Shown here one piece after another: positions 1 to 44,853 of a stretch of DNA of 44,853 bases (within the stretch, counting starts at the first letter, position 1; each line of letters opens with the position of its first letter). Origin of the DNA: Clostridiales bacterium. GTDB lineage: Bacteria; Bacillota; Clostridia; Christensenellales; Borkfalkiaceae. The stretch covers positions 1-44,853 of the forward strand of contig SVIW01000013.1 in NCBI GenBank assembly GCA_015069295.1, given 5' to 3'. Made by a program: the position numbers and the translations under genes. The notes beneath the pieces were generated by a model. The model was not told the origin of the DNA and did not search any database. It worked only from the letters and a program-made list of their open reading frames with translations.

Positions 1-6
1 ATGGTA

Positions 7-23
7 GGCAGGTACGCGTTGAA
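7..23 (+). repeat. Dispersed 17-bp motif, copy 1
   Basis: The sequence GGCAGGTACGCGTTGAA lies upstream of the first gene. Exact copies recur at 18818-18834 and 24449-24465, all on the + strand and all between genes; near-copies sit inside genes at 6068-6084 (one mismatch) and 23851-23867 (two mismatches). Function unknown. Confidence 0.7.
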
Positions 24-54
24 ATTCTTTTTGAATGCAATTTATCAAAAAGAC

Positions 55-82
55 TTGACTTTTTCCGAATTCGTGCTATACT
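55..82 (+). promoter_or_regulatory. Probable sigma-A promoter of the zinc-ribbon membrane gene
   Basis: A TTGACT -35 box (55-60) and a TATACT -10 box (77-82) are separated by 16 bases. The start codon follows about 40 bases downstream, after a GGAGG-like ribosome site at about 115-120. Confidence 0.6.
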
Positions 83-123
83 TATGTCATAGTATATTTT
101 TACAAAAGAAATTGTGGAGGTAA

Positions 124-639
124 ATGTTTATGTTTTGTCGTTTTTGCGGAAAAGAATTGGAAGAAAATGCTGCTTTTTGCGGTAACTGCGGCGCACCTGT
201 AGGGAATAAAACCGCGGAAAAATCAGAAAAGGTTGCAGAGCCGTTCTTTGCGGAGGAAAAGCCGTTGCCCGCTGTCAATCCTCGTATGGAAGGCTTTGGA
301 AAGGCTTTGACGGGGACGATTTTGTCCTTCGTTGGTATGGTGCTCTTTTTTGTCGTTTGTGCGTTGATTGTAGGCGCAGAGGAGTACAATTATTATTACG
401 ACTACACTTACGTACGCGAAGAAGATTTAATCGCGGCGCTGTTCTTGCTGCTTGGTGCGATTGCTTTGGGTGTTGTTTCGGTGGTATTCGGTGTAAAATC
501 GATAAAGACCTTTAAAAATGCGCAGGGGCAAAAGCCGATAGCAACGCTTATTTTGGGGATTATATCCTTGGCAGAGGGCGCGGGCTGTTTGCTGGCGTGC
601 GCGATTATCTTCTTCCCGCTCGCAGTTTTGCTTGGGTAA
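124..639 (+). CDS. Zinc-ribbon membrane protein
   Basis: A 171-residue protein. The N-terminus has the double-knuckle pattern CRFCG and CGNCG typical of the zinc-ribbon domain found at the start of many Bacillota membrane proteins. A short charged linker follows, then a hydrophobic segment at about residues 62-86, an acidic Tyr-rich loop (YNYYYDYTY), and two or three more hydrophobic segments to the end. The start at 124 is preceded by GTGGAGGTAA; an ATG at 130 in the same frame is an alternative start. It is monocistronic, with its own promoter and a terminator at 660-687. Its function is unknown. The ribbon presumably faces the cytoplasm and the loop may be outside; both are inferences. Confidence 0.75.
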   Translation: MFMFCRFCGKELEENAAFCGNCGAPVGNKTAEKSEKVAEPFFAEEKPLPAVNPRMEGFGKALTGTILSFVGMVLFFVVCALIVGAEEYNYYYDYTYVREEDLIAALFLLLGAIALGVVSVVFGVKSIKTFKNAQGQKPIATLILGIISLAEGAGCLLACAIIFFPLAVLLG

Positions 640-659
640 AGCTAACGAAATAAAAGGAA

Positions 660-687
660 AAGCCGTCCGAATATCGGACGGCTTTTA
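660..687 (+). terminator. Intrinsic terminator
   Basis: The stem AGCCGTCCGA / TCGGACGGCT is followed by TTTTA. It lies between convergent genes ending at 639 (+) and 701 (-) and could serve both, since A-residues precede the stem. Confidence 0.8.
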
Positions 688-700
688 TCGTGCGTATACG

Positions 701-3286
701 TTATTGTTCTTCGGCGGGATTTATCATATCGAAACAGCGGATTAAGAAGCCCGATATCGGGAAACTTGCTTGTACGATAATGACGACGAGTAGGATTTGC
801 GACATACTAAAATCGAGTCCTTTCCAGCCGTTAAAGACGATTTCGCCCAGGGCAGGTACGGAAATAACCAAGGCGCAAAGCCCTGCGACTGCAATAAAGA
901 GAATTGCGCGCAAGAGGTTAAACGGCTTGCAGATTCGGTGCAGCATTACGAGCCCCGAGAAGGTCAATATCAGCATCATCAACGCGTGGTATTCCGCTTG
1001 TTCGACGCCGTTTACGACGAGTCCGAACTCGTCTTGTAAGGACGAGCCGCGCAGGATATACAGCGCCATAATCCCGACCGCCATCGTGAATGCGCCCGGT
1101 AGCGCGCGGCTTAGTACGTAGGGGATAAATTTGCCCTTGACGCGGTTGGTGTTCGGTTGCAAGGAAAGCACGAACGAGGGGATTGCGCTGACGAACATTT
1201 CAAACATCAGCATATTGCTGGTCTTGAAGAAATATTCGCTCTGCAAGAAAATACAAATAGTGGCAAGGGTGAGGGTTAAGAGCGTTTTCATAATATATAG
1301 CGCCGACGAGCCCTTAATATTGTTGATAACCCGTCTGCCCTCGTTGACGATTTTCGGCATTGAGCCGAAGTTGTTGTCCTGCAAGACGAGGTTGGAAACG
1401 TTGCGTGCCGCTTCGCTGCCCGAGGCAACGGAGATGGCGCAATCCGCTTCTTTCATCGCGAGGATATCGTTGACCCCGTCCCCCGTCATCGCGACGGTGT
1501 TGCCTGCCTTTTTAATCGCGCGGATTAAGATGGCTTTTTGTTCGGGGGTTACCCGCCCAAAGACGGTGTACTGATTGGCGGCGTTTTCAACGTCGATATC
1601 CGATAAGCCCTCTAAGGAGATGAACTGCGCGGCGTTTTTAATGCCTGCGCGGCGGGCGACTTCGGCTACGGTAACGGGGTTATCCCCCGAAATAACTTTG
1701 ACGGCGACGTCGTTTTCCTTAAACCATTTTATCGTTTCCACGGCGTCGGGGCGGATATTGTCCGAAAGGGTGATGATTGCCACCGCTTTCAAGCCCGACG
1801 GGATTTTTTCGTTTTGCAAATTGCCGGGCGAGTGCGCTACGACGAGGACTCGCAAGCCCATTTGCGCGTACTGTTTTACGATTTTGTCGATACGCGTGGG
1901 AATAGGTCTAAGCACGAATTCGGGCGCGCCCAGTACGAAAGTGCCGACTTCTTCAAAGGTTACCGCGGAAAGCTTTCTCGAAGAGGAGAAGGGCAGGGTT
2001 GCAATCGGTTGCAAAGCCGCGGAATGTCCAAAGCGTTCGTACAGCGCGATAGAGGTTTGGTTGTTGTCGCTTAAAGACGCCAGCATCGAGCCGATGATAT
2101 CGTCGATGCCGTATTCGGTCGTGGCGTTGATTAAAAGGCAGTCGCTTACTTTCATTCTACCGTCGGTGATCGTGCCCGTTTTATCGAGGCACAAGACGTT
2201 GACGCGGGCGAGCATTTCCAAAGAGTACATATCCTGTACCAAAGTGTTATATCTTGCCAAGCGCACGATGCCCACGGACAGGGCGATGGTCGTCAATAGC
2301 AGCAGTCCTGAGGGAATCATACCGATAATGACCGAGCAGGTTTTTTGTATCGTTTGGTTTAAAAGCAGATTGCCTTCGCCAAGGGAGGCGAAGAAGCCTT
2401 TTTGCGCAAAGGATTCCGCCGCTGCAAAATACTCCGGCTTTGCGCTGAGGGAATTGAAATTGACCCAAGCCATAAAGAACGCGATGGGAACGATCATAAT
2501 ACCGATAACCTTGATAAAGAGGTTAATCGAGTTCATAATTTCCGAGTTAGGGCGTTTGTATTTTTTCGCTTTTGCCGTCAGCTTGCTGATATAGGTATCG
2601 TCGCCGATTTTGTCCACTCTTGCGGCAATCGAGCCGCTGGCAACGAACGAGCCTGCGAACAACGGCGCGCCGATTTCCTTTTTCACGGGGACGGATTCGC
2701 CGGTTAAGAGGGATTCGTTAAATTCCGCGTTGCCCTCTAAGGCGATACAGTCCGCAGGGACTTGTTGACCGGCGGAGAGAATCAAAATATCGTCCAACAC
2801 GATTTGGTCGACGGGGATATCGTTTTTTACCCCTTCGCGTACGACTTTCGCCGTCGGCGAGGAGAGTATGGACAGCCTGTCGATTTTGCGTTTTGCGCGG
2901 ATTTCTTGGAAGATACTGACCCCGATGTTGCAAAGGAAAATAGCGACGAACAAAAACTGCGACGCGTCTGCTCTGCCAAGTAACAACGCTACCGTACAAA
3001 TAAGACACAGCAGGTTGAAGAACGTGCAGATATTGCCCACGAAAATGCTCTTATAGCTTTTGGAATATTTTTTCGTCGTTTTATTGACGAGCCCTGCGGC
3101 GGCGCGTTCGTCCGTTTGCGCGTTGGTCAGACCATAGGTAGGGCTGGCGTTGACGCGGTCGACGTGCACTACGGGCGCTTCGGGTTGCTTACGGCGTAAA
3201 AAGGAGAACTTCCTTTTTCTCGTGCCCGTTTTTTCTTGGGGTTGCGCCTGAGGAGTTTCCGCCTTGGCGACTGGTTCTTTTTTCAT
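701..3286 (-). CDS. P-type cation-transporting ATPase (CtpE-like)
   Basis: An 861-residue ATP-driven cation pump. In order: a basic N-terminal tail rich in Lys and Pro (about 1-45), a cation-ATPase N-domain start (YGLTNAQTDER), paired membrane helices at about 80-125, the actuator loop with TGES at 195-198, helices with IPSGL at about 324-328 (most Ca/Mg-type pumps have IPEGL here), the phosphorylation motif DKTGT with Asp368, the ATP-binding domain, the hinge motif TGDGVND, and about six C-terminal helices. Length and C-terminal helices fit the type II-like group that includes the mycobacterial Ca-transporting CtpE, so Ca or another divalent cation is the likely substrate (inference). The Pro-Ser-Gly in helix 4 could alter ion choice. 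Start at 3286 has AAGGA about 14 bases upstream. Single-gene unit. Confidence 0.85.
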   Translation of the reverse strand: MKKEPVAKAETPQAQPQEKTGTRKRKFSFLRRKQPEAPVVHVDRVNASPTYGLTNAQTDERAAAGLVNKTTKKYSKSYKSIFVGNICTFFNLLCLICTVALLLGRADASQFLFVAIFLCNIGVSIFQEIRAKRKIDRLSILSSPTAKVVREGVKNDIPVDQIVLDDILILSAGQQVPADCIALEGNAEFNESLLTGESVPVKKEIGAPLFAGSFVASGSIAARVDKIGDDTYISKLTAKAKKYKRPNSEIMNSINLFIKVIGIMIVPIAFFMAWVNFNSLSAKPEYFAAAESFAQKGFFASLGEGNLLLNQTIQKTCSVIIGMIPSGLLLLTTIALSVGIVRLARYNTLVQDMYSLEMLARVNVLCLDKTGTITDGRMKVSDCLLINATTEYGIDDIIGSMLASLSDNNQTSIALYERFGHSAALQPIATLPFSSSRKLSAVTFEEVGTFVLGAPEFVLRPIPTRIDKIVKQYAQMGLRVLVVAHSPGNLQNEKIPSGLKAVAIITLSDNIRPDAVETIKWFKENDVAVKVISGDNPVTVAEVARRAGIKNAAQFISLEGLSDIDVENAANQYTVFGRVTPEQKAILIRAIKKAGNTVAMTGDGVNDILAMKEADCAISVASGSEAARNVSNLVLQDNNFGSMPKIVNEGRRVINNIKGSSALYIMKTLLTLTLATICIFLQSEYFFKTSNMLMFEMFVSAIPSFVLSLQPNTNRVKGKFIPYVLSRALPGAFTMAVGIMALYILRGSSLQDEFGLVVNGVEQAEYHALMMLILTFSGLVMLHRICKPFNLLRAILFIAVAGLCALVISVPALGEIVFNGWKGLDFSMSQILLVVIIVQASFPISGFLIRCFDMINPAEEQ

Positions 3287-3312
3287 AAAGTCAAAGTTCC
3301 TTATTTTGTCGG

Positions 3313-3332
3313 CGGGTTTTTATAAAAACCCG
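3313..3332 (-). promoter_or_regulatory. Perfect 20-bp palindrome in the ATPase leader
   Basis: CGGGTTTTTATAAAAACCCG is perfectly self-complementary and lies between the -10 box and the start codon of the P-type ATPase. It could be a repressor operator or an RNA hairpin. Its position downstream of the promoter suits control of this transporter, but the binding factor is unknown. Confidence 0.5.
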
Positions 3333-3341
3333 ATTATTCAT

Positions 3342-3370
3342 ATTATAACATACCTTTTTGAAAAAGACAA
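3342..3370 (-). promoter_or_regulatory. Promoter of the P-type ATPase
   Basis: On the minus strand, TTGTCT (3370-3365) and TATAAT (3347-3342) are separated by 17 bases. Confidence 0.6.
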
Positions 3371-3420
3371 GGTTTTTGCGAAATTTTTATAGGAAATCGC
3401 CGTTTGGAGCAGACAATTAT

Positions 3421-3449
3421 TTGCTTTTAAAGCGGAAAAGTTGTATAAT
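3421..3449 (+). promoter_or_regulatory. Promoter of serS
   Basis: TTGCTT (3421-3426) and TATAAT (3444-3449) are separated by 17 bases. No T-box antiterminator (AGGGTGGNACCGCG) is visible in the short leader. Confidence 0.6.
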
Positions 3450-3496
3450 AAAGGCGAACGGTGGGGTTTTATTCTGCCGATATACGAGGTGTTATT

Positions 3497-4786
3497 ATGA
3501 TCGATATCAATCTTATCCGTACCAATCCCGAATTGGTCAAAGAAAATATCCGCAAAAAGTTCCAAGACCACAAGCTTCCGCTCGTGGACGAAGCGTTGGC
3601 GCTTGATACGAAACGCCGCGCTCTGATTTCAGAAGGCGACGCGCTCCGCGCGGCGCGCAACACTCTTTCCAAACAAGTCGGTATGCTGATGAAAGAGGGC
3701 AAGCGCGACGAAGCCGAAGGGGTAAAAGCGCAGGTAAAAGCGGATGCGGAAAGATTGCTTGCCATTGAAAAGGAAAGCGAAGAGGTGGAAGCGGCGCTCA
3801 AAAAAGCGATGATGAGTATTCCCAATATCATCGCAGACGACGTGCCTATCGGTAAAAACGACGAGGAAAACGTCGAACTTAAACGTTTCGGCGAGGCAAA
3901 ATTGCCCGATTTTGAAATTCCTTATCATTTGGATATTTTGGAAAATTTGGACGGCATCGACGTGGATTCGGCGCGCCGTACCTCGGGGCAGGGCTTTTAT
4001 TATTTGACGGGGGATATTGCAAGATTGCATTCCGCCGTGCTTTCCTATGCCCGCGATTTTATGATTGATAAAGGCTTTACCTACGTCATTCCGCCGTATA
4101 TGATTCACGGCGACGTCGTTTCGGGGGTTATGAGCTTTGACGAAATGGAAAATATGATGTACAAAATCGAGGGCGAGGATTTGTACCTGATCGGGACGTC
4201 CGAACACTCGATGATCGGTCGGTTTATGGGACAGATTGTGGACGGTAAAAAGCTGCCCTTGACCTTGACCAGCTATTCGCCCTGTTTCCGTAAAGAAAAG
4301 GGCGCGCACGGCATTGAGGAGCGCGGGATTTACCGTATTCATCAGTTCGAAAAGCAGGAAATGATCGTCGTTTGTCGCCCGGAAGAGAGCGACGAATGGT
4401 ACGAAAAGCTGTGGAGCTATACGGTAGAGCTGTTCCGCTCGTTAGAAATCCCCGTAAGACAGCTTGGTTGCTGTTCGGGCGATCTTGCCGATTTGAAATA
4501 CAAGAGCTGCGACGTCGAGGCGTGGAGCCCCCGCCAAAAGAAATATTTCGAGGTCGGGTCCTGTTCGAATTTGACGGACGCGCAGGCGCGCAGACTGTCT
4601 ATCCGTTACAAGGACGAGGACGGCAAAACGAAGCTGGCGCACACCCTTAACAACACCGTCGTTGCGCCCCCCCGTATGCTGATTGCCTTTATCGAAAATC
4701 ATTTACAGGCGGACGGTAGCGTAACGATTCCTGCGCCGTTGCAACCTTATATGGGCGGCAAAAAAGTAATTTTCCCCAAAAATTAA
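3497..4786 (+). CDS. serS: Seryl-tRNA synthetase
   Basis: Charges tRNA-Ser (and tRNA-Sec where present) with serine in the cytoplasm. The 429-residue length is normal. The N-terminus MIDINLIRTNPELVKENI is the classical SerRS opening of the long antiparallel coiled-coil arm (about residues 25-105, rich in Lys, Glu and Ala) that grips the long variable arm of tRNA-Ser. The class II core follows, with motif 2 around FRKEKGAHGIEERG and motif 3 in the C-terminal LAHTLNNT...PPRMLIA region. I chose the ATG at 3497 because the family N-terminus begins there and GAGG lies 7-10 bases upstream; an in-frame upstream start at 3461 adds residues absent from the family. It is apparently transcribed alone from the promoter at 3421-3449. 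Confidence 0.97.
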   Translation: MIDINLIRTNPELVKENIRKKFQDHKLPLVDEALALDTKRRALISEGDALRAARNTLSKQVGMLMKEGKRDEAEGVKAQVKADAERLLAIEKESEEVEAALKKAMMSIPNIIADDVPIGKNDEENVELKRFGEAKLPDFEIPYHLDILENLDGIDVDSARRTSGQGFYYLTGDIARLHSAVLSYARDFMIDKGFTYVIPPYMIHGDVVSGVMSFDEMENMMYKIEGEDLYLIGTSEHSMIGRFMGQIVDGKKLPLTLTSYSPCFRKEKGAHGIEERGIYRIHQFEKQEMIVVCRPEESDEWYEKLWSYTVELFRSLEIPVRQLGCCSGDLADLKYKSCDVEAWSPRQKKYFEVGSCSNLTDAQARRLSIRYKDEDGKTKLAHTLNNTVVAPPRMLIAFIENHLQADGSVTIPAPLQPYMGGKKVIFPKN

Positions 4787-4794
4787 GAATCCGC

Positions 4795-4942
4795 TACGAA
4801 ACACCGCAGGGTGGCAGAAAGATAGATAAGACTGGATGCAACGGCACGTTGCTTGCTTCGTCGTTTCACTCCTCGCAATGACACGAAACACCGCAGGGCG
4901 GCAGAAAGATAGATAAGACTGGATGCAACGGTACGTTGCTTT
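4795..4942 (+). repeat. Two tandem copies of a dispersed repeat (GATAGATAAG family)
   Basis: The unit ACGAAACACCGCAGG.. ..GATAGATAAGACTGGATGCA occurs twice (core at 4821-4840 and 4908-4927), joined by a segment whose reverse strand reads GTCATTGCGAGGAGTGAAAC. That reverse-strand phrase resembles a repeat I recall from many unrelated bacterial genomes. More copies of the core lie at 11718, 16682 and 16794. It separates serS from the exonuclease gene. Confidence 0.8.
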
Positions 4943-4943
4943 G

Positions 4944-4964
4944 GGCGCAAGCGACGCTTGCGCC
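4944..4964 (+). repeat. Perfect hairpin before the exonuclease start
   Basis: The 9-bp stem GGCGCAAGC / GCTTGCGCC has loop GAC and ends six bases before the ATG at 4971. No poly-T follows, so it is not a simple terminator. It would sit where a ribosome site is normally found. Confidence 0.6.
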
Positions 4965-4970
4965 TATTTA

Positions 4971-5936
4971 ATGGGAACTATGAAATACTTATTTTTTGAT
5001 ATCGAATGTTCGGTGGTATCGAAAACGGTGGCAAAGATTTGCGCGTTTGGGTACTGTCTGACGGATGAAAAATTTCAGATTTTGGAAAAGGAAGATCTCC
5101 TCATCAACCCGCAGGGTGGGTTTCATTTGACCGACCGCAAGGGCACGCAGGGGCTTGTTTTGCCGTACGAATATTCGAGTTTCAAAAAATATCCCACCTT
5201 CTTAGAAAAAGCGGACAAGATATATGCGTTGTTGCAGGACCCCGATACTTTGGTGGCGGGACACGCGACGATGAACGACGTCAAATACCTCAATTTTGAA
5301 AGCAAGCGATTTGGACTCCCGTCCTTCGTTTTTAATTTTGCCGATACGCAGTTTATTTATATGAACCGCAAGGGCGAATTTTCTCGGCAGTTCGGGTTGG
5401 GGATAATCGCCCAAGAGTTGGGGGTGGAGTTTATCGCGCACCGCGCGGTGGACGACGCGTATGCGACGATGAAAATCGCCGAGGCTATGTGTAAGGAAGA
5501 GGGGATTTCTCTGCCTAAGCTTTTGGAAAAATATCAAATCCGTATGGGCAGGATAGAAAATTACGAAATTACGCAAAACACTTCCGCTGCGCTCGTTGCC
5601 TATAAACAAGAGCAGGAAAAGAAAAAGGAAGAGCGGGAAAAGGCGAGAGCGGAATTCCACGTGTTCGTCGACAGAGAAAAGCGGCGGCGGGCAAAAGAGG
5701 GGAAGCTGAAAAACAAGCGGGTTTGTTTTTCCCACCCCGTGGAGCTGGAATTGCCCTTATCCAAACGACTTTTGAAAGAAGCGTTTGCCCAAGCCGCGTT
5801 CTTCACCAGCCGCGCAGAAGAGTGCGATATGTACGTTTGTTATGAAACGGAAGGCGGGCCGAGATTAAAATCGGTGATAGAGCGCAAAGCGACGATTTTT
5901 ACGCCCGAGCAGTTTGAAGAATATTTGAGGGGATAA
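4971..5936 (+). CDS. DEDDh 3'-5' exonuclease domain protein (DnaQ/RNase T-like)
   Basis: About 321 residues. The first 180 form a DEDDh exonuclease: YLFFDIECS supplies the first Asp-Glu pair, HATMNDVKYL the second-motif Asp, and HRAVDDAYATM the His plus final Asp. Such domains remove nucleotides from DNA or RNA 3' ends using two metal ions. A Lys/Glu-rich, probably coiled segment (about 205-255) follows, then a compact C-terminal domain of about 75 residues that could be BRCT-like (RVCFSHPVE...LLKEAFAQAG-like pattern; uncertain). Start is unclear: ATGs at 4971 and 4980 are likeliest, because the open frame upstream lies in the dispersed repeat. There is no good Shine-Dalgarno, and a perfect hairpin precedes the start. 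The next gene begins two bases after this stop, so they form an operon. Confidence 0.75.
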   Translation: MGTMKYLFFDIECSVVSKTVAKICAFGYCLTDEKFQILEKEDLLINPQGGFHLTDRKGTQGLVLPYEYSSFKKYPTFLEKADKIYALLQDPDTLVAGHATMNDVKYLNFESKRFGLPSFVFNFADTQFIYMNRKGEFSRQFGLGIIAQELGVEFIAHRAVDDAYATMKIAEAMCKEEGISLPKLLEKYQIRMGRIENYEITQNTSAALVAYKQEQEKKKEEREKARAEFHVFVDREKRRRAKEGKLKNKRVCFSHPVELELPLSKRLLKEAFAQAAFFTSRAEECDMYVCYETEGGPRLKSVIERKATIFTPEQFEEYLRG

Positions 5937-5938
5937 CC

Positions 5939-7240
5939 GTGCAGAAATTACCCGAAGCGTTTGTTGAAAATATGAAAAAGCAGCTTCCCAAAACCGAGTG
6001 GGAAGCCTTTTTTGCCTGCTATGAACAAAAGCCGTTAAAAGGGCTGCGTTTTAACCCGTTGAAAGGGGGCAGGTTCGCGTTGAAACCTTTTTTGCCCTTC
6101 GTGCAAGAGCCTATCGAATGGGAGGAAGAGGGGTATTATACTACGGAAGAAAAGTTGGGGGGACATCCCTTGCATTTTGCGGGGGCGTTTTATTCGCAAG
6201 AGCCGTCTGCTATGAGCGCCGCGCCCCTTTTAGAGGTCCAAGCGGGAGAGCGTGTGCTCGACCTCTGCTCCGCGCCCGGCGGCAAGGGCACGCAGCTTGC
6301 TTGTAAAATGGACGGGCAGGGGATTATTGTGTTAAACGAACCGATTTCCTCCCGCGCGAAAATCCTTTCGCAAAACGTCGAGCGTATGGGCATAAAAAAC
6401 GCCGTGGTGTTAAACGAATACCCGCACGCCTTGGCGGCAAAATTTCAAGGGTATTTTGATAAAGTATTGGTGGACGCGCCTTGTTCGGGCGAGGGAATGT
6501 TTCGAAAAAACGCCGAGGAAGCGCTCTCTCAATGGAGCGAGGAAAACGTCGAGCTTTGCGCCAAACGGCAAAAGGAAATTTTGGATTGCGCAACGAAGGT
6601 GTTGCGTGTAGGCGGTAGGTTGGTCTATTCGACTTGTACCTTTGCAACCGCCGAAGACGAGGGGCAGGTACGCGAGTATTTGCTTTCTCATCCTGAAATG
6701 CGGCTTATCAAGCAAGAGAAACTGTACCCGCACAAATGCAAGGGAGAGGGACATTTTTTAGCGCTTTTCGAAAAGACGGAAAAGAAGGAAGACTGGGATT
6801 CGCGGCTTAAAGAGGCGAAGCCGAGCGTAACGAACGCGGGGGAAAAGCTCTATCGTGAGTTTGAAAAATCCTTTTTCAAAGAACGGTTTGCCGAGCGGTT
6901 ATACGAGGCAAACGGGGTGTTATACGCTCTGCCGCAAGGGGTGTTCGATTGGCGGGGCTTACAGGTGTTGCGGGTCGGGGTACGGCTTGGCGAAGTAAGA
7001 AACGGGCGGTTCGAGCCTGCGCACGCTTTGGTGATGAGCGCAAAAGCCGACGAGTGCAAAAACGTTCTTTCCCTTTCTCTTGACGATGGGCGCGTAGAGA
7101 AATACTTGCGCGGCGAAACGTTGGAAATAGAAGGCGATAACGGTTGGTACGCCGTCTGCGTGGAAGGGTTACCGATTGGGCTTGGCAAGGCGGTAAACGG
7201 CGTTTTGAAAAACCATTTGCCCAAGGGATTACGAAAATAA
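5939..7240 (+). CDS. RsmF/NSUN-type rRNA (cytosine-C5)-methyltransferase
   Basis: A 433-residue enzyme that transfers methyl from S-adenosylmethionine to C5 of a cytosine, most likely in 16S rRNA. Visible signatures: the SAM-binding loop DLCSAPGGKGTQLA (about residues 104-117), VDAPCSGEGMFRKN with the release cysteine of the PCSG motif, and YSTCTF with the nucleophilic cysteine. The C-terminal third (ending GLGKAVNGVLKNHLPKGLRK) matches the extra RNA-binding region of the RsmF/YebU group. It begins with GTG at 5939, preceded by GAGGGG; the upstream stop at 5936 is two bases away, so it is probably translationally coupled to the exonuclease gene. A near-copy of the GGCAGG..GCGTTGAA motif lies in its coding sequence at 6068-6084. 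Exact target cytosine not deducible. Confidence 0.88.
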   Translation: MQKLPEAFVENMKKQLPKTEWEAFFACYEQKPLKGLRFNPLKGGRFALKPFLPFVQEPIEWEEEGYYTTEEKLGGHPLHFAGAFYSQEPSAMSAAPLLEVQAGERVLDLCSAPGGKGTQLACKMDGQGIIVLNEPISSRAKILSQNVERMGIKNAVVLNEYPHALAAKFQGYFDKVLVDAPCSGEGMFRKNAEEALSQWSEENVELCAKRQKEILDCATKVLRVGGRLVYSTCTFATAEDEGQVREYLLSHPEMRLIKQEKLYPHKCKGEGHFLALFEKTEKKEDWDSRLKEAKPSVTNAGEKLYREFEKSFFKERFAERLYEANGVLYALPQGVFDWRGLQVLRVGVRLGEVRNGRFEPAHALVMSAKADECKNVLSLSLDDGRVEKYLRGETLEIEGDNGWYAVCVEGLPIGLGKAVNGVLKNHLPKGLRK

Positions 7241-7251
7241 AAGAGCAAAAA

Positions 7252-7297
7252 ATATTCCCCCGAAAGGGAAACAACCTTTCGGGGGAATATACTTTTT
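7252..7297 (+). terminator. Strong intrinsic terminator
   Basis: A perfect 16-bp stem (ATATTCCCCCGAAAGG with its complement, loop GAAACAA) is followed by CTTTTT. It ends the exonuclease-methyltransferase operon. Confidence 0.9.
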
Positions 7298-7304
7298 AAA
7301 ATAG

Positions 7305-7332
7305 AAAAGCCGCGGAATTTTCCGCGGCTTTT
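7305..7332 (-). terminator. Intrinsic terminator of the surface-protein gene
   Basis: AAAAGCCGCGGAA pairs with TTCCGCGGCTTTT across a TT gap, 10 bases beyond the stop codon of the leftward gene. It is A-rich on one side and T-rich on the other, so it could work in both directions. Confidence 0.85.
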
Positions 7333-7342
7333 TCAGTTAACC

Positions 7343-10300
7343 TTAGTCGTTGTAAGGACTGTCTTCGTCTTCGGCATTGTTATCCGTTTCGACTTTCTTT
7401 ACCTTTGCAACTTTTTCTTTTTTCGGCTTTGTTGCGCCGCTCTTCTTCGAACGCGTCTTACGCGTTTTCTTGAGGTATTTGCGAACGAAGATACTTACGA
7501 CCGTCAACAACAGAACGACTGCCAACGCGATGGAGCTGAACAGCATCCAAAGGTCGCCGCTTGCCGATTCTTCCGTTTCTTCGTCCGTAGAGGTCGAATC
7601 GCCCGTCGTCGTATCGTCTTCCGCTTCTTCTACCGTTTTTGCGATATTGATTTCCGAATAGGAATAATCGGCGAATACCGTATATTCGTTATCCTTTTCA
7701 TAACGAAGGAACGCCGTGCCTTCCGCATAATTAGAAGCCGTGTAATCGTAGGTGTTTCCTACGCCGTTTTCGTCAAATTCCTTTGCATAGCGAAGGTATT
7801 TGTTCGAATCGTAATAGGAGAACGCGTCCTTAAAGCTTGCTTTTACGTTCGCTTCATCTTCTTCGTAAAGGGGAAGCAAGGTGTTGAAACCTTTTTCAGC
7901 CTCACGGGAGTTCAGGTCGAATACCACGTACGAATCCGCTGCGTTTGCCGCACCGTTTCTATCCCCGCTCCATACTTCAAGGCGATAGTTCTTTGCTACG
8001 TCGCCCGTATGGATATAGAAGGTAACGGTTGCCCATTCGTCGCCGGTATAATTAACCTTTTGCATCATAACTTGCTCTTCGGTCGTTGCCGCAAAACGGC
8101 TTTCCAAAGCGGTTACGTCCGCAAGGTTGTATACGGGAATGGTCTTCGCTTTGTCTGCGTAGTAGTTAGCGCCGTCGAAGTAGAACGCAATGCCGTCTTC
8201 GCCTTCGTTGTTCCAAGCGTCTGCGTACGCGTGATAAGCGCCGCCTTCCGCTACGACGAGGTTGCCTGCCGAATCCTTTTCGTACGCGTCAAGGTTTGCA
8301 AAGTAGCTGTTCTTTTCCTTGTCGGAAAGGGTGCTGTATTTATCCCAATATTTGTTTGCCTTATAAAGGCCGTAGTCCTTTTGCAGCTTGAACGCGATAT
8401 CGCTGTCTTTCGGGTCGCCTGCGCAGATATTGCCTTTATCGTCGTACCAGTAGGAAACCTTTCTGTCGATGGACAGCGACGAGGAATAGCTCGTATCGTC
8501 CATATCGATAAGGTAGATATACGCTGCGAGTTTGCTAGTGTCAACGCCCGAAAGCGCGCCGACCTTCACACGGAGGGAAACCGCTTTATAGCTGTTTGCC
8601 GAAATCGTCGTCGAACCGCCGATGAAGCCGTAGGCTTTGGTCAAGGACGAATCGTTCCAAATGAGAAGGGGTTGGGTCAAGGAGATACCATAGCCGTAGG
8701 GAGTGCCGAACATCGTGTTCCAAACGTCCGTTGCCGTGGTTTTGCCTGTTGCCGCTTTCAATTTGTTTACGATATATTTCGTCGTGTCGCTTGCGTTTGC
8801 ATCGTCGAAGTATCCGTCGTCTTCCGCGCTTGCCGTGAAATATTCTTTGTTCAAAAGCCCAGCGTATTTATATTGATTGATAAGCTTTTTGTCTGCGTCG
8901 ATTGCCTCGCCCGCCGCGGGTTGTTTTACGTAGTAGCTATCGCTGTAAACGCCCTTGTAGGAGGTGGGATTTGCAAGACCTTTCTTGATTGCGTTGGTAG
9001 GAACGTTGGAAGCCGAGTCGAAACCGTTGTTGCCTGCCGCTTCTTCCGCTTTCACGCCTTCTACCGTTACCGATTTTGCATACGAGCCCGTGGAAACAGA
9101 GTCGTATTCGGTCTGGTTCATTTCATAGATTTGGAAGCCGGTAAACGCCGCAAAGCCTTCGTAGAAGCTGCTTGCTTTCATACCTTCGCTAATCGTCGTA
9201 GGACCGTAGGTGAAGGAAAGGGTGAAAGTTGCGTTCTTCTTGACTTCGTAACCGTTTTCTACGAAGAAGAAGCATTGCTGCCAACCGTCGAAGATGTCCT
9301 TGTTATCCTCGTTAAGATCGACCGGCTTTGCGTCCGTCGTGTCAAGGGATACGAACGAAGTCTTGTTGTTTGCGTCCGTCAAGGTGATGCCTGCGCCCGT
9401 GAACCCGTTCAAATCGGACGTCTTTACGAAGAAGGAAATCGCAAGATAATCCGCAGGTTCGTCGGTGGGCTGACGGAGCATATTAAAGTTGAACTGCATC
9501 GAAGGGGTAGCGGTGTATGCAACGCCGTGCGCACTGAGCAGCAACAAAACGTCTTGCGTGTCTTCGATGAAGGTCGAATCTTTGAAATAATGGTTGTAAA
9601 TCGTATCAAGGTAGGTGTTGTCCGTATCTGCCGTGCGGATACCGTCCTTGCCCGTGAATACGCCGACAACGTCGTCTTCGCTGCTAAGCCCGCCCTTCAA
9701 AGAAGCGATGGGATGGTTTCCTTTTTCGCTGGTAACGGGGTTGCCGTCCTTGTCTTCGCCTTCCGTCGCCGCAACGCCGTCGGTGCCGATGGTGGAGAGG
9801 ATATCGAGAGCTTCGAATTCGCCGTAGTAGTCCATTGCAAAGGTGGACAAATCTGCGGTTTTGGAAACGTCAACCGTCTTTTCCGCTTTTTCCGCGTCGA
9901 AGTCTACTTCCTTGTCTACCGTGGTCGTCTTATCTTCGTAGGTTTTGTGCGAAATGAGGTTGCACTGTACGTCGTCGAAGAATGCGTAACCGTTTACGTA
10001 GTCCAATCTGTCCGTACCGCCGCCCTGACCAAGACCGAGTACGATGGAAACGGTCGTGTTTGCGTACGCCGAGCCTTTCACGTAGAAGGAATATTGCATC
10101 CAGCCGTTGGAAAGAAGCGCCTCGTCCATATATTCGGTGTTGATGTTCTTAACCTCGAATACGGGCAACGCCTTGCTGCCGACCGACTGGGAAACGGTAA
10201 TATACGCGCCCTTGCCGACTGCTTTTTGCGCTTCGCCCGTCGAATCGCCGCAAGTGAGGTCGGAGGTCTTTACCCAAACGGAAAGCTCTGCCGCCGTGCC

Positions 10301-10996
10301 TGCGGGAATGGTAACGGTAGAGGACGAAGAATATTTCTGCGCCGTACCCGTCGTCGTATCCTTGTCGGGATATTTGTTGTGAATCATCAAGACGTTGGTA
10401 TCCTCGCCGTAGCCCTCGTCGCCCTCTTTGTGGTGGGTGCCGGGGTTTTCACAGTCGGGGATATCTTCCGCTTTGATGTTAAACGCTTCGTAAAAATCGA
10501 GGTCGTCGGCAATCGTGCCGTCCTTGTTTGCGTTCTTCCAAGCCTCGTAATAAGCAAGCTTGTCCTTGACGGAAAGGTTGTCCCAAATTTCTTTCGCCTT
10601 TTCTTCGGTCAAGTTTGCAACGTTGCCGTCGTAGTCGCCGACCAGCTTTTCCCAAGCTTCTGCGTCCGTGTCGATAATACCGCTCGCCGCTTTCGAGGTC
10701 AACGCCGTACCCGTCGTCGCCGAGTTTACGCTACGCGTCCAGCCCGTAACGGACGTGCCGATTGCGTTGAGACCCTTGTTGGTGTCGAAGATTTCGAACT
10801 TACCGTTTTTAATAAGCTGGGTGTCGTTGACGCTCGTGCTCGTATCCGTCGTGGTAGAGGAAGAGTCAGTCGTGGAGGAATCGGTTTCCGTATCCTCCGA
10901 ACAAGCGGAAGCAAGCGCCGCCGTCGAGGTCAACATCAATACCGATAAGCAAAGGGCAAGAAAATTTTTCTTGCGGTTGTTGATACTTTTTTTCAT
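7343..10996 (-). CDS. Very large cell-surface protein with C-terminal membrane anchor
   Basis: A 1217-residue exported protein of unknown function. The N-terminus (MKKSINNRKKNFLALCL...) is a signal sequence; ALASAC at its end could be a lipobox with Cys at about 30. A Ser/Thr/Asp-rich linker follows. The body shows several beta-rich modules with related phrases (WMQYSFYVKG, WQQCFFFVENG, EWATVTFYIHTG), each followed by a strand ending near a FxDVQ or FTGFQIYEM phrase, like jelly-roll carbohydrate-binding modules; this is inference from pattern. Near the end is a single membrane helix (LWMLFSSIALAVVLLLTVVS), then a long Lys-rich, finally acidic cytoplasmic tail. The ATG at 10996 is chosen because AAGGTGG lies 7 bases upstream and a signal peptide begins there. 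Having both a possible lipid anchor and a C-terminal helix is unusual. Monocistronic. Confidence 0.75.
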   Translation of the reverse strand: MKKSINNRKKNFLALCLSVLMLTSTAALASACSEDTETDSSTTDSSSTTTDTSTSVNDTQLIKNGKFEIFDTNKGLNAIGTSVTGWTRSVNSATTGTALTSKAASGIIDTDAEAWEKLVGDYDGNVANLTEEKAKEIWDNLSVKDKLAYYEAWKNANKDGTIADDLDFYEAFNIKAEDIPDCENPGTHHKEGDEGYGEDTNVLMIHNKYPDKDTTTGTAQKYSSSSTVTIPAGTAAELSVWVKTSDLTCGDSTGEAQKAVGKGAYITVSQSVGSKALPVFEVKNINTEYMDEALLSNGWMQYSFYVKGSAYANTTVSIVLGLGQGGGTDRLDYVNGYAFFDDVQCNLISHKTYEDKTTTVDKEVDFDAEKAEKTVDVSKTADLSTFAMDYYGEFEALDILSTIGTDGVAATEGEDKDGNPVTSEKGNHPIASLKGGLSSEDDVVGVFTGKDGIRTADTDNTYLDTIYNHYFKDSTFIEDTQDVLLLLSAHGVAYTATPSMQFNFNMLRQPTDEPADYLAISFFVKTSDLNGFTGAGITLTDANNKTSFVSLDTTDAKPVDLNEDNKDIFDGWQQCFFFVENGYEVKKNATFTLSFTYGPTTISEGMKASSFYEGFAAFTGFQIYEMNQTEYDSVSTGSYAKSVTVEGVKAEEAAGNNGFDSASNVPTNAIKKGLANPTSYKGVYSDSYYVKQPAAGEAIDADKKLINQYKYAGLLNKEYFTASAEDDGYFDDANASDTTKYIVNKLKAATGKTTATDVWNTMFGTPYGYGISLTQPLLIWNDSSLTKAYGFIGGSTTISANSYKAVSLRVKVGALSGVDTSKLAAYIYLIDMDDTSYSSSLSIDRKVSYWYDDKGNICAGDPKDSDIAFKLQKDYGLYKANKYWDKYSTLSDKEKNSYFANLDAYEKDSAGNLVVAEGGAYHAYADAWNNEGEDGIAFYFDGANYYADKAKTIPVYNLADVTALESRFAATTEEQVMMQKVNYTGDEWATVTFYIHTGDVAKNYRLEVWSGDRNGAANAADSYVVFDLNSREAEKGFNTLLPLYEEDEANVKASFKDAFSYYDSNKYLRYAKEFDENGVGNTYDYTASNYAEGTAFLRYEKDNEYTVFADYSYSEINIAKTVEEAEDDTTTGDSTSTDEETEESASGDLWMLFSSIALAVVLLLTVVSIFVRKYLKKTRKTRSKKSGATKPKKEKVAKVKKVETDNNAEDEDSPYND

Positions 10997-11052
10997 GTAA
11001 CCACCTTTGGTTTTGTTTTTTGCCAATTTCGTTCTTTGTGCGACATACGCTT

Positions 11053-11066
11053 GTCCCCAAGGGGAC
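11053..11066 (-). promoter_or_regulatory. Perfect palindrome in the surface-protein leader
   Basis: GTCCCCAAGGGGAC is self-complementary and falls inside the about 90-base untranslated leader of the 1217-residue protein. It could be an RNA hairpin stabilising the long message or an operator. Confidence 0.45.
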
Positions 11067-11089
11067 ACTCTCGCACGTTGCACTATACT

Positions 11090-11118
11090 ATTTTAATACA
11101 ATTTTGCCCTCTTGGCAA
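11090..11118 (-). promoter_or_regulatory. Probable promoter of the surface-protein gene
   Basis: On the minus strand, TTGCCA (11118-11113) and TAAAAT (11095-11090) are separated by 17 bases. Confidence 0.5.
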
Positions 11119-11201
11119 GCGTTTACGGCGGGAAAAGAGAGAAAAAGTTTGATAAAAAGAAAAAATTTTACTTATAATAATGTAAAAGGGCGGTGAAAGG
11201 T

Positions 11202-11567
11202 ATGCAACTGGAAAAAAGAGAGAATTTTACCCGAATTTTCTGCGGCGGGGCGGTGGGCGCGGCAAACAGCCTTTTTGGGGGTGGCGGGGGAATGATCGCC
11301 GTGCCGCTTTTGCAAAAAACGGGACTGGAAGAAAAGAGCGCGCACGCCACGGCGATTTTACTCATTTTGCCCGTTTCTTTGCTCTCTTTCCTCTTTTACG
11401 CTCTGCACGGGTTTTGCGATTTTACCGTTTTGATACCGACCGCTATCGGCGTAACGGCGGGCGGGGCGTTAGGGGCAAAGCTCTTGGGGAAACTGCCCGT
11501 ACAGACGGTTGGCTTGGTGTTTTCGCTGTTGCAATTCTTGGCGGGGATTAGTCTTGTTTTCTTTTAA
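11202..11567 (+). CDS. TauE/SafE family permease, half-length unit A
   Basis: About 121 residues with four hydrophobic segments. The phrase GGAVGAANSLFGGGGGMIAVPLL is the glycine-rich start of a TauE/SafE repeat, a family of anion (sulfite, sulfonate or related) exporters and importers. A normal member has about 250 residues made of two such repeats; this gene holds only one and ends cleanly with a stop. A second half-length gene of the same family follows at 11769. The two products presumably form a heterodimer equal to one full permease (inference). ATG 11202 is preceded by AGGGCGG at a fair distance; GTG 11193 is possible. The promoter is not clear, though TATAAT-like TTATAAT lies at about 11172-11178. 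Confidence 0.75.
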   Translation: MQLEKRENFTRIFCGGAVGAANSLFGGGGGMIAVPLLQKTGLEEKSAHATAILLILPVSLLSFLFYALHGFCDFTVLIPTAIGVTAGGALGAKLLGKLPVQTVGLVFSLLQFLAGISLVFF

Positions 11568-11649
11568 ACGAGGCACCCGTGTACGAGATGAAAGGGGAGT
11601 TTGAAAGGTAAGAAGTAAGAGTGAAAAGTGAAAAGGTACGGGGGAAATT

Positions 11650-11757
11650 AAAAAAGAGATACGCTCCATTCGCTTCGCTCAGTCGGTATGACACGAAACA
11701 TCGCAGGGCGGCGGAGCGATAGATAAGACTGGACGCAAGATTATCTTGCATTCCGCA
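11650..11757 (+). repeat. Dispersed repeat (GATAGATAAG family), third copy
   Basis: GATAGATAAGACTGGACGCAA at 11718-11738, preceded by ATTCGCTTCGCTCAGTCGG and ACACGAAACATCGCAGGG, matches the copies at 4795-4942 in order and orientation. It lies between the two half-permease genes. Confidence 0.8.
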
Positions 11758-11768
11758 TTTTGTTACAT

Positions 11769-12137
11769 ATGTCCTTTTATCTGTATTTAATTCTCGGTTT
11801 TTTAGGTGGGATTCCCGCCGGTATGGGTATGGGCGGCGGCACGGTTACCATTCCCTTGCTCGTCTTGGTGGGCGGGGTGGGGCAAAAGGTTGCCCAATGC
11901 GCCAACCTGTTTTCCTTTTTTCCTATGAGTATAGGTGCGTTAAAAATGCACGCGGACAACGGATTGGTAAAGACGAAGGGGATTGGTTGGGTGATTTTGC
12001 CTGCGCTTGCCCTTTCGGCGGCGGGGGCGCTGCTTGCGTCCTGGTTGCCCTCGGCGTTTTTAAAAAAGGGATTCGGCTTGTTTTTAATCGGGCTTTCCTT
12101 TGCGGGGCTGCGCGGTTTAAAGGAGAAGAAAAGATAA
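11769..12137 (+). CDS. TauE/SafE family permease, half-length unit B
   Basis: A 122-residue membrane protein with four hydrophobic segments. It starts with a typical TauE/SafE repeat (LGFLGGIPAGMGMGGGTVTIPLL), and GVGQKVAQCANLFSFFP is the expected second helix. It complements unit A at 11202-11567. It begins at ATG 11769, right after a dispersed repeat and without a recognisable Shine-Dalgarno site. Either translation is weak, or the repeat was inserted and removed the original signal. The gene pair may be an ancient split or the unfused state; the intact starts and stops of both argue against a recent frameshift. Substrate not deducible. Confidence 0.75.
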   Translation: MSFYLYLILGFLGGIPAGMGMGGGTVTIPLLVLVGGVGQKVAQCANLFSFFPMSIGALKMHADNGLVKTKGIGWVILPALALSAAGALLASWLPSAFLKKGFGLFLIGLSFAGLRGLKEKKR

Positions 12138-12303
12138 TTAGTTTCCTTTGTACGGGGAACAAAACGGGGGATTGCGCCTCCGTTTTTCTTTTTTCGCGTG
12201 CGCGTATCTATAATAGAATAATCAAAATACACGAAAAAAATGGCGAAAAATATCCAAAATAAGAAAAAAACGAAAAAAGTGAAAAAAATTTTCAAAAAGG
12301 GTA

Positions 12304-12332
12304 TTTACAAACGCTCGATTATGTGGTAAACT
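12304..12332 (+). promoter_or_regulatory. Probable promoter of ppx/gppA
   Basis: TTTACA (12304-12309) and TAAACT (12327-12332) are separated by 17 bases. The leader to the GTG start is about 105 bases and purine-rich; the 150 bases upstream are very A-rich. Confidence 0.5.
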
Positions 12333-12441
12333 ATGGGAAATTCAAAATGGGGCGAAAGGGGAAAAATACCTTTCGCAGAAAAATCAAAAATTACGCGCGA
12401 GGAAACTCGGCAAAACCTAAGACAGACGAGGTATAAAGAAA

Positions 12442-13953
12442 GTGGAAAGAATTGGCATTATCGATCTGGGTTCGAATACGGCACGACTCGTGATCGTGGA
12501 TATGTTTGCGGAAAACCATTATATGGTCGTAGACGAATTGAAAGAAAGCGTACGCCTTGGGCAAGATATGGACAGAGACGGCTTTCTAAAGCCGCAACGG
12601 ATTGCAGAGACGATAAAGACGCTGAAAATGTTTAAACGGCTTTGCGACACCAGCAAAGTAGACAGAATTATCGCGGTGGGTACGGCGGCGGTGCGCCGTG
12701 CGAAAAACCAGCGTTCGTTCTTGGACGAAATTCAGGTAAGCTGCAATATCACCATTCGCGTGTTATCCGAAGAGGAAGAGGCGCTTTTGGTATACCGCGG
12801 CGTTATCAATTCGATGGATATTCCCAAAGGGATTATCTTGGAGATTGGCGGCGGCAGCACGAAAATTATTTATTATAACAGAAGAAACGTTTTGGGCTTT
12901 GCATCCCTGCCGTTCGGCGCGGTAACCTTAACGGATATTTTTGCAAACGAGCCCACGCCCGAACAGTCGGCTTTGCGGGTAGAGGAGTTCTTTACCGAGC
13001 AGTTAAAACGGATTCCTTGGTTGAAAGAGGTCGATCCCGAAGCGCAGATGATTGGCGTCGGCGGGTCTTTCCGAAACCTGTTTAAAATCCGTAAATTGGT
13101 ATGCAAATACCCGATGGATTTGGTGCATAATTACCGTTTGGCAACGGAAGATTTTGCGGGCGTTTACAATATGTTGAAGGTATTGGACGTCGATAAGCGC
13201 AAGAAAATCAAAGGGCTTTCGCCCGCCCGCGCGGATATTATGCCGGCGGCGATGGCAATCGTCAACTCCTTCGTTTCGTATATGAACATTGATACCTTTA
13301 CCATCGGGGCTTGCGGGCTTAGAGAAGGGCTTATGGTCAATCAGGCGTTGCCCATTACTTTGGAAAAGCCCATTTCCGACGTACTTGGGTATTCGCTGGA
13401 TAGATTGGTAAAGTATTACGACTGCGATCCCAAGCACGTAGAACACGTGCTGTTGCTGTCCGTACAGCTGTTTAAGCAGTTGCGCGTATTGCATAAATTC
13501 CCCCGCCAGTATTTAAAGGTTTTGAAGATTGCGGCAAGTCTGCACGATTGCGGTATGCGGGTAAAATATTACGGCCACGCAAAACACAGCCGGTATATCA
13601 TTCTCAATTCTTCCATTTACGGCGCGACCCATCGGGAAATCGTATTGGCGGCGTTCGTGGCTGGTTGTCATAACGGCGAGGACGTGCCTTTGGCAGAATG
13701 GCAAAAATACAAGGATATTGTTACGGAAGAGGACCTTGACGCCGTTAAGAAATTGGGGGTACTGCTTCGTATCGCGGAGAGCTTGGATAGAACTCATTGC
13801 GGTATGGTAACGGGCTTGAATTGCGACGTTTTAGGCGATTCGGTGATTATGAAGACGATTGTCGCGGGCGACGCGGCGTTGGAAGTACGGGACGCGGAAA
13901 CGGCAAATCCCGAATTTAAAAAGGCGTTTAAAAAGAATTTGGAGATTTTGTAA
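12442..13953 (+). CDS. Ppx/GppA phosphatase with C-terminal HD domain
   Basis: A 503-residue enzyme expected to hydrolyse inorganic polyphosphate and/or pppGpp, linking phosphate stores to the stringent response. The N-terminal ASKHA fold shows GIIDLGSNTARLVI (phosphate 1 loop), AVGTAAVRRAKN, and LEIGGGSTKII (phosphate 2 loop). The C-terminal part (about 320-500) is an HD-type domain with LHDCGMRVKYYGHAKHS and HRE, as in long-form exopolyphosphatases. Start is GTG at 12442, chosen because the conserved MERIGIIDLGSNT begins there and CGAGG lies about 10 bases upstream. A terminator-like hairpin follows the stop. Maf, next downstream, is a nucleotide-pyrophosphatase family, so both genes concern nucleotide/phosphate housekeeping. 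Confidence 0.9.
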   Translation: MERIGIIDLGSNTARLVIVDMFAENHYMVVDELKESVRLGQDMDRDGFLKPQRIAETIKTLKMFKRLCDTSKVDRIIAVGTAAVRRAKNQRSFLDEIQVSCNITIRVLSEEEEALLVYRGVINSMDIPKGIILEIGGGSTKIIYYNRRNVLGFASLPFGAVTLTDIFANEPTPEQSALRVEEFFTEQLKRIPWLKEVDPEAQMIGVGGSFRNLFKIRKLVCKYPMDLVHNYRLATEDFAGVYNMLKVLDVDKRKKIKGLSPARADIMPAAMAIVNSFVSYMNIDTFTIGACGLREGLMVNQALPITLEKPISDVLGYSLDRLVKYYDCDPKHVEHVLLLSVQLFKQLRVLHKFPRQYLKVLKIAASLHDCGMRVKYYGHAKHSRYIILNSSIYGATHREIVLAAFVAGCHNGEDVPLAEWQKYKDIVTEEDLDAVKKLGVLLRIAESLDRTHCGMVTGLNCDVLGDSVIMKTIVAGDAALEVRDAETANPEFKKAFKKNLEIL

Positions 13954-13961
13954 CGGATGAA

Positions 13962-14010
13962 AAAACCGCCGCTTCGCCTTGAAAAAGGGGAAAGTGGCGG
14001 TTTTGTTTTT
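13962..14010 (+). terminator. Intrinsic terminator between ppx/gppA and maf
   Basis: AAAACCGCC (13962-13970) pairs with GGCGGTTTT (13996-14004), extended by CTT/AAG, and is followed by GTTTTT. It ends the phosphatase message. The maf reading frame stays open through it, which makes the longer maf start at 13957 unlikely. Confidence 0.75.
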
Positions 14011-14019
14011 AGTATTTGT

Positions 14020-14601
14020 ATGGATTGGATTTTGGCAAGCGCTTCTCCGCGGCGCAAAGAACTGTTGGCGGAGCTTATAAAAGAGTTCGAAATTTGTCCC
14101 GCGGACGTAGACGAACGGGTCGAGGGCAGAGTTTCCCCGAAAAAATTGGTAAAAATTCTCGCCCGCCGCAAGGCGGTTGCCGTGGCTTGCTTGCCTGAAA
14201 ACGAGGGCAAGGGAGTTATCGGCTCGGATACCGTCGTCGCGCTTTTTCGCAACGTGCTTGGAAAGCCCAAGGACGAGGCGGACGCCGTGCGAATGTTGCA
14301 GGCGCTGTCGGGGAAAAAGCATTTCGTCTATACGGGGGTTTGTATCGCCGTTTCGAAAAACGGAAAAACCCGCTTTGTCGTGAAAGCGGCGAAAACGGCG
14401 GTGTTTTTCGAAAAATTGTCTTTGGAAAAGATTCTTGCCTACGTGGAAACGGGCTCGCCGATGGACAAGGCGGGCGGTTACGGAATACAGGACGGCGGGC
14501 TGGTGAAGAAGATAAAGGGGAGCTATGCAAACGTCGTGGGCTTGCCCGTCGAGCTTTTGGAAAAGACGTTGAAAAAATACGCGAGGAAATTAGAAAAATA
14601 A
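14020..14601 (+). CDS. maf: Maf-like nucleoside triphosphate pyrophosphatase
   Basis: A 193-residue Maf/YhdE family house-cleaning enzyme that hydrolyses dTTP, UTP or modified pyrimidine triphosphates to monophosphates; overproduction blocks septation in Bacillus. MDWILASASPRRKELL is the signature N-terminus with the Ser-Pro-Arg-Arg phosphate-binding motif. GSDTVVA (catalytic Asp loop) and the GGYGIQ segment near residue 155 are also present. I start at ATG 14020 where the family begins, although no Shine-Dalgarno is visible and the frame extends to 13957 through a terminator hairpin. The gene lies 48 bases ahead of an MreB-like gene, echoing the maf-mreB linkage known in Bacillus, which suggests a role around cell shape and division. 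Confidence 0.9.
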   Translation: MDWILASASPRRKELLAELIKEFEICPADVDERVEGRVSPKKLVKILARRKAVAVACLPENEGKGVIGSDTVVALFRNVLGKPKDEADAVRMLQALSGKKHFVYTGVCIAVSKNGKTRFVVKAAKTAVFFEKLSLEKILAYVETGSPMDKAGGYGIQDGGLVKKIKGSYANVVGLPVELLEKTLKKYARKLEK

Positions 14602-14648
14602 GAAAATCTGCTAAAAGCGTAGCTTAGCGCGGGCAGAGGGAGAAGAAA

Positions 14649-15656
14649 ATGATAAAACTGGCGATAGACCTCGGTTCTTCGATGACGAAGATATACCGTG
14701 CGGACACGAATAGCGGCGTGGTGCTTGCCGAGCCGTCTTGCGTGGCGGCGACGGGGGATGAGAAAATAAAAGCGATTGGGAAAGAAGCGAAAAACCTGAT
14801 TGGGAAAACGGCGGAATATACGAATATCGTATATCCCGTATACGAAGGAGAGATTGCCCATCCGCGGTTTGCGGCGGCGATGCTGAAAGAATTTCTTTCC
14901 CGTATCGGACTGAAAGCTTCGTCCATAAAGCGGGCGCAGGTACTCTTTTCCGTGCCTTGCGGAATCAGTGAACGGACGTTAAACGACTATGTTGCTTTGA
15001 CGGAAGAATGCGGGTTGAAAAAGGTATGGTTCGTCGAACAGCCCTATTTGGCGGCGCTTGGCGCGGGGGCAATTTTATCCGAGACCGACCCCGTGTTCTG
15101 TTTGGATATCGGCGGCGGCGTTTCCAACGCGGCGGTGGTTTCGGCGGACGGGATTATCGCGGGGATATCGATGAACGTCGGCGGGAATAATATGGACGCC
15201 AACATTATCGCGAAGCTTTCCTCGAACAATAAGCTCCTCGTCGGAGCGTTGACGGCGGAGAAAATTAAAAACGAAATCGCTTCCTTATCACCCGGCGCGC
15301 AGGGTACGATGGTTGCCGAGGGTAGCTCGATAGAGACTTGTCAACCGACGGCGGCGTCCGTGCAGGCGGCGGAGATTACCGATTGCGTGCGCGTGTATAT
15401 AAATAAGGTGGTCGAATATGCAGTGGAAGTATTGCGCACTTTGCCCGCCGAAGTCGCGGCAACGGTGAATAGGGGCGGCGTTTTGCTGTCGGGCGGAATT
15501 ATGAAAATTCCCTTCGTGCCGCAATATATCGCCGCAAAGCTGGGTATGCGGTATCGGGTGTGCGAAGAACCGCAGTACGCAACCGTCTTGGGCGGCGGCG
15601 TTTTGCTTCGGGATAAGGCGCTTTTGAGCCATTTTGCCAAAGTAACGGACGCGTGA
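14649..15656 (+). CDS. mreB: MreB/Mbl-family bacterial actin
   Basis: A 335-residue actin-fold ATPase of the MreB family that polymerises under the membrane and guides the elongation machinery. Seen: IDLGSSMTKIY (phosphate 1), FSVPCGISE (the family usually has VPSGITEVE), LDIGGGVSNAAVV (phosphate 2), IAGISMNVGGNNMD, and GGVLLSGGIMKIP (adenosine motif). Length is normal. The sequence departs from canonical MreB in several loops, so it may be a paralogue such as Mbl/MreBH, or an MreB-like protein dedicated to another process; no mreC or mreD follows. The start has GGGAGAAGAAA just upstream. It may be co-transcribed with maf; a terminator follows at 15674. Confidence 0.8.
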   Translation: MIKLAIDLGSSMTKIYRADTNSGVVLAEPSCVAATGDEKIKAIGKEAKNLIGKTAEYTNIVYPVYEGEIAHPRFAAAMLKEFLSRIGLKASSIKRAQVLFSVPCGISERTLNDYVALTEECGLKKVWFVEQPYLAALGAGAILSETDPVFCLDIGGGVSNAAVVSADGIIAGISMNVGGNNMDANIIAKLSSNNKLLVGALTAEKIKNEIASLSPGAQGTMVAEGSSIETCQPTAASVQAAEITDCVRVYINKVVEYAVEVLRTLPAEVAATVNRGGVLLSGGIMKIPFVPQYIAAKLGMRYRVCEEPQYATVLGGGVLLRDKALLSHFAKVTDA

Positions 15657-15673
15657 AGAAAAAAATTTAAGCT

Positions 15674-15720
15674 CGGAATCCCTTGAAAATAAAGGGGTTC
15701 CGAATTTTTTTAAAAATTTT
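15674..15720 (+). terminator. Terminator after the mreB-like gene
   Basis: CGGAATCCCTT (15674-15684) pairs with AAGGGGTTCCG (15692-15702), followed by a long T-rich tract. Confidence 0.85.
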
Positions 15721-15743
15721 TTAAATTTTTTTTGAAAAACCCC

Positions 15744-15771
15744 TTGACAAATGAAAATTTTCTGTTATAAT
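15744..15771 (+). promoter_or_regulatory. Consensus promoter of the candidate large RNA
   Basis: TTGACA (15744-15749) and TATAAT (15766-15771) are both perfect and 16 bases apart. Expected transcription start is near 15778. No long open frame with a family match follows, so the promoter drives an RNA or very short genes. Confidence 0.8.
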
Positions 15772-15777
15772 AAAGGT

Positions 15778-16520
15778 ACAAAAGAAAGAAACGAACAAAA
15801 AATGTTCCAATCTTTCAAATTTAGACGAGGTTACACCAATGCACAAATAAAGGCAGCCGACAGGGGTTGGCAAAAGTGCCGTAGGGATGCGGCGAAAAAG
15901 ACCACACGAAGGAGGGTACGAAAAGCGATGATTCCTACCCACGAAGAGGCGGAAGCTTAAAAGCGGAAGCCTAAAAAAAGCAGGCGTTCGTAATGGAACC
16001 TAGAACGGGGCAAATGGGAAATTGACGAAGTTCCGGTAGGCGCTCGGCGGTCGGAAAGCGACGGGGGAAAGAACGAACAAACACGGTAGCAAAGAGAAAT
16101 TTGACGAAATTTCGAGGGCAATCGGAAACGCGCACCCGCTAAGCTGTAGAGGCGGAAAAAGTAGAAGGAGGTACAAAGCTATGATTAGTACAACTTCTAA
16201 AGGGGAACCCACGTACGGTTAAACGCCGGAGGGTTTCGGCGAAAAGAAAAAACCGAATAACGTATAAGGAGGAACAAAGACATGATCCTTTTTAAGACGG
16301 CAGAACGGTACTATCACAAAGAAGATTAAGCGAGGTATTAGTCCAATGAACGAGATATGCGAGGGCGTTAAATAAAAAAGTAACCCGAGTGGAAATTAGC
16401 AGCGTGGAACTGCAAAGCAACGTATGATTGCAAAAAACGGGTGAAAAGAAAAACGTAACGCCCAAAAAACTAAATATGAAAATAATGCTCCTGTTGGATA
16501 ACAGGAGCTTAATTTTTTCT
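15778..16520 (+). ncRNA. Candidate large structured RNA (about 740 nt)
   Basis: Between a perfect promoter and a perfect terminator lies about 740 bases with no recognisable protein, rich in A-rich linkers and hairpins. Hairpins read by eye: 15784-15816 (GAAAGA/TCTTTC around GAACA/TGTTC), 15855-15870 (GCCGAC/GTTGGC), 15878-15893 (GCCGTA/TGCGGC, GGGA loop), 15914-15940 (GGGTA/TACCC), 16017-16034 (GGAAATT/AAGTTCC, GACG loop), 16050-16062 (GTCG/CGAC), 16096-16113 (GAAATTT/AAATTTC, GACG loop), 16162-16199 (TAGAAG/CTTCTA), 16224-16241 (CGCCG/CGGCG), 16266-16290 (AAGGA/TCCTT). Three hairpins enclose a GGAGG plus ATGAT that opens a 10-15 codon frame (15928-15960, 16181-16222, 16282-16329). It is not RNase P RNA, tmRNA or 6S RNA by signature. 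It could belong to a large-RNA class such as ROOL, GOLLD or OLE, or be new; a multi-leader peptide message is the alternative. Confidence 0.6.
16487..16520 (+). terminator. Terminator of the candidate large RNA
   Basis: The perfect 9-bp stem GCTCCTGTT / AACAGGAGC with loop GGAT is followed by TTAATTTTTT. Nothing coding lies just upstream, which shows that the preceding stretch is a transcription unit of its own. Confidence 0.9.
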
Positions 16521-16524
16521 AAGA

Positions 16525-16643
16525 AACGGGTTATATACGTCGCAATACTTCGTCAAACTTTACGTTTTGCCTCGTTACGTACGTTAATGTACGCGCCTCG
16601 GCAAAGCCGCAGTTTTCCTTGTCTTGCTCGTATCTAACCCGTT
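16525..16643 (+). repeat. Imperfect long inverted repeat element (about 119 bp)
   Basis: The ends AACGGGTTATATACG (16525-16539) and CGTATCTAACCCGTT (16629-16643) are inverted repeats with one mismatch. Inner parts also match loosely (GTTTTGCCTCG against CCTCGGCAAAGC), around a centre TACGTACGTTAATGTACG. It may be a small palindromic repeat or a non-autonomous mobile unit. A further copy of the right end lies at 16718-16732. Confidence 0.6.
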
Positions 16644-16659
16644 CCGTGAAACCGACAGG

Positions 16660-16830
16660 TAACGTCGCAGGTCGGTGGAAGGATAGATAAGACTGGATGC
16701 AACGGCACGTTGCTGCTCGTATCTAACCCGTTTCGTGAAGCCACTCGGTGTTTTAAATTCAGCCGCAATTCCGAACTCGCAGAACGACGGAGTGATAGAT
16801 AAGACTGGATGCATCCCGCGTTGCCGGCGC
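16660..16830 (+). repeat. Dispersed repeat (GATAGATAAG family), copies 4 and 5
   Basis: The cores at 16682-16713 and 16794-16813 match the copies at 4.8 and 11.7 kb. Between them a second CGTATCTAACCCGTT end is followed by TCGTGAAGCC. The whole stretch 16521-16866 shows no gene, only repeats. Confidence 0.8.
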
Positions 16831-16866
16831 ATCGTTTATAAATTCACCAAAAATACTGTAAAATAC

Positions 16867-16896
16867 TTGACAAACCGGGGGAGGGGGCTATATAAT
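16867..16896 (+). promoter_or_regulatory. Promoter of the small lipoprotein
   Basis: TTGACA (16867-16872) and TATAAT (16891-16896) are separated by 18 bases that contain a G-rich run. Confidence 0.75.
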
Positions 16897-16928
16897 AGGA
16901 CTACAAATATATTTGGAGGTTTCTTATT

Positions 16929-17153
16929 ATGAAGAAATTACTTATTGGCGCTTTGGCTCTTTGCTCCCTTTTCGCGTTCGCTGCTTGTACAGACGGCAAG
17001 TGCGACAAATGCGGTAAAGAAGGCGACGACGTATTCAACTGGAATGGCGACGTGATCGAATATGAGGGTGTAAGTATGCCTTCGTATGATCTCGGCGGTG
17101 AATACTGTATGGACTGTGCGGAAGAAGTTTTCTACGAACAGATGGGTCTTTAA
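16929..17153 (+). CDS. Small lipoprotein with paired CxxC motifs
   Basis: A 74-residue exported protein. It has a lipoprotein signal peptide (MKKLLIGALALCSLFAFAAC, with the lipid-modified Cys at 20). The mature part carries CDKCGKEG and CMDCAEE, two CxxC pairs that could bind zinc or form disulfides outside the membrane. I do not recognise the family. The ATG at 16929 has TTTGGAGG about 8 bases upstream, its own consensus promoter, and one of the longest perfect terminator stems in the window behind it, all of which suggest strong, separate expression. It resembles a family of very short Clostridia lipoproteins with knuckle motifs, but no function can be assigned. Confidence 0.75.
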   Translation: MKKLLIGALALCSLFAFAACTDGKCDKCGKEGDDVFNWNGDVIEYEGVSMPSYDLGGEYCMDCAEEVFYEQMGL

Positions 17154-17167
17154 TTAAGTACAAAAAA

Positions 17168-17207
17168 CAAGAAATAGGGCGCAGCTTTAGCTGCGCCCTA
17201 TTTCTTG
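17168..17207 (+). terminator. Perfect 18-bp terminator-type hairpin
   Basis: CAAGAAATAGGGCGCAGC pairs perfectly with its complement across a TTTA loop. It ends the lipoprotein message; only a short T content follows within the stem's own 3' arm. Confidence 0.8.
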
Positions 17208-17210
17208 TGA

Positions 17211-17242
17211 AAACCACCCGCGCGAAAACGCAGGTGGTTTTT
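17211..17242 (-). terminator. Terminator of glyS
   Basis: On the minus strand AAAACCACCTGCG pairs with CGCGGGTGGTTTT (one gap), just beyond the glyS stop. Confidence 0.8.
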
Positions 17243-17244
17243 CA

Positions 17245-18645
17245 TTAAAATTCGATTTTTTCTTCAATATACTTAACGGCTTCTTCCACGCTTACGCGGA
17301 TTTGTTCCATCGTATCGCGGTCGCGCACGGTAACCGTATTGTCTTCCAAGGTCTGGAAGTCGATGGTTACGCAGTACGGCGTCCCGATTTCGTCCTGACG
17401 GCGATAGCGTTTCCCAATCGAACCGGTAACGTCGTAGGTTGCGGGGAATTTCTTGCACATCTTCGCGTAAATTTCGTCTGCCTTTTCGGAAAGGTTTTTC
17501 TGCAAGGGCAGGACGGCGCATTTATAAGGCGCAAGCGCGGGGTGCAAACGCAATACCGTACGGATATCGTTCTTTTCTGCGTCTACGACTTCTTCGTCGT
17601 ATGCGTCCGTCAAGAATGCCAATACCACGCGGTCTGCCCCCAGCGAAGGTTCGATAACGTAAGGTACGTATCTTTCGTTCGTAACGGGGTCGAGATAATT
17701 GATGGGCTTGCCGCATTCCTTTGCGTGTTGGGAAAGGTCGTAATCCGTTCTGTCCGCAATCCCCCAAAGTTCGCCCCAGCCGAACGCGAATTTGTATTCA
17801 AAGTCGGTCGTCGCTTTCGAATAGAAACAAAGCTCTTCTTTCGAGTGGTCGCGAAGATGTAAGTTTTCCGCTTTCATACCGAGCGAAAGCAACCAATCGC
17901 GGCAGAAATCTTTCCAATACGCAAACCATTCGAGGTCGGTGCCGGGCTTGCAGAAGAATTCGAGCTCCATTTGTTCGAACTCGCGGGTACGGAAAGTGAA
18001 GTTGCCGGGCGTGATTTCGTTACGGAAGGATTTCCCGATTTGCCCGATACCGAACGGCACGCGCATACGCGTCGAACGCTGTACGTTTTCAAAGTTGACG
18101 AAAATACCCTGCGCCGTTTCGGGGCGAAGGTATACCGTGTTTGCGCTGTCCTCGGTAACGCCTTGGAAGGTCTTAAACATCAAATTAAACTTTCTAATCG
18201 AAGTAAAATCGGAGTTGCCGCAGATAGGGCATACGATTTTATGTTCGTTGATAAAGCTTTCCAACTGGTCGTTGTCCATACTTTCCACTTTGACGTCCAA
18301 CCCCTTTTTCGCTACGTAGTTTTCTACGAGGTTGTCCGCACGGTGGCGGGCTTTACAAGACTTGCAGTCCATCAAGGGGTCGGAAAAGCCGCCGAGGTGT
18401 CCCGACGCTTGCCAAGTGCGCGTATTCATCAAAATAGCGCAATCTACGCCCGTATTGTGGGGATTTTCTTGAATAAATTTTTTCCACCAAGCTTTTTTGA
18501 CGTTGTTTTTCAGTTCGACGCCCAAAGGACCGTAATCCCAAGTGTTTGCCAAACCGCCGTAAATTTCGCTGCCGGGGAAGATAAAGCCTCTGTTTTTGCA
18601 AAGAGAAACGAGCTTTTCCATCGTAACGGCTCTTTTTTCTGCCAT
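17245..18645 (-). CDS. glyS: Glycyl-tRNA synthetase, dimeric (alpha2) type
   Basis: A 466-residue class II enzyme that charges tRNA-Gly. This is the single-chain dimeric form, as in many Gram-positives, not the alpha2beta2 form. Seen in order: [20 protein letters not shown] (family N-terminus), an insertion with two Cys pairs (CKSCKA and CPICG) that probably binds zinc, [12 protein letters not shown] (motif 1 region), [23 protein letters not shown] split around motif 2, [13 protein letters not shown] (motif 3), and a C-terminal anticodon-binding domain. ATG 18645 is chosen over TTG 18651 because AAAGGAG lies 8 bases upstream. The leader is short and has no T-box, unlike many glyS genes of this group. 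Monocistronic. Confidence 0.97.
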
Positions 18646-18688
18646 AACCAAATCTCCTTTTGATTGCCTAAAAATTTATTTCCTCTAT

Positions 18689-18718
18689 ATTATACAACCT
18701 TTCCGTTGGGTAAGTCAA
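18689..18718 (-). promoter_or_regulatory. Promoter of glyS
   Basis: On the minus strand TTGACT (18718-18713) and TATAAT (18694-18689) are 18 bases apart; the leader is only about 40 bases. Confidence 0.65.
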
Positions 18719-18985
18719 ATCTTTCAATGCTCGATTTTTTATTTTTTTGCAAAGGGGAGCGGCTGCTTTTGAGAGGGAAATAGGGAATTTTAACAGACGG
18801 GGGAACAAAATAGAGGGGGCAGGTACGCGTTGAATTAAAAAGCTGGGAGAAATTTCTCCCAAAAATCACACTTTTTGAAAGAGGAGAGGGTCGGAAGAGG
18901 GAAAAGCGAACGAAAAAATAGGGTTGAAAGGAGGAAAAAAGGGGTAAAAAAATTAAAAATTTTTTAAAAAAATGCGAGAGAACTA
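18719..18985. other. Intergenic region with repeat and palindrome
   Basis: This stretch between the divergent glyS and fhs genes has no open frame of interest. It holds the second exact copy of GGCAGGTACGCGTTGAA (18818-18834), the perfect palindrome TGGGAGAAATTTCTCCCA (18844-18861) 10 bases further on, and a purine-rich then A/T-rich tract leading to the fhs promoter. Confidence 0.7.
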
Positions 18986-19014
18986 TTTCAATTTGCGAAA
19001 ATATGTGCTATAAT
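18986..19014 (+). promoter_or_regulatory. Promoter of fhs
   Basis: TTTCAA (18986-18991) and TATAAT (19009-19014) are separated by 17 bases. Confidence 0.55.
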
Positions 19015-19048
19015 AGTAACGTATCATTTTGTACTTATGAGGTAAATT

Positions 19049-20704
19049 ATGCTTTCTGATATCGAAATAGCAGAATCCGCCGAGCTTATCGACATTCGCG
19101 AGGTAGCGAAGAAGCTTCGTTTGACGGAAAACGAGTTGGAGCTTTACGGGAAATATAAAGCGAAGATTTCTTTGCCGAAGGACGCGAAACGCACGGCGAA
19201 ATTGATTTTAGTAACGGCAATCAACCCCACCGCTTCGGGCGAGGGAAAAACGACCGTTTCTATTGGTCTTGCCGACGGATTGGCAAAAATCGGCAAAAGC
19301 GCGTGTCTTGCTTTGCGCGAGCCTTCGCTTGGTCCCGTGTTTGGGATTAAAGGGGGCGCGGCGGGCGGCGGCTATGCGCAAGTCGTACCGATGGCGGATA
19401 TCAACCTGCATTTCACGGGCGATTTACACGCGATTACCGCGGCGAATAATTTGCTTTGCGCGTTGATGGATAACCATATTTTCCGTGGTAACGAATTAAA
19501 AATTGACACGGACAATATCTATTTCCACCGTTGTATGGATATGAACGAAAGACAGCTCATCAATATTACCATCGGCGGCAAGGGCCGAGGGGTGGAGAGA
19601 GAGGACCATTTCGATATCACGGCGGCAAGCGAGGTTATGGCGGTGCTTTGCTTGGCAACGGATATTGACGATTTGAAAAAACGCCTTGGAAATATCATCG
19701 TCGGCTTGAACACGGACGGCGAGTACGTTCGGGCAAAGGATATTCCCGGCGCGGTCGGGTCGATGGCAGTGCTTTTGAAAGAGGCGATGAAACCCAACCT
19801 CGTGCAGACCTTAGAGCATACCCCCGCGATTATCCACGGCGGGCCGTTTGCGAACATTGCGCACGGCTGCAACAGCGTGCAGGCAACCTACGCGGCGATG
19901 AGCCTTGCCGAATACGCGGTTACCGAGGCGGGCTTTGGCGCAGACCTCGGCGCGGAGAAGTTTTTGGATGCCAAATGCCGCGCGGCGGGTATCGAGCCCG
20001 ATTGCGTCGTCATCGTAGCGACGGTCAAGGCGTTGAAATTGCACGGCGGCGCGGAAAAAGCGACTTTGTCGCAGGAAGATCTCGCGGCGCTTGAAAAGGG
20101 TATGCCCAACCTCTTAAAGCATATCGAAACGGTGAAAGAAGTATACAAAAAACCCGTCGTTGTGGCGATGAATAGATTCTTTACGGACACGCAAGCGGAA
20201 ACCGACCTCGTTATTGAAAAGGTACGCGAGGCAGGCTCGGTGGCGGTATTTACCGACGTGTTCTTGAAAGGCGGCGAGGGCGGCAAGGAATTGGCGGCAG
20301 AGGTCGTCAAGGCTTGCGAAATTCCTTCCAAGCTTTGCTATCCTTACGAGCTTGAAGACGGCGTTTGCGAAAAAATCGAAAAGGTTGCGCAAAAGATTTA
20401 CGGCGCGGACGGCGTAGATTTTTCCGAGGAAGCTTTGGCAAAAATCAAAACGATCGAAGAAAAAGGCTGCGGGAATTTGCCCGTCATTATCGCAAAAACG
20501 CAATACTCGCTTTCGGACAACGCAGAGCTTTTGGGCAGACCGACGGGCTTTAGAGTAACGGTAAGAGACGTAGCAATAAAAGGCGGCGCGGGCTTTATCG
20601 TAGCGATTGCGGGCAAGATTATGTTGATGCCCGGACTCGGCGCGCATCCTGCGGCGGAAAAAATCGACCTTTTAAGCGACGGCACGATCGTGGGCTTGTC
20701 CTAA
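19049..20704 (+). CDS. fhs: Formate-tetrahydrofolate ligase
   Basis: A 551-residue cytoplasmic enzyme that joins formate to tetrahydrofolate with ATP, giving 10-formyl-THF for purine and fMet synthesis or, in acetogens, for the methyl branch of the Wood-Ljungdahl pathway. Length is normal. TAINPTASGEGKTTVSIGL is the ATP-binding loop; REPSLGPVFGIKGGAAGGGYAQVVP and NIAHGCNSVQATYAA are highly conserved family blocks; PGLGAHPAAEKIDL closes the C-terminus. ATG 19049 has GAGG 9 bases upstream. glnS follows 42 bases later in the same direction. There are no other one-carbon genes here, so the pathway use cannot be told from context. Confidence 0.97.
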   Translation: MLSDIEIAESAELIDIREVAKKLRLTENELELYGKYKAKISLPKDAKRTAKLILVTAINPTASGEGKTTVSIGLADGLAKIGKSACLALREPSLGPVFGIKGGAAGGGYAQVVPMADINLHFTGDLHAITAANNLLCALMDNHIFRGNELKIDTDNIYFHRCMDMNERQLINITIGGKGRGVEREDHFDITAASEVMAVLCLATDIDDLKKRLGNIIVGLNTDGEYVRAKDIPGAVGSMAVLLKEAMKPNLVQTLEHTPAIIHGGPFANIAHGCNSVQATYAAMSLAEYAVTEAGFGADLGAEKFLDAKCRAAGIEPDCVVIVATVKALKLHGGAEKATLSQEDLAALEKGMPNLLKHIETVKEVYKKPVVVAMNRFFTDTQAETDLVIEKVREAGSVAVFTDVFLKGGEGGKELAAEVVKACEIPSKLCYPYELEDGVCEKIEKVAQKIYGADGVDFSEEALAKIKTIEEKGCGNLPVIIAKTQYSLSDNAELLGRPTGFRVTVRDVAIKGGAGFIVAIAGKIMLMPGLGAHPAAEKIDLLSDGTIVGLS

Positions 20705-20746
20705 CGAAGAGCATAGTAAAAGCATACAATAAAGACAGAGAGAACA

Positions 20747-22381
20747 ATGAAAACCATAGAAGCAACGAATTTTATCGAACAAATTATCAACGACGATATC
20801 GAAAACGGCAGGGTAGCGGCGATACAGACCCGATTCCCGCCCGAACCGAACGGGTATCTCCATATCGGGCATATCAAGAGTATGCTCGTCAACTTCGGTA
20901 CGGCGAAAAAGTACGAGGGGAAATGCAACCTCTTCTTTGACGATACCAATCCGTCCAAAGAAAAAACCGAGTTCGTAGACGCCATTAGAAAGGATATTTC
21001 TTGGGTGGGCTACGATTGGGCGAAAGAGGTATACGCGTCCGATTTCTTCCCTATCATCTACGAGTACGCGGAAAAACTGATTATGGACGGCAAGGCGTTC
21101 GTGTGCGATTTGTCGCCCGAAGAAATCAGCGCGACCCGCGGTACGCTGACGGAAGGGGGCAAGGAAAGCCCGTATAGAAACCGCAGCGTGGAAGAAAATT
21201 TGCAGCTCTTCCGTGAGATGAAAGCGGGAAAATATCCCGACGGGAGCAAATGCTTGCGCGCGAAAATCGATATGTCCTCGCCGAATATGAATATGCGCGA
21301 CCCCGTTATTTACCGAATTTTGCGGGCAACCCATCACCGCACGGGGGATAGCTGGTGTATCTATCCGATGTACGACTACGCGCATCCTATCTGCGATTAT
21401 TTGCAAGGGGTTACCCATTCCCTTTGCACGCTTGAATTTGAGGACCACAGACCCTTGTACGACTGGGTGGGGATAAACCTCGGTTTTTCGCCCAAGCCCC
21501 GTCAAATTGAGTTTGCGCGGCTTGCGGTAACGAATACGGTTATGTCCAAGCGGTATTTGAAAAAGCTGGTGGAAGAGGGACACGTGCGCGGCTGGGACGA
21601 TCCCCGTATGCCGACGGTGGCGGGCTTAAGAAACAGAGGCGTACCGCCCGAAGCGGTGCTCGATTTCTGTACGAAAATCGGGATTGTAAAAGCAAATTCC
21701 GAATGTCAGCTTTCCTATTTAGAGGCGTGTATCCGCGATAACCTCAACGAAAACGCCGAGCGGGCAATGGCGGTGTTAGAGCCTTTGAAGGTAACCATTA
21801 CCAATTACGAGGGCGAGGAAACTTTGGAGACGGCGTTGCATCCGTTAAAACCCGAGCTTGGCGTAAGAAAGGTGGCGTTCTCTTCCGTCGTTTATATCGA
21901 CAGAGCGGACTTTGCCTTAGTGCCGCCGCCGAAATACCAGCGCTTAAAGCCGGACGGGTACGTGCGTTTGAAAAACGCCTATATTATCCATTGCGACGAG
22001 GTTATCACCGATAACGAGGGTACCGTGGTCGAGTTGAAATGTTCGTATATCCCCGAAAGCCGTTCTTCTAACGACACCAGCGGTTTGAAGGTAAAGGGCA
22101 CGATACAGTGGGTAGACGGCAAGACGGGCGTGGACGCGGAGATTAGAAAATACGGACCGCTTTTGAAAGACGCCGAATATCCCGGTCAGGATTTTGGCGA
22201 AAGAATGAATTTGGAAAGCGAACGTATCTATTACGGAAAAGCCGAACCCTACCTTGCGGAAAGCGAGGACGGGAAGCAGTTCCAATTGATGCGCGTAGGG
22301 TATTATAAAAAATGCAAGGACGAGAAGGGGAATTTGGTATTGTCCGAAATCGTTTCCTTGAAAGACAACTTTAACAAATAA
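20747..22381 (+). CDS. glnS: Glutaminyl-tRNA synthetase
   Basis: A 544-residue class I enzyme that charges tRNA-Gln directly with glutamine. TRFPPEPNGYLHIGHIKSM contains the HIGH motif (about residues 36-39) in the PEPNG context that marks GlnRS rather than bacterial GluRS. VMSKRYL is the KMSKS-equivalent. The C-terminal anticodon-binding beta-barrels are complete. Most Bacillota lack GlnRS and use GluRS plus GatCAB; this gene probably came by horizontal transfer, as known for some Clostridia. The ATG at 20747 has only a weak AGAGAGA ribosome site. It is 42 bases after fhs and 11 bases before a membrane-protein gene, so the three may be co-transcribed. Confidence 0.97.
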   Translation: MKTIEATNFIEQIINDDIENGRVAAIQTRFPPEPNGYLHIGHIKSMLVNFGTAKKYEGKCNLFFDDTNPSKEKTEFVDAIRKDISWVGYDWAKEVYASDFFPIIYEYAEKLIMDGKAFVCDLSPEEISATRGTLTEGGKESPYRNRSVEENLQLFREMKAGKYPDGSKCLRAKIDMSSPNMNMRDPVIYRILRATHHRTGDSWCIYPMYDYAHPICDYLQGVTHSLCTLEFEDHRPLYDWVGINLGFSPKPRQIEFARLAVTNTVMSKRYLKKLVEEGHVRGWDDPRMPTVAGLRNRGVPPEAVLDFCTKIGIVKANSECQLSYLEACIRDNLNENAERAMAVLEPLKVTITNYEGEETLETALHPLKPELGVRKVAFSSVVYIDRADFALVPPPKYQRLKPDGYVRLKNAYIIHCDEVITDNEGTVVELKCSYIPESRSSNDTSGLKVKGTIQWVDGKTGVDAEIRKYGPLLKDAEYPGQDFGERMNLESERIYYGKAEPYLAESEDGKQFQLMRVGYYKKCKDEKGNLVLSEIVSLKDNFNK

Positions 22382-22392
22382 AGGAGGAGAAT

Positions 22393-23613
22393 ATGTTTCC
22401 TTTACATTCGGCATTGTCCGTTATGGCGAACATAGCACAAAAATTGCCTTTGATTTTGACGATTGCGTGCGGTATTGCTTTGGTGATAGCGTTTATCGTC
22501 GGGTTTGTCAAGGGCTTCCGCCGCGTAGGCTGGGGCGGATTGTTTTGGCTGATTGCGGGGGTTGGCTTCGTTTTGTCGGCGTTGCTGTTGAAAACGAACC
22601 CCATCGCAAATCTTTTGGACGGGAAATTGAAATCGCCCACGGTGCATTTGATTGCCGTCCTCGTGATTGCGCTTGCCGTTATCGCCTTGGTCTTGGTGAT
22701 TTACGGAATTTGCACGGCGGCGCTTCGTCCCCGTACGAAATGGAAGAAGGCAAAACACGTCGAATACGACGAAGACGGTTTCGAATTCGAGCCCTACGAA
22801 GGGTATGACGAAGATGAAGAAATCGATTATTTTGCCAAAATTCCCGTGAAAAAGGGACACGGCAAACCCCGCTTTATCACCCGTCTTTTGGGCGGCTTGA
22901 CCTGCGTTATCAATACGGCGATGATATTGGCGCTCGTGCTTTCGGTGTTCTTGTTTATCGTCAACGCAACGGGCTTGAAATATAAGGCAATCGGGGAAAT
23001 CTACCGCGTGCCTATCGCGCGTACGGTGCTTGGATATGCCGAACGGTATACGTGGGATTTCGTTGCTATCGGAATTATTTTGGGCTTTGCTTGCCTTGGT
23101 TGGAAGAAGGGATTTTTAAACAGCCTCCGTTCGTGTATCGTCGTGTTCGGTACGCTTGCGATTATCGGGTTGTCCTTCTATCTGCCTTTCTCTAAGTATG
23201 CAGAAAGTCCTTTTATCGGCAAAGTCGTTGACAGATCCAGCGATTTTATCGGTATCTTCTCGGAAAAAGCAAGCGGAATCGGCGGTAAGATTTTCGCGGG
23301 AATTTTGATGTGCGCAGTCGGCGGTTTAGTGCTGTTCTTGCTCAATTTCGGGCTGAGAAAGCTTTGCGACCTTGTGGACGGCTTTGTGGGCACTCGCACG
23401 GTGGACGGCATACTGGCTTGCTTGGTGTACTTTATCATCGGCGCGTTGGTCGTTACGGCGATTTGGGGCGCGTTCTATACCTTCGAATATTTCGGATTGT
23501 TCCATATCAGCGAAACGTTCAGCGAAAAAGCCTCGTTGTCCACTTCGTTCTACGACGGGGTAGAGGCGTATTTGAAACCGCTGCTCGATAAGGTCGTAGC
23601 AAAATTCGCATAA
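22393..23613 (+). CDS. CvpA-like integral membrane protein
   Basis: A 406-residue protein with about nine hydrophobic segments. Two stretches (IVGFVKGFRRVGWGGLFWLIAG near residue 35 and LGWKKGFLNSLRSCIVVFGTLAIIG near 245) repeat the pattern of a Gly-rich helix followed by a basic KGF turn, as in CvpA/colicin V production proteins, so the protein may be a tandem duplication of that unit. A very acidic cytoplasmic stretch (YDEDGFEFEPYEGYDEDEEIDYF, about residues 115-140, quoted only in part elsewhere) separates the halves. The AAGGAGG site and ATG are ideal. It follows glnS by 11 bases. The role is unknown; CvpA itself is linked to cell-envelope integrity. Confidence 0.7.
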   Translation: MFPLHSALSVMANIAQKLPLILTIACGIALVIAFIVGFVKGFRRVGWGGLFWLIAGVGFVLSALLLKTNPIANLLDGKLKSPTVHLIAVLVIALAVIALVLVIYGICTAALRPRTKWKKAKHVEYDEDGFEFEPYEGYDEDEEIDYFAKIPVKKGHGKPRFITRLLGGLTCVINTAMILALVLSVFLFIVNATGLKYKAIGEIYRVPIARTVLGYAERYTWDFVAIGIILGFACLGWKKGFLNSLRSCIVVFGTLAIIGLSFYLPFSKYAESPFIGKVVDRSSDFIGIFSEKASGIGGKIFAGILMCAVGGLVLFLLNFGLRKLCDLVDGFVGTRTVDGILACLVYFIIGALVVTAIWGAFYTFEYFGLFHISETFSEKASLSTSFYDGVEAYLKPLLDKVVAKFA

Positions 23614-23633
23614 GAAGTAACGAAAATAAAAGA

Positions 23634-23657
23634 CGGACCGCGAAGGTCCGTTTTTTA
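23634..23657 (+). terminator. Intrinsic terminator
   Basis: ACGGACC / GGTCCGT with loop GCGAA is followed by TTTTTTA. It ends the fhs-glnS-membrane-protein unit and overlaps the end of the convergent gene at 23655. Confidence 0.85.
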
Positions 23658-24395
23658 TTTCCCCGTGAGGTAGTTTTTTCCAAACAGCTCTTGGGATAAA
23701 GGCTTGCCCGTTTTTGCGCAGTCGATAAATTCGGCAATCAAAGCTTTCGAAAGTTCTTCCGCTTGCGCCAACAATTTGTCGGCTTTTTCTAAGGAAAAAG
23801 GCGAACTTTCCTTGAAAGACGGATTTTCCGAAAAAATCGAAAAGGAAAGGGGCGTGTACGCGTTGAATAGGTTTATTGCCCGCAAAAACGAGGGCTTTAA
23901 CAAGGTGGGATAGCCCGATTTTGCCGCGATGACGGCGTAGATGGCAAACAAGTCGTTGCGTTCGGGTTTTGTCAGCTTGATACGGAAAAACCCGCCGTCG
24001 GCGTGCGGATATTTCTCGTGCAAGAGCCTATCCACGGCGTTTTCAATGCGGGAATGGCGCAGCAGCGAATTTTTGGAAAGGGCGTATACGTCGGGATGAA
24101 AAAGAGTGTCCGCGGCGTAGTGTGTGATAAACCCCAGCGCATAAGAACGGGCAAAGGGGTCGTAGAAAGCAAGCTCTTTTAGAACGGAAAAGGCGGTATA
24201 CCCGCCCTTGCGATGTAGAAAAGACCCGAAGTTATTGCTTTTCCCCCGCAAAGGGCGGTAGAAAAAGGCAAAATCTGCGCCCTGCGCTCCGAAATAGTAG
24301 GCGCGGGGGAGCTTGCAGACCGTTTGTTGCAACTCGTTAGACAGCGCATAAAAAACTCGATTGGCAAGAAGATGATGGGTGTATACGGCAGGCAT
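23655..24395 (-). CDS. Zinc-dependent phospholipase C-like protein
   Basis: A 246-residue protein of the family related to Clostridium alpha-toxin's catalytic domain, widespread as uncharacterised housekeeping copies in Bacillota. MPAVYTHHLLANRVF gives the first metal His, FGAQGADFAFF and SFLHRKGGYTAF more ligands, and ALGFITHYAADTLFHPDVYAL the His-Asp metal cluster; RIENAVDRLLHEK continues the helix bundle. There is no signal peptide, so it is probably cytoplasmic. I start at 24395, where the family begins; the frame runs on upstream through the 17-bp dispersed repeat, which is not family sequence. No clear Shine-Dalgarno. A near-copy of the 17-bp motif lies inside at 23851-23867. Catalytic activity and substrate not known. 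Confidence 0.8.
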   Translation of the reverse strand: MPAVYTHHLLANRVFYALSNELQQTVCKLPRAYYFGAQGADFAFFYRPLRGKSNNFGSFLHRKGGYTAFSVLKELAFYDPFARSYALGFITHYAADTLFHPDVYALSKNSLLRHSRIENAVDRLLHEKYPHADGGFFRIKLTKPERNDLFAIYAVIAAKSGYPTLLKPSFLRAINLFNAYTPLSFSIFSENPSFKESSPFSLEKADKLLAQAEELSKALIAEFIDCAKTGKPLSQELFGKNYLTGK

Positions 24396-24448
24396 ATTTT
24401 CAGTATGCGCGAACGGATAAAAAAATTGCGTACCCGCCAAAAACAAGG

Positions 24449-24465
24449 GGCAGGTACGCGTTGAA
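24449..24465 (+). repeat. Dispersed 17-bp motif, copy 3
   Basis: An exact GGCAGGTACGCGTTGAA lies in the short gap between two leftward genes (24395 and 24475). Confidence 0.7.
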
Positions 24466-24474
24466 TCGTCCATT

Positions 24475-24915
24475 TTAAGAGATTCTGCCAAGCAAATAAT
24501 CCACCGTTACGTCCAAATAATCGGCGAGTTTATCCAAATTCTCGACGGTGGGAAGACGGTTATTGCGCAACCAAAAATACATTGTGGCTTGAGAAATTTT
24601 CAAATCCTTTATTACTCTGTATTGCGTTGTTTTTGTCTCGTTTAAAATGTGATACAAAGTTGTGCCAAAGGGTTGGACGGGACGAAATTTTTGATAATTG
24701 CAATAATCCATTCTGCCAAGCAATACGTCCGCAGACACGTTGAAGAACTCTATCAATTTTACAAAATCTTGATAATTCGGTAAGCGTTCAGCGCGTAAAT
24801 ATCTCGTAATATTTGTGCGGTCTGTTTTTAATAATTTGGCTAAAGCAGGGGCGTTTAAAGTGTGCTCTTCCATAAGCGCCGAAAGTGTTTCGGCAAATTT
24901 CGACATAATAACCAT
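24475..24915 (-). CDS. XRE-type regulator with two HTH domains
   Basis: A 146-residue DNA-binding protein with two Cro/CI helix-turn-helix domains in tandem. The first (about 4-66) reads MSKFAETLSALMEEH...ALAKLLKTDRTNITRYLRAERLPN, the second (about 83-145) YHILNETKTTQYRVIKDLKISQATMYFWLRNN. Both end in the same phrase (VSADVLLGRMD and VTVDYLLGRIS), so it looks like an internal duplication. Such a protein could bind two half-sites as a monomer. The ATG at 24915 has GGAG 12 bases upstream; ATG 24906 is possible. It stands back to back with a 53-residue gene at 25060, whose promoter lies between them and is the natural candidate target. Confidence 0.85.
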   Translation of the reverse strand: MVIMSKFAETLSALMEEHTLNAPALAKLLKTDRTNITRYLRAERLPNYQDFVKLIEFFNVSADVLLGRMDYCNYQKFRPVQPFGTTLYHILNETKTTQYRVIKDLKISQATMYFWLRNNRLPTVENLDKLADYLDVTVDYLLGRIS

Positions 24916-24966
24916 AACAAAGACAATCTCCTACAAAATATTATCTTTCGTCCAGCCATCAAAAGG

Positions 24967-24995
24967 TTGCAAGATGGCAGGGCGAGTGGTATAAT
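24967..24995 (+). promoter_or_regulatory. Promoter of the 53-residue gene
   Basis: TTGCAA (24967-24972) and TATAAT (24990-24995) are separated by 17 bases, in the divergent region next to the double-HTH regulator gene. Confidence 0.65.
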
Positions 24996-25059
24996 ATTCT
25001 TACAAAATCAATCAGCGCGCGATTTGGTTTGTAGAATATAAAATAAGGAGAAAAAAATT

Positions 25060-25221
25060 ATGGAAAAACAAAACGCTAATATTTCGGTAAAGGATTTGAC
25101 GGAAGAAATCACGCTGCTTATCAAAGGGGATATCGTGGCTACGTATACCGAAGAAGAGGACGCGTTGCAAGTACATTTTTTAAACGGGCAACATTTCCGT
25201 ATTACGGTTGCGGAAATGTAA
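25060..25221 (+). CDS. Small acidic protein, 53 residues
   Basis: MEKQNANISVKDLTEEITLL... ends ...GQHFRITVAEM. It has AAGGAG 10 bases before the ATG, a good promoter and a downstream terminator, so it is very likely a real gene. The predicted fold is an amphipathic helix followed by a three-strand sheet (IVATYTEE, ALQVHFL, HFRITVAEM). No family recognised. It is transcribed away from the double-HTH regulator and may be controlled by it or act with it. Confidence 0.7.
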   Translation: MEKQNANISVKDLTEEITLLIKGDIVATYTEEEDALQVHFLNGQHFRITVAEM

Positions 25222-25300
25222 ACGGCGGTATTGACAAAAGAAAAACGCCCGTATAGAGTATAGTCGAACGGACGGGTTGTATATAGCATAGCATAAAAAG

Positions 25301-25342
25301 ACAGACCGATTCTGTCAAAAAGAGTCGGTCTGTTCTTATTTT
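25301..25342 (+). terminator. Intrinsic terminator
   Basis: ACAGACCGA (25301-25309) pairs with TCGGTCTGT (25325-25333), followed by TCTTATTTTTG. It serves the 53-residue gene and possibly, in reverse, spoVT. A weaker CGCCCGT/ACGGGT pair lies just upstream. Confidence 0.75.
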
Positions 25343-25379
25343 TGTCGAAAGTATAAAAACTGCGCTGATTTTAACAGAG

Positions 25380-25925
25380 TTATTCGAATTGATTTGCCAA
25401 AATGTCTGCGGTAAGGCGGGCAAGGTTGACTTCGTTGGCTTCCATTTTCGCGCCGTCTTCTTTCGAGAGCACGGCAACCGCGCCGAGACAGTCCCCGCCA
25501 GACACGATGGGGACGATGACCTGCGCCGTAATACCCTCTTCGCGGGTACTGGTGATAGGAACGATGTCGCCGCCCTCCGAGGCGTTCGCGATATAACTGC
25601 GCCGTTCGCGCAAAATCTTGTCCATATCTTCGGATAAGGGCTTTCCGTCAAGCTCCTTTTTCCCGTCGCCGAAGGCGTGTAAAATTCCGTCGGTATCGCA
25701 AATTACGGCAAGCTTACCGCTCAAATCGTTTAACGAGCGCGCGGTGGCTTTGCTGAATTTTTCCAAAGTAGCGATGGGTGAATATTTTTTAAGCATCAAC
25801 TCGTCGCGGTCGGTAAAGATTTCCAAGGGGTCGCCCTCTTTAATACGCAGAGTGCGGCGGATTTCTTTGGGAATAACGACTCTGCCGAGCTCGTCGATTC
25901 TTCTAACAATTCCTGTTGCTTTCAT
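25380..25925 (-). CDS. spoVT: Stage V sporulation protein T (SpoVT)
   Basis: A 181-residue transcription factor that tunes late forespore gene expression and spore germination in endospore formers. The N-terminal AbrB swapped-hairpin DNA-binding domain is clear: MKATGIVRRIDELGRVVIPKEIRRTLRIKEGDPLEIF (positions 1-37, nearly invariant in the family; only fragments matter here). A GAF-like C-terminal domain (about 57-178) includes GGDIVPITSTREEGITAQVIVPI. Length equals that of the Bacillus protein. ATG 25925 has GGAGG 9 bases upstream. A match to the forespore sigma-G promoter lies at 25946-25974. Presence implies that the lineage sporulates or recently did. Confidence 0.93.
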   Translation of the reverse strand: MKATGIVRRIDELGRVVIPKEIRRTLRIKEGDPLEIFTDRDELMLKKYSPIATLEKFSKATARSLNDLSGKLAVICDTDGILHAFGDGKKELDGKPLSEDMDKILRERRSYIANASEGGDIVPITSTREEGITAQVIVPIVSGGDCLGAVAVLSKEDGAKMEANEVNLARLTADILANQFE

Positions 25926-25945
25926 AATTTTCCTCCGTTTACAAG

Positions 25946-25974
25946 TATTGTGCGTAGAGGGAGGGGGAATATAC
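25946..25974 (-). promoter_or_regulatory. Sigma-G/F-like promoter of spoVT
   Basis: On the minus strand GTATA (25974-25970) and CACAATA (25952-25946) are 17 bases apart, close to the forespore consensus (GNATA, then CATNNTA). spoVT is sigma-G controlled in Bacillus. The -10 differs at one key position, so this is tentative. Confidence 0.5.
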
Positions 25975-26025
25975 GCGGGGAGCAGGAAAAAAATTGATTT
26001 TTTTTGAAAAGTAGGGAAAAATGAG

Positions 26026-26054
26026 TTGACAAACAAAAAGCATTAAGATATAAT
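26026..26054 (+). promoter_or_regulatory. Consensus promoter of tRNA-Leu
   Basis: Perfect TTGACA (26026-26031) and TATAAT (26049-26054), 17 bases apart, 14 bases before the tRNA. Confidence 0.85.
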
Positions 26055-26067
26055 ATAGTTCGTTAAT

Positions 26068-26152
26068 GCGGTCGTGGCGGAACTGGCAGACGCGCAAGAC
26101 TAAGGATCTTGTGGGTAACTCCATGCAGGTTCAATTCCTGTCGACCGCACCA
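26068..26152 (+). tRNA. tRNA-Leu, anticodon AAG, CCA encoded
   Basis: Acceptor GCGGTCG pairs with CGACCGC (26142-26148). The D-arm has GCG/CGC. The anticodon stem CAAGA/TCTTG encloses CTAAGGA, giving anticodon AAG for CUN codons. A long variable arm (TGGGTAACTCCAT) marks a class II tRNA, and the T-loop is TTCAATT. A34 is probably deaminated to inosine to widen reading. The 3' 23 bases are duplicated at 34740-34762, so this gene is the integration site of the element that follows. Integration leaves the tRNA sequence intact but removes it from its own terminator, which now lies beyond attR. Confidence 0.95.
26130..26152 (+). repeat. attL core (tRNA-Leu 3' end)
   Basis: The 23-bp sequence starting TTCAATTCCTGTCGACC and ending with the encoded CCA is identical at 34740-34762. 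Confidence 0.9.
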
Positions 26153-26227
26153 AAATCGGCGATTTTTGAGCGAAAAGGGCTTGAAAACGCCGATTTTTTG
26201 CTATTATCCGCCGCCCGAGCGGTCGAA

Positions 26228-26249
26228 ATTTGGGGAAGATTTGGGGAAG
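26228..26249 (+). promoter_or_regulatory. Integrase arm-type sites at attL (tandem 11-bp repeats)
   Basis: ATTTGGGGAAG occurs twice without a gap (26228-26238, 26239-26249), 76 bases inside attL and next to the end of int. A third copy in the same orientation lies 62 bases inside attR (34668-34678). This is the expected layout for arm sites bound by the integrase N-terminal domain. Confidence 0.7.
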
Positions 26250-26269
26250 TTTTCGCACGATCGCGAGCA

Positions 26270-27502
26270 TTACCAAGCGTTGAGCTTCTTGCCCTCTTTC
26301 AAAAGGTATTCGTCCGAAAGATCGGTGTAAGTATTCCCGAGAACGCCGAACGAATGCCCCACGAAATGATCTCGCGCCGCGTCTGCTACGTCGTACTCTT
26401 TGCACCGTGTATAAAATGTAGTGCGGAGGTCGTAGAGCTTATGCCCGGGCAAGGCTCTTTTGAAATGGCGGCGGAGCATATCAAGGTTTGGGATATTGAA
26501 TGCGCCGTCGGCGGGTAAGAAAGGACGGAGGCGGTCGATGATCGGTATGCGCTTATATTCCGTCTTTCTCGTTTTTCTTTTGCTATTTACCGCGACAATG
26601 AACGGGCCCTGTATTTTGGCTGTTTCGAGCTCGTTCGGACGCAACCCGCAAAAGAGGACGAGGGCGGCGGCTGTCGCGTAAATCGTACCGTTTAACGCGT
26701 TGAAAAGGCGCGTTTCTTCGTCCTTTGTGATTGCTTTGCCGCTTTCCCGTTCGTGTTGCGTGTATAAGATCAACGCGAGCGGGTTTCTTGCTATTATCCC
26801 GTGCGCGATCGCGCTCTTGAATATTCCGTTCAGTATCGAGTGCAGATCGTCGGCGGTTTTGCCTTTTCCCTGTTCCATTACCTCGTCCAAGAGCTTTTTG
26901 CAGTCGGGCGGGGTTATTTTTTCGATCGGCGTTTCCTTAAAGCGCGGCGATAGATAACGGTCGACCAAGCGGAGGTTGTTTTTGTAGTGCTCCGATGAAA
27001 CCTTTTCCTTTCGGAACGTTTCATAGTGGTACAGGGCGAAAGCGGAGAACGTTGTAGGGATAGTCGAGCCGCCGCCCGTCCGCTTCTCTTTCGGCTGTGC
27101 CGTTTTCAGTTTTTCGATGAAATTCGCTTTTGCGAGCTCGATCGTCTTTCCGCTTGCGGAAATATCATACCCGTCCCGTCGAAAACGTATCTCATACGTC
27201 GTTGTGTCTTTGCCGCTTGCGTGTTTTCGTAGGCGGCAACGCTTTTTTTGTAGAACAATCAAGCGTTTAAATATTTTTGGCATTGTTTTCATCTCCTCAT
27301 CGGTGAATTCTACAACGCCCTGCTTTGCAAGTGCCTTTTTTAGCTGTTCTTTTGCCTGTTTTTCGTCGAATTGTCCGCCGCCTGTTCTTTCCCTCTCGTG
27401 TGCTTGCACGGCGGCTAAAACGCCCGCAACGTCGTCATCTTCAAAAACTTTCAGTCTGACGCCGTCAAAGTCGACGAATTGCTTTTGATCGCCGTTATTC
27501 AT
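26270..27502 (-). CDS. int: Tyrosine-recombinase integrase
   Basis: A 410-residue site-specific recombinase that inserts and excises the element at tRNA-Leu. The C-terminal catalytic domain carries Arg288 (CGLRPNEL), Arg360 (YDLRTTFYT; the usual His at the first box position is Tyr357), His383 (VGHS) and the nucleophile Tyr392 (NTYTDLSDEYL). The core-binding domain spans about 148-250. The unusually long N-terminal region (1-147) has an AP2-like arm-binding segment (YEIRFRRDGYDISASGKTIELAKA). The start overlaps the end of the upstream antirepressor gene by 8 bases (27495-27502), so the two are translationally coupled. The gene ends 117 bases from attL, the normal position for such integrases. 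Confidence 0.95.
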   Translation of the reverse strand: MNNGDQKQFVDFDGVRLKVFEDDDVAGVLAAVQAHERERTGGGQFDEKQAKEQLKKALAKQGVVEFTDEEMKTMPKIFKRLIVLQKKRCRLRKHASGKDTTTYEIRFRRDGYDISASGKTIELAKANFIEKLKTAQPKEKRTGGGSTIPTTFSAFALYHYETFRKEKVSSEHYKNNLRLVDRYLSPRFKETPIEKITPPDCKKLLDEVMEQGKGKTADDLHSILNGIFKSAIAHGIIARNPLALILYTQHERESGKAITKDEETRLFNALNGTIYATAAALVLFCGLRPNELETAKIQGPFIVAVNSKRKTRKTEYKRIPIIDRLRPFLPADGAFNIPNLDMLRRHFKRALPGHKLYDLRTTFYTRCKEYDVADAARDHFVGHSFGVLGNTYTDLSDEYLLKEGKKLNAW

Positions 27503-28355
27503 CGTCGGGTATGTCGCGATCTCCTTTCTTTGTGGTGAGCTGTTGCGCGTTTTTGGCGTTCAGAGGGGAAACGACCGTTTGCCCGAGTTGTTTCTCGACG
27601 CTCTTGCGCGCGTCTTTTGCCACGCCGCCGCCCCGTTTAGCGACTTTGCGGCTTTCCTCGAACGTTGCGGGCTTTTCTTGCGCTGAAATGGCGGTTGTGG
27701 TAACCTCCGCAAGCATATTGAGCGCGAGTTCAATGTCCGTCATATTGTCGCGCAGGCTTTCTTTTTTTAAGCCTTTCAGCTCTTTATATTGGCGGACGGT
27801 TTTCCCGCTCCACGCTTTCGTCATTTCGTTAGTGAGTATGGCGTATTCTTTGCCGTCCTCAATGCCGCGCTCCCGCCATTCGTCCGTGAGCTTCTTTCGC
27901 GCCTGTATGGTCTGCATACGTTGATTGATCCACGCGTCGGAATAGCCTTTTTGACGGTAGAATTCCGCGCCACGGTGAAACGCTTTCTCGGGGTCGGCTA
28001 TTTCATCAAGCCGCTCACTCCCGACTTGTGCGAGCCACATTTTGAACGGCTCGGCTTTGGGGGAGGGGATAGATTGCACGAGGCGCAAAATGCCTTTTGT
28101 AGATAATACGTCGGTCATACGCATTTTACCGTCGGCGGCGGGCATTTTCAACTGGTTACAATTTGTAACCGTTTCATTTCCCTCGGCGATTAAACGGTTT
28201 TTTAAGACTTTCCAATAGTTGCGCGCTGTTTGATAATTTGCGCTATCCGTCAGAACGGCAACAACGTCCACTACGGAAAAATACCACTCTTCCTCGTTCG
28301 CGTTCCAAGACGTGCGAATTTGTTTCTCGTTAAATAGTTGTAATTTTGTTTCCAT
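27495..28355 (-). CDS. BRO-family phage antirepressor
   Basis: A 286-residue protein. The N-terminal BRO domain (about 1-110) reads LQLFNEKQIRTSWNANEEEW followed by YFSVVDVVAVLTDS, with the typical ending GILRLVQSIPSPKAEPFKMWLA. The middle (GYSDAWINQRMQTIQARKKLTDEWRERG) resembles the damage-inducible DinD-like extension seen in related proteins. The C-terminus is basic and probably disordered. BRO/antirepressor proteins usually bind or titrate phage repressors and switch the element to lytic or excision mode. ATG 28355 has AAAGGAGG 11 bases upstream; an upstream in-frame ATG at 28421 would add residues from another gene's sequence. It lies in the leftward operon between the repressor and int, so induction could free both antirepressor and integrase. 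Confidence 0.85.
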   Translation of the reverse strand: METKLQLFNEKQIRTSWNANEEEWYFSVVDVVAVLTDSANYQTARNYWKVLKNRLIAEGNETVTNCNQLKMPAADGKMRMTDVLSTKGILRLVQSIPSPKAEPFKMWLAQVGSERLDEIADPEKAFHRGAEFYRQKGYSDAWINQRMQTIQARKKLTDEWRERGIEDGKEYAILTNEMTKAWSGKTVRQYKELKGLKKESLRDNMTDIELALNMLAEVTTTAISAQEKPATFEESRKVAKRGGGVAKDARKSVEKQLGQTVVSPLNAKNAQQLTTKKGDRDIPDDE

Positions 28356-28398
28356 TGTTTGAGGTTCCTCCTTTGTTTGGGCTTTCTCTTTTGCCTCT

Positions 28399-28500
28399 TT
28401 ACCGCGCGAGCATATCCGCAAAGACGCGGTTGAAGCGATCGGAAAAGAATAAAACGGCGAGGACGTAGAAAAGCGCGCCCTGCTTCTTTTTCTTATTCAT
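28399..28500 (-). CDS. Small membrane peptide, 33 residues
   Basis: MNKKKKQGALFYVLAVLFFS... has a basic start and one short hydrophobic stretch, then DRFNRVFADMLAR. GGGGAGG lies 7 bases before the ATG, a better ribosome site than most genes here, so it is probably translated. It lies between the repressor and antirepressor genes, all leftward. The role is unknown; small membrane peptides in this place of phages are often exclusion or toxin factors (inference only). Confidence 0.55.
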   Translation of the reverse strand: MNKKKKQGALFYVLAVLFFSDRFNRVFADMLAR

Positions 28501-28529
28501 TGTCGTCCTCCCCGTTATTCTATTGACCT

Positions 28530-29150
28530 TTATAATGTCGTGTGGACTTCAATAACCTTGCCCAAGATTTTGAATTCCGTCCCTTGTGTGATAGGCTCAA
28601 AATCGGGTTCTCTACCCTCGGAAATTAAGGAAATCGCTCCGTTCTTTTCCCTGTATCTCCGAACGGTTTGCTTGCCGTCCATAAGTGCGGCGATAATGTC
28701 GCCGTCTTTGGCTTCGCTTTGTATGTGCACAATCAAAATCGAGCCGTTGCGAATGCCTACATTGACCATACTGTCGTCCGTAAAACGGAGAGCAAAATGG
28801 TCGTTTTTGTTTTTTTGCTTCATATAAACGTATTCCTCTACGTCATCATCTTTAATCTCGCCGCCTCGCCACGACAGTTTTACAAGGGGAACAGGATATA
28901 AATCGTATTGTATCACCTCGCAAGAATTTGATAATGATTTCTTTTTTGCGTCCTTGGGGTTGATGTCATTACCAATTAAATAGTCAACGGAAACATTGAA
29001 AAAGGCGGCAATTTCTTTTACACGATCAAGATCGGGCTGTCGCTTGTTGTTTTCCCACAAAGAAACAGTACTCTCCGCCGCATTGAACATTTTTCCGAAA
29101 ACTTTCATTGTTAACCCCGCTTTTTTGCGCAGTTGTTTAATTCTATTCAC
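28530..29150 (-). CDS. CI/LexA-like repressor with degenerate S24 peptidase domain
   Basis: A 206-residue regulator. N-terminal XRE domain at about 1-60 (MNRIKQLRKKAGLTMKVFGK...STVSLWENNKRQPD...VDYLIGN). The C-terminal part is a LexA/S24 fold with FTDDSMVNVGIRNGSILIV, in which Ser127 is the catalytic serine position. The lysine expected in the TVKR motif is replaced by arginine (QTVRRY, Arg164), and the linker has Gly-Gly (LSWRGGEIKDDD) where self-cleaving members have Ala-Gly. Both changes suggest that it cannot cleave itself and is removed by a partner protein instead. Its promoter contains an operator (29204-29222), so it probably regulates itself. It faces a Cro-like gene at 29358. ATG 29150 follows AAAGGAGG by about 13 bases. 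Confidence 0.88.
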   Translation of the reverse strand: MNRIKQLRKKAGLTMKVFGKMFNAAESTVSLWENNKRQPDLDRVKEIAAFFNVSVDYLIGNDINPKDAKKKSLSNSCEVIQYDLYPVPLVKLSWRGGEIKDDDVEEYVYMKQKNKNDHFALRFTDDSMVNVGIRNGSILIVHIQSEAKDGDIIAALMDGKQTVRRYREKNGAISLISEGREPDFEPITQGTEFKILGKVIEVHTTL

Positions 29151-29196
29151 GTTATTTTTGCCTCCTTTGCGAATAGGTGTTTGGCTTTATGGCTCC

Positions 29197-29327
29197 ATTA
29201 TAAACTTAATAAAAAATGAAGTAAAGGGAAAAGGGCATATATTTTTGAAAAATTTGCAAAAAGTCAAGATATTCGATTGACAAACAAAAAAAAGAATGAT
29301 ATTATTAAACAAAACTTATTAAAAAGT
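29197..29327. promoter_or_regulatory. Lysogeny switch: divergent promoters with two operators
   Basis: Leftward promoter: TTTACT (29225-29220) and TATAAT (29202-29197), 17 apart. Rightward promoter: TTGACA (29277-29282) and TATTAT (29300-29305), 17 apart. Two related palindromes: ACTTAAT-N5-ATGAAGT (29204-29222) inside the leftward promoter spacer, and ACTTATTAAAAAGT (29314-29327) just after the rightward -10. They are the likely targets of the CI-like and Cro-like proteins. Confidence 0.7.
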
Positions 29328-29357
29328 AAAGAAAAAACAAAAATTAGGAGGTTAATA

Positions 29358-29561
29358 ATGAAAAATCTTAAAGAATTGAGGAAGAAAAACGGCTTGACAA
29401 TGAAAAAAGTTTCCGAGCATTTAGGAATGGCGGAAAGCTCGTATTGCTTGTGTGAGCACGGAAAAAGGAAATTGAGCTTTGTGCGCCTTGTGAAATTGGC
29501 GAAGCTGTACGGCTGTTCGGTTGCTGATTTTGTGGACGAAGCGGAGGCGGCGGACGAATAA
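29358..29561 (+). CDS. Cro-like XRE regulator
   Basis: A 67-residue single-domain HTH protein: MKNLKELRKKNGLTMKKVSE, then HLGMAESSYCLCEHGKRKLS and a last helix ending VADFVDEAEAADE. It is the first gene of the rightward operon, transcribed away from the CI-like repressor. ATG 29358 has TAGGAGG 7 bases upstream; the frame is open further upstream to 29277, but that start would lie on the promoter itself. By position and size it acts as the Cro counterpart that shuts off the repressor, or as an activator of replication genes. Confidence 0.85.
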   Translation: MKNLKELRKKNGLTMKKVSEHLGMAESSYCLCEHGKRKLSFVRLVKLAKLYGCSVADFVDEAEAADE

Positions 29562-29680
29562 ACGCGATCAAGCTTCCCCGGGCGTGAGCTGTTCGCGGGA
29601 TATATCGGCGAATAAACGTGCCGCCGCCTTTTATAATAGCGGCGCGATCGGCAAAAGCCAAACATAACAGGAGCAGAACG

Positions 29681-30457
29681 ATGAAAAGGAGCTTCGTGCT
29701 GTATTGCGACCTCGACGAACATTTGTCTTTGTTGACAATGGAACAGCGCGGCGTGCTTCTCACGGCAATTATGAGCTATCAAAACGGCAAGGACGTCCCC
29801 GAAATGGATAACACGACGGCGGTGCTTTTCTCGGTTATTAAAGCGCAATTCAAGCGTGATGACGAGAAATACAACGAAACCGCTGAAAAGCGTCGGGCGG
29901 CGGGTCGTATGGGAGGAGCACCGAGGGGAAACCAAAACGCGAAAAAACAACCTCAAAACAACCCACCCGCAAAAAAACAAGCAAAACAACCAAAACAAGC
30001 AAATGCTTGTAATGGCGCAAATGCGGGAAATATAAGCGATTGCGGCGGCGGGCAAGGTGTTGAAAAACAACCAAAACAAGCAAAACAACCCGATAATGAT
30101 ACTGTAAATGATACTGATATAAAAGAAATAAGTACGTCCGTACTTACAAAGAAAAGGACGGACGGTCGGTCGGATAAGGAAGCAATATGCAAAAAAGCAC
30201 AGGCGGAGTTTTTCGCTCTTTATCCCGAAATCGGTATAGATAATTATTCCGCCGATTATGCGGACATAGATTTCGAAGTGTTGGCGCGTCGCTTTGAAGA
30301 AAGTGCATTTTTAAGGACGCGAAAGTCTTTCTCGTGGATATGTTCAAATTATCGGAAAATTGCGGCGGGCGAGTATAGAGATTATACAAGCAAAAAAGAG
30401 CCGCCGCCCGTTCGGAAAAACGCACTCGGAGCGGAGTGGGACGATTTAGAGGGATAG
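29681..30457 (+). CDS. Phage replication protein, DUF6291-like N-terminus
   Basis: A 258-residue protein. The N-terminus (MKRSFVLYCDLDEHLSLLTMEQRGVLLTAIMSYQNG) is the winged-helix-like module common at the start of DnaD-type phage replication organisers, followed by KRDDEKYNETAEKRRAAGRMGGAPRGNQNAKK, a basic tail. A long Gln/Pro/Lys low-complexity linker (about 88-135) is encoded by imperfect AAACAAC repeats. The C-terminal region (FFALYPEIGIDNYSADYADIDF...FEESAFLRTRKSFSWICSNYRKIAAGEY) is the usual conserved end of such proteins. It is followed at 16 bases by a DnaC-type helicase loader, so the pair probably loads the host helicase at the element's origin. ATG 29681 has AGGAG 6 bases upstream. 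Confidence 0.75.
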   Translation: MKRSFVLYCDLDEHLSLLTMEQRGVLLTAIMSYQNGKDVPEMDNTTAVLFSVIKAQFKRDDEKYNETAEKRRAAGRMGGAPRGNQNAKKQPQNNPPAKKQAKQPKQANACNGANAGNISDCGGGQGVEKQPKQAKQPDNDTVNDTDIKEISTSVLTKKRTDGRSDKEAICKKAQAEFFALYPEIGIDNYSADYADIDFEVLARRFEESAFLRTRKSFSWICSNYRKIAAGEYRDYTSKKEPPPVRKNALGAEWDDLEG

Positions 30458-30473
30458 CGAGGAGGTAAAAAAG

Positions 30474-31427
30474 ATGACGAAAACAGCAACAATGCCCGCG
30501 GGGGTGCGGTTATTCAATTTACTTTTACAAGGCGGCGGAACGGAGGAGCAAAAACGTCTTTATTGGGAGAGGTATGCCGATCAAACGGAAAAACAGCTCG
30601 GCAAGCCTCTTTGGGCTATGGACGCGGAGGAGTTCGAGGAGTATAAAATTCTCGAAGAAAATCAAAGCTACGGCACGGAGGACGGCGGGAACTGTAAACT
30701 TTGCCGCAATCGTGGTTACATAGTAAGACGCGACGGACAATATACGCGCTACGCTTCGTGTTCGTGTATGGAGCAACGCAAGCAAAACCGAGAGGTGCAA
30801 AACAGCGGCTACGCCGAGAAGATAACGTCCCAAACGTTTGAAAAATTCACCATAACCGAGCCGTGGCAAAAACAAGCCCTGCAGACGGTGAAAGCGTGGA
30901 CAAGACAAACGAAGTTCCCCTTTTTGTTTTTAGGAGGGAGAAGCGGCGCAGGAAAGACGCACCTCGCGATTGCGGCGTTTTATAATCTCATACAGCGCGG
31001 AGTGCGTGGGAAATTTATATCGTGGCGAGAGCAGTCCCGAGAATTGAAAATGAGAATGACCGAGGCGGAAGTGTACAATACGAAGATCCGCGAGCTGAAA
31101 TTTGTGCCGCTTTTGCTCGTTGACGATCTTTTGTGGACAAACGGCGGCGGGTTATCAGATGAAGATTTCAAACTTGCGAAAGAGATCATCGACGTAAGGC
31201 AAGCGAACGGATTGCGGACAATTTTCACGGCAAATTGGACGATCAAAGACTTAATAGAGCTTTCGGAGGTGATCGGCGGGCGCATATATGAGGGGTGCGG
31301 AAGCTCGACGAATTTCGTTCTTACTTTTGGCGGAGATACTCGAAACCATCGAGCGAGAAAGCAACTGACGCTATCAGAGATAGAGGGCATTGAAAGCCCG
31401 TTTGACGATGACGATCGGAAACATTAA
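30474..31427 (+). CDS. DnaC/DnaI-type helicase loader ATPase
   Basis: A 317-residue AAA+ ATPase. The N-terminal region has a zinc-type Cys set: CKLC (74-77) and CSC (96-98). Walker A is GGRSGAGKT (154-162), Walker B LLLVDDLL (213-220). The spacing and the phrase IFTANWTIKDLIEL...GGRIYEGCG match DnaC-like phage loaders, which place the host DnaB-type helicase on the origin. ATG 30474 has GAGGAGG 8 bases upstream. It lies 16 bases after the DnaD-like gene, so both form the replication module. The element has no primase or polymerase and must rely on host replication proteins. Confidence 0.9.
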   Translation: MTKTATMPAGVRLFNLLLQGGGTEEQKRLYWERYADQTEKQLGKPLWAMDAEEFEEYKILEENQSYGTEDGGNCKLCRNRGYIVRRDGQYTRYASCSCMEQRKQNREVQNSGYAEKITSQTFEKFTITEPWQKQALQTVKAWTRQTKFPFLFLGGRSGAGKTHLAIAAFYNLIQRGVRGKFISWREQSRELKMRMTEAEVYNTKIRELKFVPLLLVDDLLWTNGGGLSDEDFKLAKEIIDVRQANGLRTIFTANWTIKDLIELSEVIGGRIYEGCGSSTNFVLTFGGDTRNHRARKQLTLSEIEGIESPFDDDDRKH

Positions 31428-31438
31428 AGCGGAGAGCT

Positions 31439-31639
31439 ATGAAAATCAAAGCGAAATATTTGAGCTATACGGTTTACATTATCGGCGTTTCTTTGAAAGG
31501 GATCGCGACTTGCGTCTATCCGATCGACGAGAATCGCAGTCGCATTGTGTTTATTCGATTGAATGAACTGACCGTTATAGACGCGGCATATTTGACAGGA
31601 AAAAAGGCGGTGAAAAATGGAAAGAAAAACGACGAATAA
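31439..31639 (+). CDS. Small conserved-looking phage protein, 66 residues
   Basis: MKIKAKYLSYTVYIIGVSLK... contains a mixed beta pattern and a basic C-terminus (GKKAVKNGKKNDE). Not recognised. It starts 11 bases after the loader gene with GCGGAGA as ribosome site, and its last 23 bases overlap the next gene in another frame, so it belongs to the same operon. The overlap implies translational coupling to the terminase-like gene. Confidence 0.6.
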   Translation: MKIKAKYLSYTVYIIGVSLKGIATCVYPIDENRSRIVFIRLNELTVIDAAYLTGKKAVKNGKKNDE

Positions 31640-32021
31640 GGGCGGACGCCCAAGAAAGAAAATCACGCGGGACGCGTTTCAAAAACTTTGCAAACTTCAA
31701 TGCACCGAGGAAGAAATTGCGGGCTTTCTCGATTGTTCGGTTGACACGCTTCAACGGTGGGTCAAGGAGAATTACGACGGGGACACTTTTGCGGTGGTGT
31801 ATAAAAAGTATGCGGCGGGCGGACGCGTTTCATTGAGGCGGCGGCAATGGGCTCTTGCGGAGCACAATGCGACAATGGCGATATGGCTCGGAAAACAGCA
31901 CCTCGGACAGCGTGAAACGATCAACGTCGCGGCGGACGCGGAACAGCTCGACAAGCTCGACGCGATCTTGCAAGGTGTAAAGGCGGCGGCAGGAGCAAAA
32001 CCCTCCCCGGGGGAAATATAA
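31617..32021 (+). CDS. Probable phage small terminase subunit / HTH protein
   Basis: A 134-residue DNA-binding protein. The N-terminus is basic (NKGGRPRKKITRDAFQKL), followed by a helix-turn-helix: CKLQCTEEEIAGFLDCSVDTLQRWVKENY. The centre SLRRRQWALAEHNATMAIWLGKQHLGQRE is typical of small terminase-like proteins that recognise the packaging site. In satellites such a gene redirects the helper phage's packaging motor to the satellite genome, and the lack of a large terminase gene here fits that idea. The C-terminus is Lys/Ala-rich and probably oligomerisation-related. ATG 31617 has AGGCGG upstream and overlaps the previous gene. Alternative: a transcription factor of the replication operon. 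Confidence 0.7.
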   Translation: MERKTTNKGGRPRKKITRDAFQKLCKLQCTEEEIAGFLDCSVDTLQRWVKENYDGDTFAVVYKKYAAGGRVSLRRRQWALAEHNATMAIWLGKQHLGQRETINVAADAEQLDKLDAILQGVKAAAGAKPSPGEI

Positions 32022-32110
32022 GCGGAGCACGGACAGGCGCGACCCTTTGAGGGCTCGACGCCTTTTCCCGTAAAAGGGACTACCGCAAAAAGACAGCAAG
32101 GGCGACAAAA

Positions 32111-32473
32111 ATGACGGAGAGAGAACAGGCGAAAGTGTTGAACGCGTTATACAGCTATAAGACGTTCAAAAAGATTGCACGGGACGAGGCGCAACGGGCG
32201 CGCGGTATTTACATAAACAACGAGAACGGCGAACTCGAATATATGGGCGGCGAGCAAATCACTCGGGCTGTGTACGTTTCGGAGGAAACGCGCAAGCACT
32301 TCAATCGCATTGACGAAATCAAGGGGAAGTTCGTCGAGCTTTACTTTTTCCGTCGCGTCGGGTGGTTGCGAATTACGAGCGACTTGCCTATATCCCGCTC
32401 GACGGTTTTCGAGTGGAGGCGCGACGTCATTGAAATCGCCGAGAAAATCGCGCGAGAAATCGCCTTTATTTGA
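32111..32473 (+). CDS. Putative late regulator, ArpU/RinA-like
   Basis: A 120-residue protein, last in the rightward operon. MTEREQAKVLNALYSYKTFKKIARDEAQR begins with helices, and the C-terminus (LYFFRRVGWLRITSDLPISRSTVFEWRRDVIEIAEKIAREIAFI) looks like a sigma-like helix-turn-helix with recognition helix around ISRSTVFEWRR. Proteins of this size and shape at the end of early operons (ArpU, RinA) activate late or packaging genes. Here no late genes follow, so its targets would be the element itself or a helper phage (inference). The ribosome site is poor (AAGGGCG). Family assignment is by pattern only. Confidence 0.5.
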   Translation: MTEREQAKVLNALYSYKTFKKIARDEAQRARGIYINNENGELEYMGGEQITRAVYVSEETRKHFNRIDEIKGKFVELYFFRRVGWLRITSDLPISRSTVFEWRRDVIEIAEKIAREIAFI

Positions 32474-32955
32474 CGGTCGGGAATTTAGTCGGGGTGAAAT
32501 GTATCAACGCGTTTTGCCCCGTTTTTTACACAAAAAAAGACCTTGCGAACGCAAGAGACGGCAAGGTTGCAACGACAACCGTCAAATACGTCAGCAAGGC
32601 AAAAGGTCAGCGGTAGAAACCGCAAGCCCCGAACGATGGGGAGTGATGAGCTCCGCCGCCCGATCGAGTATGTATAGTATAACACAAATTTTCAAGAGCG
32701 TCAAGGAATTATATGGCAAAATATTCACACGATACAGGTGATAAAAATAAAATAGGGGGTACGACAAAATGACACCCCCACGAGTGCCAAAATGACACCC
32801 CCCCTTTTGCCGTTTTTTGCTTTTTATGCTCGTATGATTGCCAATATAAGAGCAATACGCACGAAAAATACGCAAAAAAGCCTCACAATGGCGATAAATG
32901 CCGTGAAAATCTTGTAGAGGGGGGGTGTCAAAATGACCGCCCCCCTCGCTCATGT
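32474..32955. other. Intergenic region with possible replication origin
   Basis: 482 bases between convergent genes without a credible frame. It holds a hairpin (ACCTTGC / GCAAGGT), then three direct repeats CAAAATGACACCCCC (32765-32779, 32788-32802, and a variant at 32929-32945) that flank about 125 bases with A/T-rich stretches. G-run and C-run hairpins surround copies 1 and 3 (GGGGGT/ACCCCC at 32755-32779; GAGGGGGG/CCCCCCTC at about 32917-32946). Iterons around an A/T-rich core next to replication genes suggest an origin; a packaging site or bidirectional terminator is possible. Confidence 0.5.
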
Positions 32956-33255
32956 TTATCTTAAACAGTTTTGTAGTTGCTCAATGGTTGTTTCGCTGAC
33001 CGTTTGCAAGTCCACAATAAATTCAAGCGCGGCGCGAAGCAAATTACTCATTGCGTGGCGGCGGTGCAGTAAAGAGGCTTTGCGGTGTTCGTCCTCGTCT
33101 GTACCGTCAAACGTGATTTCGGGATCCAAGTCGTCGGCGATCTCGTCGAGTAAAGTGCGGATAACTTCGAATTTCGCTGTTTCAAGCTCGAATTCGGAAA
33201 CAATATCCCACAGTTCATAGTTTTCGGGTTTAATTTGATTGTTTTCCTTTTGCAT
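32956..33255 (-). CDS. Unknown acidic phage-element protein, 99 residues
   Basis: MQKENNQIKPENYELWDIVS... is predicted all-helical and acidic, with a central DEIADDLDPEITFDGTDEDEH and an Arg-His rich RRHAMSNLLRAALEF. No family recognised. ATG 33255 is chosen because AAGGAGG lies 7 bases upstream; the frame extends to a TTG at 33276 across that ribosome site. It is the third gene of the leftward operon starting at 34000, its ribosome site overlapping the previous stop. As a non-essential position near attR it may be accessory cargo. Confidence 0.6.
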   Translation of the reverse strand: MQKENNQIKPENYELWDIVSEFELETAKFEVIRTLLDEIADDLDPEITFDGTDEDEHRKASLLHRRHAMSNLLRAALEFIVDLQTVSETTIEQLQNCLR

Positions 33256-33268
33256 TTGCTTTTCCTCC

Positions 33269-33718
33269 TTATGCAACCGCCGCCGTCGCGCGGTATGTGA
33301 TATTGATTATATTTTCAAGCGCATAGCACAGCGTAACAGGCTTTTCGCTTTTCTCGTCCTCTTTGATTGCGCCCATTTCCACAAGCTCCGCTTTCGTCGT
33401 GGGTGTTCCGTCGGCAAGGAAGAACGCCGTTTTGATATTGCAAGGGTTCATAATTTGCAAGTAAAGTTTCGTTTCGTCTTTCTTGCTTTTCACAATGCTC
33501 GCGTGTTCCGTGTGCTCAAACCACGTCGGGAGAACGCCGCCCTGCTCCGCGATCTTGTCCTGCACGCTTGCGACGTTTGCATAATTCACGCCGAATTGCG
33601 CCGTCAGAGTGGTGCGCTTGCGATAGGTGATCCCCTTGCGCTTCTTTTCCGTTTCCGCTTCGATCGCAAAGAAACGACCGTTTGTAATGTTCTTGCTTAA
33701 AATTTCATTGAGTGTCAT
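33269..33718 (-). CDS. Unknown phage-element protein, 149 residues
   Basis: MTLNEILSKNITNGRFFAIE... followed by AETEKKRKGITYRKRTTLTAQFGVNYANVASVQDKIAEQGG. The pattern is mixed alpha/beta and it ends NIINITYRATAAVA. I do not recognise the family. ATG 33718 has AAGGAG 8 bases upstream. It is followed directly by the 99-residue gene, with coupled translation. The basic middle part with Tyr and Phe residues could be nucleic-acid binding (inference). It is well expressed by signal quality and may be the main cargo product of the element. Confidence 0.65.
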   Translation of the reverse strand: MTLNEILSKNITNGRFFAIEAETEKKRKGITYRKRTTLTAQFGVNYANVASVQDKIAEQGGVLPTWFEHTEHASIVKSKKDETKLYLQIMNPCNIKTAFFLADGTPTTKAELVEMGAIKEDEKSEKPVTLCYALENIINITYRATAAVA

Positions 33719-33856
33719 TTTGTATTCTCCTTAAAAGTATTTGACTTTTTTTCTTGTGCCTGCTATACTTTAAGGGCAGAGGGGAGGCAGGCGCAACCCC
33801 TCCGACCTGTTCCCGTTTCGGTTTACTTTTCCACGAGCTGACCGAGCGGGGCTTTT

Positions 33857-34000
33857 TTAGTCCGTCGCTTTCGCTTCTCTTACGATTGCGGCGGCTTCTT
33901 CTTTGTCTTTCGCTTCGGCTTCAATTCGCTTGGCGATCGTTTCAAGAAATGCGTTGAGCTGTGCGTTCGTCATTTCTCCGCCCTCCTTTTCGTTATTCAT
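33857..34000 (-). CDS. Small helical protein, 47 residues
   Basis: MNNEKEGGEMTNAQLNAFLE... is highly charged and rich in Ala, Glu and Lys, ending AIVREAKATD; probably one long helix. AAAGGAGG lies 9 bases before the ATG. An internal ATG ten codons later is also preceded by a GGAGGGCGG-like site. First gene of the leftward operon from the promoter at 34075-34103. Function unknown. A gap of 138 bases separates it from the next gene. Confidence 0.6.
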   Translation of the reverse strand: MNNEKEGGEMTNAQLNAFLETIAKRIEAEAKDKEEAAAIVREAKATD

Positions 34001-34074
34001 AGGCTACCTCCTTTTGTTTTTTGCCTGCCTTTTAGGCTCATCGGCTTCGGTGTTCCCTCAACCTTTGTACTTAT

Positions 34075-34193
34075 AGTGTATCATAAATATCTAATGTTGT
34101 CAAACAAAAATCAAATATATTTCAAATATTTTTAGATTTTTTTCAAAAAATATTAGATAAAAGTTTGACAGCGTAAAAATTTTATTGTATAAT
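34075..34193. promoter_or_regulatory. Divergent promoters near attR with shared TTAGATA sites
   Basis: Leftward: TTGACA (34103-34098) and TACACT (34080-34075), 17 apart. Rightward: TTGACA (34165-34170) and TATAAT (34188-34193), 17 apart. Both have TTAGATA close to TTTGACA (minus strand TTTGACAACATTAGATA; plus strand TTAGATAAAAGTTTGACA), likely the operator of the HTH protein at 34218. Confidence 0.65.
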
Positions 34194-34217
34194 ATAAGCG
34201 TAAATAGGAGGTGCATA

Positions 34218-34427
34218 ATGACGTTACGGCAAAAAATTGATATGGCGTGTGCTTACAAAGGAATATCGCAAGCAACATTGGCGCGAGCGTTGGGAATTAC
34301 CCCCGCAACCTTTAACGCACGATTGAAAGTTTGCAAGTTTTCGCAAGAGGAAATGGAGAAGATCGCCGCCGCACTCGGCTGTGCGTATACTTTCGGCTTT
34401 GAATTTCCCGACGGGACGCGGATTTGA
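34218..34427 (+). CDS. XRE-type HTH regulator near attR
   Basis: A 69-residue single HTH domain: MTLRQKIDMACAYKGISQAT, LARALGITPATFNARLKVCK, FSQEEMEKIAAALGCAYTFG, ending EFPDGTRI. ATG 34218 has TAGGAGG 7 bases upstream; the longer frame from 34185 would begin inside the -10 box. It faces the leftward operon (47-, 149- and 99-residue proteins) and probably controls it and itself through the TTAGATA sites. Its presence suggests that the right-hand cargo module is regulated apart from the main repressor switch. Confidence 0.85.
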   Translation: MTLRQKIDMACAYKGISQATLARALGITPATFNARLKVCKFSQEEMEKIAAALGCAYTFGFEFPDGTRI

Positions 34428-34739
34428 TAAGGTTTAAGAATACAAAAGTGCCCCCCTGTTTTGATGAATTGAGAGAGGGAAAGCCTTGAAAAATAAGGAG
34501 GTCTGCCGTTTTGAGCGCGTCAACACGGGGAGGGTTTTGCGGAGCTCTTGCGCGAAATGCGCGCACGCGCGCACGTAACGAAAAAACGGCGGCGCATAGG
34601 CTCACCGTCGTCTTTACAAAAGCAGGGCGTATATTTGGATTAAATGGTTGCATTTTTGAGGCTTCAAATTTGGGGAAGTTTCGCGAAGAAACAGCAGAAA
34701 GCCTTTATTTATAAGGGATTGAGCCTATCGGTCAACGGC
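34428..34739. other. Intergenic end of the element with arm site
   Basis: There is no convincing gene. It has a GC-rich alternating stretch (about 34557-34578, GCGCGCACGCGCGCAC) and the integrase arm-type copy ATTTGGGGAAG at 34668-34678. A TTG-started frame at 34511-34714 has AAGGAGG upstream but overlaps the arm site and has an unlikely composition. Confidence 0.6.
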
Positions 34740-34762
34740 TTCAATTCCTGTCGACCGCACCA
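34740..34762 (+). repeat. attR core
   Basis: Identical over 23 bases to attL (26130-26152). Directly followed by the tRNA terminator that originally belonged to tRNA-Leu. Confidence 0.9.
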
Positions 34763-35229
34763 CAAAAAAGGGAATCCCAATAAGGGGTTCCCTTTTTTGT
34801 GGTATTGTCAACAGGGCGCGCGAACTTGCAAATTATTGCAGGTTCACGCGACGAGCGAGAAATGCGGCGGTAGGAAAAAGTACGAGGGCAAACGAGCGAG
34901 GACGCTCTGCCCAAAGGGCAGATACCTGTCGAGCATATTAAAATAAGCATATCGTCAATAGAAAAGGAAATCCCAAGCGGGGTTTCCTATTTTTGTTTTA
35001 CCGAGTATCGACAGGAATTGAGGGTGGAGCTGCGAACGAGAGTGAGCATTTTGCCTTACGGGGCTAAAAAAATGAAAAGGCTTTGAGGCAAAACAAACGA
35101 TTGATAATCGTTTGGCGGGGCGCGCCGCCAAAGGCGCAATTCCTGTCGACCGCACCACAAAAAAGGGAATCCCAATAAGGGGTTCCTTTTTTGTGGTATT
35201 GTCAACAGGGCGCGCGAACTTGCAAATTA
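34742..35229. repeat. Duplicated and scattered tRNA 3'-end/terminator fragments
   Basis: A 94-base block (34742-34835: tRNA end, terminator, then CAACAGGGCGCGCGAACTTG) recurs at 35137-35229 with one base missing. Between them are an inverted 14-bp tRNA piece TCGACAGGAATTGA (35008-35021), a short CCTGTCGA (34925-34932) and a third related terminator (34963-34997). No gene is present in this region. Confidence 0.8.
34764..34798 (+). terminator. Original tRNA-Leu terminator, copy 1
   Basis: AAAAAAGGGAATCCC pairs with GGGGTTCCCTTTTTT across a short loop. Its place just behind the CCA end shows that it terminated tRNA-Leu before integration. Confidence 0.85.
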
Positions 35230-35400
35230 GTAAGGATTCGCGCAAGAAATGAAAATGTTTGGCGGTTTGTAGGAGGGCGAGCTTTTAAAAAACTTGTAAA
35301 CTTTACGCCGAAAAGGGCGCGTTTTTTATTAGAATATAGAAAAAACCGTTTTTATCTATGAAAAAATATATAGAATATGCACAAAATTTTCCATTTCCTA

Positions 35401-35429
35401 TTGACAAGCGGGGGAAAGCGGGTTATAAT
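35401..35429 (+). promoter_or_regulatory. Consensus promoter of the TasA/SipW-like operon
   Basis: Perfect TTGACA (35401-35406) and TATAAT (35424-35429), 17 bases apart with a G-rich spacer. Confidence 0.8.
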
Positions 35430-35481
35430 AAAACAACCAAAATTAAAAGGTAATCTATTACAATTTTTAAGGAGGCTTTTT

Positions 35482-36102
35482 ATGAAAGGGAAAGTGGCAT
35501 TATTATCGTTTTTGGCAACGGCCGTAACCGTAGGCGGCGTATACGCAACCTGGACGTTTGCAGAAAACGAATCGACCGCGGCGAGCACGACGGTAAACGT
35601 AGCGATGACGGGCGTTAGCAGCGACACGAAGAAAGGTACGCTTAACGTTATGGTTATGACGGAAAACGGCTTTACCTTGGCAGTAGACGATGCGAACAAC
35701 GACCACATTGCAGATATCAAGAAGACGGGCGTAGTAACCGTAACCTTTACGCCTTCGGCAAGCGCGTCTCAAGACGTAAAAACGAACGGTATCGACGTAC
35801 AGTGCGTTATTTCTTACGCTCCTTATGCAAGCGGCGCGGATACTTTGGAAGAATGGGCGTATGACGGAAAGCAGATTTTCGACATTGTCAACGACGAAAG
35901 CGCGCCGATTTTGCTTAGCAAATCTGCGGCTACTTATGACCCCAGCACGACCACCTTTACTTGGACGATTGATGCGGCGGATATCGGCATCGAATTGGAA
36001 AACGAATTCCTTATCGATACGCTTGCTAAATACAACGCAATGAACGAAGAGCTTGGTAAAGGGCATTTCGTTTTGACGGTAAGCGAATATACGGCTCCAT
36101 AA
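35482..36102 (+). CDS. Secreted TasA/camelysin-like protein
   Basis: A 206-residue exported protein. The N-terminus MKGKVALLSFLATAVTVGGV plus YATWTFAENES is a SipW-dependent type signal peptide: a short basic start, a hydrophobic core, then the Tyr-Ala-Thr-Trp region where TasA/CalY-type proteins are cut. The mature part is beta-rich and acidic, with TVTFTPSASASQDVKTNG and a C-terminal FVLTVSEYTAP, similar in layout to TasA-like fibre subunits, though family membership needs a profile search. ATG 35482 has AAGGAGG 8 bases upstream. It is followed by a 16-bp hairpin and then a SipW-like peptidase gene, which is expected to process it. Confidence 0.75.
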   Translation: MKGKVALLSFLATAVTVGGVYATWTFAENESTAASTTVNVAMTGVSSDTKKGTLNVMVMTENGFTLAVDDANNDHIADIKKTGVVTVTFTPSASASQDVKTNGIDVQCVISYAPYASGADTLEEWAYDGKQIFDIVNDESAPILLSKSAATYDPSTTTFTWTIDAADIGIELENEFLIDTLAKYNAMNEELGKGHFVLTVSEYTAP

Positions 36103-36136
36103 ACGGAAAGCGGCTATAAAAAATAGCGTTAAAATT

Positions 36137-36175
36137 GCAACGTATCCCATAACCAAGCGTTATGGGATAGGTTGC
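36137..36175 (+). promoter_or_regulatory. Long intercistronic hairpin
   Basis: GCAAC-G-TATCCCATAAC pairs with GTTATGGGATA-G-GTTGC (16 bp, one G/G mismatch, loop CAAGC). Only a short TTTAT follows, so it is a weak terminator or an RNA-stability element between the fibre-like gene and the peptidase gene. Confidence 0.75.
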
Positions 36176-36197
36176 TTTATGCGCTTAGGGCAGAGAT

Positions 36198-36992
36198 ATG
36201 ACGAGTTATGAAAAATACGTTTTTATATTATGCCTAATCGTCTTTACGCTATTGACCTTGGTTTTTTCCTGTATGTTGGCAACGGTAACGAAGCAGGGGC
36301 TTCGTCTTATCCGCGCCGGCGCGGAAGATAAGCGGATTTATACAGAATACTTAAGATCGGTAAGACGTGGCAAAAAGAAAACGGGTTGGTTGAAAAGAAT
36401 CATCACCGTCTTTTTTGCTTTGCTTTTAATTGCCGTTTTCTCCGTTACTATCTATATGCAGATAACGGAGAATAAGCAGACGACGGAGATTCCTGCCTTG
36501 CGCGTGGTACAAAGCGAATCGATGTCCGATAAATACGAAAAGAACACCTATCTTTTCGAAAACGACCTCAACGACCAATTCTCCCGTTTTGACGTAGTGG
36601 TTACCTATCAATTGCCCAAAGAGGAAGATTTAAAGCTCTACGATATCGTGGTGTACGAGGTGGACGACGTTTTGCTGATACACCGTATCGTCGGCATTGA
36701 AGAGCCGAATAAAAACCACCCTGACGAGCGTTGGTTTGTCTTGCAAGGCGACCTTGTGGAGCGCGCGGATAAGTTCCCCGTGCGTTACGAACAGATGAAA
36801 GCGATTTACCGCGGAGAAAGAATCCCGTACGTGGGGAGCTTTATTTTGTTCTTACAATCGCCTGCGGGATATCTGTGTTTGATTTTAATCGCAGTGGAGA
36901 TGATTGCATCGCCTTTGATGACGAAGAAGTTGGACAAGGCGGAAAAAGAAAGGTTAGAGGTTATTAAAGAGGCGATTTATAAATCGCGTTGA
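36198..36992 (+). CDS. sipW: SipW-like signal peptidase I (ER/archaeal type)
   Basis: A 264-residue membrane-bound S26 protease. VVQSESMSDKY holds the catalytic Ser108 before Met; YDIVVYEVDDVLLIHRIVGIE holds His162 in place of the lysine of ordinary bacterial SPases, which marks the Ser-His ER/SipW type. Hydrophobic segments lie at about 8-30, 67-88 and 223-241. The N-terminal extra segment and linker (residues 1-65) are unusual; Bacillus SipW is shorter and starts at the helix before the active site. It should cut the two neighbouring secreted proteins that carry YATW-type signal peptides. ATG 36198 has AGGG upstream. A hairpin separates it from the first substrate gene; the second begins 38 bases after its stop. 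Confidence 0.88.
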   Translation: MTSYEKYVFILCLIVFTLLTLVFSCMLATVTKQGLRLIRAGAEDKRIYTEYLRSVRRGKKKTGWLKRIITVFFALLLIAVFSVTIYMQITENKQTTEIPALRVVQSESMSDKYEKNTYLFENDLNDQFSRFDVVVTYQLPKEEDLKLYDIVVYEVDDVLLIHRIVGIEEPNKNHPDERWFVLQGDLVERADKFPVRYEQMKAIYRGERIPYVGSFILFLQSPAGYLCLILIAVEMIASPLMTKKLDKAEKERLEVIKEAIYKSR

Positions 36993-37030
36993 TTTGTAAA
37001 AGAAGAAAAAATAAAAAAGGAGGGAATAAA

Positions 37031-38434
37031 ATGCGCGGATTGAGAAGAACGATCGTTATTTTATTTGCCTCCCTTTTTGTTGCCGTTACAGGGGTATACG
37101 CCACTTGGAAATACAGCGAGGCGACCCCGCAAAGCAGTTCGGAAAGGGTAAACGTAGTGATGAATGAAATCACTTTTGCCCCCAGAGAGACTTTGCATAT
37201 CACTGCGGTAGAGCTGTTGGAAACGAGCGGCGCAGACAGTATCAGCGTGCATTTTACCCACCCTACGTATCTTGCTACGACCATCAGTTCTTCGCAGACG
37301 AACGGCAGCGTAACCTACAAAGTAACCGTTTGGAACAACACGGGGGTTACCTATTGGTATTTAGGACCGAACTTTGACAGAGCGTTCGAATCGAACGGGC
37401 TTATCGGCGCGCAAGGCGGGCTTACGATTACGACGAAAGATAATTCGGACGATACGAGTAATACCTTTAACAACGCCGACTGGGTGCCGCCTTATACTAC
37501 GCGTGATTTTTATATCACCTACCGATTCGGTATCAACGCGCAGGGCGCGTATCTGTCGAATTTGATTATGTTAAAATTCGGCATCAAGATGGACGCGGTA
37601 CACGACCAATTCCTCGCGATATTGAACGATAAAACTTCGGCGAACGGGTACCATTATTTGACGGAAATTTTCGAGCAGCGGTATAAAGAAACCGGTTCGA
37701 CGGTGATTGCCAACGTAGGCGAAGACGAAGAGATTTTTGACAATTTGTTCGGCGGGCAATTGACCATTGACGTGGACGGCGAAACAGTACCCGTAACCGT
37801 AATGATTCGCCGCGAAAACGTGGACGGACGGGCAACGGGGGATAACTATGACAGCGGTCCTACGGGTTGCGAATATACCTTGTACATTACGGTAGACGCG
37901 CTCGATTCCCCGACGGGGGAAGCGATGGTATACGCAGTGTCCTATTCGTCGGGCGGCGTCGGGATTACGGACGGTACTTGGTACCAGCTTGGACAGCTTT
38001 ACGAGGGCACGGCGCCGCGTGAGAGCTACGGCGACGGCGTTGCGTTTGACTATACGGAGTGGGAAGCGACGGCAAAGGAATACGAGTTTATCGGCGGAAA
38101 GACTTATAAAGTAGGATACGAGCAAGGGGATCAGTACGACAAGTATAAGACCTTGGAAGAAATTATGTCCGCAAACGATCAGGACGTTTTCAACGATATT
38201 GATAACACGGGCGTATTGAGAACGGTATACGCAATCGTATATTCCAGCGCGAATTACAACAAGCCCGGCTATGAGGGCTTGCGTACGGCGTTTGAAAGAG
38301 CGGCGCCTTTTTACGACGTGTATAACGGCGGGCAAGAGGTCAAGGTAAGAAGAAACGCTACGCGTGCGGAAATTCTGCCGTATATGATTGCTATCCAGCA
38401 CGCGTTGGATTATTATAATCAAGTCAATCCTTGA
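37031..38434 (+). CDS. Large secreted protein with SipW-type signal peptide
   Basis: A 467-residue exported protein. The signal peptide MRGLRRTIVILFASLFVAVT plus GVYATWKYSE has the same YATW site as the 206-residue protein upstream. The mature part begins with a beta-sandwich-like region (NVVMNEITFAPRETLHITAV...), followed by Tyr/Asp/Gly-rich regions and a C-terminal segment of helices (MIAIQHALDYYNQVNP). I do not recognise further domains. It may be an accessory fibre subunit or matrix anchor, as TapA is for TasA, but there is no visible similarity to TapA. ATG 37031 has AAGGAGGG 6 bases upstream. Last gene of the operon, followed by a terminator. Confidence 0.75.
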   Translation: MRGLRRTIVILFASLFVAVTGVYATWKYSEATPQSSSERVNVVMNEITFAPRETLHITAVELLETSGADSISVHFTHPTYLATTISSSQTNGSVTYKVTVWNNTGVTYWYLGPNFDRAFESNGLIGAQGGLTITTKDNSDDTSNTFNNADWVPPYTTRDFYITYRFGINAQGAYLSNLIMLKFGIKMDAVHDQFLAILNDKTSANGYHYLTEIFEQRYKETGSTVIANVGEDEEIFDNLFGGQLTIDVDGETVPVTVMIRRENVDGRATGDNYDSGPTGCEYTLYITVDALDSPTGEAMVYAVSYSSGGVGITDGTWYQLGQLYEGTAPRESYGDGVAFDYTEWEATAKEYEFIGGKTYKVGYEQGDQYDKYKTLEEIMSANDQDVFNDIDNTGVLRTVYAIVYSSANYNKPGYEGLRTAFERAAPFYDVYNGGQEVKVRRNATRAEILPYMIAIQHALDYYNQVNP

Positions 38435-38449
38435 TAGGAAAGAAAAGAA

Positions 38450-38481
38450 AACGGGACGTCTGTACGGACGCCCCGTTTTTT
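38450..38481 (+). terminator. Terminator of the TasA/SipW-like operon
   Basis: AACGGG-A-CGTC pairs with GACG-C-CCCGTT and is followed by TTTTTT. Confidence 0.85.
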
Positions 38482-38584
38482 GTTGCAAGCGGTGAATTTT
38501 TAAAAGTAACGGGGTATTATAATAGCCTTTTTCAAAAAGTTGTGGTATAATGGTTCTATCTACTTGGAGAGAGGAAAAAGTAAA

Positions 38585-39850
38585 ATGGGTGGTTTTAAAA
38601 GAACGAAACTTGCGTGTTATACGGCGTATTTTACGATGTCGTCGGTATTTTGTTTGCCGCCGCTACTGTTCGTAGTTTTGCGCAACTCCTATCATCTTTC
38701 GTATACCCTGCTAGGGACGTTGGTATTGACGAATTTTTGCACGCAGCTCCTTGTCGATTTACTCTTTACGGTCTGTTCGAAAAAGTTTAACCCCCGTATC
38801 ATCGTCAAAGTGATGCCGCTCATCACCACGCTGGGGCTGTTGATTTATGCCTTAGCGCCCACCCTTTTCCCCAACACCCCCTACGTAGGTTTGCTGCTAG
38901 GCACGGTGGTGTTCTCGGTGGCGGCGGGCTTGTCCGAAGTCTTATTAAGCCCTACGATCGCCGCAATTCCTTCTGAAAACCCGCAGCGGGATATGAGTTT
39001 ATTGCACTCGCTATACGCGTTTGGGGTGTTTACGGTCGTGGTGGTAACGACGGTATTTTTCAGAATTTTCGGTACGGAAAATTGGCAGTACGTAACGGTA
39101 TTTTTTGCTCTGCTGCCTGCAATTTCGGCGATTTTGTTTATGCTTTCGCCGATGCCTGATATGTCGGGAGCAGGACAAGCGCAAGAGAAATCGGGAGTCA
39201 AGCGCAAAACGCTGGGTACGGCGCTTTGCGTTGCCTGTATCTTTTTCGGCAGCTGCGCGGAAAACGCAATGTCGAATTGGGTTTCGGGGTATATGGAAAA
39301 CGCCCTGCACGTTGACAAAGCGTTTGGGGATATCATTGGCTTGGCGGCGTTTGCAATTCTTTTGGGCTTGACGAGAATTTGGTATGCAAAGTTCGGGAAA
39401 AACATTTCTCGGGTGTTGCTTGTCGGTATGCTCGGCGCGGCGGGCTGTTACCTTATCGCAGGGCTTTCTTCAGGGCTTGTGTTTGCGGTGATCGCTTGCG
39501 TGTTGACGGGTCTGTTTACGGCGATGCTTTGGCCGGGTACGTTGATTTTAATGGAAGAAAAAATGCCTGCTCCCGGCGTCGGTGCGTACGCTTTAATGGC
39601 GGCGGGCGGGGATCTTGGCGCGGCGCTTGCGCCCCAGCTGATGGGCGTGGTGGCAGACGGCGTAGCCGCCAGCTCGCTTGGAGAAAGCTTGGGGGCGAGA
39701 TTGCACCTTTCCGCCGAACAAATCGGCTTGAAAGCGGGAATGTTATTCAGTTCGATTTTTCCCATTCTCGGCGCGGCGGTCGTGCTGGTGATTATGCGGT
39801 ATTTTAAGGAGAAGCCCGAAAGGGGTTTGCTTGAAAGTCGAAAAGAATAG
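38585..39850 (+). CDS. MFS transporter
   Basis: A 421-residue permease of the major facilitator superfamily with about 12 hydrophobic segments and a longer cytoplasmic loop at the middle (about 197-212, SGAGQAQEKSGVKRKT). The second half contains FGSCAENAMSNWVSGYM, and WPGTLILMEEKMPAPGVGAYALMAAGGDLGAALAPQ, which resembles the FucP/sugar MFS group. Given the following GH2 and GH63-like genes, it probably imports mannosides, oligosaccharides or a disaccharide (inference from context). ATG 38585 has GAGAGAGG upstream; an extended -10 (TGTGGTATAAT, 38541-38551) without a clear -35 lies 35 bases upstream, so it could need an activator. Confidence 0.85.
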   Translation: MGGFKRTKLACYTAYFTMSSVFCLPPLLFVVLRNSYHLSYTLLGTLVLTNFCTQLLVDLLFTVCSKKFNPRIIVKVMPLITTLGLLIYALAPTLFPNTPYVGLLLGTVVFSVAAGLSEVLLSPTIAAIPSENPQRDMSLLHSLYAFGVFTVVVVTTVFFRIFGTENWQYVTVFFALLPAISAILFMLSPMPDMSGAGQAQEKSGVKRKTLGTALCVACIFFGSCAENAMSNWVSGYMENALHVDKAFGDIIGLAAFAILLGLTRIWYAKFGKNISRVLLVGMLGAAGCYLIAGLSSGLVFAVIACVLTGLFTAMLWPGTLILMEEKMPAPGVGAYALMAAGGDLGAALAPQLMGVVADGVAASSLGESLGARLHLSAEQIGLKAGMLFSSIFPILGAAVVLVIMRYFKEKPERGLLESRKE

Positions 39851-39932
39851 AAAGGGGAGCGGGGAATCCTGCGCCCCTTTCCTTTTAGGGGAACAAAATT
39901 AAAAATTGACAGCTCTTTCTTAAAATTTGCTA

Positions 39933-39960
39933 TTGACAAATCATAGATTTGTGGTATCAT
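39933..39960 (+). promoter_or_regulatory. Promoter of the beta-mannosidase gene
   Basis: TTGACA (39933-39938) and TATCAT (39955-39960) are 16 bases apart. Another TTGACA lies 28 bases upstream. Confidence 0.65.
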
Positions 39961-39994
39961 AAAGGACAAGACGGGCTCTTGAAAAGGGGGAATT

Positions 39995-42397
39995 ATGAAA
40001 AGACATTGTTTAAACGGGACTTGGAAAATGACGGGCAACGGATACGAGGTAGAAGGGCAGGTGCCCGGCTCGGTGTATTCGTTTTTATATTTGGATAACG
40101 CACTGTTACCCGACCCGTATTATCGGGATAACGAGGGGATATATACCGAACTTGCCGAACACGAGTACGTTTTTGAAAAGAAATTTTTCTTTACGCCGAC
40201 GGGTAACCCCGTACGGTTGGTATTCGAGGGCTTGGACACCCTTTGCACCGTCTATCTCAACGGTGTGAAAATTGCCGATACCGACAATATGCACCTTTGC
40301 TATACCTTTGACGTTGACGGGGCGATTATCGCGGGGGAGAATCATCTGCGCGTCGTTTGCCATCCCGTATTGCCGTATATGCGCGCGAAGAACAAGAAAA
40401 AACGGTTGTTCGGCGCGTACGATTGTATGGAAGGGTACCCGCACGTCCGCAAAGCGCATTGTATGATGGGCTGGGACTGGGGTCCTCGTCTGCCTGACGC
40501 GGGGATTTGGCGGTCCGTTTACCTTGTGGAAAAGGACAGTGCCGAACTTACCGACGTGCATATTTTTCAACGCCACGAGGGGGGCAGGGTCTTTGTGAAA
40601 CCTGACGTGGTGGCTTGCGGCGGTGAAGTGGAAGTGCTTTTGACTTCGCCAAACGGCAAAACGCAAAGCCTTATCCCTTGCGAAGAAAACGAAGTGGAAA
40701 ACCCGCTGCTTTGGTGGCCGAACGGGCTGGGAGAACAGCATTTGTACGAAGTAATCGTTCTTTTGAAAGAGGACGGGAAGGTTGTGGATACGCGCAGCTT
40801 AAAAATCGGCTTGCGCGAGTGCAAGCTGATTCGTAAAAAAGACGAATTCGGAGAAAGTTTTTACCACGAAATCAACGGCGTGGCGATGTTTGCGATGGGG
40901 GCGGATTATATCCCCGAGGATAACGTCTTCCGCCGTATCACGCCTGAGCGTACGCGTACCCTTTTGACGCATTGTAAGGACTGCCATTTTAATACCGTCC
41001 GCGTTTGGGGCGGCGGCTATTATCCCGACGATTATTTCTTCGAGCTTTGCGACGAACTTGGCTTGGTGGTTTTCTTCGATTTGATGTTCGCTTGCTCGGT
41101 TTACGAGCCCGACGAAAAGATGAATGAGGGCGTTTTGACGGAAATTACGCAAAACATCCGTCGAATCCGTCATCACGCGTGCCTTGCTTTGATTTGCGGA
41201 AATAATGAAATCGAGTGGCATTTCGCCGAATACGTCGCTATTGCCGGGCGCAGCGATTTAGAGCATTTGCAAAAGATATATTTCCGTTGGTTTGAAGACG
41301 AATTCCCCAAGGCGTTGGCGGCGGTTGCGCCCTATCTGCCGTACGTGCCGTCCTCTCCGACCTCGGTCGGCGGGTTCCGCGATCCTAACGGCGAGGGGTA
41401 TGGCGATTGCCACGACTGGGAACCCGATTTTATGCGTTGCCGCAATCGGTTCTACCGCTACGTCAGCGAGTTTGGGTTTGAGTCGTTCCCTTGCGTAAAG
41501 ACGGTGGAAAGCTTTACTTTGCCCGCCGAGCGCAACCCGTTTAGCAAGATGATGGACAAACATCACCGCAGCAACGGCGGGAACGAGCTGATTGCCACCT
41601 ATCTTGCCCGCAATTTCCCCCACCCCGACGGGTTGGAGAATTTTGTGTACGCGTCGCAGGTTTTGCAGGCGGAGGCAATCCGTTATCGGGTCGAGCATTT
41701 CCGTCGCCACCGCGGGCGTTGTATGGGTACGCTGTATTGGCAGCTGAACGATATCTGGCCTGCGACTTCTTGGGCGAGTATCGATTATTGCGGTCGGTAC
41801 AAGGCTTTACAGTACGCGGCGAAGCGGTTTTACGCGCCCGTGTTGCTTTCCTGTGAAGAAGTGGGCTTGGCGCAGACCCGTCCGTTTATCAATACGGAAA
41901 ACGGAACGTATAACGAGGAAAAATCGGCGCGGTTTTGCGTTACCAACGATACCGTGTACGAGGTGAAGTGTAAAATTGAATGGGAGCTTCGGGACGAAAA
42001 CAGCCGCGTTTTGCAAAGCGGCGCGCACGACGTAACGGTAGCCCCTCTTTCGGTGGCTTGGGTGGAAAAAACGCGTTTTGAAAGGCTTGACCCCGAAAAA
42101 CACCACTTGCATTTTACGCTTACAAAAGATGGCGAAACGCTTTCTTGTGGCAGCGTATTGTTTACTTTGCCGAAATATTACGCGTTCGAAAACCCGCGTT
42201 TGCGTTGCGAGCGAGAGGGAGACGAGCTGGTGATATACAGCGAAGCTTATGCAAAGCACCTGCAAATCGAAGGGGTAGACGGCGATTTATTGTTAGAGGA
42301 TAATTTCTTCGATATGGAAAAAGGAGTGCGTCGGATACGGATTCTTTCCGGCGATGCGAAGACGGTGCGGCTTCGCTCCTTATACGATTTGCAATAA
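39995..42397 (+). CDS. Glycoside hydrolase family 2 beta-mannosidase
   Basis: An 800-residue cytoplasmic enzyme (no signal peptide) expected to release beta-linked mannose from the non-reducing end of short manno-oligosaccharides or glycan cores. The N-terminal jelly-roll sugar-binding domain begins LNGTWKMTG...VPGSVYSFLYLDN, typical of beta-mannosidases. WDWGPRLPDAGIW is a conserved block. The catalytic barrel has acid/base Glu405 in CGNNEIEW and nucleophile Glu492 in YVSEFGFESFP, and YWQLNDIWPATSWASIDY follows. The C-terminal beta-sandwich domains are complete; the enzyme is slightly shorter than the usual 820-850. GGGGG lies 6 bases before the ATG. It has its own promoter and is followed at 135 bases by another glycosidase. 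Confidence 0.93.
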   Translation: MKRHCLNGTWKMTGNGYEVEGQVPGSVYSFLYLDNALLPDPYYRDNEGIYTELAEHEYVFEKKFFFTPTGNPVRLVFEGLDTLCTVYLNGVKIADTDNMHLCYTFDVDGAIIAGENHLRVVCHPVLPYMRAKNKKKRLFGAYDCMEGYPHVRKAHCMMGWDWGPRLPDAGIWRSVYLVEKDSAELTDVHIFQRHEGGRVFVKPDVVACGGEVEVLLTSPNGKTQSLIPCEENEVENPLLWWPNGLGEQHLYEVIVLLKEDGKVVDTRSLKIGLRECKLIRKKDEFGESFYHEINGVAMFAMGADYIPEDNVFRRITPERTRTLLTHCKDCHFNTVRVWGGGYYPDDYFFELCDELGLVVFFDLMFACSVYEPDEKMNEGVLTEITQNIRRIRHHACLALICGNNEIEWHFAEYVAIAGRSDLEHLQKIYFRWFEDEFPKALAAVAPYLPYVPSSPTSVGGFRDPNGEGYGDCHDWEPDFMRCRNRFYRYVSEFGFESFPCVKTVESFTLPAERNPFSKMMDKHHRSNGGNELIATYLARNFPHPDGLENFVYASQVLQAEAIRYRVEHFRRHRGRCMGTLYWQLNDIWPATSWASIDYCGRYKALQYAAKRFYAPVLLSCEEVGLAQTRPFINTENGTYNEEKSARFCVTNDTVYEVKCKIEWELRDENSRVLQSGAHDVTVAPLSVAWVEKTRFERLDPEKHHLHFTLTKDGETLSCGSVLFTLPKYYAFENPRLRCEREGDELVIYSEAYAKHLQIEGVDGDLLLEDNFFDMEKGVRRIRILSGDAKTVRLRSLYDLQ

Positions 42398-42532
42398 AGA
42401 AAAGCGGTTTGCGTTGACGATTCTTTTGACGAGTGCCGAGATTAAAAACTGCTATCGTTGCGGATTATCGTACGTTTCAAAAAACGGTAGGTAGCACTGC
42501 AAGAGTATATTAAAAAAGGAAGGGATTTCAAA

Positions 42533-43747
42533 ATGGACGAACAAATTAAAAAATACGGCGAATTTATTGTCGAGTACGTCAAGGAGAACTACAAAAAGGT
42601 TTTCCGTGAAGCTGCCGGCATTATGCCTTACAAATATATCGTTCCTGGAAGCGTTTACGAATCGCTGTGGGATTGGGATAGCTGGACGACCAATATCGCT
42701 TTGCGTGAGGTTGCCACCAGCGAGGACATCGGCGAATATGAAAAAGGGTGTGTTTTAAACTTTTTGGAGCGCGTGGACGAAAAGGGGAGAATTCCCATTT
42801 TGATAACGCCGCAAGGCGCAAATCCCGTGTACAATCAAAACGTGGATATGAACGTTCACAAGCCCTGTTTGGCGCAGCACGCCCTGTTCGTGGGAGAGAA
42901 AAACGGGGATTTCGAGTGGCTCAGAGAAAAGTTTTCGCGTTTAGAACGGTTTATTGATTTCTATTATACCTATTGTCGCCACGAGTCGGGTTTGTTCTTT
43001 TGGTTAAACGACGTTGCGATTGGTATCGACAACGACCCGTGCGTATTTTATCGCCCGGAGAAGAGCTCGGCAACGATTTATTTGAACTGCTTGATGTACA
43101 AAGAGGTGGAGTCGGTTTCTAAAATCGCGGAACACTTGGGGCTTGAAGAAAAAGCGGCTAAGTACGCCGAAATGGCAGGCGAATTAAAATCGTGTATCAG
43201 GGAAAATCTGTGGGACGAGAGAAACGGATTCTTTTATAGCGCAGATTTAAATCTTCGTCCGATCACGGATGAAAAAATGCACAAGGGCTGCCCTAGAAAT
43301 TACAGTTTCCTTTTGCAAAAAATCGACGTTTGGTCGGGGTTTATGGCGATGTGGGCAAATATCGCTACGCCAAAGCAGGCGGAGAGAATGGTAAAAGAAA
43401 ACTATTTAAACGAGAAAACCTTCTATTCGGCAGGCGGCGTGCGTTCGCTTTCTAAAGCTGAAAAAATGTACCGCGTCATCGTGTCGGGCAATCCTTCTTG
43501 CTGGACGGGACCGATTTGGGGTATCGCAAATTATATGACCTTTGTCGGATTGCTGAACTACGGTTATGAAAAGGAAGCGAAAGAGCTTGCGGAAAAGACG
43601 GTTTTGATGTTCGGTAGGGATATCGAAAAATACGGAAAAATGCACGAATATTACGACCCTGACACCTGCGAGGGGGTGCATAACATCGGTTTCCAAAGCT
43701 GGAATTTGTTAGCGATCAATATGTATCGGTATTTACAGCAATTGTAA
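42533..43747 (+). CDS. Trehalase/GH63-like (alpha/alpha)6 glycosidase
   Basis: A 404-residue cytoplasmic enzyme. The fold pattern YESLWDWDSWTTNIALREV is the signature start of GH37/GH63-type barrels, in which the Trp-Asp-Trp-Asp cluster binds the sugar. FWLNDVAIGIDNDPCVFYRPE holds the probable acid Asp, and GGVRSLSKAEKMY, SCWTGPIWGIANYM and GVHNIGFQSWNLLAINMY complete the active-site blocks, the last close to the base. Short GH63 members include mannosylglycerate/glucosylglycerate hydrolases and trehalase-like enzymes, so an alpha-glucosidic or alpha-mannosidic substrate is likely. AAGGAAGGG lies 9 bases before the ATG. The 135-base gap before it shows no clear promoter, so it may be read through from the GH2 gene. 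Confidence 0.85.
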   Translation: MDEQIKKYGEFIVEYVKENYKKVFREAAGIMPYKYIVPGSVYESLWDWDSWTTNIALREVATSEDIGEYEKGCVLNFLERVDEKGRIPILITPQGANPVYNQNVDMNVHKPCLAQHALFVGEKNGDFEWLREKFSRLERFIDFYYTYCRHESGLFFWLNDVAIGIDNDPCVFYRPEKSSATIYLNCLMYKEVESVSKIAEHLGLEEKAAKYAEMAGELKSCIRENLWDERNGFFYSADLNLRPITDEKMHKGCPRNYSFLLQKIDVWSGFMAMWANIATPKQAERMVKENYLNEKTFYSAGGVRSLSKAEKMYRVIVSGNPSCWTGPIWGIANYMTFVGLLNYGYEKEAKELAEKTVLMFGRDIEKYGKMHEYYDPDTCEGVHNIGFQSWNLLAINMYRYLQQL

Positions 43748-43760
43748 AAGGTAAAAAGGA

Positions 43761-43790
43761 AAATCGGCTCTTTGTAAGAGCCGATTTTTA
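43761..43790 (+). terminator. Terminator of the glycosidase genes
   Basis: AAATCGGCTC pairs with GAGCCGATTT across TTTGTAA, followed by TTTA. Confidence 0.85.
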
Positions 43791-43802
43791 AAGTAAGTAA
43801 GA

Positions 43803-43828
43803 AAAAAACGGGGCAACCCCCGTTTTTT
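43803..43828 (-). terminator. Terminator of the 78-residue gene
   Basis: AAAAAACGGGG pairs with CCCCGTTTTTT (loop CAAC), 10 bases after the leftward stop codon; symmetric, so it could stop both directions. Confidence 0.85.
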
Positions 43829-43837
43829 GTATTTGTG

Positions 43838-44074
43838 TTAGGCTAAAATCAATCGGCCTTTCAACAAGAAGTATATCAAGTCGACTACGCATAAAACCCA
43901 GGTCCAACCAACGGCAACGAACAGTATGAAAACGACCCAATGCAGGGCGTCCTGTTCGCGGATTGCAACGGACAAGCGGATGAAAAGTTCCATTGCCCAG
44001 CCCACGAAGGGAATCAAAAGCAACAAAACTTTTACGAGAGTAGATTGACTGTAAAACCATTTGTCGAATTTCAT
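43838..44074 (-). CDS. Small two-helix membrane protein, 78 residues
   Basis: MKFDKWFYSQSTLVKVLLLL... has two hydrophobic segments (about 13-33 and 45-70) around a charged turn IRLSVAIREQDALHW. It is an uncharacterised type common in Clostridia; no function known. ATG 44074 has AAGGAGG 5 bases upstream. Its own promoter lies at about 44116-44144 (minus strand TTGACA, then TATACT), and a terminator follows. It resembles neither phage holins nor stress peptides closely enough to name it. Confidence 0.75.
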   Translation of the reverse strand: MKFDKWFYSQSTLVKVLLLLIPFVGWAMELFIRLSVAIREQDALHWVVFILFVAVGWTWVLCVVDLIYFLLKGRLILA

Positions 44075-44182
44075 AACGACCTCCTTATACTGCGGAATTT
44101 GTTTCCGTGATTATAGTATATACCTTTTCACGGGTATTGTCAAGGGGTATACAAAAAAATTAAAAGTAAATTTTTTGTGAAA

Positions 44183-44431
44183 TCAGTCGGGTTTTTTATC
44201 TTGATTATTTGCCGCAGGGTTAAAGAAATCTCCTTGAGGCTTGTTTTCAGGGGGCGGGTTTTCTTTCTTTTCCCGTATACTCTTGCAAAGGATAGTGCCG
44301 CCGAAAAATAAAAATGCGGCAATCCCGCAGCCAAGCGCGCCCAGCCAGTCCCAAAAAGTGCCGACGGGAAAGATAGCGGCAATGCACACCGCCGCAAGAA
44401 TGGTAAATACGATTTGAAGTTTGACTAACAT
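44183..44431 (-). CDS. Small two-helix membrane protein, 82 residues
   Basis: MLVKLQIVFTILAAVCIAAI... has two hydrophobic stretches (about 5-24 and 31-50) and then a polar, Pro/Asn/Lys-rich cytoplasmic tail (KKENPPPENKPQGDFFNPAA). Not recognised by function. ATG 44431 has GGAG 6 bases upstream. It lies 109 bases before the next leftward gene, which has its own promoter, so the two are probably separate units. Low-complexity tails of this kind are common in small Clostridia envelope proteins. Confidence 0.7.
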   Translation of the reverse strand: MLVKLQIVFTILAAVCIAAIFPVGTFWDWLGALGCGIAAFLFFGGTILCKSIREKKENPPPENKPQGDFFNPAANNQDKKPD

Positions 44432-44472
44432 AAAATTCTCCGTGTTTGCATACTATATATAATATTGTATCA

Positions 44473-44484
44473 CGCGCGCGCGCG
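44473..44484. repeat. (CG)6 alternating tract
   Basis: Twelve bases of pure CG alternation lie in an otherwise A/T-rich upstream region; this could form Z-DNA. No coding potential. Confidence 0.5.
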
Positions 44485-44558
44485 TAAAGTCAAGAAATCA
44501 GGGAAGGATTTTTTCCTGAAAATTGTCGAAAAAAGTTTAAAAAAAGAGCAAAAAACAA

Positions 44559-44817
44559 TTGACAATAGGGAAGGGAAATGGTAATATATACAAGCTGTCC
44601 GCGAGGAAGTGTAAAAAAAACGGGCTGGAAAAAATTTTTAAAAAAGTTTAAAAAAGTCTGAAAAAACACTTGACAAAAGGAAAAGGCTTGTGGTATTATA
44701 TACAAGCTGTCGCCGCGAAGGGGACAGACCGAACTGTGGTTCGGGTAAAGAAGATTAAAAATGGAATAAGAAAGAAATGAGATTTTATTTGACAAACAAG
44801 CAAATGAAAGGTAATTT
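44559..44817 (+). promoter_or_regulatory. Tandem promoters, probable rRNA-operon control region
   Basis: P1: TTGACA (44559-44564) and TAATAT (44582-44587), 17 apart. P2: TTGACA (44670-44675) and TATTAT (44694-44699), 18 apart. P3: TTGACA (44789-44794) and TAATTT (44812-44817), 17 apart. P1 and P2 share phased A-tracts upstream (UP-element-like AAAAAAGTTTAAAAAA) and the downstream 15-mer TATATACAAGCTGTC (44585-44599, 44697-44711). The region to the window end (44853) contains no gene. The closing CAAAGTACTTGAAAA resembles leader sequence before 16S rRNA. Confidence 0.6.
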
Positions 44818-44853
44818 CCGTTAATTTTCAAAGTACTTGAAAAAGTAACCTTG

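Follow-up and report, generated by a model that had tools for sequence, protein, structure and literature searches.

Among bacterial RNAs of several hundred nucleotides with many helices, ROOL, GOLLD and OLE have functions that are unknown or only partly known; ROOL env-120 measures 659 nt, and ROOL and GOLLD are described as RNAs of phages and prophages (PMC12286853). The raiA motif RNA (ModT) is reported as a conserved structured RNA in Bacillota (PMC11706538). Some regulatory RNAs also encode a small protein, as described for SgrS/SgrT and for VcdRP, whose VcdP has 29 aa. SgrS encodes a single small protein, SgrT. Attenuators and leader peptides combine a short ORF with a stop codon placed on a helix that the ribosome could block. 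In the bar minigenes of phage lambda, initiation is followed by an immediate stop (PMC8012679), and the AUGUAA of plant NIP5;1 likewise consists of a start at once followed by a stop. As short ORFs are described as common finds in searches of bacterial intergenic regions (PMC6429828), a single short ORF would not be notable.

In the current study, we analysed a window of 44,853 nt from a Clostridiales bacterium (contig SVIW01000013.1, positions 1 to 44,853). It contains a unit on the + strand, at 15744-16520, with its own promoter and its own terminator. The unit resembles ROOL, GOLLD and OLE in its length of several hundred nucleotides and its many helices; it differs from them in lacking an Rfam match and in carrying micro-ORFs that look translated, and from ROOL and GOLLD also in that none of 50,697 phage records matches it. 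Like raiA, it is a conserved structured RNA of Bacillota, yet the raiA model has no match within it. Dual-function small RNAs such as SgrS/SgrT and VcdRP carry one small protein each, whereas the unit carries three to five or more micro-ORFs, several as short as 2-4 codons, and so resembles them only in part. As in attenuators, an ORF ends on a helix that could be blocked by a ribosome, but the unit is a stand-alone transcript with no conserved downstream gene. Its first micro-ORF, ORF A, recalls minigenes and AUG-stop elements; unlike these it opens a conserved multi-ORF structured RNA, and stalling in it is putative. In the literature searched, which lay mostly outside subscription papers, we found no described element that joins a stand-alone covarying fold to a conserved chain of micro-ORFs.

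The initial annotation of this DNA had proposed a large structured RNA enclosed by a perfect promoter and a perfect terminator, and both ends were borne out by a 12/12 sigma-70 promoter and a 9-pair stem with a T-rich tract (Table 1). A scan of 14500-18000 returned 5 promoter-like and 8 terminator-like sites; as the shuffle means are 3.0 and 5.0, weak sites of either kind say little. Only two promoters in that interval match at 12/12 positions, at 15744 and at 16867. The second (TTGACA-18-TATAAT, within 16867-17153) lies upstream of a 74-aa ORF (16929-17153) that by eye resembles a lipoprotein. Between the unit and this next gene, directly 3' of the terminator, lies an interspersed repeat of ~325 bp (16521-16845) with 52 matches in the genome at E ≤ 1e-5, self included (e.g., 95% identity over 128 bases); by eye, a similar sequence also stands 3' of the unit in L010. 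A TGATAAGGGGGAAAATGATG stretch with Shine-Dalgarno and ATG recurs shortly 3' of the unit in L013, L021, L026, L035, L036 and L063. The only tRNA that ARAGORN reports in the window is a tRNA-Leu with anticodon AAG at 26068-26152. BLAST found no second copy of the unit in the genome, the next best match having E 0.013.

Table 1. Positions of the features of the unit within the window.
Feature	Position	Strand	Basis and remarks
Promoter TTGACA-16-TATAAT	15744..15771	+	12/12 match, TG before -10; kept in relatives
A-rich 5' element GTACAAAAGAAAGAAAC..ACAAAAAATGTT with GAAAG/CTTTC pairing	15776..15817	+	A1 alignment, model R1; pairing by eye and in fold
ORF A, start-stop micro-ORF CCA-ATG CAC AAA TAA (MHK) after GAGGT	15839..15850	+	Sequence and relatives
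Hairpin H1, GCCGAC...GTTGGC	15856..15871	+	A5 columns 24-26/43-45, two-sided changes; broken in up to 7/35 sequences
Hairpin H2, GCCGTA-GGGA-TGCGGC, GNRA-type loop	15878..15893	+	A5, two-sided changes
ORF B1, MIPTHEEAEA, after AAGGAGGG	15928..15960	+	Sequence and relatives
Optional middle domain with two AATTGACGAA-type hairpins (16010-16035, 16089-16114)	16010..16114	+	Repeat D2; absent from the shorter L015 and L016 (by eye)
ORF B2, MISTTSKGEPTYG, after AAGGAGGT; most relatives end near ..DTPTY	16181..16222	+	Frame conservation
ORF B3, MILFKTAERYYHKED, after AAGGAGG; relatives ..RYFNK	16282..16329	+	Sequence and relatives
ORF C, CCA-ATG AAC .. (MNEICEGVK, stop)	16346..16375	+	Sequence and relatives
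P1 5' strand GGGCGTTA, inside ORF C	16363..16370	+	Own-strand energy, covariation in relatives
P2 5' strand ACCCG, partner 16438-16442	16383..16387	+	A3 fold and counts
P3 hairpin GCAG...CTGC	16399..16413	+	A3 fold and counts
P4 hairpin GCAA CGTATGA TTGC	16417..16431	+	A3 fold and counts
P2 3' strand CGGGT	16438..16442	+	A3 fold and counts
P1 3' strand TAACGCCC	16456..16463	+	Window's own strands; helix counted in relatives
3' motif AAAACTAAATA; commonest family form YACAACTGAATA	16466..16476	+	Conserved across relatives
Intrinsic terminator	16487..16518	+	9-bp stem 16487-16508, then T-rich tract; terminators in relatives too

The surroundings agree with the description first given of them. 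Judged by eye from their translations, the flanking genes resemble housekeeping genes, and no phage or plasmid record in two collections matches the unit; phage (50,697 records), plasmid and core-pattern searches gave no match to the unit. A phage origin was considered from nine viral contigs that matched the promoter pattern and was rejected, all 12 matches reading as phage-type promoters ahead of other genes. On these contigs (L116-L124), TATAATNAAGGTACAAAARRAA serves as promoter and transcript start before other genes, up to three times per contig; as it recurs there, the start of the unit represents a common strong-promoter sequence.

The unit folds to -196 kcal/mol, below all 20 dinucleotide shuffles (-160.6, sd 6.6; z -5.4). 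Of the hairpins first read by eye, the one with a GGGA loop and the two with GACG loops in the middle domain are present. However, the large-RNA families that had been suggested as candidates (ROOL, GOLLD, OLE, HEARO and raiA) were not recovered: the unit has no Rfam match at gathering score, at which the whole window yields only a tRNA, and at E ≤ 10 the interval 15600-16900 gives 13 matches, none of them to a large-RNA family and those within the unit at chance level. The unit matches no known RNA family (Rfam). A raiA search of its own genome gave no match, and the controls of that search were silent too. As candidate identities, 6S RNA and tmRNA were rejected, since the genome's own copies sit elsewhere (G000:C14:6961-7140 and G000:C3:37341-37706).

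Relatives were sought by DNA search in 301 genomes of the family, 79 of which gave matches at E ≤ 0.01, some of them at chance level or confined to the first 37 bases; units were read from those matches plus a named collection. From 83 stretches fetched we set aside non-units (L058, L079, L092, L098, L102, L104 and later L084), partial units (L060, L078, L081, L111) and units without an anchor (L059, L068), and corrected the anchors of L019, L043 and L088. The main set comprises 74 units from related gut bacteria, of three genera and a divergent fourth, all of one Clostridia family. The window's genus, here g1, was grouped by locus number, and L057 is classed with the non-g1 units yet is in fact g1. 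Among the 201 genomes of the family with ≥90% completeness, 112 contain a match to model R1 of the 5' element; these 112 come from 3 of 15 genera. The units of the fourth genus (L073, L155) appear diverged by eye; both carry start-stop ORFs followed by near-identical CCCTCC..GGAGG hairpins, with the look of repeated modules. Among weak hits within the family, G006, G024, G027, G005 and G050 are not units and G011 is one. At the level of the order (396 genomes), all 26 hits at E < 1e-6 fell inside the family, and the three weaker outside hits that were read were due to chance, as were both hits at E ≤ 0.001 outside the family among 391 genomes of the class. The weak hits L151, L153, L154, L185 and L186 were read as candidate relatives outside the family and all rejected as chance. 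Named records with units are Candidatus Gallimonas caecicola (L088) and Candidatus Coproplasma stercoripullorum (L101), both Clostridia in the NCBI taxonomy, which we take to be members of the GTDB family Borkfalkiaceae. Near 32 loci lies a gene that by eye is mreB-like, and near 12 others an antiporter-like gene; no universal partner gene was seen in flanks of up to 4-5 kb, often 1.5 kb.

The units share one order of parts: an A-rich 5' element, ORF A, at least one ORF B, ORF C, a 3' domain, a YACAACTGAATA-like motif and the terminator. Their length, counted from the -35 hexamer through the terminator, is 366-897 nt once plainly wrong automatic ends (e.g., L048, L050) are set aside, and short units contain ORFs A, B and C only. 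Three B-type ORFs stand in a row in the window, L181 of genus g7 holds three as well, and extra B-type ORFs occur in many g1 units. The window's unit is not spanned by any ORF of ordinary length, and the longest same-strand ORF inside it has 69 aa (ORFs of at least 40 aa listed). The initial statement that the unit holds no recognisable protein was not confirmed: it contains five Shine-Dalgarno-led micro-ORFs (A, B1, B2, B3 and C in Table 1), and relatives conserve the start, the stop or the frame of these ORFs. The 5' element takes the family form GTACAAAARGAAAG..ACAAAAAATGTT in the A1 alignment (67 of 74 units). In g1, a pair of hairpins follows ORF A, and the loop of the second is GGGA; by eye a GAAA-loop hairpin occupies the same place in other genera. 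In the A5 alignment (35 of 39 sequences), 7 of the 8 base pairs of the two g1 hairpins changed on both sides.

ORF A was picked by Shine-Dalgarno and start context alone, which yielded a candidate in 72 of the 74 units. All 72 stop within 4 codons (13, 39 and 20 units with 2, 3 and 4 codons). Stops that early occur in 11/72 units in frame +2 and at a rate of 0.192 at random positions in units; the frame +1 control (39/72) is inflated because ATGA contains TGA. Later units, which are not fully independent because many came from a model covering ORF A, contain a candidate in 27/31 cases, and 24 of these 27 stop within 4 codons, two stop at 5 and 6, and one is open. On re-reading, left-out loci proved to have a three-codon ORF A (L059/L060, L068, L078, L081), and among 11 unparsed model-hit loci a short ORF A was found in L132, L183 and L148 and none in L141 and L200; L146, L149, L192, L193 and L202 could not be reliably located. 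ORF A is absent from a subset of genus g7, since re-read loci and later units include startless or open cases, six in all (L042, L141, L142, L147, L150, L200). L037 has no ATG in ORF A, and in L203 the ORF runs to 11 codons. The encoded peptide shows no conservation. With its Shine-Dalgarno, ATG, very few codons and stop, ORF A has the makeup of a minigene or start-stop ORF.

Start-stop ORFs with Shine-Dalgarno sites behind a strong promoter would also suit a ribosome decoy or store, i.e., an abundant RNA whose strong Shine-Dalgarno/ATG sites and immediate stops tie up or recycle ribosomes or drop peptidyl-tRNA and thereby damp translation, and lambda minigenes of this kind are described as inhibiting protein synthesis (PMC8012679). 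We consider a decoy improbable, as a plain one has no need of a covarying P1-P4 domain or of the peptide motifs kept in ORF B.

ORF B spans ~9-23 codons across units. In ORF B2, DTPTY lies in frame with the start at all 25 sites that a nucleotide pattern picks out; the sites belong to 24 of 42 g1 units and cover seven lengths (4, 5, 7, 8, 12, 13 and 14 codons); in L076 the motif is out of frame with the nearest ATG and in frame with the ATG used by its relatives. For RYFNK, the codons for R, Y, F and K changed 21 times synonymously and 7 times non-synonymously among 17 distinct g1 sequences. This count is anchored on nucleotides (anchor present in 34 of 42 g1 units) and was used instead of an earlier RYF coding test (z 25), which was biased because its sequences had been chosen by peptide. 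The RYF pattern occurs at 50 sites, 12 without an upstream start and 38 with one; RYFxK is in frame with the start, at 6 to 9 codons, in 36/36 occurrences inside an ORF B, and the two out-of-frame matches are something else, namely the B2 motif (L061) and a Shine-Dalgarno (L064). In L036 and L065, GTG replaces ATG in ORF B and one whole codon is inserted, with the frame kept. The whole-ORF coding score reaches z 3.8 in non-g1 units, with other frames negative, and z 0.7 in g1; the non-g1 value is the only whole-ORF score that stands out. For the 29 units classed as non-g1, pairing between the ORF B Shine-Dalgarno and codons of the same ORF is equalled by 0/2000 permutations, while in g1 it is marginal (62/2000); the coding and Shine-Dalgarno tests omit L010, L011 and L033, for which the automatic ORF choice was wrong. 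As judged from these comparisons, ORF B shows apparent peptide-level constraint.

One explanation for this constraint is that the unit is a polycistronic mRNA whose product is the ORF B micropeptides (..RYFNK.., ..DTPTY..), with the structure, ORF A and ORF C tuning translation or stability. The frames and synonymous bias of ORFs B and B2, the further B-type ORFs that L181 and many g1 units carry, and the strong promoter with Shine-Dalgarno sites would all be accommodated. However, ORF A, with its 2-4 residues and no conserved peptide, and ORF C, without clear peptide constraint, are placed as constantly as ORF B. The ORF B peptides vary from genus to genus, and in non-g1 genera the conservation of ORF B coincides in part with its own hairpin. 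With these points against it, a micropeptide mRNA appears rather unlikely.

ORF C was picked by nucleotide context only, and 91 of 105 units gave 92 sites. Every site reaches a stop within 14 codons (0.549 at random) and 90 do so within 11 (0.459 at random); the length is mostly 8-11 codons. The start context CC(A/G)-ATG-NAC is present in 71/71 units, most of which had been picked by requiring a similar context and length, with the last C left free; L152 and L077 have a GTG start. Among the window's 16 Shine-Dalgarno genes, codon 2 is NAC in 1/16 and CCR precedes ATG in none. NAC is also codon 2 of ORF A in 46 of 72 units and in 11 of 27 later units; in the window, the ATG-NAC pairs lie at 15839-15844 (ORF A) and 16346-16351 (ORF C). 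NAC codons (His, Asn, Asp, Tyr) are the four codons of queuosine-type tRNAs. The codon-2 bias of ORFs A and C might reflect sensing of the tRNA modification state, and an RNA motif CCRAUGNAC may equally account for the data. The whole-ORF coding score of ORF C is z 2.8 in g1 (frame +1 2.6) and z -1.3 in the others (frame +1 3.1). Pairing of its Shine-Dalgarno with downstream codons is evident in 29 non-g1 units (0/2000) and absent in g1 (957/2000).

The end of ORF C pairs with the strand just 5' of the 3' motif to form P1. Across 71 of the 74 units (L073, L075 and L077 omitted, ORF C start set by hand in nine), the own strands of P1 give -11.38 kcal/mol vs -7.63 (sd 0.30) for permuted partners, with 0/5000 permutations as low. 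The own partner ranks in the top 5% in only 19/71 units, which we ascribe to the sequences that relatives share. A pooled alignment of 27 g1 3' modules (A2, 27 of 34 references) folded to 3 pairs only and did not show P1-P4, in our reading because the P1 strands slide between subgroups. It was split by eye into A3 (11) and A4 (13), with L021, L023 and L067 in neither. Blind folding of A4 with RNAalifold recovered P1-P4, with 90.8% of cells pairing and two-sided changes at 12 of 20 pairs; its covariation score was reached by 0/500 shuffles and slid versions gave at most 48%, while one weaker measure was reached by 10/500. In A3, blind folding gave P2-P4, not P1, plus four pairs judged spurious; only the 12 P2-P4 pairs were counted, and two weaker measures were reached by 7/500 and 301/500. 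These shuffle counts are not probabilities, because the aligned sequences are related. The stop of ORF C falls within the P1 5' strand or at most 12 nt 3' of it in 68/69 units (median 3 nt past), two of the 71 units having been set aside for weak pairing.

The blind recovery of P1-P4 on 13 relatives, together with covariation in the two 5' hairpins, upholds the initial annotation of a large structured RNA. A purely noncoding ornate RNA, with Shine-Dalgarno-like and ATG triplets incidental to the fold, would account for this covariation, for the fold z-score and for the weak whole-ORF coding scores, and absence of an Rfam match would be expected of a new class. Yet it would leave the stop positions, the frames held over seven lengths, GTG in place of ATG and the synonymous bias unexplained, and we find it hardly credible. 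The earlier view was thus only partly right: the RNA is structured, but not simply noncoding, given the conserved frames or stops inside the short ORFs. A conserved coding frame through the whole unit, named at the outset as an argument against a structured RNA, is absent, and conservation of frames and stops is found within the short ORFs instead.

With P1 over the stop of the last ORF and a terminator next, the 3' part also looks like an attenuator, in which the ORFs would be leader peptides governing read-through into the next gene. We regard this as very unlikely, since neighbours differ by genus with no shared downstream gene in the flanks of ≤4-5 kb (often 1.5 kb), and since the next gene in the window carries a 12/12 promoter of its own and is separated from the unit by the ~325 bp interspersed repeat.

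On comparative grounds, the anatomy by itself is very probably as laid out above, i.e., a unit with its own promoter and terminator, a P1-P4 domain, a GNRA hairpin and micro-ORFs A, B and C with conserved starts, stops or frames. The explanation that we favour, tentatively and at a little under even confidence, combines a fold with reading by ribosomes: the unit would be a trans-acting RNA that stands alone, and P1 would open when a ribosome terminates on ORF C. Ribosomes would load at the Shine-Dalgarno sites, read a few codons and stop. As the ORF B Shine-Dalgarno outside g1 tends to pair with codons of ORF B, translation of ORF B would open its own helix. Since the stop codon of ORF C is placed at the foot of P1, termination would leave the P1 5' strand covered by the ribosome, and P1 and the 3' domain would stay open. 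Absence of ribosomes or slow recycling would change the state of P1 and the 3' domain, and the RNA would report local translation to a reader of the 3' domain or of the YACAACTGAATA tail; we infer this switch step. Against it, no alternative structure tied to termination was noticed, and no conserved downstream gene offers itself as an output. From the Shine-Dalgarno pairings and the position of the ORF C stop, successive helices could open with the transit of ribosomes, P1 last. It is possible, if on balance unlikely, that the unit is a new kind of genetic element, a trans-acting RNA machine for counting or sensing ribosomes. Its sensor would be the chain of start-stop micro-ORFs, every one of them coupled to a helix, and termination on the last would switch the conserved 3' domain.

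Large bacterial RNAs are usually sorted into coding and noncoding, and the unit looks like a conserved counter-example, a folded RNA in which frames of 2-4 codons and of about ten codons are apparently selected and no long gene is served. If it is gated by ribosomes, it would provide a direct link from the state of translation to a trans-acting RNA. With its shortest relatives below 420 nt, it is also a compact and testable object.
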